DNA of 64,000 bases from Devosia insulae DS-56. GTDB taxonomy: Bacteria; Pseudomonadota; Alphaproteobacteria; Rhizobiales; Devosiaceae. The notes under the pieces are model-generated. The model was not told where the DNA came from and did not search any database. It saw only the letters and a list, made by a program, of their open reading frames with translations. The stretch lies in NCBI RefSeq assembly GCF_000970465.2, contig NZ_LAJE02000285.1:1-64000 (forward strand), written 5' to 3'. Both the position numbers and the translations under genes were made by a program. This document shows positions 1 to 64,000 of the stretch, one piece after another. Position 1 is the stretch's first letter. Each line of letters begins with the position of its first letter.

Positions 1-50
1 CCCTCCACCAGCTTCGCTGGTCCCCCCGCCCCCGCCACGCGGGGGAGGAT
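1..50. repeat. REP-like palindromic repeat, cut by the window edge
   Basis: Two short hairpins lie back to back: ACCAGC/GCTGGT around a TTC loop, then CCCCCGC/GCGGGGG around a short loop. The C-rich, palindromic style resembles the longer intergenic repeats at 25.7, 34.7 and 55.4 kb in this window. The left part lies outside the window. No gene is seen in 1-174. Confidence 0.5.
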
Positions 51-100
51 CATCGCGCGGACGGTGAACTCGCACTGATGACGCCTGCAACACATGCATG

Positions 101-140
101 GCTTGCTTGCCTTCCGGCCCACTGCCGGAGGCAGGCAAGC
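101..140. repeat. Imperfect hairpin upstream of the first small ORF
   Basis: An 18-nt arm at 101-118 pairs with a 17-nt arm at 124-140, with about two mismatches or bulges and a 5-nt loop. It lies just upstream of the small gene at 175. It could be the terminator of a gene to the left or a leader structure. There is no T-tract, so its function is open. Confidence 0.4.
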
Positions 141-174
141 CTTCCCATGTATGGGAGGACGAAAGGACCTCCAG

Positions 175-330
175 ATGACCCGCAAGCCGAACCTTCTCCG
201 TGACGTCTTCAGCATCTTTGGCGCTGCCAATGCAGCCGCTGCCGCGACCCAGGCAGGCCGCATTCCGACCGCCCGCGACCTGCGCACCCTCGGCATCGAG
301 CCCAAACAGTTCCGCGCCATCGGCCGTTGA
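175..330 (+). CDS. Small conserved-looking hypothetical protein, 51 aa
   Basis: The ATG at 175 is preceded by purine-rich AGGA and GGAGG stretches 8-20 nt upstream, which favours it over the in-frame ATG at 94. The peptide starts MTRKPNLLRDVFSIFG, has an alanine-rich middle, and ends with the motif ARDLRTLGIEPKQF before a short basic tail. This layout (hydrophobic amphipathic N-terminus, then a DLRTLGI-type motif) is reminiscent of small unknown proteins in rhizobia, but I cannot name a family. There are no membrane segments or cysteines. It stands alone, with hairpins on both sides, so it is probably transcribed by itself. Function unknown. Confidence 0.55.
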   Translation: MTRKPNLLRDVFSIFGAANAAAAATQAGRIPTARDLRTLGIEPKQFRAIGR

Positions 331-352
331 CCGGTCGAGCCGCTGGAAATGA

Positions 353-382
353 CGTTGCGCCAGGCATCGGTCCTGCGCAACG
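353..382. terminator. Hairpin after the small ORF, possible terminator
   Basis: CGTTGCGC at 353-360 pairs with GCGCAACG at 375-382, and AGG/CCT extends the stem across a one-base bulge. It sits 22 nt past the stop of the small ORF. No T-run follows, so it may stabilise the 3' end or be part of the leader of the sulfate transporter genes. Confidence 0.35.
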
Positions 383-514
383 CGTTGCTCTTTGCCTCGC
401 GCGCGGGGAATAAGTCCTCCGGATCAATGCACTAGGCTTTGACGCGAACCGGCATTCTCGTGTTTCTCGCCTCACCGAATCCTCGGTTCATTCCGATTTT
501 TCTGCTGGGGCATA

Positions 515-1513
515 ATGAACAAGCTTTTCACTACGGCCGTTGCCGCCATTCTGCTGGGGACCGCGCCGGTGCTGGCGCAGACCACCGAGATCCTCAACGT
601 CTCCTATGACATTTCGCGCGAGCTGTTCGATGCGGTGAACGCCAAGTTCGTCCCGTCCTACAAGGCCTCGGCCAACGCCGACGTGAAGGTCAACCAGTCG
701 CATGCCGGCTCGTCCAAGCAGGCCGGCCTGATCCTCGAGGGGCTGGAAGCCGATGTGGTTACCTTCAACCAGGTGATCGACGTCGACACGCTCGCCAAAG
801 GCGAGTTCGTCACTGCGGACTGGAAGTCGAAGTTCGCCAACAACGCTTCGCCGTTCTACTCGCTGCCGGCGTTCCTCGTGCGTGAGGGTAACCCCAAGGC
901 GATCAAGGACTGGGCCGATCTCGCTCGCGACGACGTCAAGATCATCTTCCCGAACCCCAAGACCTCGGGCAATGGCCGCTATACCTATCTCGCCGCCCGC
1001 GCCTGGGCGACCGAGGCGTTTGCCGGCGATGAAGCCAAGATCGAAGAGTACCTCAAGAAGGTGTTCTCGAACGTTCCGGTGTTCGAGACCGGCGGCCGCG
1101 CCGCCACCACCACCTTTGTCGAGAACAAAATCGGCGACGTGCTGATCACCTTCGAGGCCGAAGTGCTCGGCACCATAAAGCAGCTCGGCGACGACCAGTA
1201 TGACGCGGTGATCCCGTCAGTCAGCCTCTTGGCCGAGTTCCCGATCGCTGTGGTCGACAAGGTGGTCGACAAGCGCGGCACCCGCGAGATCGCCACCGCT
1301 TACCTCAACTACCTCTACTCGCCCGAGGGGCAGGATATCGCCGGCTCGCTGTTCCACCGCGTGCACGAAGCGGCGGCGGCCGAGAAGTACAAGGGGCAGT
1401 TCCCCGAGGTGCGCCTCGTGACGGTCGAGGACGTGTTCGGCGGCTGGGACAAGATCAAGGCCGACCACTTCGCTGAAGGCGGCCTGCTCGACAAGGTATT
1501 CGTCAACCAGTAG
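515..1513 (+). CDS. cysP: Sulfate/thiosulfate ABC transporter, periplasmic substrate-binding protein
   Basis: This 332-aa protein captures sulfate or thiosulfate in the periplasm and delivers it to the CysT/CysW permease for sulfur assimilation. It has a clear Sec signal peptide (residues 1-21, cleavage after APVLA). Around residues 147-162 it carries NPKTSGNGRYTYLAAR, the hallmark of the Sbp/CysP family, whose Ser and backbone NH groups bind sulfate. The length is typical. The ATG at 515 follows a 184-nt gene-free stretch that should hold the promoter. The two permease genes follow directly (gap 9 nt, then an overlap), so this is one operon. Distinguishing CysP from Sbp by sequence alone is not safe; the symbol is a convention here. 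Confidence 0.9.
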   Translation: MNKLFTTAVAAILLGTAPVLAQTTEILNVSYDISRELFDAVNAKFVPSYKASANADVKVNQSHAGSSKQAGLILEGLEADVVTFNQVIDVDTLAKGEFVTADWKSKFANNASPFYSLPAFLVREGNPKAIKDWADLARDDVKIIFPNPKTSGNGRYTYLAARAWATEAFAGDEAKIEEYLKKVFSNVPVFETGGRAATTTFVENKIGDVLITFEAEVLGTIKQLGDDQYDAVIPSVSLLAEFPIAVVDKVVDKRGTREIATAYLNYLYSPEGQDIAGSLFHRVHEAAAAEKYKGQFPEVRLVTVEDVFGGWDKIKADHFAEGGLLDKVFVNQ

Positions 1514-1522
1514 GGCCGGGCA

Positions 1523-2425
1523 TTGACCAGCCTCGATACGGCGCGGGAGGGCCCCCGCGCCGTTGCCTTCGGAACGCGCCTGCCCAAGGCGCGAAAGCCC
1601 GGTCGCAGGCATCTGCTGCCGGGCTTCGGGCTGACCTTCGGCATCACGGCGCTCTATCTCGTCCTGATCGTGGCGCTGCCTCTGGCGGCGATGCTGCTCA
1701 AGACCTTCAGCCTCGGCTGGCCGGAGTTCTGGCGCATCGTCTCGTCGCCGCGCGCTATTTCGGCCTACTGGATCACCTTCTCCTCCGCCGCCGCGGCGGC
1801 GGTGTTCAACGGCTTTTTCGGCCTGCTGCTGGCCTGGGTGCTGGTGCGCTATGAGTTCCCCGGCAAGCGCATCATCGACGGGCTGGTCGACCTGCCATTC
1901 GCATTGCCCACCGCCGTCGCGGGCCTTGCGCTGGTGACGTTGTTCGGTCCGGCCGGCTGGTATGGGCAGGTCCTCGTGCCGCTGGGGATTACCGTCACTC
2001 ACGCGCAGCTCGGCATCATCGTTGCCATGGCCTTCACCTCGCTGCCCTTCGTGGTGCGCACGGTGCAGCCGGTGCTGGAGGACATTCCTGAGGACGTGCA
2101 GGAAGCGGCGCGGCTGCTCGGGGCAACGCCGTTCCAGGTGTTTTCGCGCGTGATCCTGCCGCTGATCCTGCCGGCGTTCACCACCGGCGTGGTGCTCTGC
2201 TTCGCCCGCGCCATCGGCGAGTTCGGCGCCGTGGTGTTCATCGCCGGGAACCTGCCGGGGATGACCGAGATCGTCTCGCTGCTGGTCTTCATCCGGCTCG
2301 ACGAGCACAATTATCCCGCCGCCGCGGCGCTCGCGACCGTGCTGCTGGCGACGGCGTTCGTCACGCTCTTCCTCACCAACCTGCTTCAGGCCTGGCAGCT
2401 CCGCTATGCAGATAAATCCCGCTGA
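1523..2425 (+). CDS. cysT: Sulfate ABC transporter permease CysT (CysU)
   Basis: One of two inner-membrane permease subunits that form the sulfate channel. The 300-aa product has a basic cytoplasmic N-terminus (about residues 1-35), then about six hydrophobic segments. The EAA loop EAARLLGATPFQVFSRVILP near residue 194 docks on the ATPase subunit. The start is a TTG at 1523, ten bases after the binding-protein stop; no ATG or GTG lies upstream of the first membrane helix, so a rare start is likely. Its 3' end overlaps cysW by 20 nt, indicating translational coupling. No ATPase gene (cysA) follows. Confidence 0.9.
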   Translation: MTSLDTAREGPRAVAFGTRLPKARKPGRRHLLPGFGLTFGITALYLVLIVALPLAAMLLKTFSLGWPEFWRIVSSPRAISAYWITFSSAAAAAVFNGFFGLLLAWVLVRYEFPGKRIIDGLVDLPFALPTAVAGLALVTLFGPAGWYGQVLVPLGITVTHAQLGIIVAMAFTSLPFVVRTVQPVLEDIPEDVQEAARLLGATPFQVFSRVILPLILPAFTTGVVLCFARAIGEFGAVVFIAGNLPGMTEIVSLLVFIRLDEHNYPAAAALATVLLATAFVTLFLTNLLQAWQLRYADKSR

Positions 2426-3251
2426 CGCGTCGCTCCCGGCCGATCCGCGCCGCCCGCAGTCCGCGGTGGCGTGGGGGTTGATCGGGCTTGCCTACCTGAT
2501 GGCCGGCGCGGTGCTGCTGGTGCCGCTGCTGCTGATCGTCGTCACCGGGTTTCGCGAAGGCGTCGGCGTCTACGTCGCCAACATCGTCGAGCCCGAAACC
2601 CTGCACGCGATCTTTCTCACCGTGCTGGCGGCGATCGTCGTGGTGCCGATCAATGTGGGGTTCGGCATCGCCGCCGCCTGGCTGGTGACGCGCTACGAAT
2701 TCCGCGGCAAGCGGCTGCTGATCACCTTCATCGAGATCCCGTTCTCGGTGAGCCCGATCGTGGCTGGGGTGATCTACCTGTTCCTCTATGGCGGGCAGGG
2801 GCTGCTCGGCCCGTTGCTCGCACAGTTCGACATCAAACTGATGTTCACCGTGTGGGCGATCTTCCTCGTCTCGCTGTTCGTCACCTCGCCGTTCGTGGCG
2901 CGTGAGTTGATCCCGCTGATGCAGCAGCAGGGCGGCGAGGACGAGGAGGCGGCGCTGTCGCTCGGCGCCAATGGCCGGCAGATCTTCTGGCACGTGACCT
3001 TGCCTAATATCCGCTGGGCGCTGCTCTATGGCGCGGTGCTGTGCAACGCCCGGGTGATCGGCGAGTTCGGCGCGGTGTCGGTGGTTTCGGGCGCCATCCG
3101 CGGCCAGACCAACACGTTGCCGCTGCAGATCGAGCTCTTGTTCAACGATTTCAACGTCACCGGCGCTTTTGCCGCCGCCTCGACGCTGGCGCTGCTGGCC
3201 GTGCTGACCATCATCCTCAAGTCGGTGCTCGAGCAGAAGACTGGGCACTAG
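2406..3251 (+). CDS. cysW: Sulfate ABC transporter permease CysW
   Basis: The second permease subunit of the sulfate transporter, 281 aa, with a short hydrophilic N-terminus and about six membrane helices. Its EAA motif, EEAALSLGANGRQIFWHV near residue 180, is the ATPase contact loop. The ATG at 2406 lies inside the end of cysT. In most bacteria cysA follows cysW and supplies the ATPase. Here the next gene, 139 nt downstream, is an unrelated DUF3300 gene. The transporter must therefore use a cysA encoded elsewhere or share the ATPase of another importer; the sequence cannot say which. Confidence 0.9.
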   Translation: MQINPADASLPADPRRPQSAVAWGLIGLAYLMAGAVLLVPLLLIVVTGFREGVGVYVANIVEPETLHAIFLTVLAAIVVVPINVGFGIAAAWLVTRYEFRGKRLLITFIEIPFSVSPIVAGVIYLFLYGGQGLLGPLLAQFDIKLMFTVWAIFLVSLFVTSPFVARELIPLMQQQGGEDEEAALSLGANGRQIFWHVTLPNIRWALLYGAVLCNARVIGEFGAVSVVSGAIRGQTNTLPLQIELLFNDFNVTGAFAAASTLALLAVLTIILKSVLEQKTGH

Positions 3252-3390
3252 CTCCAGTTCGACATCAATCAGCGGCAAAACCAACCTCCGGCGTTAAGCC
3301 GAGCTTGCAGCGCGCCGCCTAGAGTTCGGCCTCGTCCTCACCGTCCGCAGCTGCGGATGCTCGTCCCAAGCGACCCCGTGAGGACCTGCC

Positions 3391-4758
3391 ATGCTCTCGT
3401 TCCGCACTGCCTTCTGCGCTCTCGCCACCTTTGCCCTGCCGGTGACGTCGCTCGATTTCGCTACGACGCCGGCCTGGGCTCAGGATGTTGCTGCTGCGAC
3501 CACCGACACCGTCAGCCCCGATGCCGCGCCCAGCGCGTTGAGCGAGGACGAGCTCGAGGTGCTGGTGGCGCGTATCGCGCTCTATCCGGATGACCTGGTG
3601 GCGCTGATCTCGTCGGCGTCGCTCTATCCGCTGCAGATCGTCGAAGCCGAGCGCTACCTCGAGGAGGCGAAGAGCAAGCCGGACGAACAGCCCAAGGACA
3701 GTTGGGACGGCAGCGTCATCTCGCTGCTCAACTACCCCGAGATCGTCAAGATGATGAGCGACGACCTCGAATGGACCCAGGATCTCGGCACGGCGCTGGC
3801 TTATCAGCAGAAGGATGTGCTGCTCGCCATCCAGCAGCTGCGCGACGAGGCGGTCGCTGAGAACGTCATCAAGACCGACGACAGGCTGACCGTCACGCAC
3901 GAGGGTGAGAATGTCGTCATCCAGTCAGCGAGCCCGGACAAGGTCTACATCCCGCAATACCCGCCGGAGATGCTGTACGAGCCGGACTACGATCCCGTGC
4001 CGGTGAGCTACTACCCCGAGCCATATCCCTATTATTACGACCCGGCCGCGACCTATTTCGCCGGCTTCGTCACCGGGGCGGTGTGGGGCGCCGCGATGGA
4101 TTGGGATCATTGGGGCGTGTGGGGTGGCGACATCGGCGACGACATCGACATCAACTGCCGCGATTGCTTCAACAATATCAACGGCAAGGTACGGATCGGC
4201 GATGTCGACTGGCGCAATGTCGACCGCAGCAAGGTGAGCTTCGACCGCGACCAATTCATCGGCGGCAACCACGACAATATCCGCAACAGCATCAAGGCCA
4301 ACGACCACAACAACATCCGCACCAAGGCAGCGGACATCAAACGTGGTGACCACAGCAAAGCGCAGGCAGCGGCCAAAGCCCGGGACGTCCGCGCTGACCA
4401 CCATCAGGCCAATATCGGCGGCAATGGCGGCAAACAGCGCCCGGCCGCGACTGGCGATCGTCGTCCCGGCGGCGATGCGGCCCGCACCGCTTCAGTCAAG
4501 CCCGGCACCAAGGCCGCGGCGACCAAGCACCACGCGAGCAAACCAAAGGCCGCGGCGCGCTCCGACCATCGCAGCAAGAAGCCGTCGGCGCTCGGCGAGG
4601 TGAAGAGCGGCAAGCATGCCAAGGTGCAGTCGAGCCGCGGGCACAAGTCGATGGGCGGCAGCGGGCGGCCGCACAAGTCAGTGAGCCGCGGGGGAGGTGG
4701 CGGTCGACACGCCGGCGGTGGCGGCGGTCACCGCGGCGGCGGCGGACGACACCGGTAA
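3391..4758 (+). CDS. DUF3300 family secreted protein with Gly/His/Arg-rich tail
   Basis: A 455-aa exported protein of unknown function. It has a signal peptide ending near residue 31 (TTPAWA, then QD). The next ~190 residues form the conserved DUF3300 domain, recognisable by a start such as ARIALYPDDLVALISSASLYP and by KVYIPQYPPEMLYEP. A Tyr/Pro-rich turn follows, and then a long low-complexity half rich in Lys, His, Ala and Gly, ending in GGGGG/GGGGH runs. An SD-like GAGGA precedes the ATG at 3391. The neighbouring DUF2950 gene starts 22 nt downstream; these two families are commonly found together, which suggests a joint envelope role. The DUF3300 call is from memory of the family. Confidence 0.75.
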   Translation: MLSFRTAFCALATFALPVTSLDFATTPAWAQDVAAATTDTVSPDAAPSALSEDELEVLVARIALYPDDLVALISSASLYPLQIVEAERYLEEAKSKPDEQPKDSWDGSVISLLNYPEIVKMMSDDLEWTQDLGTALAYQQKDVLLAIQQLRDEAVAENVIKTDDRLTVTHEGENVVIQSASPDKVYIPQYPPEMLYEPDYDPVPVSYYPEPYPYYYDPAATYFAGFVTGAVWGAAMDWDHWGVWGGDIGDDIDINCRDCFNNINGKVRIGDVDWRNVDRSKVSFDRDQFIGGNHDNIRNSIKANDHNNIRTKAADIKRGDHSKAQAAAKARDVRADHHQANIGGNGGKQRPAATGDRRPGGDAARTASVKPGTKAAATKHHASKPKAAARSDHRSKKPSALGEVKSGKHAKVQSSRGHKSMGGSGRPHKSVSRGGGGGRHAGGGGGHRGGGGRHR

Positions 4759-4780
4759 TCCCGCAACAGAGGATCAGAAC

Positions 4781-5731
4781 ATGCGTACCCCTCATCTGCT
4801 AACGACGTCCTTCGTCGCCCTGACCCTGGCGATGGCACCCGCCCAGGCCCAGCAGCAATCGAGCCTCACCGACTTCGTCGCGGCCGACGATCCACCGTTG
4901 TTCGACCAGGCGGCCAGCGCCGTCGATGCCTTCAAGGCTGCCTTGGCCAGCAACGACCTCGATGCCCTCGCCAGGCTGCTCGGCCTGGATGCCGCGAAGC
5001 TGAAGGGTGCCGACGGCGCCGCGGATAGTTTCGCCCAGATGCGCGAGGGGGCGGCCACCCAACTGCTCGTCGACGACAGAGGCGACCAGCAGTTCATCGA
5101 ACTGGGCAAGCAACTCTGGCCGGTGCCGTTCCCGATCGTCAAAGGCGATAACGGCAAATGGGCCTTCGACACCATCGCCGGCATCGAAGAAATCGTGAAC
5201 CGCCGCGTCGGCGAGAACGAGATCGAGGCGCTCGCCACGGTACGTGCCTATGTCGAGGCACAGCAGGACTATTTTGCCGACGATCGCGACGGCGACGGGG
5301 TGCAGGAATATGCGCAGAAGCTGATCAGCACGCCTGGCACGACCGACGGGCTCTATTGGCCCGCGGACCAGGGCGACGGCGAGAGCCCGGCCGCTGCCAT
5401 TCCGGATGAAGGCCGCCTCGACGAGGCCAAGGCGCAGTTCGAGAAGGCAAGGAACGATCAGGGCTACTACGGCTATCGCTTCCGCATCCTGAGCGGGCAG
5501 GGCGACAAGGTGGTCGGCGGCAAATACGACTATGTCATCAACGACAACATGATCGCCGGCTTCGCACTGGTCGCCTGGCCGGTGGCCTATGCCGAGACCG
5601 GGGTGAAGACTTTTGTCGTCAGCAAGGACGGTATCGTCTACGAGGCCGATCTCGGTGCGGAAACCGAGATGGCGGTGAAGACCATCAGCAGCTTCAACCC
5701 GGATGACAGCTGGGAAATCACGACGGATTGA
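4781..5731 (+). CDS. DUF2950 family secreted protein
   Basis: A 316-aa exported protein of unknown function and partner of the DUF3300 gene. I place the start at the ATG at 4781, which follows AGAGGAT by about 8 nt and begins a signal peptide (MRTPHLL...APAQAQ). An earlier in-frame start would lie inside the DUF3300 gene and lack a signal. Family features include the charged, repeated-helix N-terminal half and the C-terminal block YYGYRFRILSGQG followed by MIAGFALVAWPVAY. A strong 13-bp hairpin follows the stop immediately, so this is the end of the operon. Confidence 0.75.
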   Translation: MRTPHLLTTSFVALTLAMAPAQAQQQSSLTDFVAADDPPLFDQAASAVDAFKAALASNDLDALARLLGLDAAKLKGADGAADSFAQMREGAATQLLVDDRGDQQFIELGKQLWPVPFPIVKGDNGKWAFDTIAGIEEIVNRRVGENEIEALATVRAYVEAQQDYFADDRDGDGVQEYAQKLISTPGTTDGLYWPADQGDGESPAAAIPDEGRLDEAKAQFEKARNDQGYYGYRFRILSGQGDKVVGGKYDYVINDNMIAGFALVAWPVAYAETGVKTFVVSKDGIVYEADLGAETEMAVKTISSFNPDDSWEITTD

Positions 5732-5756
5732 GGCCCGGCGCCTGGCGCCGGGCCTC
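5730..5756. terminator. Bidirectional terminator hairpin between convergent genes
   Basis: GAGGCCCGGCGCC (5730-5742) pairs perfectly with GGCGCCGGGCCTC (5744-5756). The stem begins on the stop codon of the DUF2950 gene and ends 8 nt before the stop of the convergent MFS gene. There is no long T-tract, but the position and 13-bp GC-rich stem fit a shared terminator. Confidence 0.65.
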
Positions 5757-5763
5757 GGGAAGA

Positions 5764-7146
5764 TCACTCGGCGGCCACGGCCTGCCTCGCAGGGCTGGCG
5801 ATGAGCAGTAGCGCGGCCAGTGCGGCGATCGCCGCGACGATCATCGCGCCGAAGAACGCCGCCTGGAAGCCGGCCAGCAGGTCCGAGTCGCTTCCCGCCG
5901 CCACCGCCACCATGGCAGCGAGGCCGATGGCCGAGCCGACCTGGTAGGTGGTGCTGATCAGGCCCGAAGCGAGCCCGGTCTGCTCGGGACGCGCCCCGGA
6001 CATCCCTGCCATCGTCGCCGGGATATAGGCCAGCGCCATGCCAAGCGCGGCGAGCAGCGAAGCCGGCAGCACGTCGACCCAGAAGTTGCCGTCGGCCGGC
6101 ACACGGGTAAACAGGAACAGCGCGACCGCCATGGCGAGGAGGCCGGCGACGAGGTTGGCCTTGATGCCAAAGCGGCCGACCAGCCGGCCCGACAGCCACA
6201 CCATCAGCACCATGATGGTGATGGTCATCGGCACCAGCGCCAGGCCGCTATAGAGCGCCGAGAGCCCCAGCACCTGCTGCAGATAGAGGTTGAGGTAGAA
6301 CCACAGCGGAATCCACGCCGCGCCGAGCAGCGCCATCAGCAGGTTGGCGGCCGCGAGGTTGGGTGTCGCAAAGATCGAGAGCGGCAGCAATGGCTGCCGG
6401 CCCATGGCCTGCAGCACGATGAACCCGAAGAACAGCAGCGCCGCAACGCCCAGCAGGGTCAGCGTCGTGGGCGATGACCAGTTTCCGGGCTCGGTGGTGA
6501 TGATGGCGTACACTGCGAGCGAGAGAGAGCCGGTGATGGTGATGGCGCCGAGCCAATCGATCCGGCCGATGCCGCCATGTACCCGCGGCAGCAGGGCGGG
6601 GGTCAGCAACAGCACCAGCGCGCCGAGCGGCACGTTGACGAGGAAGGTCCACGGCCAGCTCAACCACTCGGTGATGACGCCGCCGAGGAACACCCCAGCC
6701 GTGCCACCCGCTGCAGCGGCGGCCCCCCAGACGCCGAAGGCCTTGCCGAGCTCACGGCCATCATGCGCGAACAGCTGCATCAGCAGCACCAGCGCCGACG
6801 GCGCAATCAACGCTGCGCCAACACCCTGGATGGCGCGGCCCGCGATGAGCACCGCCTGAGAGCTTGCAACACCGGCGAGGATCGAGGCCGCCGTCAAAAT
6901 GACGAAGCCGAGCGCGAACATGCGGCGCGCTCCGAACACGTCGCTCAGCTTGCCGCCGAGCAGCAGCAGGCCACCAAAGGCGACGACATAGGCATTGAAA
7001 ATCCAGCTGAGGTTCTCGGGCGAGAAGCCGAGCTGGGTCTGGATCGCCGGCAGGGCGACGCCGACGATCGAGGTATCGAGAATGACGATGAACTGGGCGG
7101 CGCTGAGCAGCGCCAGGCCCCACCATCGCCGTGGATCGGGTTGCAT
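5764..7146 (-). CDS. MFS drug exporter, DHA2 (EmrB/QacA) family
   Basis: A 460-aa proton-driven inner-membrane exporter. Family motifs are visible: LDTSIVGVALPAIQ in helix 1 (motif D), GKLSDVFGARRMF in the helix 2-3 loop (motif A), and GGTAGVFLGGVITEWLSWPW in helix 5 (motif C, the antiporter signature). Hydrophobicity suggests 14 membrane helices, as in DHA2 members. No membrane-fusion (EmrA) or outer-membrane partner is adjacent. A MerR-type promoter (7202-7232) lies just upstream, and the preceding gene is a CueR-like MerR regulator, so expression is probably induced by that regulator's signal. The substrate is unknown. Confidence 0.85.
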   Translation of the reverse strand: MQPDPRRWWGLALLSAAQFIVILDTSIVGVALPAIQTQLGFSPENLSWIFNAYVVAFGGLLLLGGKLSDVFGARRMFALGFVILTAASILAGVASSQAVLIAGRAIQGVGAALIAPSALVLLMQLFAHDGRELGKAFGVWGAAAAAGGTAGVFLGGVITEWLSWPWTFLVNVPLGALVLLLTPALLPRVHGGIGRIDWLGAITITGSLSLAVYAIITTEPGNWSSPTTLTLLGVAALLFFGFIVLQAMGRQPLLPLSIFATPNLAAANLLMALLGAAWIPLWFYLNLYLQQVLGLSALYSGLALVPMTITIMVLMVWLSGRLVGRFGIKANLVAGLLAMAVALFLFTRVPADGNFWVDVLPASLLAALGMALAYIPATMAGMSGARPEQTGLASGLISTTYQVGSAIGLAAMVAVAAGSDSDLLAGFQAAFFGAMIVAAIAALAALLLIASPARQAVAAE

Positions 7147-7201
7147 TGTAAAGGTCCTTTCGACTGGTCCGGCGCGGGGAGTCGCGCGGCATCGATCGAG
7201 G

Positions 7202-7232
7202 TGCCTAAGGGTTCCAATGTTTGGAGGGTCAA
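7202..7232 (-). promoter_or_regulatory. MerR-type promoter/operator for the MFS gene
   Basis: Reading the minus strand there is a -35 TTGACC (7232-7227), an imperfect dyad CTCCAAACATTGGAACC, and a weak -10 TAGGCA (7207-7202) after a 19-nt spacer. The overlong 19-nt spacer with a dyad inside it is the hallmark of promoters that MerR-family activators untwist. It lies between the regulator's stop (7236) and the MFS start (7146). Confidence 0.55.
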
Positions 7233-7235
7233 GCC

Positions 7236-7682
7236 TCAGTGCAACTGAGCGATGCCGAAGCGGGGGCGGTTTGCCGGGCGGCCCGAAGGCGGCACGGCGG
7301 CGGCGATCTTTTCGATGATCGGGCAGCTCGGCCGATCGTCGCCGTGACAGGTTTCAGCCAGGTGCTGCAGCGTCTCGCTCATCGCGGCGAGGGCGCGGGC
7401 CTTCTCGGCCAGGACCGCGATATGCGCGCGGGCGATCGCCTTGACGTCGGCGCTGGCCCGGTCGCGGTCGCGCCACAGCGTCAGCAGGTCGCGCATCTGT
7501 TCGACCGAGAAGCCGAGGTCACGGGCGCGATTGATGAAGCGCAGCGCATGCAGATCGTCGTCGAGATAGACCCGGTAGCCGGACTCGGTCCTGTGCGGGG
7601 CAGCGACCAGCCCGATCGATTCGTAGTAGCGGATCATCTTGGTGGAGATGCCGGTGGCCTTCGCGGCCTGTCCGATGTTCAT
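7236..7682 (-). CDS. MerR-family regulator, CueR/HmrR-like (Cu(I)-type sensor)
   Basis: A 148-aa activator. Residues 1-70 form the MerR winged helix (MNIGQAAKATGISTKMIRYY). A long coiled helix follows, then the metal loop CHGDDRPSC (C112, C120) followed by PIIEKI. Ser77 is the residue that in E. coli CueR marks +1 ion sensors; ZntR and MerR have Cys there. The numbering matches E. coli CueR exactly. By family knowledge it should sense Cu(I), Ag(I) or Au(I). Oddly, no copper ATPase or multicopper oxidase lies nearby; the adjacent downstream gene is an MFS exporter. A strong SD (GGAGG) precedes the ATG, and a perfect CueR-like operator lies in its own promoter. Confidence 0.8.
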   Translation of the reverse strand: MNIGQAAKATGISTKMIRYYESIGLVAAPHRTESGYRVYLDDDLHALRFINRARDLGFSVEQMRDLLTLWRDRDRASADVKAIARAHIAVLAEKARALAAMSETLQHLAETCHGDDRPSCPIIEKIAAAVPPSGRPANRPRFGIAQLH

Positions 7683-7708
7683 GCAATGCCTCCTTGCTCA
7701 GCAGGAGG

Positions 7709-7739
7709 CGGGTACACCTTCCCATGATGGGAAGGTCAA
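7709..7739 (-). promoter_or_regulatory. CueR-type promoter/operator, autoregulatory
   Basis: On the minus strand: -35 TTGACC (7739-7734), a perfect palindrome of two 10-nt arms ACCTTCCCAT/ATGGGAAGGT (7716-7725 and 7727-7736) around one central base, and a weak -10 TACCCG (7714-7709) after 19 nt. The ACCTTCCC...GGGAAGGT pattern is the known CueR/HmrR operator. It drives the regulator gene itself, 27 nt downstream of the -10. Confidence 0.75.
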
Positions 7740-7747
7740 GCTCCAGG

Positions 7748-8953
7748 TCAGCCCCAGCTCAGGGGGATCACGTCGACGATCTCGCCCGGCGGCACGCCTG
7801 GCGAATCCTCCGGCACGACGATCAGGGCGTCGGCCAGCGCCAGCGAGGTCGAGTGGCTCGAGTCGGTCTCGAAGATCGGCTCGACCTGCAGGAAGCCGAT
7901 ATCGTTGCGGCTGAGCGTCGCCCGCATGAAGTGCCGGCGCGGCCCGTTCGGCGGCAGGCCGAGCAGGGTGGGGACGCCAATGCGGGGCCAGAACGGATCG
8001 ATGTGGCCGGTGAGCGCCCTGAGCGCCGGCTTCAGGATCACTGTGGCCGTCACCAGCGCCGAGACCGGGTTGCCCGGCAGGCCGAACACCAGCGTCTTGC
8101 CGCGGGTACCGAACATCAACGGCTTGCCTGGCCGCATCCGCAACTTCCAGAAATCCACCTCGACGCCGAGGTCGCGCAGCACTTCCTGGACGTAATCGCG
8201 CTCACCGACGCTGGCGCCGCCAGTGGTGACCAGCATGTCGACGCCCTGGTCGAAGGCGCCGAGCAGAGCTGCCTCGAGCTTATCCTTGTCGTCGGCGACG
8301 ATGCCGAGGTCGTTCACCTGCTCGGCCCAGGGCGCCAGCAGCGGGATCAGCCCATAGCTGTTCGAGGCGATGATCTGGTCCGGCCCGAGCGTCGTGCCCG
8401 GCGCCACCAGTTCGTCGCCGGTCGCCAGCACGGCGATCCGGGGGCGGCGCGTGACAGTGAGGGTCGGGTGGTTGGCTGAAGCGGCGAGGTTCAGCATCGC
8501 GGGGGTCAGCGCCACGCCAGCCGGCAGCAGCTCGGCGCCGCGCTTGAAGTCAAAGCCCTGCTTGCGGACGCTCTGGCCGACCGGCGGGGTCTTTTCGAAG
8601 CTGATCTGGTTGCCCTTGGCCGTGGCTTCTTCCTGCATGATCACTGCATCGGCGCCGATCGGCAGCGGCGCGCCGGTGAAGATGCGAACGCACTGGCCGT
8701 GCTCCATCATGCCGACGAAGCGGGCGCCGGCCTGCGAGGTGCCGGCCAGCTTCAACGGCCGACCGGGAAGCACCTCGGCGGCGCGCACGGCGTAGCCGTC
8801 CATGGCGCTGGCGTCGAACGGCGGCTGGCTGTGCCGCGCCACCAGTGGCTGGGCGAGCACCCGGCGATGCGCGCGGGCCAGCGGCACCGCCTCGCTGCCG
8901 AGCTTCGGGAGCTTGCGGAAGACCCGCTCGATGGCTTCGTCGACCGGCATCAT
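7748..8953 (-). CDS. moeA: Molybdopterin molybdenumtransferase MoeA
   Basis: A 401-aa enzyme that inserts molybdate into adenylylated molybdopterin, completing molybdenum cofactor. Family signatures include the N-terminal MDGYAVRA, the central GDELV followed by a TTGGASVGERDYV molybdopterin-binding loop, and the C-terminal GLPGNPVSALV. Length is normal. The ATG at 8953 overlaps the moaC stop by 4 nt (ATGA), so the two Moco genes are translationally coupled at the end of the trp operon. In many alphaproteobacteria lexA comes next; here the next gene is the CueR-like regulator. Confidence 0.95.
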   Translation of the reverse strand: MMPVDEAIERVFRKLPKLGSEAVPLARAHRRVLAQPLVARHSQPPFDASAMDGYAVRAAEVLPGRPLKLAGTSQAGARFVGMMEHGQCVRIFTGAPLPIGADAVIMQEEATAKGNQISFEKTPPVGQSVRKQGFDFKRGAELLPAGVALTPAMLNLAASANHPTLTVTRRPRIAVLATGDELVAPGTTLGPDQIIASNSYGLIPLLAPWAEQVNDLGIVADDKDKLEAALLGAFDQGVDMLVTTGGASVGERDYVQEVLRDLGVEVDFWKLRMRPGKPLMFGTRGKTLVFGLPGNPVSALVTATVILKPALRALTGHIDPFWPRIGVPTLLGLPPNGPRRHFMRATLSRNDIGFLQVEPIFETDSSHSTSLALADALIVVPEDSPGVPPGEIVDVIPLSWG

Positions 8954-9414
8954 CGGTGGAAATCACCCGACTTGCCGCCCGACTTCTCTTCGAGCTGGAT
9001 GGAGGTCACCCGCATGGCGCGGTCGTGCGACTTGGCCATGTCGTAGAGGGTCAGCGCGGCGACCGAAGCCGCCGTCATCGCTTCCATCTCGACGCCGGTC
9101 TGCGCCGTCGTCTCTGCCGTCGCCGTCACCAGCAGGGCAGGGCCATCAGCTTCGATCTGGACGGTTATGCTGGTGAGCGGGATCGGGTGGCAGAGCGGGA
9201 TCAACTCGGAGGTCTTCTTCGCCGCCATGATGCCGGCGATGCGAGCTACCGCCAGCGCATCGCCCTTCTTCAGCTCGCCGCCGAGGATCAGCGCCACCGT
9301 CTCGGGCTTGGCTTCCAGCCGCGCTGTCGCCACCGCCCGGCGGTGCGTCACGGCCTTGTCGCCGATATCGACGATATGCGCTTCCCCCCGCTGGTTGAGG
9401 TGGGTGAGCGCCAT
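8950..9414 (-). CDS. moaC: Cyclic pyranopterin monophosphate synthase MoaC
   Basis: A 154-aa enzyme of the first stage of molybdenum cofactor synthesis; it converts 3',8-cyclo-GTP (made by MoaA) to cyclic pyranopterin monophosphate. Active-site blocks are present: LIPLCHPIPL with the conserved His, and GVEMEAMTAASVAALTLYDM followed by AKSHDR. The start is the ATG at 9414, whose A overlaps the TrpC stop (TGATG). A longer upstream reading frame runs antisense-like through trpC and is not coding. The neighbours are trpC upstream and moeA downstream. Confidence 0.95.
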   Translation of the reverse strand: MALTHLNQRGEAHIVDIGDKAVTHRRAVATARLEAKPETVALILGGELKKGDALAVARIAGIMAAKKTSELIPLCHPIPLTSITVQIEADGPALLVTATAETTAQTGVEMEAMTAASVAALTLYDMAKSHDRAMRVTSIQLEEKSGGKSGDFHR

Positions 9415-10205
9415 CAGCCGTGCAGCAGCTTGATGGTTGCGGCGGTGACGTCGTCCTGGCGCATCAGGCTCTCGCCGACGAGGAAGGTGCCGATGCCGGC
9501 ATGCTCGAGCTTCACCAGGTCGGCATGGGTATTGACGCCGCTCTCCGACACCAGGTGCACGCCCTGCGGCACGCCGCCGGCAAGCGTGACCGAGGTGTTG
9601 AGCGTCGTCTCGAAGGTGCGGAGGTTCCGGTTGTTGATGCCGATGAACTCGGCATTCAGCCCTAGCGCCCGGTCTAGTTCGATCTGGTCGTGCACTTCGA
9701 CCAGCGCATCCATCCGCCACTCCTCGGCAGCGTCGAGGAGGTAGCGCGCCGTATCGTCGTTGACCGCGGCGAGGATGATCAGGATGCAGTCGGCGCCCCA
9801 GGCGCGGCTCTCGGCCACCTGGTAGGTCTCGAACAGGAAGTCCTTGCGCAGCACCGGGAGCTTGGTGGCGTTGCGGGCCTCGATCAGGTAGCCCGGCGCG
9901 CCCTGGAAGCTGGGGCGGTCGGTGAGCACGGAGAGGCACGAGGCCCCACCCAGTTCATAGGCCCGGGCGATCTCGGCCGGGTTGAAGTCAGGGCGGATCA
10001 GGCCCTTGGAGGGGCTCGCCTTCTTCACCTCGGCGATCAGCGCGAACTGGTTGTCGGCCCGCTTCTTCTTCAGCGCCGAGAGGAAGCGCCGTACCGGAGG
10101 CGCGTCGTGCGCTTCGGCGACCACCTCGTTCCAGGGGCGGAGGGTTTTCGCCGCGGCGATTTCCTCGCGTTTATAGACTTCGATCTGGGAGAGGATGTCG
10201 GACAT
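9414..10205 (-). CDS. trpC: Indole-3-glycerol phosphate synthase
   Basis: A 263-aa TIM-barrel enzyme for the fourth step of tryptophan synthesis (CdRP to indole-3-glycerol phosphate). Recognisable blocks are [15 protein letters not shown] with the catalytic lysines, [36 protein letters not shown] and [13 protein letters not shown]. It is monofunctional; TrpF is not fused, as usual in alphaproteobacteria. It sits 3 nt after trpD and overlaps moaC by one base, which places it in the trpGDC-moaCA operon. Confidence 0.96.
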
Positions 10206-10208
10206 GGG

Positions 10209-11228
10209 TCAGCTGTTCGATACGGAAATGAGTTTGTCGAGGGTAGCTTTGGCGCGGCCGGAATCGATCTCGCGGGCCGCAAGGTCGGCGCCCAGCTTCA
10301 GGGTGTCGGTCCGGCCGGCGACGATGAAGGCGGCAGCGGCGTTGAGCAGCACGATATCGCGATAGGGGTCTTTCACCCCATCCAGCAGCCCGCGCAGCCG
10401 CGAGGCGTTGTAGGCCGGGTCGGCGCCCTTGAGATCAGCCATGCTGGCGCGCGGCAGGCCGGCGTCCTCCGGGGTGATCTCGAAGCTGCGCAGGTCCCCG
10501 CCCTTGATCGAGGCAACGAAGCTCGGGCCGGTGGTCGACAACTCGTCGAGCCCATCGGCGCCATGCACGACCCAGGCCGAAATGGCGCGGTTGGCGAGCA
10601 GCGCCGCCGCGACCGGTTCGACCCACTTCTTGTCGTAGACACCCAGGACGTAGCGGCGCGCGCCGGCCGGGTTCGACTGGGGCCCGAGGAGGTTGAACAT
10701 GGTGCGGGTGCCCATTTCCATGCGGGCGGGGCCGACATGCTTCATCGCCGGATGGTGTGCCGGAGCGAACATGAAGCCGATGCCGGCGTCGCGAATGCAC
10801 TGGCTGATCTTGTCCGGCCCGATATCGATCTTGATGCCGAGCGCCTGCAGCACGTCGGAGGCGCCGGAGTTCGAGCTCAGCGCCCGGTTGCCGTGCTTGG
10901 CCACCGGGATACCGGCGGCTGCGGCAACGATCGAGGTCGCGGTGGAAATGTTGAGGGTTTTCGCGCCATCGCCGCCGGTGCCGACGATATCGATGACGCT
11001 GTCGGGCGCGTCGATCGTCACCGGCACCATCTTGGCGCGGAGAATGGAGACCGCGGCGGCGATCTCGCCGACCGTCTCGCCTTTCACCCGCATGCCCATC
11101 AGGAAGGCGCCGATCTGGCTGGGCGTCGCTTCGCCGTCCATGATCGTGGTCATCACGGTGCGCATCTCTTCGCCGGTCAGATCCTGGCGCGCTGCGATCT
11201 TGTTGAGAGCTCCCTTGATGTCCATCAC
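10209..11228 (-). CDS. trpD: Anthranilate phosphoribosyltransferase
   Basis: A 339-aa enzyme that joins anthranilate to PRPP, the second committed step of tryptophan synthesis. The PRPP-binding GTGGDGAKTLNIST and KHGNRALSSNSGASD motifs are present, as is the C-terminal AAAFIVAG segment. Length is typical for a stand-alone TrpD that is not fused to TrpG. The ATG overlaps the trpG stop by 4 nt (ATGA), and trpC follows 3 nt later, so trpG, trpD and trpC should be made together. Confidence 0.96.
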   Translation of the reverse strand: MMDIKGALNKIAARQDLTGEEMRTVMTTIMDGEATPSQIGAFLMGMRVKGETVGEIAAAVSILRAKMVPVTIDAPDSVIDIVGTGGDGAKTLNISTATSIVAAAAGIPVAKHGNRALSSNSGASDVLQALGIKIDIGPDKISQCIRDAGIGFMFAPAHHPAMKHVGPARMEMGTRTMFNLLGPQSNPAGARRYVLGVYDKKWVEPVAAALLANRAISAWVVHGADGLDELSTTGPSFVASIKGGDLRSFEITPEDAGLPRASMADLKGADPAYNASRLRGLLDGVKDPYRDIVLLNAAAAFIVAGRTDTLKLGADLAAREIDSGRAKATLDKLISVSNS

Positions 11229-11821
11229 GCGGCCTTCCTGAGGTTGAAGTCGCGGGCGAGATTGAGGAAGTTCTGCAGAATCGCGTGCCCGTTTTCCGAC
11301 GCGATGCTCTCAGGGTGGAACTGCACGCCGTGGCTCGGGTAATTGCGGTGCTGCATGCCCATGATCAGCCCGTCATCGCTGGAGGCGGTGACCTCCAGCA
11401 CATCCGGCAGGCTCTGCGGCCTGACGATCAGCGAGTGGTAGCGCGTCGCCTCGAAGCCGGAGTTCAGCCCGCGGAACAGGCCCTTGCCGCTGTGATTGAT
11501 CTTGGAGGTCTTGCCGTGCATCAGGTGCGGCGCACGGATCACCTCGCCGCCCATCGCCTGGCCGAGTGCCTGGTGGCCGAGGCACACCCCCAGAATTGGC
11601 GTCGTCGGAGCAAAGCGCTCGATCAGGCTGAGGCAGATGCCAGCCGTATCGGGGGTCGCCGGGCCCGGCGACAGCACGATGGCTTCGGGGGCAATCGCTG
11701 CGACCTGATCGAGCGTGATCTTGTCGTTGCGCCACACCTCGGACTCGCCGCCCAGTTCGCCCAGGAAGTGAACGAGGTTGTAGGTAAAGCTGTCGTAGTT
11801 ATCGATGACGAGGAGTTTCAT
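11225..11821 (-). CDS. trpG: Anthranilate synthase component II (glutamine amidotransferase)
   Basis: A 198-aa amidotransferase that supplies ammonia from glutamine to TrpE. The class I GATase residues are visible: nucleophile C80 in GVCLGHQALG, and the His-Glu pair in VQFHPES near residue 170. I use the ATG at 11821 (MKLLVIDNYDSF), the standard N-terminus; an upstream in-frame ATG at 11854 would add an unsupported 11-residue extension. It is separate from trpE, unlike the fused trpEG of Rhizobium and Sinorhizobium. It is also separated from trpE by a 168-nt spacer that contains a REP-like repeat pair. Confidence 0.95.
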   Translation of the reverse strand: MKLLVIDNYDSFTYNLVHFLGELGGESEVWRNDKITLDQVAAIAPEAIVLSPGPATPDTAGICLSLIERFAPTTPILGVCLGHQALGQAMGGEVIRAPHLMHGKTSKINHSGKGLFRGLNSGFEATRYHSLIVRPQSLPDVLEVTASSDDGLIMGMQHRNYPSHGVQFHPESIASENGHAILQNFLNLARDFNLRKAA

Positions 11822-11852
11822 TCGGCCACTTGCTCCCTGTAGCCCTTCTATC

Positions 11853-11938
11853 ACCGGGTCTTTCCCGCGAAAGCGGGAATCTCCGTTTTCGATGCCAGCC
11901 TCGGACCCGGTAAACAGAGGTTCCCGCTTTCGCGGGAA
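11853..11938. repeat. Inverted pair of REP-like palindromes between trpE and trpG
   Basis: Two copies of a palindrome with arms TTCCCGC/GCGGGAA and loops GAAA and TTTC (11862-11879 and 11921-11938) face each other. The outer arms ACCGGGTC (11853-11860) and GACCCGGT (11904-11911) add a further helix. The second copy reads as the reverse complement of the first over about 28 nt with a few differences. Such GCGAAAGC palindromes are widespread REP-like elements. Here they could also attenuate transcription from trpE into trpG. Confidence 0.75.
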
Positions 11939-11989
11939 TGACTCAGTAGTGGCGGCACCTACCGACCGAGCTCCGCCATCGTAGAGTGC

Positions 11990-13501
11990 TCATTGGCCCA
12001 CCCGCGCTTCGCCGGCATAGCGGAGCGCCTCCTCTGCGGCGCTGAACAGGGCGCGGGCCTTGTTCTCGCATTCGAGCTGCTCGAGTTCGGCCTTGCTGTC
12101 GGCGACGATACCGGCGCCGGCCTGTACGTAGATCTTGCCGTTCGAGACGATCGCGGTGCGCAGCACGATGCAGGTGTCCATGGTGCCATCGGCGCCGAAA
12201 TAGCCGACGCAGCCGCCATAGATGCCGCGACGCGATTTCTCGAGCTCGTCGATGATCTCCATCGCCCGCACTTTCGGCGCTCCCGAGACGGTGCCGGCCG
12301 GAAAACCGGCGGCCAGCGCGTCGACGAAATCGTATTTCGGATCGAGGTCGCCCACCACGTTCGAGACGATGTGCATGACGTGCGAGTAGTACTCGAGGAA
12401 GAACTTGTCGGTAACCTCGACGCTACCGATCTTGGCCACCCGGCCGACGTCGTTGCGGCCGAGGTCGAGCAGCATCAGGTGCTCGGCCAATTCCTTGGGG
12501 TCGCTCAGCAGCTCGTCCGCCAGTTCCTTGTCGCGCGTCGGCGTGGCGCCGCGCTTGCGGGTGCCGGCGATGGGGCGGATGTTGACTTTGCCGTCCTGTA
12601 CCTTGACCAGGATTTCCGGGCTCGACCCCGCCACGGCGAAATCGCCGAAATCCAGCATATACATGTAGGGCGAAGGGTTGGTGCGGCGCAGCGCCCGATA
12701 GAGCGCGGTGGGCGGCAGGGTGAACTCGGCTTCGAAGCGCTGGCTCAACACCACCTGGAAGATGTCGCCGGCCCGGATGTACTCCTTGGCGTCCTCGACC
12801 ATGCGGGCATACTGCTCGACGCTGGTGTTGGACTTCACCGCGATGGAGTCGATATCGGGCGGCGTCGAGGTGTAGGGCAGGGTGCGCCCCATGCGGCCCA
12901 CGGCGTCGTCGATGCGGCTCTGCGCGCCTTCCCAGGCCTGCCTGGCGGTCACGCCCGGGCGGATGTAGACCGGCGCGGTGAGATAGAGTTCGTCCTTCAG
13001 CGTATCGAACACGGCGAGCACCGTCGGCCGCATCAGGATCGCCTCGGGGAAACCCAGCGGGTCCTCGTGGCGGTCGGGCAGCACCTCCATCAGGCGCACC
13101 ATGTCGTAGCCGAGATAGCCGTAGATACCCGCGGCAGTGGATGGCAGCCCGGGCGGCACCTCGGCCTGGCTTTCGGCGACCAGGGCGCGCAGCACGTCGA
13201 GCGGCGGCTCGCTGACCGGCGTGAAGGCGTCGGGCGTCAGGCCGGCATTGCGATTGATGCTCGCCTGGCCCCGCTCGACCTTGAGGATGATGTCCGGATC
13301 GAAGCCGATCATCGAATAGCGCCCGACCGTGGCGCCATCCTGCACGCTCTCGAGCAGGAAGGTGTTCTTCCGCCCCTCGGCGAGCTTCAGGTAGGCGCCG
13401 ATCGGCGTTTCCAGATCGGCGACGACGCGCCGGAAGACGATCTGGGCGCGGCCGGCTTCGTATCCGGCCGCGAAGGCGCCGTACTGGTCGTCAGCGGTCA
13501 T
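11990..13501 (-). CDS. trpE: Anthranilate synthase component I
   Basis: A 503-aa chorismate-using subunit of anthranilate synthase; it works with TrpG. The N-terminal LLES motif (in NTFLLESVQDG), part of the tryptophan feedback site, is intact, so allosteric inhibition is expected. The catalytic C-terminal half shows PEILVKVQDGKVNIRPIAGT and DLGRNDVGRVAKIGSV blocks, and GFPAGTVSGAPKVRAMEII. The ATG overlaps the ppiD stop by 4 nt. No leader peptide with tryptophan codons is visible upstream because ppiD directly abuts it. Confidence 0.96.
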   Translation of the reverse strand: MTADDQYGAFAAGYEAGRAQIVFRRVVADLETPIGAYLKLAEGRKNTFLLESVQDGATVGRYSMIGFDPDIILKVERGQASINRNAGLTPDAFTPVSEPPLDVLRALVAESQAEVPPGLPSTAAGIYGYLGYDMVRLMEVLPDRHEDPLGFPEAILMRPTVLAVFDTLKDELYLTAPVYIRPGVTARQAWEGAQSRIDDAVGRMGRTLPYTSTPPDIDSIAVKSNTSVEQYARMVEDAKEYIRAGDIFQVVLSQRFEAEFTLPPTALYRALRRTNPSPYMYMLDFGDFAVAGSSPEILVKVQDGKVNIRPIAGTRKRGATPTRDKELADELLSDPKELAEHLMLLDLGRNDVGRVAKIGSVEVTDKFFLEYYSHVMHIVSNVVGDLDPKYDFVDALAAGFPAGTVSGAPKVRAMEIIDELEKSRRGIYGGCVGYFGADGTMDTCIVLRTAIVSNGKIYVQAGAGIVADSKAELEQLECENKARALFSAAEEALRYAGEARVGQ

Positions 13502-15372
13502 TGCAGGGCGCCGGTATCGGTAAGCTGATTGAGCACCTGTTCGTTGATCCTGAGGCCGGCTTCCGACTTCAGGCCGGTCAGCAGATCGTTGTAGAGCGCA
13601 TCACGGCTCGACTCTTCGACGAACTTCTTGATCTCGGCCGTCTGGTCGGTGGTGCCCTGGTTCACTTCGACCACCTGGAACACCACGTGGTCACCGTCGC
13701 CGTTCACCGCCGAGCCGAAATGCGTCGGGCCGCCGTTGAATATCTCGTTGGCGACAGTCTGGTTGAGCACGGTGGTGCCGTCGCCGGCGCGCTTCAGCGG
13801 CTGGCTGAGGATCGGGAACTGGCCGATGCTGCCGGCGACGTCGGCAAATGCCGAGCCGGCCTTCACCTGCTCGAGGAGCTTGGTCACTTCGGCGGCAACG
13901 GCCTCGTCGGTCTTGGCGTTGGTCCACGCAGTGATCACCGCATCGCGGACCTCTTCGAGCGTCTGGTCGCGCGCCTCATCGACCTGCTTGAGATCGAACC
14001 AGACGTTACGGGTCGAGCTCAGCTGGATGGTCGGCGCGAGGTTGCCCTGTTCCGCCTTGAACACGGCGGTGGCGATGCGCTGCGCGGCGTCGGCACCGAC
14101 ATCGGGGTCGTTGGCGAGCTCGGTGCCGGATTCGGTCAGCGGGATGGTCACGGTCTTGAGGCCGAAGCGCTCGGCGATCTCGGGCAGCGGCTTGAAGGCG
14201 GCGCGCAACTCTTCGATCTGGTCGAGCACGTCGGTATATTCATTGCGGGCCTGAGTGAGCGCCAATTGTTTGGCGATATCGGCCTTGGCGTCCTCGAGGC
14301 TGACCACGCCGCCCAGCTCGATCGCCGATACGGTGACGGCGCGCTTCGAGCCGATGCCTTCGATGATGACGTAGTCGTTCAGCGCCAGCCCGAATGCGGC
14401 GTCGGCGAGGCTACTGTCGGTGATCTCAGCTTTGCTGAGGTTGCCCAGATCCTGGGCGGTGGCGCCGCTGGCGGTGAGCACGTCGGCGAATGGCGTGCCG
14501 GCAGCCTTGCCGTCGGTGAAGGCCTTCTCGAGCTCAGGCGTGTTGAGCACCACCTGCTTGACGGTGCGCCGCTCGATCTTCACCCGGCTGTCCTTGGTGC
14601 GCTCGTATTCGGCGGCGATCTCTTCATCCGAGATCGTCTTGGTGGCGGCGATCGCCTCGGGCGACAGCGCCAGCAGTTCGATCGTGCGGGTCGCCCTGGT
14701 GCGGAAGCTGGCCTGGTTGTCCTTGAGATAGGTCGCCAGCTCTTCTTCCGTCGGCTCGGCAACCGGGGGGAGGGCCTGGGCGTTCAGCACGAAGTAGTCG
14801 ACCGTGCGGGTGTCGCCCGAAAAGCGGGTCAACAGGTCGGTTGCGGTAGCGGGCGCCGGCGCACCGGAGAGCAGGCCGCTCACCAGTTGCTGGCGGCGCG
14901 CTGCCTTGGTCTGGAGGTCGAAATACTCAGCTTCGGTAAAGCCATTCTGCTGCAGCACGCGCAGGAAGTTGCTGCGATCGAACGCACCGAGTGCGCTCGA
15001 AAAGCTCGGGTCCTCAGCCAGCATCTTGCCGAGGCGATCCTCGGAGACGCCGAGACCGAGGTCTTCGCCGAGCTTGTTGACGGCGGCCTCGCCGGCAAGC
15101 CGGTCGAGCACCGCACCCGGCACGCCGAAGGCGTTGGCTTCCTCGACCGTTGGCACGCGGCCGATCTGCTGGGCGACGGCATTGATCTGGGTATTGTAGG
15201 CGCGCTGATAGTCGCGCACCGAAATATCCTGTCCGGCGACGGTGGCGACGGTGTTCGTGCCGAAGCCGGTAATGACGTTCGAAATACCGAACCCCGCCAG
15301 GCCGACAATCAGAAAGGCGCCGAGAATCTTGCCAAACCAGGTCTTGGTCAGGTGGCGAAAGCTATCGAGCAT
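13498..15372 (-). CDS. ppiD: PpiD-type periplasmic chaperone / SurA N-terminal domain protein
   Basis: A 624-aa membrane-anchored folding factor at the periplasmic side of the Sec translocon. A short cytoplasmic N-terminus is followed by one membrane helix (about residues 15-35, GKILGAFLIVGLAGFGIS), a SurA-like helical region (VAGQDISVRDYQRAYN...), and a central parvulin-like area with a low-conservation PPIase fold. Length matches PpiD. It is the first gene of the minus-strand run into trpE, with a 4-nt overlap, an arrangement seen in other alphaproteobacteria. It is divergent from tpiA and secG, so two parts of the export machinery are neighbours. Confidence 0.88.
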   Translation of the reverse strand: MLDSFRHLTKTWFGKILGAFLIVGLAGFGISNVITGFGTNTVATVAGQDISVRDYQRAYNTQINAVAQQIGRVPTVEEANAFGVPGAVLDRLAGEAAVNKLGEDLGLGVSEDRLGKMLAEDPSFSSALGAFDRSNFLRVLQQNGFTEAEYFDLQTKAARRQQLVSGLLSGAPAPATATDLLTRFSGDTRTVDYFVLNAQALPPVAEPTEEELATYLKDNQASFRTRATRTIELLALSPEAIAATKTISDEEIAAEYERTKDSRVKIERRTVKQVVLNTPELEKAFTDGKAAGTPFADVLTASGATAQDLGNLSKAEITDSSLADAAFGLALNDYVIIEGIGSKRAVTVSAIELGGVVSLEDAKADIAKQLALTQARNEYTDVLDQIEELRAAFKPLPEIAERFGLKTVTIPLTESGTELANDPDVGADAAQRIATAVFKAEQGNLAPTIQLSSTRNVWFDLKQVDEARDQTLEEVRDAVITAWTNAKTDEAVAAEVTKLLEQVKAGSAFADVAGSIGQFPILSQPLKRAGDGTTVLNQTVANEIFNGGPTHFGSAVNGDGDHVVFQVVEVNQGTTDQTAEIKKFVEESSRDALYNDLLTGLKSEAGLRINEQVLNQLTDTGALQ

Positions 15373-15505
15373 CGAGACAAATCCAACAACAGCCGCCTCC
15401 CCGGCGGGCGGCGGATACTAGACAGGGTCGAGTTTGTGCCGCAAGGCACATCGGGACGGGGGTTATGGGAAACTCCCGCAATAGGCAAGTAGAAGGAGCG
15501 TCAAG

Positions 15506-16261
15506 GTGACGGCAGAGATAACGCCGCTGATCGCGGGCAACTGGAAGATGAACGGCACCACGGCCTCCCTGGGGGAGGTGCAGAAGCTCGCGGCGCTGCT
15601 CGCCAATGGCGGCGGACCGCGGGGCACGGTGGTGCTCTGTCCGCCTGCCACGCTGCTCGAGCGGCTCAACGACCTGGCCTCTCCCGCCGGCATCGTCACC
15701 GGTGGACAGGACTGCCATTCGGCCGCCAGCGGCGCCCATACCGGCGATATCAGCGCGCAGATGCTGGCCGATGCCGGGGCGCAATACGTGATCGTCGGCC
15801 ATTCGGAACGCCGCACTAACCACGGCGAAACCGATGCGCTGGTGCAGCAGAAGGCACTTGCGGCGCACGCCTCTGGGCTCGTGCCGATCATCTGCGTCGG
15901 CGAAACCGAGGCCGAGCGCGATGCCGGCGGCGCCGTTGCTGTCGTTATCGGGCAGCTCGAAGGCTCGGTGCCGGACGACTGGTCGGGTCACGACATCGTC
16001 ATCGCCTATGAGCCGGTGTGGGCCATCGGCACCGGGCGCACGCCCACCTCCGCCGACATCGCCGAGATGCACAATGCCATCCGCGAGCAGCTGAAATCCC
16101 GCTTCGGCGAACGTGGCGCGGCCGTACGCATCCTCTATGGCGGCTCGATGAAGCCATCGAATGCCAGCGAGATTCTGCGCATCGCCAACGTCAATGGCGG
16201 GTTGGTCGGCGGGGCAAGCCTCTTGGCAAACGACTTCCACGCCATTATCTCCGCCCTCTAG
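15506..16261 (+). CDS. tpiA: Triosephosphate isomerase
   Basis: A 251-aa glycolytic enzyme interconverting dihydroxyacetone phosphate and glyceraldehyde 3-phosphate. All catalytic elements are present: substrate-binding N12 and K14 in GNWKMNG, the electrophilic His in [10 protein letters not shown] (about residue 97), the general base Glu in [15 protein letters not shown] (about 168), and LYGGSMKP with GLVGGASL at the phosphate site. The start is GTG at 15506, preceded by an excellent SD (AAGGAG) 7-8 nt upstream. It is divergent from ppiD and followed by secG, 104 nt downstream. Confidence 0.97.
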
Positions 16262-16365
16262 AAGACGCATCCGGCGCCGAGCGAAAGGCGGCGGATGGCG
16301 CTGGCATTTGTGTTGGCGCGCGTGTAGAAGGCGCGCCAAACCGATATCGAAAGCCTGAAGGTCCA

Positions 16366-16893
16366 ATGGCCAACGTCCTGATCGTCGCCTACCTCCTGAT
16401 CGTGCTCGCGCTGATTGCAGTGATCCTGCTGCAGCGGTCCGAGGGCGGCGGGCTTGGTATGGGTTCCTCGAACGCCAACGGCCTGATTTCGGTCCGCGGC
16501 TCGGCGAACCTTCTGACCCGCACCACGGCGATCCTCGCGGCGCTGTTCTTTGCTTCGGCCATCGGCCTGACGATTCTCTCCTCGGTTGACCGCGGGACGA
16601 GCTCCATCCTCGATCGCGCCACCCAGGGTGGTGAAGCGGCGCCGACGACCGTGCTCGACGCGCTCGAGCAGCTGCAGCAGCAGACCTCGGGTGATTTGCC
16701 GGTCCCCACCGATACGACCACTGCGCCGGCGCCGGCGACCACCACCACTCCGGCGACCACCACCACTCCGGCGACCACCACCGAGGCGCCGGCAGCCGGT
16801 TCCGACCTGCCAGTGCCCACCGAAACGGCGCCCGCCACCGAAACTCCGGCGGCACCGGCGACGACAGAACAACCAGCGGCGCCCGCCAACTGA
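16366..16893 (+). CDS. secG: Preprotein translocase subunit SecG with long Thr/Pro tail
   Basis: A 175-aa small subunit of the SecYEG channel. The first ~75 residues are typical SecG: helix 1 (VLIVAYLLIVLALIAVILLQ), the conserved RSEGGGLGMG loop, and helix 2 (AILAALFFASAIGLTIL). The remaining ~100 residues form a disordered tail rich in Thr, Pro and Ala, with two copies of DLPVPT(D/E)T and tandem TTTTPA units. Extended tails are known in alphaproteobacterial SecG but this one is long and repetitive. The ATG at 16366 fits the usual MANVL-type start. A strong intrinsic terminator follows. Confidence 0.93.
   Translation: MANVLIVAYLLIVLALIAVILLQRSEGGGLGMGSSNANGLISVRGSANLLTRTTAILAALFFASAIGLTILSSVDRGTSSILDRATQGGEAAPTTVLDALEQLQQQTSGDLPVPTDTTTAPAPATTTTPATTTTPATTTEAPAAGSDLPVPTETAPATETPAAPATTEQPAAPAN
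16737..16784 (+). repeat. 18-bp tandem repeat inside the secG tail
   Basis: The unit GACCACCACCACTCCGGC occurs twice exactly (16737-16754 and 16755-16772) with a partial third copy. It encodes the TTTTPA repeats. Such in-frame repeats can expand or contract without a frameshift. Confidence 0.8.
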
Positions 16894-16916
16894 GGCCGCC
16901 GCGACAGCGAACCGGG

Positions 16917-16949
16917 GAAGGGGATGGCAACATCCCCTTCTTCTTTTTG
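16917..16949 (+). terminator. Rho-independent terminator after secG
   Basis: GAAGGGGATG (16917-16926) pairs with CATCCCCTTC (16931-16940) over a GCAA loop, followed by TTCTTTTTG. A ten-base-pair stem, a tetraloop and a T-tract make this the clearest intrinsic terminator in the window. It separates tpiA-secG from pyrG. Confidence 0.93.
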
Positions 16950-17012
16950 TGTGGGGTGCCGTTCGTGATCGGCGGCGCTCTTGAGAATCAGAACTTCGAC
17001 CGAATAGGATAA

Positions 17013-18646
<1,634 letters not shown>

Positions 18647-18647
<1 letters not shown>

Positions 18648-19144
18648 TGCAAATCCGTACGGCGCGGCTGGTTCTGCGCCGGGCGGTTCCGGCGGATCTC
18701 GACGCCTTCCATCCGATCCTGTCGTCGCCCGAGGCCATGCGCTACTGGGCAACGCTGCCGCATGCCTCGTTTGATGTGACCGAGAAGTGGTTCGCTGACC
18801 AGTTCTTCAGCGGCCTCGCCAATCGTGACGAGTGGGTGATCGAGCGGGACGGCCGGGTCATCGGCAATATCGGCATCTGGAACCTGCCGGAGTTCGGCTT
18901 CATCCTCCATCCCGACGCCTGGGGGCAGGGGATCGGCACCGAAGCCGCACGGGCCTTTCTCGACTATGCCTTTGCCACCCACCCGGTCGATGCCATCAAG
19001 GCCGATGTCGACCCGCGCAACAGTGCGTCGCTGAACCTGTTACAAAAGCTCGGCTTCACCGTCACCGGCACCGCCGAGAACACCTTCCTCCTCGGTGATG
19101 AATGGTGCCACAGTGTCTATCTTGCGCTGCCGCGCCCCAGTTGA
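18647..19144 (+). CDS. GNAT-family N-acetyltransferase (RimJ/RimL-like)
   Basis: A 165-aa acetyl-CoA-dependent transferase of unknown target. The start MQIRTARLVLRRAVPADLDAF is the standard RimJ/RimL-type beginning, and the acetyl-CoA pyrophosphate loop is seen in WGQGIGTEAARAFLDYAF. The C-terminal block NSASLNLLQKLGFTVTGTAE is also typical. The ATG at 18647 overlaps the pyrG stop (TGATG), so it is read through from pyrG, although a functional link is not evident. Confidence 0.88.
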
Positions 19145-19161
19145 GCTTCGGAGCTCCCGCC

Positions 19162-19353
19162 ATGGCCGATATCCTCTCCCTCTCGAAAGCCCGCAAGGCC
19201 AAGGCGCGCGTTGCCAAGGAGCAGGTTGCGGCGGAGAACCGGATCAAGTTCGGCCGCAGCAAGGCGGAGCGGCAGCTCGAGACGGCGCAGGACGCGCTCC
19301 ATACCCGGCGGATCGATGCGCATCTGCGCAACCCCGATGGCTCCGAGGGGTAG
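19162..19353 (+). CDS. DUF4169 family small protein
   Basis: A 63-aa very basic protein, MADILSLSKARKAKARVAKE onward, matching what I remember of DUF4169: LNKARKAKARAEK, then AAENRIKFGRSKAER, then a short acidic-free tail. There is no signal peptide or membrane helix. In related bacteria it is usually beside a ribbon-helix-helix protein gene, sspB and fumC; that context is missing here. It follows the GNAT gene by 17 nt and is probably in the same transcript. Function unknown. Confidence 0.75.
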   Translation: MADILSLSKARKAKARVAKEQVAAENRIKFGRSKAERQLETAQDALHTRRIDAHLRNPDGSEG

Positions 19354-19387
19354 GGAAATTCGCCCCGCGTTGCGCTAGCCTCTTCTG

Positions 19388-20053
19388 ATGATCGTAACGA
19401 GGTCGCGTGGTCGCCCGCCCTATGCCGATAGCCTGACGCCCGCCGAATGGCGGGTGGCCCATGCCATCCGGCATGGCGGTACCGACCGCACCATCTCGAA
19501 ACGCCTTGGTATCAGCAGCGACGCGGTGAAATTCCACGTCAGCAACATCCTGAGCAAGCTCGGCTTCGCCGATCGGCGCGCGTTGCGGCAATGGGCCGGG
19601 GTGCCGCAGGCGAGCGCGCTTGGGCGGCACAGGCAGAGGGGAGACGACATGTCGATGACAGCTGAGGTTCCGGAGCGCAACGACGTCCGCTGGGGCACTA
19701 TCGGGCAGCTGTCTCGCTCGGTTCATGACATTGCGGCGGCTGAGGCCTGGTATCGCGATGTGCTGCGGCTGCCGCACCTTTACACCTTCGGCAACCTTGC
19801 TTTCTTCGATTGCGGCGGCACCCGGCTGATGCTGAGCGCCGGTGAGAAAGCCGACGCCGACAGCTACGTCATCTATTTGCGTGTGCCCGACATCCACGCC
19901 GCGCACCGAGAGTTGCAGGCGCGTGGTGCGGTGTTCCAGGCGGCGCCACACATGATTCATCGGCATGCCGACGGCACCGAGGAATGGATGGCGTTCTTCG
20001 GCGACAACGAGGGCCGGCCGCTCGGTATCATGTGCCAGGTCCCGCCGGCCTGA
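19388..20053 (+). CDS. Fusion of a LuxR-type HTH domain with a VOC (glyoxalase-like) domain
   Basis: A 221-aa two-domain protein. Residues ~15-70 are a LuxR/GerE helix-turn-helix (LTPAEWRVAHAIRHGGTDRT, then ISSDAVKFHVSNILSKLGF). Residues ~95-220 are a vicinal-oxygen-chelate domain (GTIGQLSRSVHDIAAAEAWY ... LFFDCGGTRLML-like strand ... YLRVPDIHAAHREL). It may be a ligand-sensing regulator in which the VOC fold binds a small molecule. A good SD (AGGGGAG, 19637-19643) sits 5 nt before an in-frame ATG at 19649 at the domain junction, so the VOC part could also be made alone. Confidence 0.8.
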   Translation: MIVTRSRGRPPYADSLTPAEWRVAHAIRHGGTDRTISKRLGISSDAVKFHVSNILSKLGFADRRALRQWAGVPQASALGRHRQRGDDMSMTAEVPERNDVRWGTIGQLSRSVHDIAAAEAWYRDVLRLPHLYTFGNLAFFDCGGTRLMLSAGEKADADSYVIYLRVPDIHAAHRELQARGAVFQAAPHMIHRHADGTEEWMAFFGDNEGRPLGIMCQVPPA

Positions 20054-20142
20054 CGGTTACATGCCTGTTCCTTGAAAAGCCTCGCCAGATGATGCAGCTA
20101 TCGAGTTAGGGCAGGGATGTTGCCCTGACCGGAGCTATTGCC

Positions 20143-20622
20143 TTGACCACACTTTATGACTTTTCCGCCCCGTTGCTCGGTGGGGCCGAGCAGCAGCTTT
20201 CAACCTATCGCGACAAGGTCGTGCTGGTGGTCAACGTCGCCAGCAAATGCGGTTTCACGCCGCAATATACCGGGCTCGAAAAGCTCTATGAGACCTACAA
20301 AGACCGCGGCCTTGTCGTTCTTGGCTTCCCCTGCAACCAGTTCGGCGAGCAGGAGCCGGGCACGGAGGCCGAGATCGCCGCGTTCTGCGATCTCAACTAC
20401 AACGTCACCTTCCCGATCTTCAGCAAGGTGATGGTCAATGGCCGCGGCGCGCTGCCGCTCTACCAGTGGCTGCGCCGCAAGGCGCCGGGCCTGCTCGGTG
20501 TGCAGCTGATCCCGTGGAACTTCACCAAGTTCCTCGTCGATCGCAGCGGCAAGAACGTGCAGCGCTTCGCCTCGGCGACAGAGCCAACCGATCTCGCGCC
20601 TGCAATCGAGAAGCTGCTCTAG
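20143..20622 (+). CDS. Glutathione peroxidase (thioredoxin-dependent GPx type)
   Basis: A 159-aa peroxidase that reduces organic hydroperoxides. The active-site tetrad is visible: C36 in ASKCGFTPQY, Q66 in FPCNQFG, and W125 and N126 in IPWNFTKFLVD. It has Cys, not selenocysteine, and a second Cys at 82 that could act as resolving Cys, which would favour thioredoxin as reductant. The start is TTG at 20143, the only start that gives the usual MTTLYDF N-terminus; GGAG lies about 10 nt upstream. It is monocistronic and convergent with the small membrane protein gene at 20627. Confidence 0.92.
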   Translation: MTTLYDFSAPLLGGAEQQLSTYRDKVVLVVNVASKCGFTPQYTGLEKLYETYKDRGLVVLGFPCNQFGEQEPGTEAEIAAFCDLNYNVTFPIFSKVMVNGRGALPLYQWLRRKAPGLLGVQLIPWNFTKFLVDRSGKNVQRFASATEPTDLAPAIEKLL

Positions 20623-20626
20623 CTAG

Positions 20627-20785
20627 TTAGCCCTTGTGATGCAGGCGCCGTCGCTCGGCGCGTGTTTCGTGCCGAGCCTCGTGCACGGCCTTCTGATCGA
20701 CGACACGGCCACGCCAGAACAGCACCGCGCCCCAGGCCACGAAGCCCAGGAGCACCACCAGAGCCAAGACCACCCCACCCGGCAT
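20627..20785 (-). CDS. Very small single-span membrane protein, 52 aa
   Basis: A short reading frame on the minus strand encodes a protein starting MPGGVVLALVVLLGFVAWGA, a single membrane helix (about residues 4-24), then FWRGRVVDQKAVHEARHE and a basic, histidine-rich tail. The helix-then-positive-tail layout and a GAGGTG ribosome site 7-8 nt before the ATG support a real gene. It ends 4 nt from the convergent glutathione peroxidase stop. A weak alternative is that this is only the 3' untranslated region of the peroxidase, but the composition looks protein-like. Function unknown. Confidence 0.6.
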   Translation of the reverse strand: MPGGVVLALVVLLGFVAWGAVLFWRGRVVDQKAVHEARHETRAERRRLHHKG

Positions 20786-20842
20786 CTTCGCCACCTCGTT
20801 TGGGTTGCTGAGGGGGACGATATGCCTGTTGGGGAGCGGTGA

Positions 20843-20863
20843 ACAGGGGCCGGGGGCCCCTGT
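20843..20863 (-). terminator. Hairpin downstream of the P-loop kinase-like gene
   Basis: ACAGGGGCC (20843-20851) pairs exactly with GGCCCCTGT (20855-20863) over a GGG loop. It is 34 nt past the stop of the minus-strand gene at 20898 and upstream of the small gene at 20785. There is no T-tract, so terminator function is tentative. Confidence 0.45.
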
Positions 20864-20897
20864 CTTCGGCGGGATGGCAGCGACGGGCCGGACCGAG

Positions 20898-21437
20898 CTA
20901 CTTTCGTTTCAGGTTCCACAGCGCATAGAGCCGGTTCAACTCCTCGGCATTCCCGGCGAAGACGTGCGGCAGGCCGGAGGCCACGGCCAGCTGCCGGTAC
21001 TTGGCGGCGGCGTTCCGAGACTTCCATAGCCAGCGGAGCATCATCCAGCTCAGCGAGTCCTGTTCTCCGTCCAGGGCGCCCGCTCGCGACCTCTGAAACA
21101 GGGTGCGGTAGAAATAGCGTCGATATCGCGTGACCAGACTTGCATCGATAACGACGATGCCTGTGGCCCGTCGAACCCGCTGTGGCGCCAGCCGCGAATA
21201 GCCGCCATCAATGATCCAACTGCGCTCCAGGATGACTTGGTCGTGCAGCGCCGCGAACTCCTCCTCTGGCCGCACCTGCCAGTTGGTATTGGGCAAGTGC
21301 TGCAGGCGATCGAGGTGGATGGCGGGGATATCAAGCTTCCGCGCCATCGCAGCGGCCAAGGTCGATTTACCCGAGTTGGTCGGGCCCAGAATCATGATCC
21401 GGCAGCCGAGATTGGCAAGTGGAGGCAGGTCCTGCAC
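20898..21437 (-). CDS. P-loop NTPase, adenylate-kinase/FlaR-like (topology modulation family)
   Basis: A 179-aa cytoplasmic nucleotide-binding protein. Walker A is GPTNSGKS at residues ~18-25, followed by an adenylate-kinase-like layout (IPAIHLDRLQHLPNTNW, then ERSWIIDGGYSR, then RYFYRTLFQRSRAG as a lid-like basic segment). Members are annotated as AAA-type or FlaR-like kinases with unproven substrates. I choose the GTG at 21437 because GGAGG lies 6 nt upstream and it gives a normal length; a longer frame starting at 21473 lacks this. It follows the ornithine decarboxylase gene in the same direction. Confidence 0.75.
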   Translation of the reverse strand: MQDLPPLANLGCRIMILGPTNSGKSTLAAAMARKLDIPAIHLDRLQHLPNTNWQVRPEEEFAALHDQVILERSWIIDGGYSRLAPQRVRRATGIVVIDASLVTRYRRYFYRTLFQRSRAGALDGEQDSLSWMMLRWLWKSRNAAAKYRQLAVASGLPHVFAGNAEELNRLYALWNLKRK

Positions 21438-21506
21438 GTCGTTCCTCCAGAGACAGAAATGCCGCCCCAGCACTGGGCTGGAGCGGCATAGCGGCGTGAG
21501 AGGCGA

Positions 21507-22685
21507 TCACTCGGCCGGCTGCATGTCCTTGCCGGTGTAGACGTCGTCCACCCAGTACTGGTCGCGGCGCCAGAAGCCGTTGAACGGGGTGAGCGAGGCC
21601 TGGGTATAGGCACCCATCAGGCCGAACTCGATCCAGTCATCTTCATCGACGTCCGAGGGCAGGGTGAAGATCTGCGGCAGCACGTCGTAGCTGTCGCAGG
21701 TCGGGCCCCACACGGTGAAATCGGAGAACTCGCCGTCATTGTCGTGCAGGCGCGGACCACGCCACACCCGGGTCGGCGGGGTGAAGTGCATGAACTTCAC
21801 TTCCATCAGCGAGCCGTAAGCGCCGTCGTTGAGATAAACCGATTGCCCGCCGCGCTGATGCTTTACCCGCAGCAGCAGCGAGGTCGACGAGGTCACCAGT
21901 GCACGGCCCGGCTCGATGATCAGTTCGGGCTTCGAACCGGCAAAGTTGTCCTTCACCGCCTGCGAGATGGTCTCGAAATAATAGTCCATCGGCGGGGCTT
22001 CGGAAGTCGGGTAGGGGGCCGGATAGCCGCCGCCGATGTTGAGGCGCTTCAGCTCGATGCCACTTTCCTCGGCAATCTTGGCGGCTGCCGCGATGTGACG
22101 CTCATAGGCGTAGACGTCCTCGCACTGCGACCCGACATGGAAGCAGAGCGACGGCGTGTAGCCCATCTGGTCGACGAGCCGGACGATCTCGGCGGCGCCG
22201 TCCTGCATCACGCCGAACTTGATGCCGAAATCGTAGGATTTCAGCGCCTTGCCGGCCTTGAAGCGGGTCGTCACCTCGATATCACGCGACGGCGAGACCA
22301 CCGCCGCCAGCTGGTCGAGCTGCTGCGGGTGATCGATGGTGAACGAGCGGACCCCGAACTCCTCATAGGCGCGCTCGATCTCGCGCTTGTTCTTGATCGG
22401 GTTGTTGTAGTGCATCGCCGCGCCCGGGGCGTGGTCGCGCACCAGCTCCATCTCCATGTTGGAGGCGACGTCGAAGGCCTTGAGGCCCTCTTCGTGCAGC
22501 TGCCGGATGATGTGCGGCGACGGGTTGCACTTGACCGCGTAGGTCAGCAGGCCGTCGAAGCCCTTCTTGAACACCTTGGTCGCCCGGTGCAGTTCTTTTT
22601 TGGAGAACAGGAAGCTCGGAAAATCCGGCTCCTCGCTGGCGATAAGCTGCGACGTGTTGGTGTAGACCGTGGTCGGCTCAGTCAT
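21507..22685 (-). CDS. Ornithine/lysine decarboxylase, PLP fold type III
   Basis: A 392-aa enzyme that makes putrescine (or cadaverine) for polyamine synthesis. It is the eukaryotic-type alanine-racemase-fold ODC. The PLP lysine is K52 in YAVKCNPSPHI. Other signatures are HVGSQC, NIGGGYPAPYP (PLP phosphate loop), EPGRALV and the active-site Cys in GPTCDSYDVL from the partner subunit. Length fits a homodimeric bacterial ODC/LDC rather than the large inducible decarboxylases. It is divergent from the degP-type gene, with a shared ~210-nt intergenic region. Sequence alone does not settle ornithine versus lysine. Confidence 0.9.
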   Translation of the reverse strand: MTEPTTVYTNTSQLIASEEPDFPSFLFSKKELHRATKVFKKGFDGLLTYAVKCNPSPHIIRQLHEEGLKAFDVASNMEMELVRDHAPGAAMHYNNPIKNKREIERAYEEFGVRSFTIDHPQQLDQLAAVVSPSRDIEVTTRFKAGKALKSYDFGIKFGVMQDGAAEIVRLVDQMGYTPSLCFHVGSQCEDVYAYERHIAAAAKIAEESGIELKRLNIGGGYPAPYPTSEAPPMDYYFETISQAVKDNFAGSKPELIIEPGRALVTSSTSLLLRVKHQRGGQSVYLNDGAYGSLMEVKFMHFTPPTRVWRGPRLHDNDGEFSDFTVWGPTCDSYDVLPQIFTLPSDVDEDDWIEFGLMGAYTQASLTPFNGFWRRDQYWVDDVYTGKDMQPAE

Positions 22686-22896
22686 TGGGCGGCTAACCTT
22701 TCAGGGGTCTTGTACGAGAAGGTCCTCGGGGCAGAAAAGTGAGCGCTGCATATAGGGTCGATTGACCCACTGGGCAACGTCATATTTCGGGGATTACCAA
22801 TCCGTAAGCCCAGTACCTAAAAGGCGCCAGATTCGCGGCGTTTGTCGGGCCATCGCGCCCACGGTTCGCGGCGCATTATCGCCCGAGGATATGACG

Positions 22897-24378
22897 ATGT
22901 CGAAACAGGGTTTGGTCTTGGTGCTCGGAGGCGTCGCTGCCGGCGCCGCGCTGGTGTTCGGTTACGCCGAGCTGTCGAGTCGCACTGCCGAACCGCCGGC
23001 CATAGTCAGCGCCGTGCAAGCTACCGAGCCCGTCGCCGCCGAAACGCGCGCCGTTCCAGCCACCCGCACCGAGCTGCAGCTCAGCTTTGCACCGGTGGTG
23101 AAGTCGGTGACCCCCTCGGTGGTCAATGTCTACGCCACGACGATCAGCCAGCGCGCCACTTCGCCGTTCCTCGATGACCCGTTCTTCCAGCGCTTCTTCG
23201 GCGGCGATGGGCCGTTCATGGACAGCCGGCCGCAGAAGTCGCAGTCGCTCGGTTCCGGTGTCATCGTCGATGGCGCCGGGGTGATCCTCACCAACCACCA
23301 CGTCATCGAAGGCGCGACCGATATCCGGGTCTCGACCAATGACGGGCACGAATATCCGGTCGACCTGGTGCTGGACGATCCCAAGACCGATCTCGCCGTG
23401 CTGAAGGTCAAGGACGCCAAGGGCGCCACGTTCCCGGCACTGGCCTTTGCCGATTCCGACCAGTTGGAGGTCGGCGACCTGGTGCTCGCCATCGGCAATC
23501 CGTTCGGCGTCGGCCAGACCGTCACTTCCGGCATCGTCTCGGCGCTGGCGCGCACCGGCGTCGAGAGCTCGAACTACGAGTTCTTCATCCAGACTGATGC
23601 TGCGATCAATCCGGGCAATTCCGGCGGGGCGCTGGTCGATCTGCAGGGCCGGCTGGTCGGGGTCAATACCGCGATCGTCTCGCGCTCCGGCGGCTCGGTC
23701 GGCATCGGCTTTGCCATCCCGGCCAATATGGCGAAGCTCGTCGCCGAGACCGGCATCGCCGGTGGCGCGCTGGTGCGTCCATGGTTCGGCGCGCGCATGC
23801 AGCCGGTCACCGCCGATCTCGCCGACAGCCTGGGGCTCGGCCAGGCGCGGGGTGCGCTGATCAGCGAGATCGCCCCGGGTGGACCGGCCGAGAAGGCCGG
23901 CTTTGCCGATGGCGACGTGATCCTCGCGGTCGATGGCTTCAATATCGAGCAGCCCAGCGCCTTCGACTTCCGTCTCGCCACCAAGCCGGTCGGCGCCACG
24001 GCGGACCTGCAATATTTCCGCTCGGGCAAGACCGAGGACAAGATCATCACCCTCGAAGCCCCTCCGGGCACCGCTAAGCCGGTCACCGTCTCGGGCAATA
24101 CCCGCTTCGCAGGCACCACGGTGGAAACGGTGACGCCCGCTGTAGCGCAGGAGCTGGGGCTGCCCTACGACACGCATGCGGTGGTGGTGCGTGGCATCGA
24201 GGCCGGCTCGCCGGCCGACGATATGGGCTTGCGCGCCGGTGACCTGATCATCAGCCTCAACGGCGATGCGACCGATGATGCGGAGCGCTTCGGCAAGCTT
24301 GCCAATGACCGTCCGCAGAGCTGGCGGGTTGTGCTACAGCGGGGCGGCCGGATTGTCCGGGCCGAGGTGAGTGGTTGA
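22897..24378 (+). CDS. DegP/DegQ-type periplasmic serine protease
   Basis: A 493-aa HtrA-family protease for misfolded periplasmic proteins. It has an N-terminal membrane anchor (residues ~4-24), a trypsin-like domain with catalytic triad H135 (NHHVIEG), D165 (KTDLAVL) and S242 (NPGNSGGAL), and two PDZ domains (about 285-370 and 400-490). I use the second ATG, at 22897, because GAGG at 22885-22888 is 8 nt upstream of it but only 2 nt from the ATG at 22891. The 3' end overlaps rarA by one base, so the two genes are coupled. Confidence 0.92.
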   Translation: MSKQGLVLVLGGVAAGAALVFGYAELSSRTAEPPAIVSAVQATEPVAAETRAVPATRTELQLSFAPVVKSVTPSVVNVYATTISQRATSPFLDDPFFQRFFGGDGPFMDSRPQKSQSLGSGVIVDGAGVILTNHHVIEGATDIRVSTNDGHEYPVDLVLDDPKTDLAVLKVKDAKGATFPALAFADSDQLEVGDLVLAIGNPFGVGQTVTSGIVSALARTGVESSNYEFFIQTDAAINPGNSGGALVDLQGRLVGVNTAIVSRSGGSVGIGFAIPANMAKLVAETGIAGGALVRPWFGARMQPVTADLADSLGLGQARGALISEIAPGGPAEKAGFADGDVILAVDGFNIEQPSAFDFRLATKPVGATADLQYFRSGKTEDKIITLEAPPGTAKPVTVSGNTRFAGTTVETVTPAVAQELGLPYDTHAVVVRGIEAGSPADDMGLRAGDLIISLNGDATDDAERFGKLANDRPQSWRVVLQRGGRIVRAEVSG

Positions 24379-25694
24379 TGCTTTCGCTGTTCGATGATGC
24401 CGCGCCGCGTCCGCTCGCCGAGGCCCTGAGGCCGCAGCGGCTCGCCGACGTCATCGGGCAGGATCACCTCTTGGGACCCAATGGCCCGATCGGCCGCATG
24501 GTCGCCGCCGGCCGGGTCTCGTCGTTCATCCTGTGGGGCCCACCGGGTGTCGGCAAGACCACCATTGCGCGCCTCGTCGCCAAGGAGGTCGGGCTCGATT
24601 TCGTGCAGTTGAGCGCCGTGCTGTCGGGCGTTGCCGACCTCCGCAAGGTGATCGCCGACGCCAAGGCCCTGCGGCTCGGGGCAGGGCGGCAGACGGTGAT
24701 GTTCGTCGATGAGCTGCACCGCTTCAACCGGACCACGCAGGACGCGTTGCTGCCGCATGTCGAAGACGGCACCGTCATCCTGATCGGCGCCACCACGGAA
24801 AACCCGAGCTTTTCGATGGTCGCGGCGCTCTTGTCGCGCGCCAAGGTCTATACGCTGCGCCGCTTCGAAAAGCCCGATCTCGCCATCCTTGCAGAGCGAG
24901 CTGAGGCACATGTCGGCCGGACGCTGCCGATCAGCGCCGAAGCGCGCGATGCACTGCTCGAGATGGCGGACGGCGATGGCCGCTATCTCATCGGCCTCGC
25001 CGAGGAGCTGTTCGCGCTGCCGGAAGACGCGATGCTCGATGTCGCCGCCCTCGCCGAGACGGTACAGAAGCGGGCGCCGGTCTACGACAAGGGGCAGGAG
25101 GAGCATTACAACCTGCTCAGCTGCTTCCACAAAAGCCTGCGCGGCTCCGATGTGCAGGCGGCGATGTACTGGGCGCAGCGCATGCTGGTGGGCGGCGAGC
25201 ACCCGGACACCATCTTCCGCCGTCTCGCCTGCGCCGCATCGGAGGATGTCGGCATGGCCGATCCGCAGGCCATGGTGCAGGTGATCACCGCCTGGAACGC
25301 TTTCGAACGCACGGGTTTCCCCGAGGGCGAGCTGTTCATGGCGCAGGCCATTGCCTATGTCGCGACGGCGCCGAAATCCAACGCCGCCATGGTTGGCTTT
25401 GCCAACGCCAAGGCGCTGGCCCAGCAGACCGGCTCGCTGCCGCCGCCCAAGCACATCCTCAACGCCCCGACCAAGCTGATGAAAGAGCTCGGCTACAACA
25501 AGGGCTACCGCTACGACCACGACTATCCCGATGCCTTCTCAGGCCAGGAGTTTTTCCCGGACGAACTGGCCGGTGACCGCCGGCCCGAGCTCTACCAGCC
25601 GAACGAACGCGGCTTCGAACGCGAGGTGATCAAGCGCCTCGACTTCTGGTCCAGCCGCCGCGAACAGCGGCGGGAGGAAGAGGGCGGGGAGTAG
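24378..25694 (+). CDS. rarA: Replication-associated recombination ATPase RarA (MgsA)
   Basis: A 438-aa AAA+ ATPase that acts at stalled replication forks, related to clamp-loader subunits. Walker A is GPPGVGKTT (residues 54-62), Walker B is MFVDELHRFN, and sensor 1 is GATTENPSF. The C-terminal MgsA tetramerisation domain shows LNAPTKLMKELGYNKGYRYD with a YDHDYPDAF motif. The start ATG (24378) overlaps the protease stop (TGATG). Degp-rarA adjacency is common in alphaproteobacteria. A REP-like repeat cluster follows. Confidence 0.96.
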   Translation: MLSLFDDAAPRPLAEALRPQRLADVIGQDHLLGPNGPIGRMVAAGRVSSFILWGPPGVGKTTIARLVAKEVGLDFVQLSAVLSGVADLRKVIADAKALRLGAGRQTVMFVDELHRFNRTTQDALLPHVEDGTVILIGATTENPSFSMVAALLSRAKVYTLRRFEKPDLAILAERAEAHVGRTLPISAEARDALLEMADGDGRYLIGLAEELFALPEDAMLDVAALAETVQKRAPVYDKGQEEHYNLLSCFHKSLRGSDVQAAMYWAQRMLVGGEHPDTIFRRLACAASEDVGMADPQAMVQVITAWNAFERTGFPEGELFMAQAIAYVATAPKSNAAMVGFANAKALAQQTGSLPPPKHILNAPTKLMKELGYNKGYRYDHDYPDAFSGQEFFPDELAGDRRPELYQPNERGFEREVIKRLDFWSSRREQRREEEGGE

Positions 25695-26144
25695 CCGCTT
25701 CTGCTCTCCTCCCCCTTGAGGGGAGGGCCATCGCATATGCGGCCCTGGGCACCTCTTGCCTTCTCCCCTTGTGGGAGAAGGTGGCGCGTAGCGCCGGATG
25801 AGGGGTCCGCGCAACGAAGTGTAGCGCGGCCGGAGCGAAGCGACGGACGATGAGTACGCGGAGAGGACCCCTCATCCGGCCTTCGGCCACCTTCTCCCAC
25901 AAGGGGAGAAGGCCATCCAACTTCTGTCTGTGCTCCATATGTGATAGCCCTGCCTTGTGGGGAGGGAGGCACTAGCCCTTACATCCCCGCCCAGTTGCAA
26001 TCGTCGGTGCGCCCGCCGTTGCTTGCCTCCGCCTGAGCAGCCAAGATTAGCCATATCGAGATTCTGCGCCTCGAAGTCCTTGCGGCCTATGGAAAACTGT
26101 CACAACAGTCCCATATGACCTGAAGGGATCAGGGGAGGGGCAAG
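25695..26144. other. 450-nt intergenic region before the yqiJ/yqiK pair
   Basis: No protein-coding gene is seen here. The left half (to about 25920) is a cluster of REP-like palindromes described separately. The right half (25921-26144) is plain sequence with a modest A/T-rich patch around 26040-26120. It should contain the promoter of the yqiJ/yqiK operon, although no clear -35/-10 pair stands out. A purine-rich AGGGGAGGGG at 26131-26140 is the probable ribosome site of the next gene. Confidence 0.6.
25704..25920. repeat. Composite of REP-like palindromes with an inverted unit pair
   Basis: Unit 1 (25759-25808) and unit 2 (25865-25912) are near-perfect inverted copies of a ~48-nt element: CCTTCTCCCC...GGGAGAAGGTGG, a small variable hairpin, then CCGGATGAGGGG. 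The two small hairpins differ (GCGTAGCGC versus CGAAGG) as expected for paired changes. A third hairpin (CTCCCCC/GGGGAG) lies at 25708-25728. The same family recurs at 34.7 and 55.4 kb. In related rhizobia such elements are dispersed intergenic repeats. Confidence 0.8.
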
Positions 26145-26804
26145 ATAGAACTGTTCGCGCCGGAGTTCGCACCGTTCACCGTTGCATTGATCGTCATGCT
26201 GGCGATCGGCGTAATCGAGTTGCTATCGCTCCTCATCGGCTTCTCGCCCTCCGCCTCGATCGAGGCGGCGCTTCCGGGCGTCGATGTTCCCGACCTCGAG
26301 GCGCCTGAACTCAGCGGCGCCGAAGTCGGCCCGCTATCGCATGTGCTCAGCTGGTTCTCGGTCGGACGGCTGCCCTTCCTGGCGCTGCTGGTGATCTTTC
26401 TCACCGGCTTCGGCCTCTCTGGCTACATCGTGCAGTGGGCGGCTGGCGCCGCCATCGGCAGCCCATTGACGCCTTGGCTCGCCGCGGTGCCAGCGCTGGT
26501 CGGCGCCAGCTATGCAACACGCCACCTTGGGCGCTGGCTTGGCGATATCTTCCCGAGGGATCAGTCCGAGGCGGCCAGCCGCTCGGAGCTCGTCGGCAGC
26601 TACGCCACGATCATTCGCGGCGAGGCCAGGCAGGGCCAGCCGGCCGAAGCCAAGACCACAGACCTCCGCGGTCGTACCCATTACATCCTGCTCGAGCCGG
26701 GTGAACGCGGCATGACCTACGGCGCCGGCGACCGGGTGTTCCTCGTCGGCCGCGACAAGAACATCTACCGCGCCATTACGCGCCTCACCCCGCCACAGGA
26801 ATAG
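26145..26804 (+). CDS. yqiJ: YqiJ-like OB-fold membrane protein, flotillin partner
   Basis: A protein of the YqiJ/DUF1449 (NfeD-like) type that accompanies flotillins. It has N-terminal membrane helices (VALIVMLAIGVIELLSLL), two more around residues 75-125, and a C-terminal OB-like domain (LRGRTHYILLEPGERGMTYG). The start is puzzling. A strong SD (GGAGG, 26134-26138) is followed 6 nt later by ATA at 26145, which would give M-ELFAPEFAPFTVAL, the usual N-terminus. The first conventional start is TTG at 26187, which lacks an SD and cuts into the first helix. I use 26145 and flag this. yqiK follows after 7 nt. Confidence 0.75.
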   Translation: MELFAPEFAPFTVALIVMLAIGVIELLSLLIGFSPSASIEAALPGVDVPDLEAPELSGAEVGPLSHVLSWFSVGRLPFLALLVIFLTGFGLSGYIVQWAAGAAIGSPLTPWLAAVPALVGASYATRHLGRWLGDIFPRDQSEAASRSELVGSYATIIRGEARQGQPAEAKTTDLRGRTHYILLEPGERGMTYGAGDRVFLVGRDKNIYRAITRLTPPQE

Positions 26805-26811
26805 CTCCGCA

Positions 26812-28452
26812 ATGTACGACCAGCTCATTTCGATCCTGATCTTGGCCGCCATCATCATCGTCGCGATCTTCGTGATCGGCATGATCATCGCGCGGCTCTA
26901 TCGTCGCGCCAGCAAGGAAGTGTCGTTCGTGCGCACCGGCTTCGGTGGGCAGCGGGTGATCATGAACGGTGGCGCCCTGGTGCTGCCGGTGCTGCATGAG
27001 ACCATCCCGGTCAATATGAACACCCTCCGCCTCGAAGTGGTGCGCACCGCCGAGCAGGCGCTGATCACCAAGGACCGCATGCGCGTCGACGTGCAGGCGG
27101 AGTTCTACGTGCGCGTGCAGCCGACCGCCGAGGCGATCGCCGACGCCGCCCAGACGCTGGGTCGCCGCACCATGGAGCCGCAGGCGCTGAAGGAACTGGT
27201 CGAAGGCAAGTTCGTCGATGCGCTCCGCGCCGTCGCCGCCGAGATGGCGATGGAGGAACTGCACGAGCAGCGGGTTAACTTCGTACAGAAGGTGCAGTCG
27301 GCGGTTTCCGAGGACATCCTCAAGAACGGCCTCGAACTCGAATCCGTGTCGCTCACCGGCCTCGACCAGACCAACCGGGAGTTCTTCAATCCCGACAACG
27401 TGTTCGACGCGGAAGGTCTCACCAAGATGACCCAGTCGATCGAGGATCGGCGCAAGACCCGTAACGACATCGAACAGAACACCCAGGTGGCGATCGCGCG
27501 AAAGAACCTCGAGGCGCAGCAGGAGCAGTTCACCATCACCCGTGACAGCGAGTATGCGCGCCTCAACAACGAGCGCGAGATCGCCATCCGCATCGACCAG
27601 CAGAACGCCGAAATCGAGAGTCTCCGCGCCCAGCGCGCCACCGAAGCCGAGGCGGCTCGTACGCTGTCGCGACAGCAGGTGAAGGAGGCGGCAATCAAGG
27701 CCGACCAGGCCATCGCGCTCAGCGAGCAGATCAGCGCCACGGCGATCGCCGCCAAGTCCGAGGAGCAGTCGAAGGCGGAGGCCAAGGCGGACGTCGCCCG
27801 TGCGCTCGCTGCCAAGGCGGCCGAAGAGGTGGAGACCGCGCGTCTTACCGAGATCGCCGAGCGCACCAAGCGCATCCAGCTGATCGAAGCCGAGCAGGAA
27901 GCCCAGAAGGCCTCGATCAACATCGTCATCTCGTCCGATGCCGAAAAGCAGGCCGCCAAGAACCGCGCCGAGGCCGCCCGCACGCTGGCGCAGGGCGAGG
28001 CGGAAGCCGCCAAGTTGAAGGCCGCCGCCACCGAGGTGACCTACGCGGTCGAGGCTGAGGGTAAGCAGAAGCTCAACGAGGCCGCCAACCGGCTGTCACC
28101 CGAGCAGATCGCGATGAACATCCGCATGGCGCTGATTGAGGCGCTGCCGTCGATCATCGCGGAATCGGTGAAGCCGATGGAGAACATCGAGGGCATCAAG
28201 ATCCTGCATGTCGACGGGCTGTCGGGGGGTGGCTCGGGCGGGCACGCGATGAACGGCCACAATGGCGCCGGGATCGCCGACCAGGCGGTCGATGCGGCGC
28301 TGCGCTACCGCAGCCAGGCCCCGCTGATCGACGCGCTGCTGGCCGAGCTCGGTCTCAAGGGCGGCTCGCTCAACGGCCTCGTCTCGTCGGCCGTGGCGCC
28401 GGCGCTGGAGATCGACCCCGAAGACGAGGACGAGGCCCCCGCCAGCGCCTGA
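26812..28452 (+). CDS. yqiK: Flotillin-family membrane scaffold protein YqiK
   Basis: A 546-aa SPFH-domain protein thought to organise ordered membrane microdomains. One N-terminal membrane helix (residues ~6-30) is followed by the SPFH domain (VRTGFGGQRVIMNGGALVLP ... RVDVQAEFYVRVQP). A long Ala/Glu-rich coiled coil (~residues 210-440) contains repeated EA/AK heptads, and the tail is acidic and Gly-rich. Length fits bacterial flotillins. It forms an operon with yqiJ 7 nt upstream. This pair is a conserved unit; its exact role is unresolved. Confidence 0.92.
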   Translation: MYDQLISILILAAIIIVAIFVIGMIIARLYRRASKEVSFVRTGFGGQRVIMNGGALVLPVLHETIPVNMNTLRLEVVRTAEQALITKDRMRVDVQAEFYVRVQPTAEAIADAAQTLGRRTMEPQALKELVEGKFVDALRAVAAEMAMEELHEQRVNFVQKVQSAVSEDILKNGLELESVSLTGLDQTNREFFNPDNVFDAEGLTKMTQSIEDRRKTRNDIEQNTQVAIARKNLEAQQEQFTITRDSEYARLNNEREIAIRIDQQNAEIESLRAQRATEAEAARTLSRQQVKEAAIKADQAIALSEQISATAIAAKSEEQSKAEAKADVARALAAKAAEEVETARLTEIAERTKRIQLIEAEQEAQKASINIVISSDAEKQAAKNRAEAARTLAQGEAEAAKLKAAATEVTYAVEAEGKQKLNEAANRLSPEQIAMNIRMALIEALPSIIAESVKPMENIEGIKILHVDGLSGGGSGGHAMNGHNGAGIADQAVDAALRYRSQAPLIDALLAELGLKGGSLNGLVSSAVAPALEIDPEDEDEAPASA

Positions 28453-28517
28453 GCGGCCGATCTCGATAGCAGAGAGCTCGCTGTCATCCTTGATTTCATC
28501 GATGGCAGCGGGCAGAA

Positions 28518-28575
28518 GGATCGGTATTCATTCGGACCCGGTGCAAACCCGGGTGGCTCTTCCGGCCGCCGATCC
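28518..28575 (+). ncRNA. Candidate structured RNA leader upstream of the SulP gene
   Basis: Within the 203-nt leader, GGATCGG (28518-28524) pairs with CCGATCC (28569-28575) and encloses at least one inner hairpin: ACCCGG (28536-28541) with CCGGGT (28549-28554) and a 7-nt loop TGCAAAC. A weaker third helix GGC/GCC (28555-28567) would complete a three-way junction. Another hairpin (TCGCC/GGCGA) sits about 20 nt before the start codon. A cis-regulatory RNA of alphaproteobacterial sulfate-transporter-like genes (the sul1 motif) has been described; I cannot confirm a match from memory. Confidence 0.4.
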
Positions 28576-28655
28576 GCCGGACACTCCAGCAGAACCGCAT
28601 CACAGTTGTCGTTCGCCGTCGGGCGAGCCGCACGCTCATGCCGTCTGGACCAGCA

Positions 28656-30140
28656 ATGACTTTCGCTCAGACCTTCCGCCGTGACTGGCTCTCCAATATT
28701 CGTGGCGATGTGCTCGCCGGCATCGTCGTCGCCCTGGCGCTGATCCCCGAAGCCATCGGGTTTTCCATCATTGCAGGCGTCGATCCCAAGATCGGGCTCT
28801 ACGCCTCGTTCATTATCGCCATGGTGATCTCGGTCGCCGGCGGCCGTCCGGCGATGATCTCCGCCGCCACCGCCGCCACCGCGGTGCTGATGGGCACGCT
28901 GGTGCGCGAGCACGGCCTGCAGTACCTGCTCGTCGCCACTATCCTCGCCGGCATCCTGCAGGTGGTCGCCGGCTACGCTCGCGTCGGCTATGTCATGCGC
29001 TTCGTTTCACGCTCGGTGATGACGGGCTTCGTCAATGCGCTGGCCATTCTGATCTTCATGGCGCAGTTGCCAGAATTGATCGGCGTCACCTGGGAGACCT
29101 ACGTGATGATCGCGGCCGGCCTCGCGATCATCTACCTGTTCCCGCGCCTCACCCGGCTGGTGCCGTCGCCACTGGTCTGCATCCTCGTGCTCTCGGCGAT
29201 CTCGCTGATGCTGCATGTCGATGTCCGCACCGTCGCCGACCTCGGCGAGCTGCCCTCCACATTGCCGACGCTGCTGTTCCCCGATGTGCCGCTGACGCTC
29301 GCGACGGTCTGGATCATCCTGCCGTACTCGGTCGCCGTCGCGGCAGTCGGCCTGCTCGAGAGTCTGCTCACCGCCTCCATCGTCGACCAGATGACCGACA
29401 CCCGCAGCGACAAGAACCGCGAGTCGATCGGGCAGGGCATCGCCAACATGGCGAGCGGTTTCTTCGGCGGCATGGCCGGGTGCGCGATGATCGGCCAGTC
29501 GGTGATCAACGTGAAGTCCGGTGGCCGCGGGCGGCTCTCCACCTTCGTTGCCGGCGCCTTCCTCCTTTTCCTGCTGATGGTGCTCGGGGACATTGTGGGC
29601 CTGATCCCGATGCCGGCGCTGGTCGCGATTATGATCATGGTCTCGATCGGCACTTTCAGCTGGACCTCGCTCAACGATCTCCGCCGCCATCCGCGCCGCT
29701 CCAGCATCGTCATGCTGGCGACGGTCATCACTGTTGTCGGCACCCATAACCTGGCGCTTGGCGTCGGCGTTGGCGTGCTGCTGTCGGGCATCTTCTTTGC
29801 ATGGAAGGTGGCACAGATCTTCCGTGTCAGCTCGGTCCTCACTGCGGACGGACAGGAGCGCGACTACCTGGTTGAAGGCCAGCTGTTCTTCGCTTCGGTC
29901 GAGGATTTTCTCAACGCGTTCGACTTCAAGGAGCCGCTGCAGCGGGTGCGGATTGATGTCAGCATGGCCCATATCTGGGATGTCAGCGGGGTGAATGCCG
30001 TCGATGTGGCGGTGCTGAAGTTCAGGCGCGAGGGTGTCGAGGTCGAACTGGTCGGGATGAACGACGCCAGCGCAACTCTGATGGACAAACTGGCGGCGCA
30101 TGACCGGCCGGGCGCCATGGAACGGATGCTGGGCCACTAA
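28656..30140 (+). CDS. SulP-family anion transporter with STAS domain
   Basis: A 494-aa transporter for sulfate, bicarbonate or a related anion. About 11-14 membrane helices are followed by a cytoplasmic STAS domain (~residues 400-490, [20 protein letters not shown]). SulP signatures include [20 protein letters not shown] and [21 protein letters not shown] place the start at the ATG at 28656, where TGGA lies 6 nt upstream; an in-frame ATG at 28638 would add six residues. The substrate cannot be read from sequence. It stands behind a structured leader and is followed by crcB. Confidence 0.88.
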
Positions 30141-30197
30141 CCGGTAATTCGGCACGCCGCGCTTGAGTATTTGCGCGGGCCGGGCCAAAGAGGGGCC

Positions 30198-30575
30198 ATG
30201 AACTCATATCTTCTCGTCGGCATCGGCGGCGCGCTCGGCGCCTTGGCGCGCTTTGGCGCGCAGAACTGGATCGGCAGCCTGCCCAACGGCTTCCCGGTGG
30301 CGACGTTCCTCGTCAACATCGTCGGCTCGATCGCCATGGGCGTGCTGGTCGGGGTCCTCGCCAAGACCACGCCGCAGTACCAGAACGAGATCCGGCTGTT
30401 TGTCGCCGTCGGCGTCTTTGGCGGTTTCACCACCTTCTCGAGCTTTTCGCTCGACGCCATCACATTGATCGAGCGCGGCGATATCCTGCTCGCCGCATTC
30501 TACATCGTCGGCTCGGTGCTGCTGTCGCTGGCCGGGCTGTGGATGGGCATGCTGGCCATGCGGGTGGTCGCATGA
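30198..30575 (+). CDS. crcB: Fluoride channel CrcB/FluC
   Basis: A 125-aa dual-topology fluoride exporter with four membrane helices. Hallmarks are GIGGALGALARFG at the N-terminus, FLVNIVGSIAMG, and the GGFTTFSSFSLD segment that holds the conserved Thr/Ser and Phe residues of the pore. The ATG at 30198 gives the standard length. I looked for a fluoride riboswitch in the 57-nt gap upstream and saw none. The gene overlaps rluC by four bases (ATGA), a linkage seen in many alphaproteobacteria. Confidence 0.94.
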   Translation: MNSYLLVGIGGALGALARFGAQNWIGSLPNGFPVATFLVNIVGSIAMGVLVGVLAKTTPQYQNEIRLFVAVGVFGGFTTFSSFSLDAITLIERGDILLAAFYIVGSVLLSLAGLWMGMLAMRVVA

Positions 30576-31558
30576 GTGGCGTCCGGCAACAGGTCGTCGC
30601 CCGCGACGAAGACGGCATGCGGCTCGACCGCTGGTTCGCCACGCACTTCCCACAGGTCACTTTTGGTCACCTGCAGAAGCTGTTGCGCTCGGGCCAGATC
30701 CGCGTCGACAGCGGTCGGGTCAAGGCCAACGCTCGCCTCGCGGCCGGGCAGGTGGTCCGGGTGCCGCCGATCGAGGCGGCTCCGGAGCGCCCCGAGGGCG
30801 AAATCAATTCGAAAGACGCCGACTTCCTCCGGGATATCATCCTCTACGAGGACGACGAACTCTACGTCTTCAACAAGCCGCATGGCCTCGCTTCGCAGGG
30901 CGGCTCGGGCACCAAGCGGCATATGGATGGGCTGCTGAAGAGCCTCCCCAACAAGAAGGGCGAGGCGCCCCGTCTGGTACACCGGCTCGACCGCGACACT
31001 TCCGGTTGCCTGGTCGTCGCCAAGACCAAGGCGGCGGCGGCGTATTTCGGCGAGGTATTCTCCTCACGCCAGGCGCGGAAAATCTACTGGGCCGTGGTGT
31101 GGGGAAATCCGCACCCCAAGCAGGGGTCGATCTCGTGCTTCCTCGCCAAGCAGGCAACCACCGATGGCGAGCAGATGGTGGTGGTGCCGCAGGGCACGCC
31201 CGGCGCGCAGCATTCGATGAGCTACTATTCGACCACCGACACCGCCGCCCGCCGTTTCGCCTGGGTGACGCTGAAGCCGGTGACCGGGCGCACGCACCAG
31301 TTGCGCGTCCACATGGCGCAGTTGCACAACCCGATCATGGGCGATCCGCGCTATTTCAACATCGAGAACTGGACGCCGCCGGACGAGATTTCGAAGGGCC
31401 TGCACCTGCATGCCCGCCGCATCCGGCTGCCGCTGCGCAACGGGCAACTGCTCGATGTCTCGGCGCCGCTGCCACCGCATATGCAGGCGACCTTCGACGT
31501 GCTCGGGTTCGATGCCGATCGCTACGACGTGCAGGATCAGGATCCGGAACAGGACTGA
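30572..31558 (+). CDS. rluC: RluA-family pseudouridine synthase (RluC-like)
   Basis: A 328-aa enzyme that isomerises specific uridines in 23S rRNA. It has an N-terminal S4 RNA-binding domain (MRLDRWFATHFPQVTFGHLQ) and a catalytic domain with the nucleophile D140 in LVHRLDRDTSGCLVVA. The later motif GRTHQLRVHMAQLHNPIMGD is also intact. The 4-nt overlap with crcB indicates coupling. RluC rather than RluD is likely because of the S4 domain and this neighbourhood, but substrate sites cannot be read from sequence. A strong hairpin follows the stop. Confidence 0.9.
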   Translation: MSGVRQQVVARDEDGMRLDRWFATHFPQVTFGHLQKLLRSGQIRVDSGRVKANARLAAGQVVRVPPIEAAPERPEGEINSKDADFLRDIILYEDDELYVFNKPHGLASQGGSGTKRHMDGLLKSLPNKKGEAPRLVHRLDRDTSGCLVVAKTKAAAAYFGEVFSSRQARKIYWAVVWGNPHPKQGSISCFLAKQATTDGEQMVVVPQGTPGAQHSMSYYSTTDTAARRFAWVTLKPVTGRTHQLRVHMAQLHNPIMGDPRYFNIENWTPPDEISKGLHLHARRIRLPLRNGQLLDVSAPLPPHMQATFDVLGFDADRYDVQDQDPEQD

Positions 31559-31567
31559 TCAAATCGC

Positions 31568-31598
31568 CGCGAGCGCCGGACGAAACGTCCGGTTCGCG
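31568..31598 (+). terminator. Hairpin after rluC
   Basis: CCGGACG (31576-31582) pairs with CGTCCGG (31586-31592) over AAA, extended by CGCGA/TCGCG across an asymmetric bulge. It begins 10 nt after the rluC stop. The following T content is low (TGTTCACC), so it may be a weak terminator or mRNA 3' stabiliser. Confidence 0.5.
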
Positions 31599-31643
31599 TG
31601 TTCACCCTGTTGCGGCCCATTGCGGGCGCACAGGGAGATGCCA

Positions 31644-32273
31644 ATGAAAACGATCGTTCTCGCCGCTGCCACCGCGGCAACCCTCGCCATTGCAGCACCG
31701 GCCATTGCGCAGGACGCGACCACCATGACCTTCTTCGTCACCAGTGTGGGTGCCGGAGACGGCGCCAATCTCGGCGGCCTTGAGGGGGCCGACGCGCATT
31801 GCGCCAAGCTGGCGGAAGCCGCCGGCTCCAGCGGCAAGACCTGGAAGGCCTATCTCAGTGCCGAAGGAGTCAACGCCAAGGACCGGATCGGCGCCGGCCC
31901 GTGGCAGAATTTCAAGGGCGACGTGATCGCCACCGATGTCGCCAATCTCCACAGCGCCGACAACAAGCTGAGCAAGGCGACGGCGCTCTCCGAGACCGGA
32001 GCTCCGATCAACGGGCGCGGCGATGATCCGAACCAGCATGACATCCTCACCGGCTCCAACCCGGACGGCACGCTGGCCGCCGGCCAGACCTGTGGCGACT
32101 GGACGCTGAACGGCGAGGGCAGCGCCATTGTCGGCCACTCCGACCGCACCGGTCTCGACGAGTCCGACGCTGCCAAATCCTGGAACTCCTCGCATCCGTC
32201 GCGCGGCTGCAGCCAGGAGAACCTGGTCGGCACGGGCGGCGCAGGACTTCTCTACTGCTTTGCTGCGATGTAG
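31644..32273 (+). CDS. Secreted lectin-like protein (endostatin/C-type-lectin-like fold)
   Basis: A 209-aa exported protein. It has a signal peptide (residues 1-23, cleavage after AIAQ region) and then the block MTFFVTSVGAGDGANLGGLE with ADAHCAKLAEAAGSSGKTWK. This pattern, with YLSAEGVNAKDRIGAGPW and a C-terminal Cys pair (RGCSQENLV, GLLYCFAAM), matches a bacterial family often labelled lectin. Four cysteines probably form disulfides. The ATG at 31644 has GGGAG 6 nt upstream. It is inserted between the conserved crcB-rluC and HAD-ATP12 segments. Ligand and role are unknown. Confidence 0.65.
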   Translation: MKTIVLAAATAATLAIAAPAIAQDATTMTFFVTSVGAGDGANLGGLEGADAHCAKLAEAAGSSGKTWKAYLSAEGVNAKDRIGAGPWQNFKGDVIATDVANLHSADNKLSKATALSETGAPINGRGDDPNQHDILTGSNPDGTLAAGQTCGDWTLNGEGSAIVGHSDRTGLDESDAAKSWNSSHPSRGCSQENLVGTGGAGLLYCFAAM

Positions 32274-32287
32274 ACTTCATCCAGTGG

Positions 32288-32331
32288 CGCAGGGCGTGAC
32301 ACGCCCTGCGTTTCATGGTTCTGAACGGGCC
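32288..32331. repeat. Leader repeat, copy 1, before the first HAD gene
   Basis: A 44-nt block beginning with hairpin GCAGGGCGT/ACGCCCTGC (loop GAC) and ending TGGTTCTGAACGGGCC. A second copy lies at 33052-33095, 764 bp downstream, before the paralogous HAD gene. The first 19 bases are identical in both. Confidence 0.75.
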
Positions 32332-32350
32332 GAATTCAGGGGGAACTCCC

Positions 32351-33013
32351 GTGCGGCTCATCGTTTTCGATATGGATGGAACACTGATCGATACCCAGGC
32401 GCTCATTTCCGAGCACATGGGGTCGGCGTTCCGCTCGCTCGACCTGCCGGCGCCCACCCCAGCAGAGGTTCGGCAGATCATCGGGTTGTCGCTGCCGGTC
32501 GCTGTCGGCCAGCTCGCCGGCACCAGTGATATCGATCTGATCGAAGGCATCGTCGGGCAGTACAAGAGCTTCTACAAGGCCTCGCTCGAGCACGAGATCG
32601 ACCGCGAGCCGCTCTATCCGGGCGCGCGCGAAGCGCTGGATCGGCTGCGTCAGCAGAAGGGCACTGTCCTCGGCATTGCCACGGGCAAGGGCCTCACCGG
32701 CGTCGCCCGCATCCTCGACAACCATCGGATCACCGCGCATTTCGCCACGCTGCAGACGCCTGACCACAATCCCTCCAAGCCGCATCCCGGCATGCTGCTG
32801 AGCGCCATGCAGGAAACCGGCGCCAGTCCGGACCAGACGGTGATGATCGGCGACACCATGTTCGACATGGAGCTGGCCCGTGCCGCCAAGGTGCGCTCGA
32901 TCGGCGTCAGCTGGGGCTATCACGACGCTGCCGAGCTGCTCAAAGCCGGGGCAGGGACCCTGATCCACGACTATTCTGAGCTCGCTGCCGCCATCGAGCG
33001 GGTGCTGGAGTAG
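32351..33013 (+). CDS. HAD-family phosphatase, tandem copy 1
   Basis: A 220-aa hydrolase of the phosphoglycolate-phosphatase-like HAD group. Motif I is VFDMDGTLID with the nucleophile Asp, motif II is ATGKG, and motif IV is VMIGDTMFDME. The cap is alpha-helical (C1). The GTG start at 32351 gives the MRLIVFDMDG N-terminus, parallel to the paralogue downstream. The two copies share length, start and motifs but are clearly diverged in the cap. One HAD gene before ATP12 is usual in alphaproteobacteria; two suggests local duplication. The substrate is unknown. Confidence 0.85.
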   Translation: MRLIVFDMDGTLIDTQALISEHMGSAFRSLDLPAPTPAEVRQIIGLSLPVAVGQLAGTSDIDLIEGIVGQYKSFYKASLEHEIDREPLYPGAREALDRLRQQKGTVLGIATGKGLTGVARILDNHRITAHFATLQTPDHNPSKPHPGMLLSAMQETGASPDQTVMIGDTMFDMELARAAKVRSIGVSWGYHDAAELLKAGAGTLIHDYSELAAAIERVLE

Positions 33014-33051
33014 CGTCAGTCGGTGCAGTTTCCGTGATCGAGCCATGCCTT

Positions 33052-33095
33052 CGCAGGGCGTGACACGCCCGGCAAAGTGTGGTTCTGAGCGGGCC
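33052..33095. repeat. Leader repeat, copy 2, before the second HAD gene
   Basis: The second copy of the 44-nt block. It starts CGCAGGGCGTGACACGCCC exactly as copy 1, then differs for nine bases and rejoins at TGGTTCTGA. Together with the paralogous genes it points to a segmental duplication or to insertion of the same repeat twice. Confidence 0.75.
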
Positions 33096-33096
33096 T

Positions 33097-33193
33097 GGAG
33101 CGGGATTGCGTTTCGTTGAATCGCACTCCCGCTCCAAGTCTTTGTTTTGTCGCGAGATCGAACCGGAAAGGTCTGCAACCTTCCTGATCTCGC
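33097..33193. repeat. RIME-like palindromic element
   Basis: Two nested hairpins: GGAGCGGGA (33097-33105) with TCCCGCTCC (33127-33135), then GCGAGATC (33152-33159) with GATCTCGC (33186-33193) enclosing CCGGAAAGG...CCTTCC. The sequence style (GATCGAACCGGAAA, TCTGCAA, CTTTCC) matches the rhizobial intergenic mosaic elements that I know. A shorter relative is at 63680. Confidence 0.75.
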
Positions 33194-33213
33194 TCTGGGC
33201 AGGAGTTCTCCCG

Positions 33214-33873
33214 ATGCGGCTCGTCGTCTTCGATCTCGATGGCACTTTGATCAATTCCGAGGCGCTCATCATCGAGACGGTCCGCGAGTCCTTCGCCTCG
33301 GTAGGGCAGGCAATCCCCAGCGACGACGCGATCCGCTCGATCTCAGGCATCACCGCACGCGACGCCATGGGGATCCTCGCGCCTGGTGTCGACAGCGACC
33401 GCATCGACGTGATCCTCAATGCCTACCGCGCGACGTATCTGCAGAAGGCCGGGCTCGCCCGCGAGCCGATGTTCGACGGCGCGCTCGACGCCCTCGATCG
33501 TCTGCAGGCCGACCCTGAAACGATCCTCGCCGTAGCCACCGGCAAGGGCCATGCCGGCGCCATCACGCTGCTGGAGCGCCACGAGATCATCGGTCGGTTC
33601 AACTCGATCCAGACGCCCGCCCACAATCGCGGCAAGCCCGATCCGCAGATGATCGAGACCGCGATGGACAAGGCCGGTATCGGCCGTGAAGCCACCGTAA
33701 TGATCGGCGACACCTCGCACGACATGAAGATGGCCCGGAACGCCAACGTCAAGGCGCTCGGCGTGGCCTGGGGTTATCACTCGGTGGCCGATCTCGAGGC
33801 CGCCGGCGCCCACCTCGTCATCCATCGCATGGATCAACTGGTCGACGCCGTGGACAAGCTATTGGAGGCCTGA
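33214..33873 (+). CDS. HAD-family phosphatase, tandem copy 2
   Basis: A 219-aa HAD hydrolase, paralogous to the gene at 32351. Motif I is VFDLDGTLIN, motif II is VATGKGH, motif III lysine is in RGKPDPQM, and motif IV is VMIGDTSHDMKMA. The ATG at 33214 is preceded by AGGAG 10 nt upstream. The stop overlaps the ATP12 gene start (TGATG). This copy is probably the ancestral neighbour of ATP12. It follows the Gph-like group by length and cap type, but which phosphate ester it hydrolyses is not known. Confidence 0.87.
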   Translation: MRLVVFDLDGTLINSEALIIETVRESFASVGQAIPSDDAIRSISGITARDAMGILAPGVDSDRIDVILNAYRATYLQKAGLAREPMFDGALDALDRLQADPETILAVATGKGHAGAITLLERHEIIGRFNSIQTPAHNRGKPDPQMIETAMDKAGIGREATVMIGDTSHDMKMARNANVKALGVAWGYHSVADLEAAGAHLVIHRMDQLVDAVDKLLEA

Positions 33874-34649
33874 TGCGCGAGTTCCTCGAAGACGCCGACA
33901 AGCACCGCGACGACGGTTACGGCCGGGCCCAGCACCTCAACAAGGTCGAGCTGCCCAAGCGCTTCTACAAGGAGGTTGGGGTAGGCTCCGCCCCAGGCGG
34001 CTTTGCGGTGACGCTCGACGGCAAGACGCCGCGCACTCCGGCGCAGAAGCCGGTGGTGGTGCCGTATCAATCCGTGGCCGCCGCCATGGCCGAGGAATGG
34101 GCGGCGCAGCAGGAGTTCATCGATCCCAAGACCATGCCGATGGTTCGGCTGATCAACTCGGCGGTCGAGGCCGGCGACGAACGGCTCGAAGCGTTGCGCG
34201 AGGAGATCGTCAAATATTCCGGCAACGACCTGCTGCTCTATCGCGCCGACACACCGCGCGAGCTCGTCGCCGAGCAGGAGCGGGTTTGGGACGCCGTGCT
34301 TATCAAGCTCGCCCGCCATTTCGAGATCGGCTTCCAGCCGACTATCGGCATCGTCCATCAGCCGCAGCCGGCGCCAACGCTGGAGCGGCTGCGCACCTCG
34401 CTGGCCGATGCCAAGCTGATCGAGGCGGTGGCGCTCAACTCGCTCACCGGCATCACCGGCTCGGGCCTCCTCAGCATCGCCCTGCGGGAAGGGCTGCTGA
34501 CCCCGGAAGAGGTCTGGACCGCCGCCCATGTCGACGAGGACTACAACGTCCGGCTGTGGGGCGTGGTCGAGGAAGCCACCGAGCGCCGCGCCAAACGCCG
34601 GATGGAGTTCGACGCCGCGGTGCGGGTGCTGGAGATGGTGAGGGGGTAG
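33873..34649 (+). CDS. ATP12-family chaperone for F1-ATPase assembly
   Basis: A 258-aa protein related to mitochondrial Atp12, which assists assembly of the F1 alpha subunit and is found in alphaproteobacteria. The typical region YGVGSAPGGFAVTLDGKTPR-like (here KEVGVGSAPGGFAVTLDGKT) and WAAQQEFIDPKTMPMVRLIN are present, followed by an acidic helix with NDLLLYRADTP. The ATG overlaps the HAD stop. It ends a compact crcB-to-ATP12 run, and a REP-like repeat follows. Name by family memory. Confidence 0.9.
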   Translation: MREFLEDADKHRDDGYGRAQHLNKVELPKRFYKEVGVGSAPGGFAVTLDGKTPRTPAQKPVVVPYQSVAAAMAEEWAAQQEFIDPKTMPMVRLINSAVEAGDERLEALREEIVKYSGNDLLLYRADTPRELVAEQERVWDAVLIKLARHFEIGFQPTIGIVHQPQPAPTLERLRTSLADAKLIEAVALNSLTGITGSGLLSIALREGLLTPEEVWTAAHVDEDYNVRLWGVVEEATERRAKRRMEFDAAVRVLEMVRG

Positions 34650-34670
34650 GCGCCCTCAACACGATCGGGA

Positions 34671-34806
34671 CACCTCCCCTCATCCGGCGCTGCGCGCCAC
34701 CTTCTCCCCGACGGGGAGAAGAATACGCTGCGGCACCATTGGGGCACCATTCCTCTCCCCGTCGGGGAGAGGGTGGATCGCGCGTAGCGCGAGACGGGTG
34801 AGGGGC
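34671..34806. repeat. REP-like palindromic repeat pair
   Basis: Two hairpin units, CTTCTCCCC/GGGGAGAAG (near 34700-34712) and CTCTCCCC/GGGGAGAG (near 34753-34771), each flanked by CATCCGGCGC..-type or GGGTGAGGGG-type tails, face opposite ways. It belongs to the same family as the 25.7 and 55.4 kb repeats. It fills the space between convergent ATP12 and folK genes. Confidence 0.75.
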
Positions 34807-34845
34807 GCTGGCCCGTGAATGTTGAAGGGGACTGTCGGGCGCGGC

Positions 34846-35280
34846 CTAACGGCCTCGTCCCACGATCCACGCCGCCACCTCAGGTGCAATCTCGCGCAGC
34901 GGGTCGAGGACGAAGTCGCGCTCGTGCGCGTGCCGGTGCGGCACGTGCAGCCGTTCGGTGTCGAGTTCCAGCCGCTCATAGGCCACAACGTCGATATCGA
35001 TGCGCCGCGGTCCCCAGCGGATATCACGCACCCGGCCCATGACGCGCTCGATGCCGAGGCAGGCGTCGAGCAGTTCGACCGGGGCGAGGCTGGTCTTGAC
35101 CTCCACCACCATGTTGGAGAAATCCGGCTGGTCGGTCTTGCCCCAGGGCTTGGTGATCAACATGGCGGATTGCGCCACCACGGCAATGCCCGGCCAGGCG
35201 TCCAGTCGCTGCACGGCCTCGCGCACCTGCGCTGCGGGATCGCCGATATTGGCCCCGAGGCCGAGCCAGGCGCGCGGCAT
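34846..35280 (-). CDS. folK: 6-hydroxymethyl-7,8-dihydropterin pyrophosphokinase
   Basis: A 144-aa folate-synthesis kinase that transfers pyrophosphate from ATP to hydroxymethyl-dihydropterin. It has GLGANIGDPAAQVREAVQRL at the N-terminus and the signature RVRDIRWGPRRIDIDVVAY, with the conserved Arg and Asp residues of the ATP and Mg sites. The ATG at 35280 overlaps the folB stop by one base. Final gene of a rimO-folP-folB-folK run. Confidence 0.95.
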   Translation of the reverse strand: MPRAWLGLGANIGDPAAQVREAVQRLDAWPGIAVVAQSAMLITKPWGKTDQPDFSNMVVEVKTSLAPVELLDACLGIERVMGRVRDIRWGPRRIDIDVVAYERLELDTERLHVPHRHAHERDFVLDPLREIAPEVAAWIVGRGR

Positions 35281-35666
35281 CAGCGATCGTCCCGGTGGCG
35301 ATGCAGCTCGATGGCGGCCTCGCCAGCCACCATGGCGATCGGGGCCGAGGGCTTTTTCACCCGCACCTCTATCCACCGGATCGCGGGAAACGCTTCGAAC
35401 AGCCGATCGACGATGTGCTGGCCAACCGCCTCGATCAGCTTGAACCGCTGCGCCTCGAACGCTGTCTTCGCCACGTCGTAGATCTCGGCATAGGAGATCG
35501 AGTGCTCGAGATCGTCGCTGCGCCCGGCCTCCGTGAGGTCGGCACCGCAAACGAGATCGACGAAGAAGCGCTGGCCCAGCACCGCCTCTTCCGGCATCAC
35601 GCCGTGATAGCCGAAGAACCCCAGGTCCTTGAGGATGACGCGGTCGCCGTTGAAGTCTTTGGTCAC
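35280..35666 (-). CDS. folB: Dihydroneopterin aldolase
   Basis: A 128-aa enzyme that converts dihydroneopterin to hydroxymethyl-dihydropterin in folate synthesis. The characteristic GFFGYHGVMPEEAVLGQRFFV and the SYAEIYDVAK segment are present, with the conserved Glu and Lys (near KKPSAP) of the active site. I choose GTG at 35666 because GGAAC lies about 6 nt upstream and it gives the usual length; the ATG at 35687 is an alternative that would add seven residues. Confidence 0.92.
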   Translation of the reverse strand: MTKDFNGDRVILKDLGFFGYHGVMPEEAVLGQRFFVDLVCGADLTEAGRSDDLEHSISYAEIYDVAKTAFEAQRFKLIEAVGQHIVDRLFEAFPAIRWIEVRVKKPSAPIAMVAGEAAIELHRHRDDR

Positions 35667-35676
35667 GTCGGAGTTC

Positions 35677-36522
35677 CTAGTCTCGCGGTCCATATAGGGC
35701 CGCCTCGGCGACGCGCAAGGCATCGCGGTTGGGCCGGATGTCGTGAACCCGGAAGATATGGGCGCCGGCGGTGTAGCCGAGCACCGAGGTCGCAACGGTC
35801 CCCGCCAGCCGTTCGCTGGCCGGGACGTCGAGCAGCTTGCCGATCATCGATTTTCGCGAGGTGCCGACCAGCACCGGAAAGCCCAATGCCACCAGCTCGG
35901 GCAGTCGCCGCAGGATCTCGTAGTTCTCGCTCAGCGACTTGGCGAAGCCGAAGCCCGGGTCGAGCACGATGCGGTCGCGCGCCACGCCGGCTTTGTCGGC
36001 GATATCGAGGGTGACGTCGAAGTACCTGGCCATCTCCGCCATCACGTCGCGGCCGGTGTCGCGCGCCTTGTCCCAGTGCATCACCACCAACGGGGCGCCG
36101 TGCTCGGTCGCTACCGCCGCCACCTCCGGCTCGCGCTGCAGCCCATGGACGTCGTTGATGATCGTCGCTCCGGCAGCGATCGCCCGTTCGGCGACCTCGG
36201 CCTTATAGGTATCGATCGAGATCGGCGCCGCGATCCCATCGGCGCGCAGTGCCTCGATCGCCGGCAGCACCCGCGCCAGCTCGTCGGCCACCGAAACTTC
36301 CGAGGCTTCCGGTCGCGTGCTCTCGCCGCCGATGTCGATGATGTCGGCCCCCTCAGCCAGCATCAGCCGCGCCTGCGCCAATGCCGCCGGCACCGCATCG
36401 AAGCGGCCGCCGTCGGAAAAGCTGTCGGGGGTGACGTTGAGGATGCCCATCAGCCGGGAGGTGCGCCCAAGCCGCAGCGCGGCGCCCGCGGGCGCCAGCT
36501 CATATTCGCGATGCGCGGGCAT
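35677..36522 (-). CDS. folP: Dihydropteroate synthase
   Basis: A 281-aa TIM-barrel enzyme that joins p-aminobenzoate to hydroxymethyl-dihydropterin pyrophosphate, the sulfonamide target. Signatures are LMGILNVTPDSFSDGGRF, GGESTRPEASEVS and LDPGFGFAKSLSENYEILR. The start is the ATG at 36522, whose base overlaps the rimO stop (TGATG); a longer upstream frame is antisense to rimO and not coding. Length is normal. Confidence 0.95.
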   Translation of the reverse strand: MPAHREYELAPAGAALRLGRTSRLMGILNVTPDSFSDGGRFDAVPAALAQARLMLAEGADIIDIGGESTRPEASEVSVADELARVLPAIEALRADGIAAPISIDTYKAEVAERAIAAGATIINDVHGLQREPEVAAVATEHGAPLVVMHWDKARDTGRDVMAEMARYFDVTLDIADKAGVARDRIVLDPGFGFAKSLSENYEILRRLPELVALGFPVLVGTSRKSMIGKLLDVPASERLAGTVATSVLGYTAGAHIFRVHDIRPNRDALRVAEAALYGPRD

Positions 36523-37886
36523 CAGCTGGCGACGGCGGTCGGCTTCAGGTCGTCCCTGGCGGCAACGGCGGAGGGCACGGCGAACAGGTCGTACTCGTCC
36601 GACTCGGTCACCAGCACCGACACCTTGTCGCCGACCTTGATGCCGTCGGCTTCGTGGATGATCACGGTGCCGTCGATCTCGGGCGCATCCCACTGGCTGC
36701 GGGCGATGGCGCGACCGGTGTCGGGCTCGACGTCATCGACCAGCACGTCGATGGTGCGGCCGACCTTCTTACTCAACACGTGTGCCGAGATGTCCTGCGC
36801 CACTTCCATCAGGCGCTCATAGCGCTCGCGCTTCAGCTCATCGGGGACGATGCCCTCGATGTCGTTGGCGGGGGCGCCGGTCACCGGCTCGTACTCGAAG
36901 CAGCCGATGCGATCGATCTCGGCCTCTTCCAGCCAATCGAGCAGGAACTCGAAATCTTCCTCGGTCTCACCGGGAAAGCCGACGATGAAGTTGGAGCGGA
37001 TGGCGAGGTCGGGGGCGATGGCGCGCCAGGCCTTGATCCGGTCGAGCGTCTTCACCTGGTTGGCCGGGCGGCGCATCGACTTCAGCACCGACGGGGCGGC
37101 GTGTTGGAACGGAATATCGAGATAGGGGAGGATCTTGCCCTCGGCCATCAGCGGAATGACGCTGTCGACATGCGGGTAGGGGTAGACGTAGTGGAGCCGG
37201 GTCCACACGTCCATCTTGCCCAGCTCCTCGGCGAGGGTCTGGAAGCGTGCCTCGATGTCGCGGCCGCGGAACTTTGAGCTCTGGTACTTGACGTCGAGGC
37301 CGTAGGCCGAGGTGTCCTGCGAGATCACCATGATCTCCTTGACGCCCGTCGCCACCAGCCGCTCCGCCTCATACAGCACCGAAGCGATCGGGCGAGAGAC
37401 GAGATCGCCGCGGATCTGCGGAATGATGCAGAAGGTGCAGCGGTTGTTGCAGCCCTCGGAAATCTTCATGTAGGCGTAGTGGCGCGGCGTCAGCTTCAGG
37501 CCGGCTTCCGGCACCAGGTCGACGAACTTGTTCGGCACCGGCGGCACATGCAGGTTCACCGCGTTGACCACATCCTCGTACTGGTGCGGGCCGGTGACGG
37601 CGAGCACGCTCGGATGGGTGGCGCGGATCATTTCTTCTTCGACGCCGAGGCAGCCGGTGACGATGACGCGGCCATTGGCGCCGACGGCCTCGCCGATCGC
37701 CTCGAGGCTTTCCTTCTTGGCGCTGTCAAGGAAGCCGCAGGTATTGACCAGCACGACGTCCGCGCCCGCATAGTCGCGCGAGAACGAATAACCCTGCGAG
37801 CGCAGCGTCGTCATGATGCGTTCGGAGTCGACGAGGGCCTTGGGGCAGCCGAGGCTGACCAGACCGATTTTCGGAGCTTGTGTCAT
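36522..37886 (-). CDS. rimO: Ribosomal protein S12 methylthiotransferase RimO
   Basis: A 454-aa radical SAM enzyme that methylthiolates an aspartate of ribosomal protein S12. The N-terminal methylthiotransferase cluster ligands are C14, C50 and C79, and the radical SAM motif is C146-NNR-C150-TF-C153. A TRAM domain ends the protein ([20 protein letters not shown]). I use the ATG at 37886 ([20 protein letters not shown]). The longer frame from 37934 adds 16 residues without family support. It heads the folate run and is divergent from DoxX. Confidence 0.95.
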
Positions 37887-38077
37887 TGGCGCGTGCCTAT
37901 GCGCCAAACTCGGGAAAAAAGCAATGATCGGCACTCTGCGATGGAAGCAGGGCAGCCCTGATCACTCGTGATCACGAGCCCGTCAGGTTACCAAGCTGTA
38001 AGTTGACCCGAATCCTGACCCTCGTGCTCTTATTTCCGATGCGCCCATTTCCGAGGCGTCCAGCAGGAAAAAGACCA

Positions 38078-38506
38078 ATGAATCTCGAAGCCCTCAACCG
38101 GTACCAGCCGCAGGCGCTGGCCGTCCTCCGCATCGTCGCAGCGCTCTGCTTCATGGCTCATGGCACGCAGAAAATGTTCGGCTTCCCGGCCTCGGGCGGC
38201 GGCGGCGGGTTCGAGCTGTTCTCGCTGATGGGCCTCGCGGCAGTGCTCGAAGTGTTCGGCGGCCTCGCAATCCTGCTTGGCGTGTTCACCCGTCCGGTGG
38301 CTTTCATTCTCGCCGGTCAGATGGCCTATGCATTCTGGTTCGTGCACGTGCCGATGATGGGGCAGGGCAACATCATCCCGGTCGCCAATGGCGGCGACGG
38401 CGCCGTGCTGTTCTGCTTCGTGTTTCTCTACCTGGTTTTCGCCGGTCCGGGCGCCTGGAGCGTCGACGAAATCCTGAAGTCGCGCCGCTCGTTCGCCACT
38501 GCCTGA
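38078..38506 (+). CDS. DoxX-family membrane protein
   Basis: A 142-aa protein with four membrane helices, starting MNLEALNRYQPQALAVLRIV. The DoxX signature is seen as FMAHGTQKMFGFPASGGGGG, then AAVLEVFGGLAILLGVFTRP. Members include quinone-linked and sulfide/thiosulfate-oxidation subunits, but most stand-alone copies are uncharacterised. The ATG at 38078 has AGGA 9 nt upstream. It is monocistronic and ends in a clear intrinsic terminator. Confidence 0.85.
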   Translation: MNLEALNRYQPQALAVLRIVAALCFMAHGTQKMFGFPASGGGGGFELFSLMGLAAVLEVFGGLAILLGVFTRPVAFILAGQMAYAFWFVHVPMMGQGNIIPVANGGDGAVLFCFVFLYLVFAGPGAWSVDEILKSRRSFATA

Positions 38507-38551
38507 TCCCTCGAGATCACCAACGGGGCGAGCCATCCGCCCCAACGAAAA

Positions 38552-38575
38552 GGCCGCCCGAGGGCTGCCTTTTTT
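38552..38575 (+). terminator. Rho-independent terminator after DoxX
   Basis: GGCCGCCC (38552-38559) pairs with GGGCTGCC (38562-38569) with one mismatch and a two-base loop, followed by TTTTTT. The opposite-strand gene at 38581-39045 ends 6 nt further on, so it may serve as a shared terminator for the convergent pair. Confidence 0.85.
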
Positions 38576-38580
38576 GTGTC

Positions 38581-39045
38581 TCAGATATCGGGCTTCTCGG
38601 TCGGTGGCGGCGTTCGCCTCGCGGTCCGTCGCACTGCCGGCGTGGTCGGCTCAATCGCGCCTTCGCTCGTCTCGTCTTCGTAGGGCTCGTCCTCGGCGAT
38701 GTCATGGATGGCGTCGCGCACTTCGTCGATCAGCGAGGTCGGCACGCGGCTGAGGCTGACGGTGCGGGTGACCGTCTCGTTGGCCTTGAAAAACACCAGC
38801 AGCACCTCGCAGACGATGCGCAGCACCAGCAGGAACAGCGCGCCATAGACCGCGATCTCGAGGAGGCCCCACAGGCCATCGCCAAAGTTGCGGCCGAAGC
38901 TGACGAACAGGTGCCCCACCGACCAGAGCAGCAGCGCCGCCAGCCCTGTGGCATAGAGCACCGGCACCAATCGCGGCGAGAGGATGGTCTCGAGCCGGAA
39001 CAGTGTCGGGCTGAGGAAGATTTTCTTGAGATCGTCCAGCGTCAT
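38581..39045 (-). CDS. DUF4282-like membrane protein
   Basis: A 154-aa protein with an N-terminal cytoplasmic stretch, two membrane helices (about residues 28-52 and 63-88), and an acidic then basic C-terminus (EDEPYEDETSEG ... RRTARRTPPP). The helix pattern and size fit DUF4282, as far as I remember. It is convergent with DoxX and lies beside lipB on the same strand, 42 nt apart. Function unknown. Confidence 0.6.
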   Translation of the reverse strand: MTLDDLKKIFLSPTLFRLETILSPRLVPVLYATGLAALLLWSVGHLFVSFGRNFGDGLWGLLEIAVYGALFLLVLRIVCEVLLVFFKANETVTRTVSLSRVPTSLIDEVRDAIHDIAEDEPYEDETSEGAIEPTTPAVRRTARRTPPPTEKPDI

Positions 39046-39087
39046 GGCCTCACCCCCATGGAATCGGTCACCCAGAAAATGCGTGCG

Positions 39088-39834
39088 TCACGCGGCACTG
39101 ACAAGAGCCTCTGGATGCAGGTCTGCCGTCGCGCCGAAGCGGCGCTCGAAGGCGGTACGCAGCGCGGCATCGACTTCGGCCATGGCGACCAGCTGTCCGA
39201 GATCCTCGAAACTGGTCACGCCCTGGTCGGAAATGCCGCACGGCACGATGCCGTCGAAGTGTGAAAGGGTCGGCGATACATTGATCGCAATGCCATGGAA
39301 GGTCACCCAGCGGCTGACCCGCACGCCGATCGCCGCCACCTTGTCCTCGCGGCCAAAGCCCTTGTCCGGCCGCGCCACCCAGACGCCGATCCGGCCGTCG
39401 CGCCGCTCGCCCCGGATGTTGAAGGCGGCGAGGGTATCGATGATCAGCCCCTCGAGCCCCTGCACCAGGCAGCGGACGTCGCGGCCGCGCTGCCTCAAAT
39501 CTAGCATGAAGTAGACCACACGCTGGCCGGGGCCATGATAGGTGTATTGCCCGCCGCGCCCGGCGTCGTAGACCGGGAAGCGGTTGGGCGACAGCAGGTC
39601 CTCGGGCGCCGCCGAGGTGCCCGCCGTATAGAGCGGCGGATGCTCGAGCAGCCACACCTGTTCGCTGACCGTTCCGTCGGCGACCGCCGCCGCGCGGGCC
39701 TTCATCGCCTCGAGCGCTTCGGGGTAGGGCACGTAGCCCTCGGAGATTCGCCACTCGACCGGCACCCCATCGGCGCGGAACAGCTTGGTCCCGGTGTCGC
39801 AAGTTGGGTCAGTCGTTAACGCTTCGGTAAGCAT
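39088..39834 (-). CDS. lipB: Octanoyl-[ACP]:protein octanoyltransferase LipB
   Basis: A 248-aa enzyme that transfers octanoate from acyl carrier protein to lipoyl domains, feeding LipA. Catalytic C199 lies in [13 protein letters not shown] and the conserved K165 in [11 protein letters not shown]. The start [15 protein letters not shown] at 39834 is chosen because the longer frame from 40014 runs antisense to the FliN-like gene. The N-terminus carries an extra ~20 residues compared with E. coli, common in rhizobia. It is divergent from a FliN-like gene. Confidence 0.93.
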
Positions 39835-39901
39835 GGGTGTCCAATGCTCTCTCACAAGGGGCCCGCGCGATTCAGCCGGGATGGTCGGTCGCGGTTTATG
39901 T

Positions 39902-40135
39902 ATGAACACTCTAGACAATATTGAAGTCGATATCACCGTCGAGCTGGGCGCGGCGATCATGCCGGTGCACCATTTGCTGCGCATGGGTCGCGGCGCGGTG
40001 ATCGAGCTCGACACCGGCGAGAACGACCCGCTTCGCGTTTACGCCAACAACACCCTGATCGCGCGCGGTGAAGTGAAGGTCGAGGACGGCCGGCTCAGCG
40101 TCGAACTCACCGAAAAAGTCCGCCGTCCAGCCTGA
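39902..40135 (+). CDS. Stand-alone FliN/YscQ C-terminal-domain protein
   Basis: A 77-aa protein consisting of one SpoA/FliN domain: [60 protein letters not shown]. In flagellar motors FliN forms the C-ring; this copy lacks the longer N-terminal segment and any flagellar neighbours. It is known beside lipB in many rhizobia. ATG at 39902, no obvious SD. It might be a flagellar C-ring part or a solo scaffold; sequence cannot separate these. Confidence 0.8.
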
Positions 40136-40168
40136 TTTCGTCGATCCGGCAAAAGCGGAATTAATCGC

Positions 40169-40197
40169 TTGCGCCCGCCAACAAGCGTTGCTACACG
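40169..40197 (+). promoter_or_regulatory. Probable promoter of tRNA-Leu
   Basis: CTTGCGC-type -35 (TTGCGC at 40169-40174), a 17-nt spacer and a -10 TACACG (40192-40197). A start around 40204-40208 would give a ~35-nt tRNA leader. The hexamers are weak but the spacing is ideal. Confidence 0.4.
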
Positions 40198-40240
40198 CTG
40201 CCTCGCTTCGCCGGTTCTGGCGTTGCTCCTACCTCGGCGT

Positions 40241-40325
40241 GCGGTCGTGGCGGAATTGGTAGACGCGCAGCGTTGAGGTCGCTGTGCCGCAAGGCGTGGA
40301 AGTTCGAGTCTTCTCGACCGCACCA
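40241..40325 (+). tRNA. tRNA-Leu (anticodon GAG)
   Basis: The cloverleaf is clear: acceptor arm GCGGTCG pairs with CGACCGC, the D-loop shows AATTGGTAGAC, the anticodon arm CAGCG/CGCTG has loop TTGAGGT (anticodon GAG, reading CUC and CUU), there is a class II variable arm (TGCCGCAAGGCGT), the T-loop is GTTCGAGTC, and CCA is encoded at 40323-40325. Length is 85 nt. A strong terminator follows. A GT25 glycosyltransferase gene lies just beyond it. Confidence 0.97.
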
Positions 40326-40355
40326 GGTTCTCTCGAGATCCTGCAGTCCAAAACA

Positions 40356-40388
40356 AACGGCTCCCCTCGGGGAGCCGTTGTTGTTTTC
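40356..40388 (+). terminator. Rho-independent terminator after tRNA-Leu
   Basis: AACGGCTCCCC (40356-40366) pairs perfectly with GGGGAGCCGTT (40369-40379) over a TC loop, then GTTGTTTTC. An 11-bp stem with a T-rich tail is a textbook terminator for the tRNA transcript. Confidence 0.92.
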
Positions 40389-40431
40389 GGGCCGCATCAT
40401 GACCTCTGACAACTCTGGGTCCCCTGACGTG

Positions 40432-41175
40432 CTAGCGGAAGTGCACTCGTACCCGCCGCGTCGGCAACACCCGCAGCCAGAACGCCACCTTTCGTGCCAC
40501 TCTTTCGAGATCCCGCCGAAGTTTGCCGACGCTAGTCAGCTTGTGGTCCGCAACGGCGCGCTCAATCAGGCTTTCGAACCTGGGCGCGCTCGATGCGTGG
40601 TCCTGTATACAAAGCGCCGGTAGGATTTTGTAGATGTTGAGATCAGGACGTCCTCCGTTGAAAAGGATCTGGTCGAACTCCTTGTCGATCGTGAGAAGCT
40701 CCCGGTGCAGCTTGGCCGCGCAGTGTTTGGAGATGATGTACGCCTCGGTGCCGCCGTTCTCACCGATCGCACGAAAAAGCCGTCTGTCTCCAACGGGAAG
40801 CCATTTCCGCTGCACCAGGCAATGTCTCAGGCTCCCGCCTACATGTACGATATCAGCATTCGGCGGCACCCAGGACAAATCCGTGAAGTAGGATGCCGCT
40901 TCGGGGCTGAGATGCACATCATCTTCCAGTACGATGGCGTGGGGGGCGTGGCCTGTTGCTATTACCCGCCAAAGCTCTCTGTGACTGAGAAAGCATCCTA
41001 CTGCGCCTGCCGAGACAGGGAATTTCGGAAGATTGTGGCGGGCACTCCCATCTACCGCAGCGAAGCGCTCGAAATGCAGACCTGTGGCCTTGGCCTGCTC
41101 CTCCATCCACAATCGCCGGTCAGGAGATCGGTCCAGATTTATGTAAACGATGCGAATTTCCTGCCTACCATCCAT
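40432..41175 (-). CDS. Glycosyltransferase family 25 (LPS/cell-surface sugar)
   Basis: A 247-aa GT25-type enzyme of the LpsA/ceramide-like group that adds sugars (often beta-galactose) to lipooligosaccharide or surface glycans. Motifs include IVYINLDRSPDRRLWMEEQA, LSHRELWR and the metal-binding AIVLEDDVHL. The ATG at 41175 has a fine SD (GGGGGAGG, ~7 nt upstream). Codon use and base composition look a little less GC-rich than neighbours, and it stands alone beside tRNA-Leu, a common insertion site. This suggests horizontal gain, but no integrase or direct repeat is visible. Confidence 0.85.
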   Translation of the reverse strand: MDGRQEIRIVYINLDRSPDRRLWMEEQAKATGLHFERFAAVDGSARHNLPKFPVSAGAVGCFLSHRELWRVIATGHAPHAIVLEDDVHLSPEAASYFTDLSWVPPNADIVHVGGSLRHCLVQRKWLPVGDRRLFRAIGENGGTEAYIISKHCAAKLHRELLTIDKEFDQILFNGGRPDLNIYKILPALCIQDHASSAPRFESLIERAVADHKLTSVGKLRRDLERVARKVAFWLRVLPTRRVRVHFR

Positions 41176-41290
41176 CCGCGATCCTCCCCCGAGATCGGCC
41201 AGACAGTAAGCGGTGCCCTATGGCCCCAACAAGCGCGAGTTAATGCTTCTCACGCGCCGGCGGTCTATTGCACGGGGTAAGAAATCTCGC

Positions 41291-43519
41291 CTATTTGGCC
41301 CGCCACCCCAGGAGCCGCATGGCGTTGAGCGTCACCAGCACCGTCGCGCCGGTGTCCGCCAGAATCGCCGGCCAGAGCCCCGTTACGCCGATGATGGTGG
41401 TGACGAGGAACACCGCCTTCAGCCCCAGCGCCACGGTGATGTTCTGGGCGATGTTGCCCATCGTGGCCTTCGACAGCCCGATCATGTTGGCGATGTCGGC
41501 GACGCGGCCGTGGAGGATGGCGGCGTCGGCGGTTTCGAGCGCCACGTCGGTGCCGCCGCCCATGGCGATGCCGATATCGGCGGCGGCGAGGGCAGGGGCG
41601 TCGTTGATGCCGTCGCCGACCTTGGCGACGACGCGGCCCTGCTGCTGCAGCTCGCGCACGAGGCGCTGCTTGTCCTCGGGGAGGAGGCCGGCGCGCACCT
41701 CGATGCCGAGAGCGGCGCCGATGGCTTTGGCGGTCCGTTCGTTGTCGCCTGTGAGCATCACGGTGGTGACGCCCTCGGACTGCAACCGGCGCAGCCCATC
41801 GGCGGCGTCGGCGCGCGGTTCGTCGCGGATGGCGAGGAGGCCCGCCACCTCTGTGCCGACCAGCAGCACCGAGACGGTCTTGCCGGCATCGTTGAGGGCG
41901 CCGATCCGCTCGCGCAGCGCCGCATCGAACGGCACCTGCTCCTCGGCCGCCCTGGGCGAGGCGAGGAACAGGGCTTCGCCGCCGACCTTGCCGGTGACAC
42001 CCTTGCCGGGCACCGCCTTGGCGTCGGCCGCGGGTGGCACGAAGGCCTTGTCGGACTGGGCGCGGGCCAGCACAGCCACTGCCAGCGGATGGCTTGAGCC
42101 GCTCTCCAGTGCAGCCGCCAGCGACAACACCTGAGCTTCCAAGCGCCCGATGCCAACGATGTCGGTGACCTGCGGCTTGCCTTCGGTGAGCGTGCCGGTC
42201 TTGTCGAGCGCCACGGTATCGATCTTGCGTAGCTGCTCAAGCACCGCGCCGCCCTTCAGCAGCAGCCCGCGTCGGGCGCCGGCCGAGATGCCAGCGGCGA
42301 TCGCCGCCGGGGTCGAGATCACCAGCGCGCAGGGGCAGCCGATCAGGAGGATGGCGAGGCCCTTGTAGATCCACTCGTCCCAGGGCTGGCCGGCCAACAG
42401 GGGCGGCAGGATGGCGACCAGTGCGCCGACCACCAGCACGGCGGGCGTATAGTACTTTGAGAACTTGTCGATGAACCGCTCAGTCGGGGCCTTGCTTTCC
42501 TGGGCTTCCTCGACCAGCCGCACGACGCGAGCGATGGTGTTGTCGGCGGCGGCCGCCGTCACCCGCACGCGCAGCACGGCATCGGTATTGATGGTGCCGG
42601 CGAACACCTCGTCGCCCGTTCCCTTGGTCCTCGGCACGCTCTCGCCGGTCACCGGCGCTTCGTTGATGGCGGAACTGCCGTCGATGATGACGCCGTCGGC
42701 GGCGATGCGGTCGCCGGGACGCACGAGGATGATGGTGCCGACGGCCAGTTGGGCGGCGGGCACCTCGGTGGTTCCGCCATCCCGCTCGACCAGCGCCAGC
42801 TTGGGCACGAGGTCGGCGAGACCGCGGATACTGGCCCGGGCGCGGCCGGCGGCGACGCCCTCGAGCAGCTCGCCGACGAGGAACAGCAGCACCACGGTTG
42901 CCGCTTCCTCAGTGGCGCCGATGAACACTGCGCCGACAGCGGCAATGGTCATCAGCGTTTCGATCGAAAATGGCGTGCCGGTCATGCCGGCGACGACGGC
43001 GCGCCGGGCCACCGGGATCAGCCCAACCGCCATGGCGACGAAGAAGGCCCAGTGGCCGATCTGCGGGAATAGCTGGCCGGCAATGTAGGCCGCGAGCAAT
43101 GCGCCAGCGGAGATGAAGGTCAGCAGGGCCTTGCGGGTCGTCCACCACGGGCCATCGATGATCTCGCCGTGTCCGGAGTGATCATTATCCGCGTGATCGT
43201 GCCCGGCGTGATCGTGCCCGGCGTGATCGTGCCCGTGGCCATGCCCTGGATGGCTGTGGTCCTCCACCATTGGCGCGGCAGACCCGGTGAAGGCGGGTTT
43301 GGCGGGGGCGATCTGGTAGCCAAGCGCCTTCACCTGCCGCTCGATGGCGCCCCTGGCAACCTCGCCCGAGCGCGTCACCGTCATCGTGCCGTTGGGGAGC
43401 GACACGCCGACCTCGCCGACACCGGGCAGCCGGCTGACGGCGTTCTCGATCTTGGTCACACAGGCGGCACAGTCCATGCCGCCAATGCGGAATTTCAGCT
43501 TCTCGGCGGCCTCGGACAT
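41291..43519 (-). CDS. zntA: Zn2+/Cd2+/Pb2+-exporting P1B-type ATPase
   Basis: A 742-aa heavy-metal exporter in the inner membrane. The N-terminal HMA domain has MDCAAC (C17, C20). A His-rich loop (residues ~88-118) follows, built from repeated GHDHA units, then eight membrane helices. The CPC motif (about residue 396, IGCPCALVIS), DKTGT (about 437, phosphorylation Asp), the HP motif in SSHPLAVA, and the last helix DTGATVLVTLNAMRLL with the conserved Asp identify the Zn/Cd group. It is divergent from zntR, with a perfect operator dyad in between. Confidence 0.95.
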   Translation of the reverse strand: MSEAAEKLKFRIGGMDCAACVTKIENAVSRLPGVGEVGVSLPNGTMTVTRSGEVARGAIERQVKALGYQIAPAKPAFTGSAAPMVEDHSHPGHGHGHDHAGHDHAGHDHADNDHSGHGEIIDGPWWTTRKALLTFISAGALLAAYIAGQLFPQIGHWAFFVAMAVGLIPVARRAVVAGMTGTPFSIETLMTIAAVGAVFIGATEEAATVVLLFLVGELLEGVAAGRARASIRGLADLVPKLALVERDGGTTEVPAAQLAVGTIILVRPGDRIAADGVIIDGSSAINEAPVTGESVPRTKGTGDEVFAGTINTDAVLRVRVTAAAADNTIARVVRLVEEAQESKAPTERFIDKFSKYYTPAVLVVGALVAILPPLLAGQPWDEWIYKGLAILLIGCPCALVISTPAAIAAGISAGARRGLLLKGGAVLEQLRKIDTVALDKTGTLTEGKPQVTDIVGIGRLEAQVLSLAAALESGSSHPLAVAVLARAQSDKAFVPPAADAKAVPGKGVTGKVGGEALFLASPRAAEEQVPFDAALRERIGALNDAGKTVSVLLVGTEVAGLLAIRDEPRADAADGLRRLQSEGVTTVMLTGDNERTAKAIGAALGIEVRAGLLPEDKQRLVRELQQQGRVVAKVGDGINDAPALAAADIGIAMGGGTDVALETADAAILHGRVADIANMIGLSKATMGNIAQNITVALGLKAVFLVTTIIGVTGLWPAILADTGATVLVTLNAMRLLGWRAK
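43193..43237. repeat. 15-bp tandem repeat coding for the zntA His-rich loop
   Basis: GTGATCGTGCCCGGC (plus strand) occurs twice exactly at 43193-43207 and 43208-43222, with a near copy at 43223-43237. On the minus strand it encodes the repeated GHDHA units. Copy number changes would alter the number of histidines without frameshift. Confidence 0.8.
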
Positions 43520-43554
43520 GCGGCGCTCCTTGGATTCTTCATCATGTCCGCATA

Positions 43555-43585
43555 CATCTAGGACCTCTAGCCACTAGAGGATCAA
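43555..43585 (-). promoter_or_regulatory. ZntR/CadR-type promoter-operator for zntA
   Basis: On the minus strand: -35 TTGATC (43585-43580), a 19-nt spacer, and -10 TAGATG (43560-43555). The spacer holds a perfect dyad CCTCTAG-CCA-CTAGAGG (43564-43580). An overlong spacer with a central dyad is what MerR-family activators need. It drives zntA and lies between the divergent zntA and zntR starts. Confidence 0.8.
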
Positions 43586-43597
43586 GGGGTGAATGCA

Positions 43598-44020
43598 ATG
43601 AATCTGCCGATCGGCGAATTGTCACGACGGACCGGCGTCAAGGTCCCGACCATCCGCTTCTACGAGCAGATCGGCCTCTTGTCGGCGCCGCCGCGCACCG
43701 AGGGCAACCAGCGCCGCTATGGCAAGCCGGAGGTGGAGCGGCTCAACTTCATCCGCCACTCGCGCGAGCTCGGCTTCGAGGTCGAGGATATCCGTGAACT
43801 GCTGGAAATGGCCGCGTCGCCGCAGGCTTCATGCCACCAGGCCGACAGCATCGCCCGCAACCACCTGACCGAGATCGACCGCCGCATTGCCAGCCTGTCG
43901 GCGCTGCGCGGTGAGCTGACCCGCATGGTTGAGGAATGCGGCCACGGCCGGATCTGCGATTGCCGGATCATCGAAGTGCTGGCCGACCATGGCGAGTGCG
44001 TGACCGAGCACGCGCACTAG
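43598..44020 (+). CDS. zntR: MerR-family regulator ZntR/CadR (divalent metal sensor)
   Basis: A 140-aa activator of zntA. The MerR winged helix covers residues 1-70 (MNLPIGELSRRTGVKVPTIR). Cys79 sits where ZntR and MerR place the divalent-metal ligand, and C114, C120 and C122 (ECGHGRICDC) form the binding loop. A tail Cys (134) and His pair could be extra ligands, as in CadR. I choose the ATG at 43598 because AAGGGGTGA is ~6-9 nt upstream; the GTG at 43589 would add three residues. It is divergent from zntA. Confidence 0.92.
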   Translation: MNLPIGELSRRTGVKVPTIRFYEQIGLLSAPPRTEGNQRRYGKPEVERLNFIRHSRELGFEVEDIRELLEMAASPQASCHQADSIARNHLTEIDRRIASLSALRGELTRMVEECGHGRICDCRIIEVLADHGECVTEHAH

Positions 44021-44045
44021 CCTGCGGCGCTTCCCGGGAAGCCCG

Positions 44046-44309
44046 TTACTGGCGAGCCGACGGCGGGTACTTGCCGTTGGCATAGCCGAGGAAGATGCCG
44101 GCGATGATGCCGAGCACCAGGCCGGCGCCAATCAGCATGATTCCAGGGCCTACGGCGCCACCGATCGCTTCCGGGCTGGCGTTCGGACCGAATGCCGTCA
44201 GCAGCGGCCCCAGGATGGCGCCGATAAGCCCAAGCCCCATCAGCATGATGGCGCCGAAGAGCAGCTTGCTCCCGACATTGACCGAGAACGGATCCGGATG
44301 CTCTGCCAT
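44046..44309 (-). CDS. Small two-span membrane protein, hypothetical
   Basis: An 87-aa protein with two predicted membrane helices (about residues 14-38, KLLFGAIMLMGLGLIGAILG, and 52-74, PGIMLIGAGLVLGIIAGIFL) and short soluble ends. No family recognised. An SD-like GAGGGGG lies about 9 nt before the ATG. It ends 25 nt from zntR in convergent orientation, and the palindrome GCTTCCCGGGAAGC (44029-44042) between them may terminate both. It lies downstream of the metH operon, separated by 104 nt. Confidence 0.65.
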   Translation of the reverse strand: MAEHPDPFSVNVGSKLLFGAIMLMGLGLIGAILGPLLTAFGPNASPEAIGGAVGPGIMLIGAGLVLGIIAGIFLGYANGKYPPSARQ

Positions 44310-44413
44310 TAGCCACGCCCCCTCAAGCGCACAGTCTCCGCCACCAATGGTGGCAGCACTGGCAGCTTAGCGCGGCGTCGTCTTACTGCAAGTAATACTG
44401 AGGTTTGGCGTGG

Positions 44414-44731
44414 CTAGGCTTGCCAGGCGAGCACGGTGTTGCCGGCGCGGCAGAAACTGACGCCGAGCTGACCGGAGTCGCCGATCCAGCTGTGGGTTTC
44501 GCCGTCGCGGCTGAGGGTATGACCGGCGCGGCGCAACTCGGCGACGATCATGCCGACCTGGTTTTGCCAGTCGCGCGTCTCCGGCACCGTCGCCAGCCGC
44601 GAACGGATCGCGGCCTGCTGCGCGTTGAGCCGCTCGGCCCGCTCGGTCGCGTCGAGCGCCAGCAGCGCGGCGCGGCTGATCGGGTGGATATCGTCGGCCG
44701 CGGGCCGGATGAACAGATCAAGCGCGGCCAT
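44414..44731 (-). CDS. Hypothetical protein, third gene of the metH operon
   Basis: A 105-aa soluble protein, [20 protein letters not shown], rich in Ala, Arg and Leu, helical in the middle (RAERLNAQQAAIRSRLATVP) and ending SFCRAGNTVLAWQA. I do not recognise a family. Its ATG shares a base with the stop of the COG0523-like gene upstream (TGATG), so it is translationally coupled to it and probably to metH. No membrane helix or signal. A single Cys near the end could bind metal, but that is speculation. Confidence 0.6.
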   Translation of the reverse strand: MAALDLFIRPAADDIHPISRAALLALDATERAERLNAQQAAIRSRLATVPETRDWQNQVGMIVAELRRAGHTLSRDGETHSWIGDSGQLGVSFCRAGNTVLAWQA

Positions 44732-45105
44732 CAGACCACCTCCGCCAGATGAAAGTTGCGGGCCACGGTGAAATCGCGGAGCCCGAAGGCCGGGAGCTTG
44801 CCGGGAACGATGGCGTCGGCGACAGCCGTACGATCTTCGACGTCGGTGGCGTCCACCACGACCCGCACGAACGGCTCAGCCATGCCGAGCCGCACCTTTT
44901 CCTGCAGCTCGAACAGCAGCACCCGCACATTGCCGCGGCTCTCGCAGGCAATGCATTCGGCGCCGGGTTCGTGCGCGTGCAGTGGTGGATCGAGATGCAC
45001 CACGGCCGTGTCTCGACCGCCGAAGCGGCCGAGGGCCGCCTTATCGGTGACCACAGTCACCGGCACGGACGTGGCGCGGCGGGCGAACGGGGCAGGGGAG
45101 GTCAT
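44731..45105 (-). CDS. COG0523/CobW-like small protein lacking Walker A, coupled to metH
   Basis: A 124-aa protein whose order resembles a trimmed COG0523 (CobW/P47K) GTPase. [14 protein letters not shown] stands where the P-loop GxxGxGKT would be but lacks it. [18 protein letters not shown] (C51, C54) resembles the COG0523 CxCC..RxDL region, and [17 protein letters not shown] resembles the RVVIETTGLADP region. GTP binding is therefore unlikely. COG0523 members insert or chaperone zinc or cobalamin. Its ATG overlaps the metH stop by four bases, and MetH needs both zinc and B12. The homology is by eye and moderate. Confidence 0.45.
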
Positions 45106-48100
45106 ACGGCCTCCTTGTCCGAGCTCGGGATGTAGTTGAGGATTGGCCCGAGCCAGCGCTCCACTTCGCGGATCGCCATGCCCTTGCGCCGGGCATAGTC
45201 CTCGACCTGGTCACGTTCCACCTTGGCGACGCCGAAATAGAAGCTCTCGGGATGGCTCAAATACATGCCAGACACCGACGAGCCCGGCCACATGGCGTAA
45301 CTCTCGGTCAGTTCGACGCCGATGCGCTGCTTGGCGTTGAGCAGATGGAACAGCGTCGTCTTCTCGGTATGGTCGGGCTGCGCCGGATAGCCCGGGGCCG
45401 GGCGGATGCCCTGGTAGGGTTCGCCGATCATCTCGTTGGGCGCGAAGGTTTCCGCGGCGCCATAGCCCCAGAACTCCTTGCGCACCCGCTCGTGCATCAG
45501 TTCGGCGAAGGCCTCGGCGAAGCGGTCGGCCAGCGCCTTGATCAGGATCGACGAATAGTCGTCGTTCCGCCGTTCGAAGCGCTCGGCGATGATGTTCTCC
45601 TCGAGCCCAGCCGTCACGACGAAGCCGCCCAGATAGTCGGGGATGCCCTCGGGCGCGACGAAATCGGCCAGAGCCATGTGCGGCTTGCCGCCGGTCTTTG
45701 AAAGCTGCTGGCGCAGGGTGAAGAAGGTCGCCAACTGGTCCTTGCGGTCGGCATCGGTATAGAGCCGGATATCGTCGCCGACCTGGTTGGCGTGCCAGAA
45801 ACCGATCACTGCCTTGGGGCGGAACCAGTTCTTCTGGATTACTTCCTTCAGCATCTTCTGCGCGTCGTCCCAGAGCTGGCGCGCCGCCGGACCCTGTTTC
45901 TCATCCTCGAGGATGGCCGGGAAGCGGCCCTTCAGCTCCCAAGCCTGGAAGAACGGGGTCCAGTCGATGTAGCGCGCGATCTCGGCAAGGTCGTAGTTCT
46001 CGAACACCCGGGTGCCGAGGAAGCTCGGCTTGGGCGGCACGTAGCCATCCCATCTCGGCTGGAAGCGGTTGGCGCGGGCAGTGGCCAGCGAGGTGCGCTG
46101 CTTTTCCGCCTCGCTCTGCCGGTGCTTCTCGGCCAGCCGCTCATACTCGGCCTTCACGTCCTGGACGTAAGCCGGGCGCTGCTCCTCGGACAGCAGCGAC
46201 GACACGACGCCCACGGCGCGGCTGGCGTCGTGCACGTGCACGGTCGGGCCGCCATGGTACTGCGGGTGGATCTTCACCGCGGTATGGACGCGCGAGGTGG
46301 TAGCGCCACCGATCAACAGCGGCACGTGGAAGCCTTCGCGCTCCATCTCGGAGGCGACATGCACCATCTCGTCGAGCGAAGGGGTGATGAGGCCACTGAG
46401 CCCGATGACGTCGACATTCTCGGCCTTCGCCACCTCGAGGATCTTGGCCGTCGGCACCATGACGCCGAGGTCGATGATCTCGTAGTTGTTGCAGCTCAAA
46501 ACCACGCCGACGATGTTCTTGCCGATATCGTGCACATCGCCCTTCACCGTTGCCATCAGCACCTTGCCGGCGCTGCGGCGGCCGGTGGCGTTGCCATCGG
46601 CATTCTTCTCCGCCTCCATGAAGGGGAGAAGGTGGGCAACGGCCTGCTTCATGACGCGGGCGGATTTCACCACCTGCGGCAGGAACATCTTGCCGGAACC
46701 GAACAGGTCGCCGACCACGCTCATGCCGGCCATCAGCGGGCCTTCGATGACGTGCAGCGGCCGCGCCGAGGCCAGCCGGGCTTCCTCGGTATCGGCGTCG
46801 ATGAACTCGGTGATGCCGTTGACCAGCGCATGTGAAATGCGCTCGGCCACGGGCTTGGTCCGCCAGGTCAGGTCCTTGGCCTTCTGCTCGCCACCGGCCT
46901 GGCCCTTGAACTGCTCGGCGATCTCCAGCAGCCGCTCGGTCGAATCCGCCCGGCGATTGAAGATCACATCCTCGCAGGCCTCGCGCAGCTTCGGCTCCAG
47001 CGTGTCATAGACCGCCAGCTGGCCGGCATTGACGATGCCCATGTCCATCCCCGCCTGGATGGCGTGATAGAGGAAAACCGAGTGCATGGCCTCACGCACC
47101 GGCTCATTGCCGCGGAAGGAGAAGCTGAGGTTGCTGACGCCGCCGGAAATATGTGCGTGCGGAAGGGTTTGCCGGATGGTCCTCGTCGCTTCGATGAAGG
47201 CGATGCCATAGCCGACATGCTCCTCGATGCCGGTGGCGACGGCGAAGATGTTGGGGTCGAAGACGATATCCTCGGGCGGAAAGCCGACTTCCTCGGTCAG
47301 GAGCTTATAGGCCTTCGAGCAGATCTCGACCTTGCGCTCATAGGTATCGGCCTGACCCTGTTCATCGAACGCCATCACCACCACGGCGGCGCCGTAGCTA
47401 CGCACCAGCCGGGCGGTCTCGAGGAACTTCTCGACGCCTTCCTTCATGGAAATGGAGTTGACCAGCGCCTTGCCCTGCACGCATTTCAGCCCCGCCTCGA
47501 TCACCTCGAACTTCGAGCTATCGATCATCACCGGCACGCGGGCGATATCGGGTTCGGCGGCGAGCAGGTTCAGGAACTCGACCATCACTTTCTGGCTGTC
47601 GAGCAGGCCCTCGTCGACGTTGATGTCGATGACCTGGGCGCCGTTCTGCACCTGGTCGCGCGCCACTTCGAGCGCGGCGGTGTAATCGCCGGCGGTGATG
47701 AGCTTGCGGAACTTGGCGGAGCCCGTGACATTGGTGCGCTCGCCGATGTTCACGAACGGAATGTCTCCCGTCAGCGTGAACGGCTCGAGCCCGCTCAGCC
47801 GCAGGAAGGTCGGCACCTCGGGGATCTTGCGCGGCTTGTACTTTCCGACCGCTTCCTTGATCGCCCGGATGTGGTCCGGGGTCGAACCGCAGCAGCCGCC
47901 GACGATGTTGAGGAAGCCATCCCGCGCAAAACCCTCGAGCTGGCGGGCCATGAATTCCGGCGTTTCGTCGTAGCCGCCGAATTCGTTGGGTAAGCCCGCA
48001 TTGGGGTAGGCGCAGATCAGCGTATCGGCGACATCGGAGAGCTCGTTGATATGGGCGCGCATGGCATTGGCGCCGAGCGCGCAATTGAGCCCGATGGTGA

Positions 48101-48866
48101 AGGGCTTGGCGTGCCGCACCGAGTACCAGAACGCCGTCGGTGTCTGGCCGCTCAGCGTGCGGCCGCTGAGGTCGGTGATGGTGCCGGAGATCATCACCGG
48201 CAACTCGTTGCCGCGCTCTTCGAAGATGCGCTGCGCCGCAAAGATACCGGCCTTGGTGTTGAGTGTGTCGGTGATGGTCTCGAACAGCAGGAGGTCTGCG
48301 CCACCGTCGATCAGCCCGTTAATCTGCTCGGCATAGCCTCTGACGATCTCGTCGAAGGTGATCGCCCGGTGCCCCGGGGAGTTGACGTCCGTCGACATCG
48401 ACGCCGTCTTGTTCAGCGGCCCGAGCGCGCCTGCCACAAAGCGCCGCTTCCCATCAATGTCGAAGGCCTGTTGCGCCGCCTCGCGCGCCAGCCGGGCGCC
48501 CTCGACATTGAGCTCATAGGCGAGCGCCTGCATGCCGTAATCGGCCATGACGATGTCGGTGGAGGAGAAGGTGTTGGTCTCCACCATGTCGGCGCCGGCA
48601 AGATAGTATTGCAGGTGGATGGCCCGGATCGCATCGGGCTGGGTCAGGTTGAGCAGGTCGTTATTGCCCCTGACATCCTTGTGCCAATCCTTGAAGCGCT
48701 CGCCGCGATAGGCGGCTTCGTCGAGCTTCAGCTGCTGAATCATGGTGCCCATGGCGCCATCGAGGATCAGGATGCGTTCGGAGGCCGCCTGGGTAAGGGC
48801 TGCCCGCACCTCCTCGCCCTTGGGCAAGGAATTTCTATCGATCTCAATGTGTTGAGCTTCAGTCAT
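45102..48866 (-). CDS. metH: Cobalamin-dependent methionine synthase
   Basis: A 1254-aa enzyme that methylates homocysteine using methyltetrahydrofolate and B12. The order is an N-terminal homocysteine domain (zinc ligands in GLNCALGA and [14 protein letters not shown]), the pterin-binding domain ([18 protein letters not shown]), the cap and B12 domain with [12 protein letters not shown] (near residue 778; the His coordinates cobalt), and the SAM-binding activation domain ([15 protein letters not shown]). Length is full. The start is the ATG at 48866 with GGAAAG upstream; an in-frame TTG at 48881 is less likely. Two small genes follow with overlapping starts. A perfect palindrome lies 65 nt upstream. 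Confidence 0.97.
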
Positions 48867-48930
48867 CGCTCGACTTTCCAACGTCTGTCACGCCAAACTG
48901 CGTTCACCGCCGGCACACTCGCATGGCGGG

Positions 48931-48950
48931 ATATAAAGATATCTTTATAT
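48931..48950 (-). promoter_or_regulatory. Perfect 20-bp palindromic operator upstream of metH
   Basis: ATATAAAGATATCTTTATAT is an exact palindrome and an A/T island in GC-rich surroundings. Methionine-cycle genes of many Proteobacteria are controlled by ArsR-family SahR-type regulators that recognise AT-rich palindromes of this kind. Whether this site fits the alphaproteobacterial consensus must be checked. It lies 65 nt before metH and 124 nt before the divergent hydrolase, so it could control either or both. Confidence 0.65.
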
Positions 48951-49005
48951 GAGTGCCGACCGCCCGGCAAGCAAGCCCGTTTCTGCTCTTGGTGGGGTGG
49001 AAGAA

Positions 49006-49044
49006 CGTTCTCCCTGGGGAGAACGAAACCGTTCCCCCGGGAAC
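49006..49044 (+). other. Two adjacent hairpins before the alpha/beta hydrolase
   Basis: CGTTCTCCC (49006-49014) pairs with GGGAGAACG (49017-49025). Directly after, GTTCCC (49031-49036) pairs with GGGAAC (49039-49044). Both share the GTTC...GAAC edges. They end 29 nt before the ATG at 49074 and could form a leader structure or be a degenerate repeat. Confidence 0.45.
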
Positions 49045-49073
49045 CGGAACAATCGATCAGGACTTTCCGTCTC

Positions 49074-49769
49074 ATGACAACGCCGATCCTCCTCGTTCCC
49101 GGCCTCAACTGCACCGCCGAGATCTATGCCCATCAGGTGCCGGCACTATGGCAGTTCGGGCCGGTGACCATAGCCAACCACACCGAAGGCAGCTCGATGC
49201 GGGAGATCGCGGCATCAATCCTCCGCGATGCGCCGCCCGAATTTGCCCTCGTCGGCTTTTCGATGGGCGGCTACCTGGCGTTCGAGATGTTGCGGCAGGC
49301 GAGGGGGCGGGTGCTGAAGCTGGCGCTGCGCGACACCTCGGCGCGAGCCGAGACGCCTGAGGGGGCCGAGAAACGGCGCGCCGCCATTGCGTTGACAGAG
49401 CAAGGGAAGTTCAACCTCGCCGTCGCCCAGTCGTTCCCGAACGCCGTCCATCCGGACCATGTCGGCAATGCCGCACTCAAGGCGCTGCATGTGCGCATGG
49501 CCACGGCGAATGGCGGCGAGACCTATATCCGGCAGCAGACCGCCATCATCGGCCGGCCCGACTCTCGTCCAGAGCTCGGCGCCATAGAGGTGCCGACACT
49601 GGTGGTGGTCGGCGACAAGGACGCGATCACCGTTCCCGAGGCCGCTCGCGAGATGGCCGCCGGAATTGCCGACGCCAGGCTCGTCGTGGTGCCGAGGGCA
49701 GGGCACATGGCGCTGGTCGAGCAGCACGCCATCGTTACCGCAGAACTCACGGAATGGACGGCTAAATAG
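49074..49769 (+). CDS. Alpha/beta-hydrolase fold protein
   Basis: A 231-aa hydrolase. The catalytic elements are the nucleophile Ser in ALVGFSMGGYLAFE, the acid Asp in VVVGDKDAITVPE, and the His in VPRAGHMALVEQH. The HG-like loop is LLVPGLNCTA. It is likely an esterase or similar; the substrate is unknown. No SD stands out before the ATG at 49074. It is divergent from metH and shares the intergenic palindrome. Confidence 0.87.
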   Translation: MTTPILLVPGLNCTAEIYAHQVPALWQFGPVTIANHTEGSSMREIAASILRDAPPEFALVGFSMGGYLAFEMLRQARGRVLKLALRDTSARAETPEGAEKRRAAIALTEQGKFNLAVAQSFPNAVHPDHVGNAALKALHVRMATANGGETYIRQQTAIIGRPDSRPELGAIEVPTLVVVGDKDAITVPEAAREMAAGIADARLVVVPRAGHMALVEQHAIVTAELTEWTAK

Positions 49770-49885
49770 CTGGTATTTGAAGCAAATTAACCCGGCCGCA
49801 ACCACGTTGCGGTTCGATGCGATCATCGCCGCACGGCTTTCGGTATGGTGCGGAAATCTCTCGATGGGTTGATCTGGTTTTGGCA

Positions 49886-50917
49886 GTGTTTTCTCGCGAC
49901 CTTCGCGCGGCCGCCCGGCTGCTTGTTCTTGCCGCGCTCGTAGCGCCGGTCCTGGCTGCCTGTGGCAGCGGCGGAGGAGGGGTGCCGCACATCAAGCGCG
50001 CCGCGTTCAGCTCCAAAGAGTTCGGCGTCGCCGTCAGCCCGCGCGTCACCAATGCCAAGAACCCGCCCAAGGGCGGCGGCCGCTACATGGTCGGCAAGCC
50101 CTATACGGTGCGTGGTGAGGTCTACGAGCCGATCGAGAATCCGATCGGCTATGTCGCCTCGGGTGGCGCCTCCTGGTACGGCAACGACTTCCATGGCCGC
50201 CGCACCGCCAATGGCGAGATCTTCTCGGCCACCGCCATCTCCTGCGCCAGCCCGGTACTGCCGCTCCCCAGCTATGTCCGCGTCACCAATGTCGATAACG
50301 GGCGCTCGATTGTCTGCCGGGTCAACGATCGCGGCCCGTACCTGCATGGCCGGGTGATGGATCTGAGCTACCGGACCGCCGAGATCCTGGGCTATGCGGG
50401 CAACGGCGTGGGCAACATCCAGGTACAGTATATCGGCCCGGCGCCGCTCAATGGTGACGACACCCGCATGCTGCTGGCCAGCGTCGATCGGCCGACCCGC
50501 ATGGAGCAGGGGGCTACCCGCCTCGCCATGAACGAAGAGCGTCCGAACCTCATCGGCGGCATCATCGACATGTTCGGCTATGTCGACAGCGGCGCCGCCG
50601 ACCAGGCCATCACCGGTGCACACGCCGCCGCCAACGCCATGGCCACTCGTTCAGGTTCGCTCGAGAACTGGGTGGCGACGGTCGACGAAGACAGGCGCGC
50701 CATCAAGCTGGAGCTCGGCGTATTCGCCGATGCCACGAGGGCCGATGACGTGGCGCTGCAATTCGCCATGCTGGGCGCGGTCGACGAGGATGCGGTGCGC
50801 ATTCCCGGCGCCGATGCCACACGCCTGACACTCACCCATCTTAAGCCCGGGGTGGCGCGAGATGATGTGATGTCGCTCGCCAGGCAACTTGGACTCAAGG
50901 ACCTGGTGCTCTATTAG
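49886..50917 (+). CDS. rlpA: RlpA-family septal lytic transglycosylase, lipoprotein
   Basis: A 343-aa outer-membrane lipoprotein that cleaves denuded peptidoglycan. The signal ends in lipobox LAAC (residue ~26 counted from the GTG at 49886). The double-psi beta-barrel has GGASWYGNDFHGRRTANGE with the conserved Asp/His residues, and VRVTNVDNGRSIVCRVNDRG, then GRVMDLSYRTAEILG. The C-terminal ~90 residues probably form a SPOR-like domain. I place the start at GTG 49886, which gives a normal lipoprotein signal. Upstream in-frame starts (49817) are possible but would make a poor signal. dacA follows 34 nt later. Confidence 0.85.
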   Translation: MFSRDLRAAARLLVLAALVAPVLAACGSGGGGVPHIKRAAFSSKEFGVAVSPRVTNAKNPPKGGGRYMVGKPYTVRGEVYEPIENPIGYVASGGASWYGNDFHGRRTANGEIFSATAISCASPVLPLPSYVRVTNVDNGRSIVCRVNDRGPYLHGRVMDLSYRTAEILGYAGNGVGNIQVQYIGPAPLNGDDTRMLLASVDRPTRMEQGATRLAMNEERPNLIGGIIDMFGYVDSGAADQAITGAHAAANAMATRSGSLENWVATVDEDRRAIKLELGVFADATRADDVALQFAMLGAVDEDAVRIPGADATRLTLTHLKPGVARDDVMSLARQLGLKDLVLY

Positions 50918-50951
50918 TTTGAGAGCGGTCGAGTTCTGACCGCGATCGGGG

Positions 50952-52109
50952 TTGAGATTGCGGAATTTTGGCCTGAAACTCCTGGTCGCGCTGTTCGCCG
51001 TCTGCTGGACGGCTTCCGCACACGCGCAGGATTTCGACACCAAAGCGCCGTTCGCCGTGCTGATGGACTACGAGTCCGGCACGATCCTGTTCAACAAGGC
51101 AGGGGACGAGCAGCTCGAACCCGCCAGCATGGCCAAGCTGATGACGCTGGCCGTGGTGTTCGACCAGCTGCAGTCAAAGAAGCTCCAGCCCACCGACGAG
51201 TTCTTCATTTCCGAGCATGCCTGGCGCGATGGCGGCGCCTCCTCGGGCGGCTCGACCATGTTTGCCGAGCTGAACTCAAAAATCCCGGTGATGGATCTGG
51301 TCCGCTCGGTGATCATCCAGTCCGGCAACGACGCGGCGATCGCGCTGGCCGAGGGCATTGCCGGAAGCGAGCTGAGCTTCGCCCAGATGATGAACCAGCT
51401 GGGCAAGGAGATCGGGCTCAGCGGCTCGAACTTCGTCAACTCGACAGGTTTGCCCGATCCGGCGCAGTTCTCGACCGCCCGCGACCTCGCGACCATCGCC
51501 CGCTTCATCATCGCGCAGTTCCCGGAATACTACCCGATCTTCTCGGAGAAGGAGTTCACCTGGAACAAGATCCGCCAGATGAACCGCAACTCGCTGCTCG
51601 AGATCGGCATCGGCGTCGATGGGCTGAAGACCGGCCACACCGAGGCCGCCGGCTATGGCGAGGTGGTTTCGACCGCCGCCACCGGCCGCCGCCTGATCGC
51701 CGTGCTGCATGGGCTCAAATCGATGACCGAGCGTACCGAAGAGGCGCGCAAGCTCGTCACCTGGGGCACTCGCGGCTTCGAGCTGATCCCGGTGTTCCCG
51801 GAAGGCTCTGCCATCTCGCATGCTGATGTCTATGGCGGCAGCGCCGGGCAGGTGTCGCTGGTCGGCAAGGGCAGCATCGACCTGTTCCTGCCCAAGGGCG
51901 CGCAGAACTGCCCACAGGCCACCGTCACCTACAAAGCGCCGATCCGCCCGCCTGTGCAGAAGGGCGATCAACTGGCCCAGCTCAATGTCATGTGCAACGG
52001 CGCTGTGGTACAGGTCACCCCGCTCTACGCGGGCGAGGACGTCGCCGACGGCGACATCGTCCGCAAGGCGACCGACGCGCTCAAGGAACTGGCGCTCGGC
52101 TGGTTGTAA
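50952..52109 (+). CDS. dacA: D-alanyl-D-alanine carboxypeptidase (PBP5/6 type)
   Basis: A 385-aa periplasmic serine D,D-peptidase that trims peptidoglycan stem peptides. The signal peptide is residues 1-25 (ASAHAQ). Active-site motifs are S59-M-A-K62, SGN (about residue 124) and KTG (about 226). The C-terminal domain ends in an amphipathic helix (KATDALKELALGWL), a membrane anchor. The start TTG at 50952 (or TTG 50958) is needed to include the whole signal. Linked with rlpA upstream and tmk downstream (18 nt). Confidence 0.93.
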   Translation: MRLRNFGLKLLVALFAVCWTASAHAQDFDTKAPFAVLMDYESGTILFNKAGDEQLEPASMAKLMTLAVVFDQLQSKKLQPTDEFFISEHAWRDGGASSGGSTMFAELNSKIPVMDLVRSVIIQSGNDAAIALAEGIAGSELSFAQMMNQLGKEIGLSGSNFVNSTGLPDPAQFSTARDLATIARFIIAQFPEYYPIFSEKEFTWNKIRQMNRNSLLEIGIGVDGLKTGHTEAAGYGEVVSTAATGRRLIAVLHGLKSMTERTEEARKLVTWGTRGFELIPVFPEGSAISHADVYGGSAGQVSLVGKGSIDLFLPKGAQNCPQATVTYKAPIRPPVQKGDQLAQLNVMCNGAVVQVTPLYAGEDVADGDIVRKATDALKELALGWL

Positions 52110-52127
52110 GTTCGGGAATGCAAAGCA

Positions 52128-52811
52128 ATGCTCGATGTGCCGGCGAAGCCCGCCGCCCGTTTCATCACCTTTGAGGGCGGCGAAGGCGTCGGCAAGTCGA
52201 CGCAGGTCAAACGCCTGCTGGTGCGGCTGAACCGCATGGATATCGAAGCTGTCCGCACCCGTGAACCCGGCGGCACCCCCAAGGCCGAAGCCGTTCGCGC
52301 CTTCATCCTGCAGGGGCGCTCCGAGAGCTGGGGCGCCGGGGCCGAGGCGGTGCTGTTCGCTGCCGCCCGCTACGATCACGTCAGCTCGCTCATCGCCCCC
52401 AGCCTCAATAGCGGCAAGTGGGTGATCTCCGACCGCTTCCACGATTCGACCCGCGCCTATCAGGGGCTGACCGGTGGGGTCGACGACAAGCTGATCCGCG
52501 GCCTCGAGACGCTGGCGCTCGACGGGCACCAGCCCGACATCACCTTTATCCTCGACATGGACCCCGCCGTCGCCTTCGCACGGGTCAATAACCGCGAGAT
52601 CGAGAAGGCGCTGGCCGAAACCGGCGACCGCTTCGAGAAGGAAGACCTCGAGTGGCACCGCCGCCTGCGGCAGGCCTTCCTCGCCATCGGCAAGGCCAAC
52701 CCGGAGCGTTGCGTGGTGTTGCCGGCCGGCCAATCGGAAGATGCGCTGGAGCAGGAGATCTGGGATACGCTGAACCGGCGCTTCCCCGAGCTCGAGGCAA
52801 AGGCCGGCTGA
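52128..52811 (+). CDS. tmk: Thymidylate kinase
   Basis: A 227-aa kinase that phosphorylates dTMP to dTDP. The P-loop is FEGGEGVGKSTQ, the DR(F/Y) motif is SDRFHDSTRAYQG, and the LID region follows ERFEKEDLE. Length is normal. It is in a run with dacA (18 nt upstream) and holB (1 nt gap), as in other alphaproteobacteria. The stop TGA is followed at once by the TTG start of holB. Confidence 0.96.
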   Translation: MLDVPAKPAARFITFEGGEGVGKSTQVKRLLVRLNRMDIEAVRTREPGGTPKAEAVRAFILQGRSESWGAGAEAVLFAAARYDHVSSLIAPSLNSGKWVISDRFHDSTRAYQGLTGGVDDKLIRGLETLALDGHQPDITFILDMDPAVAFARVNNREIEKALAETGDRFEKEDLEWHRRLRQAFLAIGKANPERCVVLPAGQSEDALEQEIWDTLNRRFPELEAKAG

Positions 52812-52812
52812 A

Positions 52813-53838
52813 TTGGACTATCCCGAACGCGAACCCGATCAGCTCGAGGGCGTGCCGCTGCCCGAGTTCCAGACCGGCGTTTCCGGCCATGATGCGGCGC
52901 GCGCCACCTTGCTCGAGCGGCTAGATGCCGGGCGGCTACCCGGCGGCATCCTGATCCACGGGCCGCGCGGCATCGGCAAGGCAACGCTGGCCTTTGACCT
53001 CGCCCGAAAGATCTTCGAAAAGACCGGTGACGAGTCGCCCGGGCACATCGCGGCGCAGGTCGCTGCCGGCGCCTATCCAAACCTGTTCCTGATGCGCAAA
53101 TCGCTGCGCGACACCGGTAAGGGCTATTACACTGCGATCCGCGTCGAGGAGGTTCGCCGCTTCATCGAGGAAATGCGGATGACCCGCGGCCGCGCCGGCC
53201 ATCGCATCGCCATTGTCGATCCGATCGATGACTGCAACGCCTCGTCGGCCAACGCGCTCTTGAAGATCCTCGAGGAGCCGCCGGCCGATACGACCTTCCT
53301 TCTCGTCTCACACCGGCCGGGCTCGCTCCTGCCCACCATCAAATCGCGCTGCTTCCAGGTAGCGCTGCGGCCGATCGCCGACAGCGACGTCCGCACCGTG
53401 CTGGACCAGGTCGGCGGCCAGCCGCTCGCCATCGAGCGCGCCGTGTCGCTTGCCGGCGGACGTCCGCGCCGCGGCTTCGAGGCGATGCTGCTGGGGGAGG
53501 GGGGCGCCCTGCAGCTGCTGCAGGCCTGGCTCGCCGACCCCGCCGGCGCGCCATCGGCGGCCCGGATCGCGCTGGCCGATGCGCTCGCCGCCGAGCGCGA
53601 CTCCGCCGAGCTGCGCTTTGCCCGCGACATTCTCAATGACTGGCTGGCCGATGCCGCCAAGGCTGCGGCGAGCGCCGGCGACCGGGTTCGCCTTGCCTCG
53701 GCCAACGAGCTATGGGACAAGGCCCGGCTTTCACTCGCCGATGCCGATGAATACAACCTCGACATGCGGCAGACCCTGGTCGCGCTTTTCGATGCGATCC
53801 GGAAACACCAGTTGCTGAGCGTCCAGCCGACATCATGA
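52813..53838 (+). CDS. holB: DNA polymerase III subunit delta prime
   Basis: A 341-aa clamp-loader subunit. Walker-A-like GPRGIGKATLAFDLARKIF (the Lys is followed by Ala, unlike active ATPases, as expected for delta prime), then NALLKILEEPPADTTFLLVS with SRC (STIKSRC in sensor 1 of family). The start is TTG at 52813 immediately after tmk. The stop overlaps metG by 4 nt (ATGA). tmk-holB-metG-tatD is a conserved replication/translation cluster. Confidence 0.94.
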   Translation: MDYPEREPDQLEGVPLPEFQTGVSGHDAARATLLERLDAGRLPGGILIHGPRGIGKATLAFDLARKIFEKTGDESPGHIAAQVAAGAYPNLFLMRKSLRDTGKGYYTAIRVEEVRRFIEEMRMTRGRAGHRIAIVDPIDDCNASSANALLKILEEPPADTTFLLVSHRPGSLLPTIKSRCFQVALRPIADSDVRTVLDQVGGQPLAIERAVSLAGGRPRRGFEAMLLGEGGALQLLQAWLADPAGAPSAARIALADALAAERDSAELRFARDILNDWLADAAKAAASAGDRVRLASANELWDKARLSLADADEYNLDMRQTLVALFDAIRKHQLLSVQPTS

Positions 53839-55382
53839 CCGACACGTTCTACGTCACCACTGCAATCGCCTATCCCAACGGCGCGCCGCATATCGGGCAC
53901 GCCTACGAGATGATCACCACCGACGCCATCGCCCGCTGGGCGAGGCTCGAGGGCAAGGACACCTATTTCCTTACCGGCACCGACGAGCACGGCATCAAGA
54001 TGGTGCAGACGGCAGCGGCCGAAGGCATCACGGCGCGCGAACTGGCTGACCGCAACGCCGCCCGCTTCAAGGAGCTGGCGGGGCGCCTCGACGTCTCCAA
54101 CGACGATTTCATCCGCACCACCGAGCCGCGCCATCACGAGTCGAGCCAGGAGATCTGGCGCCGGATGGCCGCCAGCAATAATGGCGACATCTACCAATCG
54201 ACCTACAAGGGCTGGTACTCGGTCCGCGACGAAGCCTATTTCGACGAGGAAGAGCTCAGCGACGGCGAGGACGGCAAGAAGTTCGCGCCGACCGGCGCCG
54301 AGGTGAAGTGGGTCGAGGAAGACAGCTATTTCTTCCGCCTCTCCGCCTACCAGGATCGCCTGCTGAAGCTCTACACCGACCGCCCGGATTTCATCGCGCC
54401 CGAAGAGCGGCGCAACGAGATCATCTCGTTCGTCAAGGCCGGGCTGCGCGACGTCTCGATCAGCCGCACCACCTTCGACTGGGGGATCCCGGTGCCGGGC
54501 GCCTCCGGGCACGTGATGTATGTCTGGGTCGACGCGCTCACCAACTACATTACCGGCGTCGGCTTTCCCGATGCCGCCTCCGAACAGTTCAAGAAGTTCT
54601 GGCCGGCGAACCTGCATGTCATCGGCAAGGACATCATCCGCTTCCACACCGTCTACTGGCCAGCCTTCCTGATGAGCGCCGGCATCGAGGTGCCGCACCG
54701 GGTCTTCGCGCATGGCTTTCTGACCTCGGAAGGCAAGAAGATGTCGAAGTCGGTCGGCAACATCGTCGACCCGCATGAGCAGCTTGATCTCTACGGCACC
54801 GATCCGGTGCGCTGGTACTGCCTGCGCGAAGTCAGCTTCGGCCAGGATGGCGACTGGGGCCGCGAGAAGTTCATCAACCGCAACAACTCCGACCTTGCCA
54901 ACAATTTCGGCAACCTGGCGCAGCGCTCGCTGTCGACGATCCAGAAGAACTTTGGCGGCGCGCTGCCCGAGGCGCAGCCGACCGAGGCCGAGCATGCCAT
55001 CGTCGCCACGGCCATCGCGGCCATCGGCAAGATGGACCTCGCCATGAAGACGCAGCAGATCCATGAGGCGGCCGGCGAGCTGACGACGCTGCTCAACGCC
55101 GCCAACCTCTATTTCGCCGACCAGGCGCCGTGGGGGCTGAAGGCCGACCTGCCGCGCATGGGCACGATCCTTGCGACCACCGCCGACATCGTCCGCCGCG
55201 CCGCCATCGCGGCGCAGGCGTTCGTTCCGGCTTCTGCAGCGAAGTTCCTCGATGCCCTGGCGGTGCCGGAAGACCAGCGCCTGTTGAGCCATGCGCTGAG
55301 CGCGTCCGGCGTTCCCGCCGGAACCGTCTTGCCGCCGCCCGAGCCGGTGTTCAAGAAGTTCGAGCACCCAAAGGCCGTCTAA
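53835..55382 (+). CDS. metG: Methionyl-tRNA synthetase
   Basis: A 515-aa class I aminoacyl-tRNA synthetase. HIGH is in PHIGHAYEMITTDAI and KMSKS in EGKKMSKSVGN. The C-terminal tRNA-anticodon domain (alpha-helical) follows. It is the short type without a C-terminal tRNA-binding appendage and without the zinc knuckle pair typical of E. coli. The ATG overlaps the holB stop by 4 nt. A REP-like repeat follows. Confidence 0.97.
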   Translation: MTDTFYVTTAIAYPNGAPHIGHAYEMITTDAIARWARLEGKDTYFLTGTDEHGIKMVQTAAAEGITARELADRNAARFKELAGRLDVSNDDFIRTTEPRHHESSQEIWRRMAASNNGDIYQSTYKGWYSVRDEAYFDEEELSDGEDGKKFAPTGAEVKWVEEDSYFFRLSAYQDRLLKLYTDRPDFIAPEERRNEIISFVKAGLRDVSISRTTFDWGIPVPGASGHVMYVWVDALTNYITGVGFPDAASEQFKKFWPANLHVIGKDIIRFHTVYWPAFLMSAGIEVPHRVFAHGFLTSEGKKMSKSVGNIVDPHEQLDLYGTDPVRWYCLREVSFGQDGDWGREKFINRNNSDLANNFGNLAQRSLSTIQKNFGGALPEAQPTEAEHAIVATAIAAIGKMDLAMKTQQIHEAAGELTTLLNAANLYFADQAPWGLKADLPRMGTILATTADIVRRAAIAAQAFVPASAAKFLDALAVPEDQRLLSHALSASGVPAGTVLPPPEPVFKKFEHPKAV

Positions 55383-55410
55383 TGCGCTCGATCTTCGCCT
55401 CATGCACTGA

Positions 55411-55546
55411 CCTTCCCTCTCCCCTTGAGGGAGAGGGTGCCCTGCGCAGCAGGGCGGGTGAGGGGCAGTTGCGATATCCTTCCCCTCATCCGTCTCGGCC
55501 CTGCGGGCCGATCCACCTTCTCCCTCAAGGGGAGAAGGAAGGAAGG
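55411..55546. repeat. REP-like palindromic repeat, abutting tatD
   Basis: CTCTCCCC/GGGAGAGGG hairpin (near 55417-55437), then GCCCTGCGCAGCAGGGC, then an inverted partner CTTCTCCC/GGGGAGAAG near 55518-55538. It is the same element family as at 25.7 and 34.7 kb. Its last bases AGAAGGAAGGAAGGGG run directly into the tatD start, so the repeat end supplies the ribosome site. Confidence 0.8.
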
Positions 55547-55551
55547 GGCCA

Positions 55552-56328
55552 ATGCTGATCGACTCGCACTGCCACCTCGATTTCCCCGAGCTCGCCGCCG
55601 ATCGCGCCGGTGTGCTGGCGCGCGCCAAAGCGGCGGGGATCGATGGCATGGTGACCATCTCGACCCGGGTGAAGCGCTTCGACGAGATCAAAGCCATCGC
55701 CGAGGCGCATGCCGAGGTCTGGTGCTCGGTCGGCACCCATCCGCACCATGCCGACGAAGAGCTCGACATCTTCACCGACGACCTGGTCCGGCTGAGCGCG
55801 CATCCCAAATGCGTCGCCATCGGCGAAGCCGGGCTCGACTATTTCTACGACAACGCACCGAAAGAAGCGCAGGAGACCGGGCTGCGCCGGCACATCGCGG
55901 CATCGCGCCTCACCGGGCTGCCGCTGGTGATCCATTCCCGCTCGGCCGACGTGCACATGGCGTCCGTACTGAGCGATGAAGTGGGGCAGGGGGCCTTCCC
56001 TTTCGTGCTCCACTGCTTCACCGGCGGCGCCGATCTCGCCCGAAAGGCGCTGGAGCTCGGCGGCTACATCTCGTTCTCCGGCATCATCACCTTCAAGAAT
56101 GCGGAGGAAATCCGCGAGGTCGCGAAGTTCGTTCCAGCTGACCGTTATCTGGTTGAAACAGATGCGCCTTATCTGGCTCCGGTGCCGCACCGTGGTGGCA
56201 CCAACGAGCCGAGCTATGTCGCCCATACTGCCGCCAAGGTGGCCGAGGTTCGTGGCATCAGCCTCGAGCAGCTCGGCACCGAAACCACCGACAATTTTTT
56301 TCGTTTATTCTCAAAGGCTAAGGCGTAA
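55552..56328 (+). CDS. tatD: TatD-family metal-dependent hydrolase
   Basis: A 258-aa TIM-barrel hydrolase, a metal-dependent DNase in quality control. HxH is in LIDSHCHLDFPEL, with further ligands in IGEAGLDYFYD, LVIHSRSAD, VLHCFTGG and VETDAPYLAPVPHRG. The ATG at 55552 is preceded by GGAAGGAAGGGG. Its stop shares a base with the start of the metallo-beta-lactamase gene (TAATG). The metG-tatD-MBL order is common in alphaproteobacteria. Confidence 0.94.
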   Translation: MLIDSHCHLDFPELAADRAGVLARAKAAGIDGMVTISTRVKRFDEIKAIAEAHAEVWCSVGTHPHHADEELDIFTDDLVRLSAHPKCVAIGEAGLDYFYDNAPKEAQETGLRRHIAASRLTGLPLVIHSRSADVHMASVLSDEVGQGAFPFVLHCFTGGADLARKALELGGYISFSGIITFKNAEEIREVAKFVPADRYLVETDAPYLAPVPHRGGTNEPSYVAHTAAKVAEVRGISLEQLGTETTDNFFRLFSKAKA

Positions 56329-57167
56329 TGCCTGAAGCGCAACGTATTGTCGCGACGATTATGGGATGCGGCTCGTCCGGCGGCGTGCCGCGCATCGGCG
56401 GCCACTGGGGCGTCTGCGATCCGAACAATCCGAAAAACCGCCGCAGCCGCTGCTCGCTGCTGATCGAAGGGTTCTCGGCCGGCTCGGATGAGCCGACCCG
56501 CATCATCGTCGATACCGGCTGTGACCTCCGCGAGCAGTTGCTGCGTGCCGAGGTCGATCGGGTCGAGGCGGTGCTCTATACGCACGAGCATGCAGACCAT
56601 ACGCACGGCATCGATGACCTCCGGGTGCTGGCGCTGATCAATCGCAAGCGGGTCGACGTCTATTTCACTGCCGAGGCCGCCAACCGGATCGTGCCGAGCT
56701 TTGCCTATTGCTTTACGGCGCCGCCGGGTTCGGGCTATCCGCCGATCCTCAACCAGCACCTGATCGAAGCCGGCACGCCGCTGACGGTGGACGGGCCGGG
56801 CGGTTCGATCACCGTTCTGCCGTTCCGCCAGGACCATGGCGATATCTTTTCCCTGGGGTTTCGGGTGCGAAGCTTCGCCTACTCGTGCGACCTCAGCGGC
56901 ATCCCGGAGGTGTCGCGCGAGGCGGTCAGCGAGCTCGACACCTGGGTGCTCGACGCATTGCGGCCGACGCCGCATCCGAGCCACCTGAGCCTTTCCGAGG
57001 CGCTGGAGCTGGTCGAAGACCTCAAGCCGCGCCACGCCGTGCTGACCAACCTCCATATCGACCTCGACTACGCCCAGACCGACGCCATGACGCCGGACCA
57101 CGTCCGGCCGGCGTTCGACGGCCTACAGATCGACATCACCGCCGGCGAGATCATCAGCCCGCGCTGA
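56328..57167 (+). CDS. Metallo-beta-lactamase-fold hydrolase, PhnP-like (COG1235)
   Basis: A 279-aa hydrolase. The metal-binding THEHADHTHG holds H86, H88, D90 and H91; additional ligands are seen in FRQDHGD and in NLHIDLDY. It starts GCGSSGGVPRIGGHWGVCDP, the PhnP/COG1235 pattern, so it may hydrolyse a cyclic phosphodiester or similar. C-terminal P-rich segments are usual. Coupled to tatD upstream (TAATG). Confidence 0.88.
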   Translation: MPEAQRIVATIMGCGSSGGVPRIGGHWGVCDPNNPKNRRSRCSLLIEGFSAGSDEPTRIIVDTGCDLREQLLRAEVDRVEAVLYTHEHADHTHGIDDLRVLALINRKRVDVYFTAEAANRIVPSFAYCFTAPPGSGYPPILNQHLIEAGTPLTVDGPGGSITVLPFRQDHGDIFSLGFRVRSFAYSCDLSGIPEVSREAVSELDTWVLDALRPTPHPSHLSLSEALELVEDLKPRHAVLTNLHIDLDYAQTDAMTPDHVRPAFDGLQIDITAGEIISPR

Positions 57168-57189
57168 TGCCGCCCAACGCCACGGAGCC

Positions 57190-57579
57190 ATGCCGCCAAT
57201 GATTGAAGTCATCGATACCGGCATCGCGCCGTCCAGCGGTCCGATCAACGACTGTGTCCGCGCCGGCAACCATGTCTGGCTGGTGGTGCTGGCCGAGGAT
57301 CCGAAGACCGGCAAGATCACCGAGGGCGACATCGAGGTGCAGACGCGCCAGGCGCTATCGAACCTCAGGCAAGCGATCAACGCCGCCGGCGGCGAGCTCA
57401 CCAACATCGTGCAGGTGCAGATCTTCCTCGTCGACAGCGCCGACGCGCCGGGCATGAACCGTGTGTATGCCGAGTTCTTCAACACCAAGCCGTACCCGAT
57501 CCGTGCCACAGTGGTGGTCAAGGAACTGCTGGCCAAGGGGCTGAGGATCGAGATCACGGCAACGGCGGTGCTGGGGTAG
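57190..57579 (+). CDS. RidA/YjgF-family reactive-intermediate deaminase
   Basis: A 129-aa trimeric enzyme family that hydrolyses enamine/imine intermediates released by PLP enzymes, protecting cells from damage. The layout is typical: VIDTGIAPSSGPINDCVRAG, VQTRQALSNLRQAINAAGG, VQVQIFLVDSADAPGMNRVY and RATVVVKELLAKGLRIEITA, including the conserved Arg that binds the carboxylate. Two ATGs compete, 57190 and 57199; an SD (GGAG) suits the second. A SelA-like PLP enzyme gene follows, so it probably clears that enzyme's intermediates. Confidence 0.9.
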   Translation: MPPMIEVIDTGIAPSSGPINDCVRAGNHVWLVVLAEDPKTGKITEGDIEVQTRQALSNLRQAINAAGGELTNIVQVQIFLVDSADAPGMNRVYAEFFNTKPYPIRATVVVKELLAKGLRIEITATAVLG

Positions 57580-57635
57580 GGCGGCTGGTGACGGCTGAAC
57601 GAATGGGTTCGCAAATCTCGCGAGGGGCTCTGCGG

Positions 57636-58742
57636 GTGAGTATCTACGAAGACCTTGGCATCAGGCCGATCATCAACGCGTCAGCAACCCTCACCAGACT
57701 TGGTGGATCGCGCATGCCCGCGGAAGTCCTCGAGGCAATGCGTGCGGCTGCTGGCTCGTTTGTCGATCTGCCACTCTTTCAAACACGGGTCGGCGACCGC
57801 ATCGCCGAGCTCACCCGGAATGATGCCGCATTCGTTTCCTCAGGTGCAGCAGCTGGGATCGTGCTCTCGGTCGCAACTCTGATGGCAGCGCCGAACGAAC
57901 CCGATCCGATGGCGTATCCGATGCTCAACGGCATCACCAGGAACGAAGTGATCGTTTTCACTTCACAGCGCAACGGCTACGACTTCGCGATTCGCCAGAC
58001 CGGCGCCTCTGTCATTGAGTGCGACGACACCCTCGCATCGTTTGAGTCGGCCATATCAGGGCGTACGGCGTGCCTGGTCTGGTTTGCCGGGGCGCTGGCA
58101 TTGAAATCTCCGCCGATCGAGGACGTCATCGCGATCGCCAGGAAGCACCACGTCCCGGTTCTGGTCGACGCCGCTGCCCAGATTCCGCCGGTTTCGAGTT
58201 TCTGGCACTACACCAAGGTCCTCGGCTGCGACGGTGTCGTCTTCAGTGGCGGCAAAGGTATCCGTGGGCCGCAAGCTGCCGGTCTGGTCCTTGGGACCAG
58301 GGAATTGATCGCTGGTTGCCGCCGACTTTCAGCGCCAACGCAGGGCATCGGTCGACCGATGAAAGTCGGAAAGGAAGAACTCGCCGGAATGCTCGCCGCC
58401 GTCCGGTATACACTGGAGCAGGACGAAGACGCGATTCTCGAAGGGTATGAATCGATCGTCCGGAACTGGATCGAAGACCTCGGCGGCATCGCGGGAGTGA
58501 CGACGGAACGCGGCTTCCCAAGTGAAGCTGGTCAACCTCACCCGCGCGCAATCGTTCATCTCGATGCCGGTTTCAGCAAGACGCGCGACCAGGTTATTGA
58601 CGAACTCAAGACCGGCGATGTCTGGATTGAGGTAGCTGCACTAGCCGACGAACCGAACGCCATAGCCCTCAATCCGCAGACGCTGACGAGCCAAGAGGCC
58701 GATGTCGTTGCTGCTCGATTGCGACAGGTTCTGACAAGCTGA
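57636..58742 (+). CDS. SelA-like PLP-dependent lyase/transferase
   Basis: A 368-aa PLP enzyme of the SelA/DgaE-like aminotransferase fold. MSIYEDLGIRPIINASATLT is the typical start, PLP Asp is in VLVDAAAQIPPVS, and the Schiff-base Lys is K207 in FSGGKGIRG. The family covers selenocysteine synthase and D-glucosaminate-6-phosphate ammonia-lyase; no tRNA-binding extension is present, so a small-molecule lyase is more likely. Start GTG 57636 has GAGGGG 8 nt upstream; GTG 57588 is possible but less supported. Base composition is less GC-rich than neighbours, which suggests transfer. Confidence 0.82.
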   Translation: MSIYEDLGIRPIINASATLTRLGGSRMPAEVLEAMRAAAGSFVDLPLFQTRVGDRIAELTRNDAAFVSSGAAAGIVLSVATLMAAPNEPDPMAYPMLNGITRNEVIVFTSQRNGYDFAIRQTGASVIECDDTLASFESAISGRTACLVWFAGALALKSPPIEDVIAIARKHHVPVLVDAAAQIPPVSSFWHYTKVLGCDGVVFSGGKGIRGPQAAGLVLGTRELIAGCRRLSAPTQGIGRPMKVGKEELAGMLAAVRYTLEQDEDAILEGYESIVRNWIEDLGGIAGVTTERGFPSEAGQPHPRAIVHLDAGFSKTRDQVIDELKTGDVWIEVAALADEPNAIALNPQTLTSQEADVVAARLRQVLTS

Positions 58743-58766
58743 TCAAGTCTCCGGGAAACATTATCG

Positions 58767-59291
58767 ATGGCATTCAATGTCAGGAAGCGCGGCAAACTCA
58801 CCTATTACTATGAAGGCGATCGACCTGTTCTCTCGGCGCTGGTCACCGAGGAACAGGCGGATGGCGACCTCAAGATTCATTTCGCTGGTCTGACAGGTGG
58901 CTACTCAGCGAAGGGCATTTTGGGACTCAGCGAACTCGTGTCGATGGATCCCCATCAGGAAGTCGCACTGGTGTTCAGGTGCTGGGAGAAGTGGCTGGTC
59001 GAGGCGGGAATCTGCTCGTCTTTGCAGGATATCGATTTCATTGAGGTGTACGCGTTCGGTGCCCAACCGAAGACCCCGAACATCCTCGCCGATCCCGCCG
59101 GATATGCCGCTGAGCAGGATCGCCTTCGGAAAGCCTATGCCGAGGCGTACTCATCCTTTTTCGCCGACAACCTTCCCGAAAATGGCGTTCCTTGCCGCTT
59201 CACAGTCCATCTGATCGATTTCCCGGACAAGGCGGCCTCGTACGAGTTCTATTCGACCGCGCTGCTCCAACGCGCATTGCAGAAGGGTTAG
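58767..59291 (+). CDS. Uncharacterised protein, possible divergent RidA fold
   Basis: A 174-aa protein, MAFNVRKRGKLTYYYEGDRP. I do not recognise a family with certainty. The layout (VFRCWEKWLVEAGICSSLQD, IDFIEVYAFGAQP, AYAEAYSSFFADNLPENGVP, RFTVHLIDFPDKAASYEFYS) echoes the RidA order: helix with Trp, beta strand, YAxFF helix, then RxTV strand. A ~20-residue insertion would be needed, so this is tentative. It follows the SelA-like gene by 24 nt on the same strand and shares its lower GC content, so the two probably entered together. Confidence 0.5.
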   Translation: MAFNVRKRGKLTYYYEGDRPVLSALVTEEQADGDLKIHFAGLTGGYSAKGILGLSELVSMDPHQEVALVFRCWEKWLVEAGICSSLQDIDFIEVYAFGAQPKTPNILADPAGYAAEQDRLRKAYAEAYSSFFADNLPENGVPCRFTVHLIDFPDKAASYEFYSTALLQRALQKG

Positions 59292-59390
59292 TCATGCTAG
59301 CGCAGCCGGTCCGTGGCACAGGCAACCAGCACGAAATCCCCAATGACTTGGACGTACGGTGTGAGGCAGCAAAGGCCGCCAGCCGCACCG

Positions 59391-59418
59391 TTGGGTCAAT
59401 GCGATAGTTCCATAATAT
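59391..59418 (+). promoter_or_regulatory. Candidate promoter of the hydratase gene
   Basis: TTGGGT (59391-59396), a 16-nt spacer and TAATAT (59413-59418) within a local A/T-rich patch (CATAATATATCTTAT). It lies 28 nt before the ATG at 59446 and outside the preceding cluster. The spacing fits a housekeeping promoter but the -35 is weak. Confidence 0.4.
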
Positions 59419-59445
59419 ATCTTATGCGAATGGAGGAATAGCGAT

Positions 59446-60183
59446 ATGCCGACCGAAGCCGACCTCACCCAGCAGCTTATCGAGGCCCAGCGTGCCGGCC
59501 GGCATGATGTCGATGCTGTCCCCTATGCGGCGCTCGATCGCGCTGCCGCCCTCAGCATCCAGTCCGCGACCATGGCGGCGCTCGGCGAAGCTCCGGCGCT
59601 GCTCAAGACCATCGTGGCGCCGGACGGACTTGGCGCCTGTGCGCCGATCTATCGGTCACGTGTCGGCAACAGCGGCGCGTTCCAGCTGTCGTCGCCGACG
59701 ATCGTCGGGCTCGAGGTCGAGGTTGGCCTGGTGCTGGCCAGCGACCTGACGACCGACGCCGCTAACCGTGACGAGATCGATATCATCGAGGCGATCAGCC
59801 ATTACTTCGTCGGCATCGAGGTCTGCGGTACGCGCTATGCCGACCGGAGCCTCGCAGGTGCGTATGGCGGGCTTGCGGACAACGCCACGGCCTATGGCTA
59901 CGTCATCGACCCCACGCATCGCGACGCCGGCGCCGAGATCGGCAATTACGACGTGCACCTGGAGTTCGCTGGTCAGCAGATCTGGTCGGCGCCGGCCAAG
60001 CACTCGTTCGGCACCGTGCTCAACTCGTTCATCGCCTACGCCAAGAACCAGAACCCGGCTTTTCCGCTTAAGGCCGGCACGGTGGTCACCACCGGCTCGC
60101 TCTGCGGCCTCGTGCCGATCGCCGGCGCCGGCCACGTGGTCGGCCGGCTCGGCAACCACGCCGTCAGCTTCGACATCACCTGA
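59446..60183 (+). CDS. 2-keto-4-pentenoate hydratase / fumarylacetoacetate hydrolase family protein
   Basis: A 245-aa enzyme of the MhpD/hydratase branch, which hydrates dienoates or cleaves acyl-pyruvates in aromatic or sugar-acid breakdown. Recognisable are the AALGEAPALLKTIVAPDG region, LEVEVGLVLASDL, IEAISHYFVGIEVCGTRYAD and a Gly-rich end (GTVVTTGSLCGLVPI). ATG at 59446 has GGAGG 12 nt upstream. mazG follows after 8 nt. A link to the RidA/SelA-like genes upstream is possible by position only. Confidence 0.85.
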   Translation: MPTEADLTQQLIEAQRAGRHDVDAVPYAALDRAAALSIQSATMAALGEAPALLKTIVAPDGLGACAPIYRSRVGNSGAFQLSSPTIVGLEVEVGLVLASDLTTDAANRDEIDIIEAISHYFVGIEVCGTRYADRSLAGAYGGLADNATAYGYVIDPTHRDAGAEIGNYDVHLEFAGQQIWSAPAKHSFGTVLNSFIAYAKNQNPAFPLKAGTVVTTGSLCGLVPIAGAGHVVGRLGNHAVSFDIT

Positions 60184-60191
60184 GAGTTGCC

Positions 60192-60998
60192 ATGCAGCCG
60201 TCCCGCGACATTTCCCGCCTGATCGAGATCATGGCCGCCCTCCGAAACCCGGATGGCGGCTGTCCGTGGGATCTGGAGCAGGATTTCGCCAGCATTCGCC
60301 ACTACACCATCGAGGAAGCCTACGAGGTCGCCGACGCCATCGAGCGTGAGGATTATGCGGACCTGCGCGAGGAGCTCGGCGACCTGCTGCTGCAGCCGGT
60401 CTATCACGCCCAGATGGCCTCGGAGCAAGGCCTGTTCGATATCGGCGACGTGGTTTTTGCTATTACTGAGAAGCTGATACGCCGGCATCCTCATGTCTTC
60501 GGAGAGGAAGCGGCGCGCAATGCTGGTGGCGCCAAAGCCAAGTGGGACGAGGTGAAGGCCGACGAGCGGGCGAAGAAGGCTGAGCGGAAGCAAACCCCCT
60601 CGTCCATCCTCGACGACGTACCGCACGCCCTGCCTGCCCTCGCCCGTGCAGAAAAGCTCAGCCGCCGCGCTGCCTCGGTGCAATTCGACTGGCCCGACTG
60701 GCGGCAGACGCTGGCCAAGGTCCGCGAAGAGCTCGACGAAGTCGCCGCTGCGGCGGAAGCCGGCAACACGGCCGAGATCCACGAGGAGCTGGGCGACCTG
60801 CTGTTCGCCGCCGCCAACCTCGCGCGCAAGCTCGGGGTCGAAGGCGAATCCGCATTGCGCGACGCCAACGTCAAGTTCGACCGCCGCTTCCGCTACGTCG
60901 AAAGCCGCGCCACGGAGGACGCCGTCCCGCTGGCCGAGGCCGGGCTCAATCGGTTGGACGGCTACTGGAACGAGATCAGGGCCAAAGAGCGCGGGTAA
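60192..60998 (+). CDS. mazG: Nucleoside triphosphate pyrophosphohydrolase MazG
   Basis: A 268-aa house-cleaning enzyme that hydrolyses NTPs to NMPs. It holds two tandem MazG domains. The first shows CPWDLEQDFASIRHYTIEEA and EELGDLLLQPVYHAQMA. The second has DWPDWRQTLAKVREELDEVA, with HEELGDLLFAAANLARKLG. Acidic metal-binding residues are intact in both. In alphaproteobacteria it usually follows hflX; here an M15-like peptidase gene is between them. ATG at 60192. Confidence 0.94.
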   Translation: MQPSRDISRLIEIMAALRNPDGGCPWDLEQDFASIRHYTIEEAYEVADAIEREDYADLREELGDLLLQPVYHAQMASEQGLFDIGDVVFAITEKLIRRHPHVFGEEAARNAGGAKAKWDEVKADERAKKAERKQTPSSILDDVPHALPALARAEKLSRRAASVQFDWPDWRQTLAKVREELDEVAAAAEAGNTAEIHEELGDLLFAAANLARKLGVEGESALRDANVKFDRRFRYVESRATEDAVPLAEAGLNRLDGYWNEIRAKERG

Positions 60999-61016
60999 GC
61001 GCCGGAGCAGCGGGCG

Positions 61017-61844
61017 ATGCTGCGGCTTGTTGCTCGGTCGCTGATCTTCGTCCTCCTGACGCTGGCCACGCAGATCGGCGGCTTGGCTTATCTTGCTGCG
61101 CTGGGCCTGGCGCGGCTGCTGCGAGTGCGCCACCAGGCGCTGCGGCTTGGCCTGTTCCTCTTGTGCTACGGCGCTGCGTCGATCAGCGCGATGCTCGCGG
61201 TGCCGAGCCTTGGTCGTGTTCCCTTGCCGTGCTTTGCCGGCAATCAACAGGCGCTTGCGGCCCAGTCGCCACTCTACTGCGTGCTGAACCGCAATTACGT
61301 CACTCCGGAGCTGCGCGAGGCCGCCCAAGCGCTGGCCGAGCATGTCGATACGGAGTTTCCGGGGACAACCACCCTCGCCCTCGATGGCGGCTTTCCGTTC
61401 CTCGACGGCTTTCCGCTGTTGCCGCATCTCTCGCACGGCAATGGCCTGGCCCTCGACGTCGCTTACTATTACGAGGATGCCGAGAGCAGGTTTCGCAACG
61501 GCGTGACCCGCTCGCCGATCGGTTACTTCGCCTTCGAGCAGCCAGCAGCCAGCGATGTACACCCCTGCCTAGCGCAGCAGAATGGGCTCAGCCTGCGCTG
61601 GGATTTTGACGCTCTGCAGCCGCTGTTTCCGAATTATCGCCTCGAACGACAACGCACCGGCGCGGCTCTGCGCTGGCTGGCGACAGCGGGCGTGACGCGC
61701 TTCGGTGTCCGATCAGTGTTCATCGAGCCGCACCTCAAGCAGTCGCTAGGCGTCAACTCGAGCCACATCCGCTTTCAGGGGTGTCGCGCGGCGCGCCATG
61801 ACGACCATCTGCACATCCAGCTCGGACGGTCAGGCGGCGTCTGA
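61017..61844 (+). CDS. Membrane-anchored peptidase-like protein, M15/LAS-type metal motif
   Basis: A 275-aa protein with one or two N-terminal membrane helices (residues ~10-65) and a periplasmic domain. Metal-binding motifs fit the LAS/M15 D-Ala-D-Ala peptidase superfamily: H140-G-N-G-L-A-L-D147 (HxxGxAxD) and H264-L-H266 in HDDHLHIQLG. It could trim peptidoglycan. No close subfamily is recognised; some members are annotated as hypothetical. It overlaps the convergent hflX gene by 15 bp at the 3' ends. The ATG at 61017 has GGAG about 10 nt upstream. Confidence 0.6.
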   Translation: MLRLVARSLIFVLLTLATQIGGLAYLAALGLARLLRVRHQALRLGLFLLCYGAASISAMLAVPSLGRVPLPCFAGNQQALAAQSPLYCVLNRNYVTPELREAAQALAEHVDTEFPGTTTLALDGGFPFLDGFPLLPHLSHGNGLALDVAYYYEDAESRFRNGVTRSPIGYFAFEQPAASDVHPCLAQQNGLSLRWDFDALQPLFPNYRLERQRTGAALRWLATAGVTRFGVRSVFIEPHLKQSLGVNSSHIRFQGCRAARHDDHLHIQLGRSGGV

Positions 61845-63212
61845 GCCTTCGATGCGGCCGGCGAAGCGTTCGGTGAAGGCGTTCTTGTGCCGGGCCTCGA
61901 CCCGGACCTCGTAGACTTGGCCGTTCTCGTCCGGCTCGTCCTTGCCAATGATCTCGGCGTGGCCGTAGAGCCAGCCGACATCGGCGCCGGCGGTATGCGG
62001 CACCAGCACGCGGTAGGTCCGCCCCTGCCCGCCCAAGACCTTTTCGATGGTGTCGAGCAGCCTATCCAGCCCCTCGCCGGTCTGCGCCGACACCGGCACG
62101 GACGCGGCGACCTTGCCGAGCGGCGACAGCGTCGCCAGCGCCGGATAGGTGCCGTCGGCATCACGCTCCAAGAGGTCGACCTTATTCCAGACCTCGATGA
62201 TCGGGGTGGTCTCGGCCGACATGCCGAGTTCCTCCAGCACCTTCAATACGTCCTGCGCCTGCGCCGCGTGATCGGGGTTGGCGACGTCGCGGACATGCAG
62301 GATCACATGGGCTTCCAGCACCTCTTCGAGCGTCGCGCGAAAGGCAGCGATCAGGTCGGTCGGCAGGTCGGAGACGAAGCCCACCGTGTCCGACAGCATC
62401 ACCTCACGGCCATGCGGCAGGCTGATCTTGCGCACCGTGGTATCGAGGGTGGCGAACAGCAGGTCCTTGGCGAACACCCCTGCCCCGGTCAGCGCGTTGA
62501 ATATGCTGGATTTCCCGGCATTGGTGTAACCCACCAGCGCCACCACCTGGAACGGCACGGCATCGCGCCGGCCCTTCTGCTGGCCGCGGGTCTGGCGCAC
62601 CTTCTCGATGCGCTCTTCGAGCATCTTGATGCGGTCCTGCAGCTGCCGGCGATCGCTTTCCAGCTGGGTTTCGCCGGGGCCGCCCATGAAGCCGAAACCG
62701 CCCGAGCCGCGCTGGCGCTCGAGGTGGGTCCAGCTGCGGACCAGCCGGCTCTTCTGGTAATTGAGGTGGGCGAGTTCGACCTGCAGCACGCCCTCACGGG
62801 TGGCGGCGCGCTCGCCGAAGATCTCGAGGATCAGCCCGGTGCGATCCAGCACCTTGGTGCCGGTTTCCTTCTCGAGGTTGCGCTGCTGGATCGGGTGCAA
62901 GGCGGTGTCGACGAGCAGGAGTTCAATCTCCTCCTCCTTCACCCGCTTGGCGATCTCCTCGACATGGCCGCCACCGATGAAGGTCGCCGGCTTGATCTCG
63001 CGCACCTTGGCGATCTCGGAGAACACGATCTCGACACGGATGGCGCTGGCCAAGCCCTCGAACTCGGCCTTGCGCGCCTCGATGCTGTGGGTGGTGGCGC
63101 GGCCGCGGACATCGGGAATGACGAGGCCCACTCGGGTCGGCGCAGCACGCTGGTCTATGAATGCCTGTGGGCCGCCCTTGCGGGCGGCCTCGTCGTCAAA
63201 GTCATCGCTCAA
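61830..63212 (-). CDS. hflX: GTPase HflX (ribosome-associated)
   Basis: A 460-aa GTPase that binds the 50S subunit and rescues stalled or stress-damaged ribosomes. The HflX N-terminal domain shows FIGGGHVEEIAKRVKEEEIE and GPGETQLESDRR; the G domain shows GYTNAGKSSIFNAL (G1), DTVGFVSDLP (G3) and NKVDLL (G4). I place the start at TTG 63212, 8 nt after the hfq stop; there is no in-frame ATG near. The 3' end overlaps the convergent gene at 61017-61844 by 15 bp. Confidence 0.92.
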   Translation of the reverse strand: MSDDFDDEAARKGGPQAFIDQRAAPTRVGLVIPDVRGRATTHSIEARKAEFEGLASAIRVEIVFSEIAKVREIKPATFIGGGHVEEIAKRVKEEEIELLLVDTALHPIQQRNLEKETGTKVLDRTGLILEIFGERAATREGVLQVELAHLNYQKSRLVRSWTHLERQRGSGGFGFMGGPGETQLESDRRQLQDRIKMLEERIEKVRQTRGQQKGRRDAVPFQVVALVGYTNAGKSSIFNALTGAGVFAKDLLFATLDTTVRKISLPHGREVMLSDTVGFVSDLPTDLIAAFRATLEEVLEAHVILHVRDVANPDHAAQAQDVLKVLEELGMSAETTPIIEVWNKVDLLERDADGTYPALATLSPLGKVAASVPVSAQTGEGLDRLLDTIEKVLGGQGRTYRVLVPHTAGADVGWLYGHAEIIGKDEPDENGQVYEVRVEARHKNAFTERFAGRIEGSDAA

Positions 63213-63220
63213 GGTGTGTC

Positions 63221-63469
63221 TCAGTCCTCGCCGGTGTGCTCGGGATCGAACAGCTGGATCGGAGCGCCCGGCATGATGGTCGAGATGGCGTGCTTGTAGA
63301 CGAGCTGCGATTGCGCATCGCGTCTCAGGAGCAGGCAGAAATTGTCGAACCAGGTGATCACGCCCTGCAGCTTGACGCCGTTCACGAGGAAGATCGTGAC
63401 CGGCACTTTCTGCTTGCGGACATGGTTGAGGAACGCGTCCTGGAGATTCTGGGTCTTTTCGCTGGGCAT
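63221..63469 (-). CDS. hfq: RNA chaperone Hfq
   Basis: An 82-aa Sm-like RNA-binding protein, hexameric, that pairs small RNAs with mRNAs. Key blocks are [38 protein letters not shown] and [12 protein letters not shown] (the YKHAIS proximal-face motif). Length is typical for alphaproteobacteria. The ATG is at 63469. It precedes hflX, as in most proteobacteria. Confidence 0.97.
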
Positions 63470-63679
63470 TCGTTGGCCTCTTCTCGCGGGATGTTAGACG
63501 GGCCGCAAGCCAACGGCCACGCCCTGTTGATGGGAACAACGGCCGCCACCGCCCCTGCCCCCTTTTATGGTCACTCTCCCATCGCCTTTGAAGTATGGCA
63601 CAGAAGAATCTTAGTGCCTACCCGTACACGCGCATGGCACCTGAGCGCATGGGCGAAACGGCCTAGTTCGTGATTGGTC

Positions 63680-63722
63680 GCGCTCTCGAACCGGAAAACT
63701 CTGCAACTTTTTCTGAAAGCGC
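63680..63722. repeat. Partial RIME-like element between ntrX and hfq
   Basis: GCGCT...AGCGC arms (63680 and 63718-63722) enclose CGAACCGGAAAACTCTGCAA and TTTTTCTGA, the same inner pattern as the element at 33097-33193. The rest of the 255-nt gap (63470-63724) shows no gene; it likely contains the hfq promoter. Confidence 0.65.
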
Positions 63723-63724
63723 CC

Positions 63725-64000
63725 CTAGAGCCCCAGCGACTTGATTTTGCGGTGCAAAGCGCTGCGCTCCATGCCGACGAATTCGGCGGTCTTGGAGATG
63801 TTGCCGCCGAACCGCTCGATCTGCGCCATCAGGTATTGCCGCTCGAACACCTCGCGGGCGTCGCGCAGCGGCAGGCTCATCAGGTGGGCCGATGAGTCGC
63901 TGTCGCCGACGGTCGGCAGCACTTCGCCGATATCGGGCGGCAGCATCGCCGCGGTGATCATCCCGTCGGCCGGGGTCTGGTCCTTGACGAGGATCAGCAG
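63725..64000 (-). CDS. ntrX: Nitrogen assimilation response regulator NtrX, C-terminal part
   Basis: The 3' end of ntrX; the rest lies beyond the window. It encodes a linker after the AAA+ domain (ILVKDQTPADGMITAAMLPP), then SLPLRDAREVFERQYLMAQI and the Fis-type helix-turn-helix (NISKTAEFVGMERSALHRKI). This order (ntrX then hfq) is usual in alphaproteobacteria. At least 91 residues are seen. Together with NtrY it forms a two-component system for nitrogen and redox control. Confidence 0.9.
   Translation of the reverse strand: MLILVKDQTPADGMITAAMLPPDIGEVLPTVGDSDSSAHLMSLPLRDAREVFERQYLMAQIERFGGNISKTAEFVGMERSALHRKIKSLGL

Follow-up and report, generated by a model that had tools for sequence, protein, structure and literature searches.

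The closest described systems are the DgaE/DGL-type PLP enzymes (PDB 7lc0 and 7lce; TIGR01437, NF047797) and the proteins of the Rid superfamily (RidA, RutC, TdcF and AmnE; PF01042). The RidA/Rid1-3 imine hydrolases of this superfamily are homotrimeric imine deaminases whose active sites lie at the boundaries of their subunits. The accessible text of a study of the known DgaE/DGL-type enzyme describes a strictly conserved pair of histidines, His162-His163, of which His163 protonates C3 (PMC9529869). According to the same text, the H163A mutant is fully active and its stereospecific protonation is lost, which its authors take to mean that the enamine is released, and they also consider the toxicity of enamines and RidA (PMC9529869). 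Broad damage control is the function for which RidA is best known, and the accessible part of a survey of the superfamily leaves open what several Rid subfamilies do (PMC4433059). In that part, an Arg separates the imine hydrolases (RidA, Rid1-3) from the other Rid groups, and subfamilies without this Arg are predicted to lack imine-hydrolysing activity (PMC4433059). A literature search, with subscription papers mostly outside its scope, found no paper on a pair consisting of a SelA-like enzyme and the 174-aa protein described here.

The window, a 64,000-nt stretch on contig C285 of the 5.75 Mb genome of the soil bacterium Devosia insulae DS-56, carries the gene order metG, tatD (the names we take these two genes to have), a metallo-beta-lactamase gene (MBL), RidA, a SelA-like PLP enzyme, a 174-aa protein, a hydratase-like gene and mazG. 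Four of these ORFs, RidA (57190-57579; PF01042, E 4e-25), the SelA/DgaE-related PLP enzyme (57588-58742; a 384-aa ORF), the 174-aa protein (58767-59291) and the FAH/hydratase-like gene (59446-60183), lie in a row on the plus strand, as an earlier note on this DNA had listed them. Where relatives begin, the SelA-like gene has a GTG at 57636 (368 aa), which is more likely to be its true start. The hydratase-like protein is a distant relative of FAH/2-keto-4-pentenoate hydratases and scores under the cut-off of every family that it matches. The SelA-like and 174-aa genes have GC3 values of 0.67 and 0.68, compared with 0.79-0.88 in five surrounding genes, so the lower GC that the note had remarked on in the middle two genes is real. 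The note had taken all four genes for one transferred pathway; the comparisons below replace that pathway with a probably mobile two-gene module.

The PLP enzyme is a relative of SelA and DgaE, as had been supposed, and matches TIGR01437 (DgaE/SelA-related) with an E value of 2e-50, though its 171.6 bits are below the curated cut-off of 385.3; its score against NF047797 is 153.4 bits, for a cut-off of 600. It is homologous over its full length to the known DgaE/DGL-type enzyme (7lc0, E 1.5e-32; 29% in alignment A2) and keeps the SGxK Lys, but differs from it in scoring below these cut-offs, in lacking the His162-His163 pair, in having no Arg at the R332 column and in belonging to a separate clade of the tree. 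A quick tree built from 92 relatives places the lyases found near a 174-aa gene in a single clade of 41 rows (SH-aLRT 95), except for the lyase near L026, which is HH-type. A sister clade of six rows, from genomes titled Latescibacterota or Gemmatimonadota, joins this clade (83). In an enlarged tree, the lyase clade comprises 58 rows. The PLP-binding Lys, in the column of the SGAK/SGxK Lys of 7lc0, is Lys in 57 of the 58, including the window. None of the 58 rows carries the His162-His163 pair, although these columns are somewhat uncertain because the loop is gapped; the window enzyme has FAGAL where the known enzyme has KSHHC, which places Ala-Leu at the pair (Leu at the 163 column), and 11 of the 58 rows have His at the 163 column. 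Arg is absent from the R332 column throughout the clade and present there in 16/16 HH rows. It is also absent from the R346 column of all 58 rows, a loss that says little because only 5/16 HH rows have Arg there, while R301 is kept in 47 clade rows, that of the window included. The phosphate-site Arg set of DgaE/DGL (301/332/346) is thus incomplete in the window enzyme, which is probably an ammonia-lyase without the His162-His163 pair.

The 174-aa window protein matches no Pfam or NCBIfam family at E 1 and no PDB sequence at E 10, and a 63-row profile of its family gives three chance-level PDB matches. Its AlphaFold2 model (pLDDT 83.8, pTM 0.80) has a YjgF/chorismate-mutase-like fold by both Foldseek and VIA, which bears out the earlier guess of a RidA fold. 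Foldseek against the PDB returns RutC as the best match (E 8.2e-5) among 55 matches at E <=0.001, and the best 50 of these 55 are either uncharacterised or, by title or general knowledge of the proteins, of the YjgF/Rid/L-PSP type; the best VIA-align match has a Z of 10.1 over 116 aligned residues (rmsd 2.5), with many Rid rows tied. A scan of GTDB species genomes with the protein gave 72 loci, eight of them in the window genus at 94-97% identity and the remainder mainly in Chloroflexota/Thermomicrobiales, Gemmatimonadota and Latescibacterota, with identity down to 62%. Alignment A1, made of 62 of the 72 loci plus the window (63 rows), has a mean column identity of 77% and 51 invariant columns. 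PF01042 is matched weakly by 18 of the 63 members (best E 8.5e-4), and five other families give chance-level matches in 1-10 of them. As the window protein matches neither PF01042 nor PF14588 above the gathering score, it is called divergent: on its predicted structure, it is a Rid-fold protein belonging to a tight family of its own, which has no name in Pfam or NCBIfam. It shares its fold with the Rid superfamily and differs in having no direct Pfam match, in exceeding the window RidA by about 45 residues, in a helix at residues 110-135 and in its 8-20% identity to the listed Rid structures. Arg144 (in P-x-R-F-T-V) and Glu160 are invariant in the 63 rows, and are in register with the Arg of P-I-R-A-T-V and the C-terminal Glu of the window RidA, the catalytic pair of the superfamily; this correspondence is suggestive only, because the profile alignments score low (probabilities of 4.6 and 9). 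The 174-aa protein is probably an enamine/imine deaminase, as predicted from the modelled fold and these residues.

The insert is about 1.78 kb long and holds only two genes, those of the SelA-like PLP enzyme and the 174-aa protein. By blastn, homology of the window to L114 and L117 ends at 57585 and restarts at 59366, and homology to L116 ends at 57582 and restarts at 59376; the inserted module (57586-59365, with no strand assigned) is absent from the orthologous site in all three. The comparison covered 16 other genus loci with the hydratase gene (L113, L114 and L116-L129). RidA stands directly beside the hydratase, with nothing between, in seven of them (L114, L116, L117, L119, L120, L124 and L127), and MBL is also in place at six of these. 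At the remaining nine, the short flank covered showed no RidA immediately next to the hydratase, and two of the nine (L118 and L113) have other ORFs there. Outside the window, the four-gene order was found at L010 only, which shares the insertion site and where the SelA-like gene lacks its C-terminal third. The idea of transferred genes holds for the middle pair, which is foreign, but not for RidA and the hydratase, which are native genes flanking the insertion site and lying outside the module.

At eight further places (L003-L009 and L080), the block shared with the window is only about 1.7-1.8 kb, and no flank homology of at least 150 bp was found at E 1e-10 in flanks of 0.3 to 6 kb a side. 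The pair is carried by 10 of the 19 genus genomes. At fourfold-degenerate sites, it is 67-85% identical to its counterparts in five more distant species (G001, G002, G007, G009 and G012), while the hydratase and mazG genes are 40-60% identical in the same five. An excess of silent-site identity is also seen against G011 and G015, making seven of nine species in total, and there is no clear excess against G010 (same site) or G014. Taken together, the further places in the genus, the silent-site excess and the GC3 contrast indicate that the pair is probably transferred laterally, as one unit, among related species. The 174-aa gene occurs in 10 of 61 genomes (the window's own and relatives), all within the genus, and a sample of 384 other alphaproteobacterial genomes yielded none. 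The tree of the 174-aa family unites the Devosia rows with one Thermomicrobiales row (support 95/93); in the lyase tree, the nearest lyase from outside the genus is L219 (support 84), which belongs to the same genome as L014, a Sphaerobacteraceae MAG. The 174-aa protein had no tblastn match in a plasmid or phage collection, and the module DNA gave two short plasmid matches, both in PLP genes of haloarchaea. Between 57500 and 59460 there is no direct repeat of at least 14 bp, and the ends of the module carry no inverted repeat. An apparent 5-bp overlap at the junction was considered as a target-site duplication and rejected, being imperfect.

Within the genus, the two genes are adjacent in 8/8 loci (L003-L010), a lyase is present in all 10 genomes with the 174-aa gene (truncated in G010), and a clade lyase is present in none of the nine genomes without it (Fisher 1e-5). 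A search for TIGR01437 was also made in 32 genomes with the 174-aa gene, representing 32 of the 72 loci and chosen for varied contexts. A lyase of the 41-row clade is held by 25 of them and one of the sister clade by six (31/32), including genomes in which the genes are unlinked; the TIGR01437 search, with part of the weaker matches examined, gave no clade lyase in G080. As a reverse control, 301 genomes from the phylum of the L074 genome were sampled, and a clade lyase was found in six of the seven with the 174-aa gene (none in G227) compared with 16 of the 294 without it (Fisher 5e-7, relatedness ignored). The 174-aa gene is thus absent from 16 of the 22 clade-lyase genomes in this sample, and the link between the family and the lyase clade is strong in one direction only. 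In a profile search, none of those 16 lyases had a Rid gene closer than 2 kb (the flank being under 2 kb on one side in 6/16), though a PF01042 protein is encoded at some place in 15 of these 16 genomes. Among the 11 clade rows that have His at the 163 column, five are from genomes carrying the 174-aa gene and six from these 16 genomes.

Two HH-type Devosia lyases have a Rid gene near them (L094, at 40 bp; L095, at 1.1 kb), so Rid adjacency is not tied to His loss. At L100, a Rid gene lies beside a His-Ser variant of the lyase, with an HH copy behind. Loss of His163 as a strict predictor of a Rid neighbour was tested and was not borne out. Rid-type proteins of PF14588 occur near DgaE/SelA-like genes at L094, L100, L021 and L193, and represent the same pairing of a Rid protein with a SelA/DgaE-type gene; PF14588 is, however, a different Rid family, and the 174-aa profile has no match to PF14588 proteins at E 1.

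The neighbours of the 174-aa gene vary across the 72 loci. An amidohydrolase is near it in 21 (together with the lyase in 10), a YdiJ-like oxidoreductase lies within 3.5 kb in 15, a LarA-type racemase is near in 11 and PfkB in six, and 17 have none of the neighbour genes asked for, some loci being cut by contig ends. The context with YdiJ-like and often LarA genes belongs to Latescibacterota, Gemmatimonadota and similar groups. Outside the genus, the gene is often found among genes for sugar-type or oligopeptide-type ABC transporters, PfkB kinases, esterases, sulfatases and GH4 proteins. Such neighbours, including the deacetylase-type amidohydrolase, would suit a pathway that degrades an acylated amino sugar or amino-sugar acid.

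On balance, the evidence leans towards a laterally moving deamination module of two genes, a lyase plus a dedicated Rid deaminase, inserted between two native genes. The SelA-like enzyme would most likely act as an ammonia-lyase on a 2-amino-3-hydroxy acid, perhaps a non-phosphorylated amino-sugar acid, eliminating the 3-hydroxyl and freeing the product amine. That the clade may take a non-phosphorylated substrate is suggested by its loss of the Arg at R332 (58/58 rows) and at R346, with R301 kept in 47. Judged from its residues, the lyase of the window, if not every member of the clade, probably releases an enamine, and a Rid-fold partner would then make sense. The 174-aa protein would most likely convert this enamine or imine to a 2-keto acid and ammonia, and the enamine management that the earlier note had envisaged still seems the most sensible joint function of the pair. 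In the mechanism proposed for RidA, an Arg holds the carboxylate and a Glu activates water, roles that Arg144 and Glu160 would take here. The module follows the known theme of a PLP enzyme with a Rid protein, here one from a tight Rid-fold family that is unnamed in the libraries searched and tied by co-distribution to SelA/DgaE-like lyases without the known proton-donor pair. The H163A work, in its accessible text, predicts the effect of losing His163, and bears on whether a Rid partner can make up for a PLP enzyme that leaks enamine (PMC9529869). A stricter version, entertained only tentatively, is a split ammonia-lyase, in which a PLP half without its own proton donor would make the enamine and a dedicated Rid-fold half would finish the reaction, the two halves spreading together as a mobile unit of minimal size. 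In that case, the Rid protein would serve as a catalytic component of a single pathway and not as a general clean-up enzyme. The 16/22 clade-lyase genomes without the 174-aa gene, the Rid genes near HH-type lyases and the YdiJ-like contexts make this one of several readings.

The same 16 of 22 lyases, which do without a 174-aa gene, could also be taken to mean that the lyase needs no enamine helper and that the 174-aa protein, while a Rid-fold enzyme, does another job in the same pathway, for example as a tautomerase, lactonase or amide hydrolase for the substrate or product of the lyase. The varied neighbours point the same way, as does the tight conservation across phyla (the 51 invariant columns), which would be expected of a substrate-specific enzyme. 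We regard such a role as possible though rather unlikely: the family appears to keep the Arg and Glu found in Rid proteins that hydrolyse imines, and it is the Rid subfamilies without the Arg that are predicted, in the accessible part of the survey, to lack imine hydrolysis (PMC4433059).

A role in detoxification or signalling apart from catabolism, with the module kept for general protection of PLP enzymes, would suit a shared block that, in the genus, holds nothing but these two genes. It is improbable given that a native RidA already lies beside the insert, and that the 174-aa gene elsewhere often sits among the transporter, kinase, esterase, sulfatase and GH4 genes listed above. A single transferred catabolic operon of four genes with two Rid proteins is suggested by the four co-directional genes in a row, seen again in L010, but is very improbable: at seven genus loci RidA adjoins the hydratase with no pair between them, the pair in L003-L009 is found elsewhere without RidA and hydratase, and the GC3 of the middle pair differs from that of the flanking genes.

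The amidohydrolase that commonly neighbours the 174-aa gene outside Devosia is presumably of the PRK09237/EF_0837 type (cog3964), and is not part of the Devosia module. It is encoded in 17 of the 19 genomes of the genus, whether or not these carry the pair, and in the window genome it lies on another contig.

A copy of the module occupies the same insertion site in Devosia sp. 66-14 (locus L010, 5207-6127), where the SelA-like gene lacks its C-terminal third and the 174-aa gene beside it is intact. Different DNA stands next to the hydratase gene in other Devosia, and this site may be a recurrent spot for insertions. In genome G017 the neighbour is a 325-aa ORF, judged by eye to be periplasmic binding protein-like (locus L118, about 134-1494), and in genome G011 it is a long ORF on the opposite strand (locus L113, about 2236-3735).

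Rid genes of another type adjoin or neighbour DgaE/SelA-like genes in four genomes of the genus (loci L094, L095, L096 and L100). The nearby Rid gene belongs to family PF14588 in L094 and L100, and is similar in the other two. The lyases of L094 and L095 are of the type that retains the His162-His163 pair, L100 carries one His-Ser copy and one copy with the pair, and the lyase of L096 is a fragment.

At loci L033, L035, L037, L041, L062 and L069, and at similar loci, the 174-aa gene has on one side a gene for a FAD/4Fe-4S oxidoreductase resembling YdiJ and on the other a LarA-type gene similar to that of the malate racemase LarAH6.

A haloarchaeal SelA-like PLP gene on a Natrononativus plasmid (locus L284, 5164-6402) adjoins D-aminoacylase and FAH-family genes, a neighbourhood suggesting that some members of this family may act on D-amino acids.
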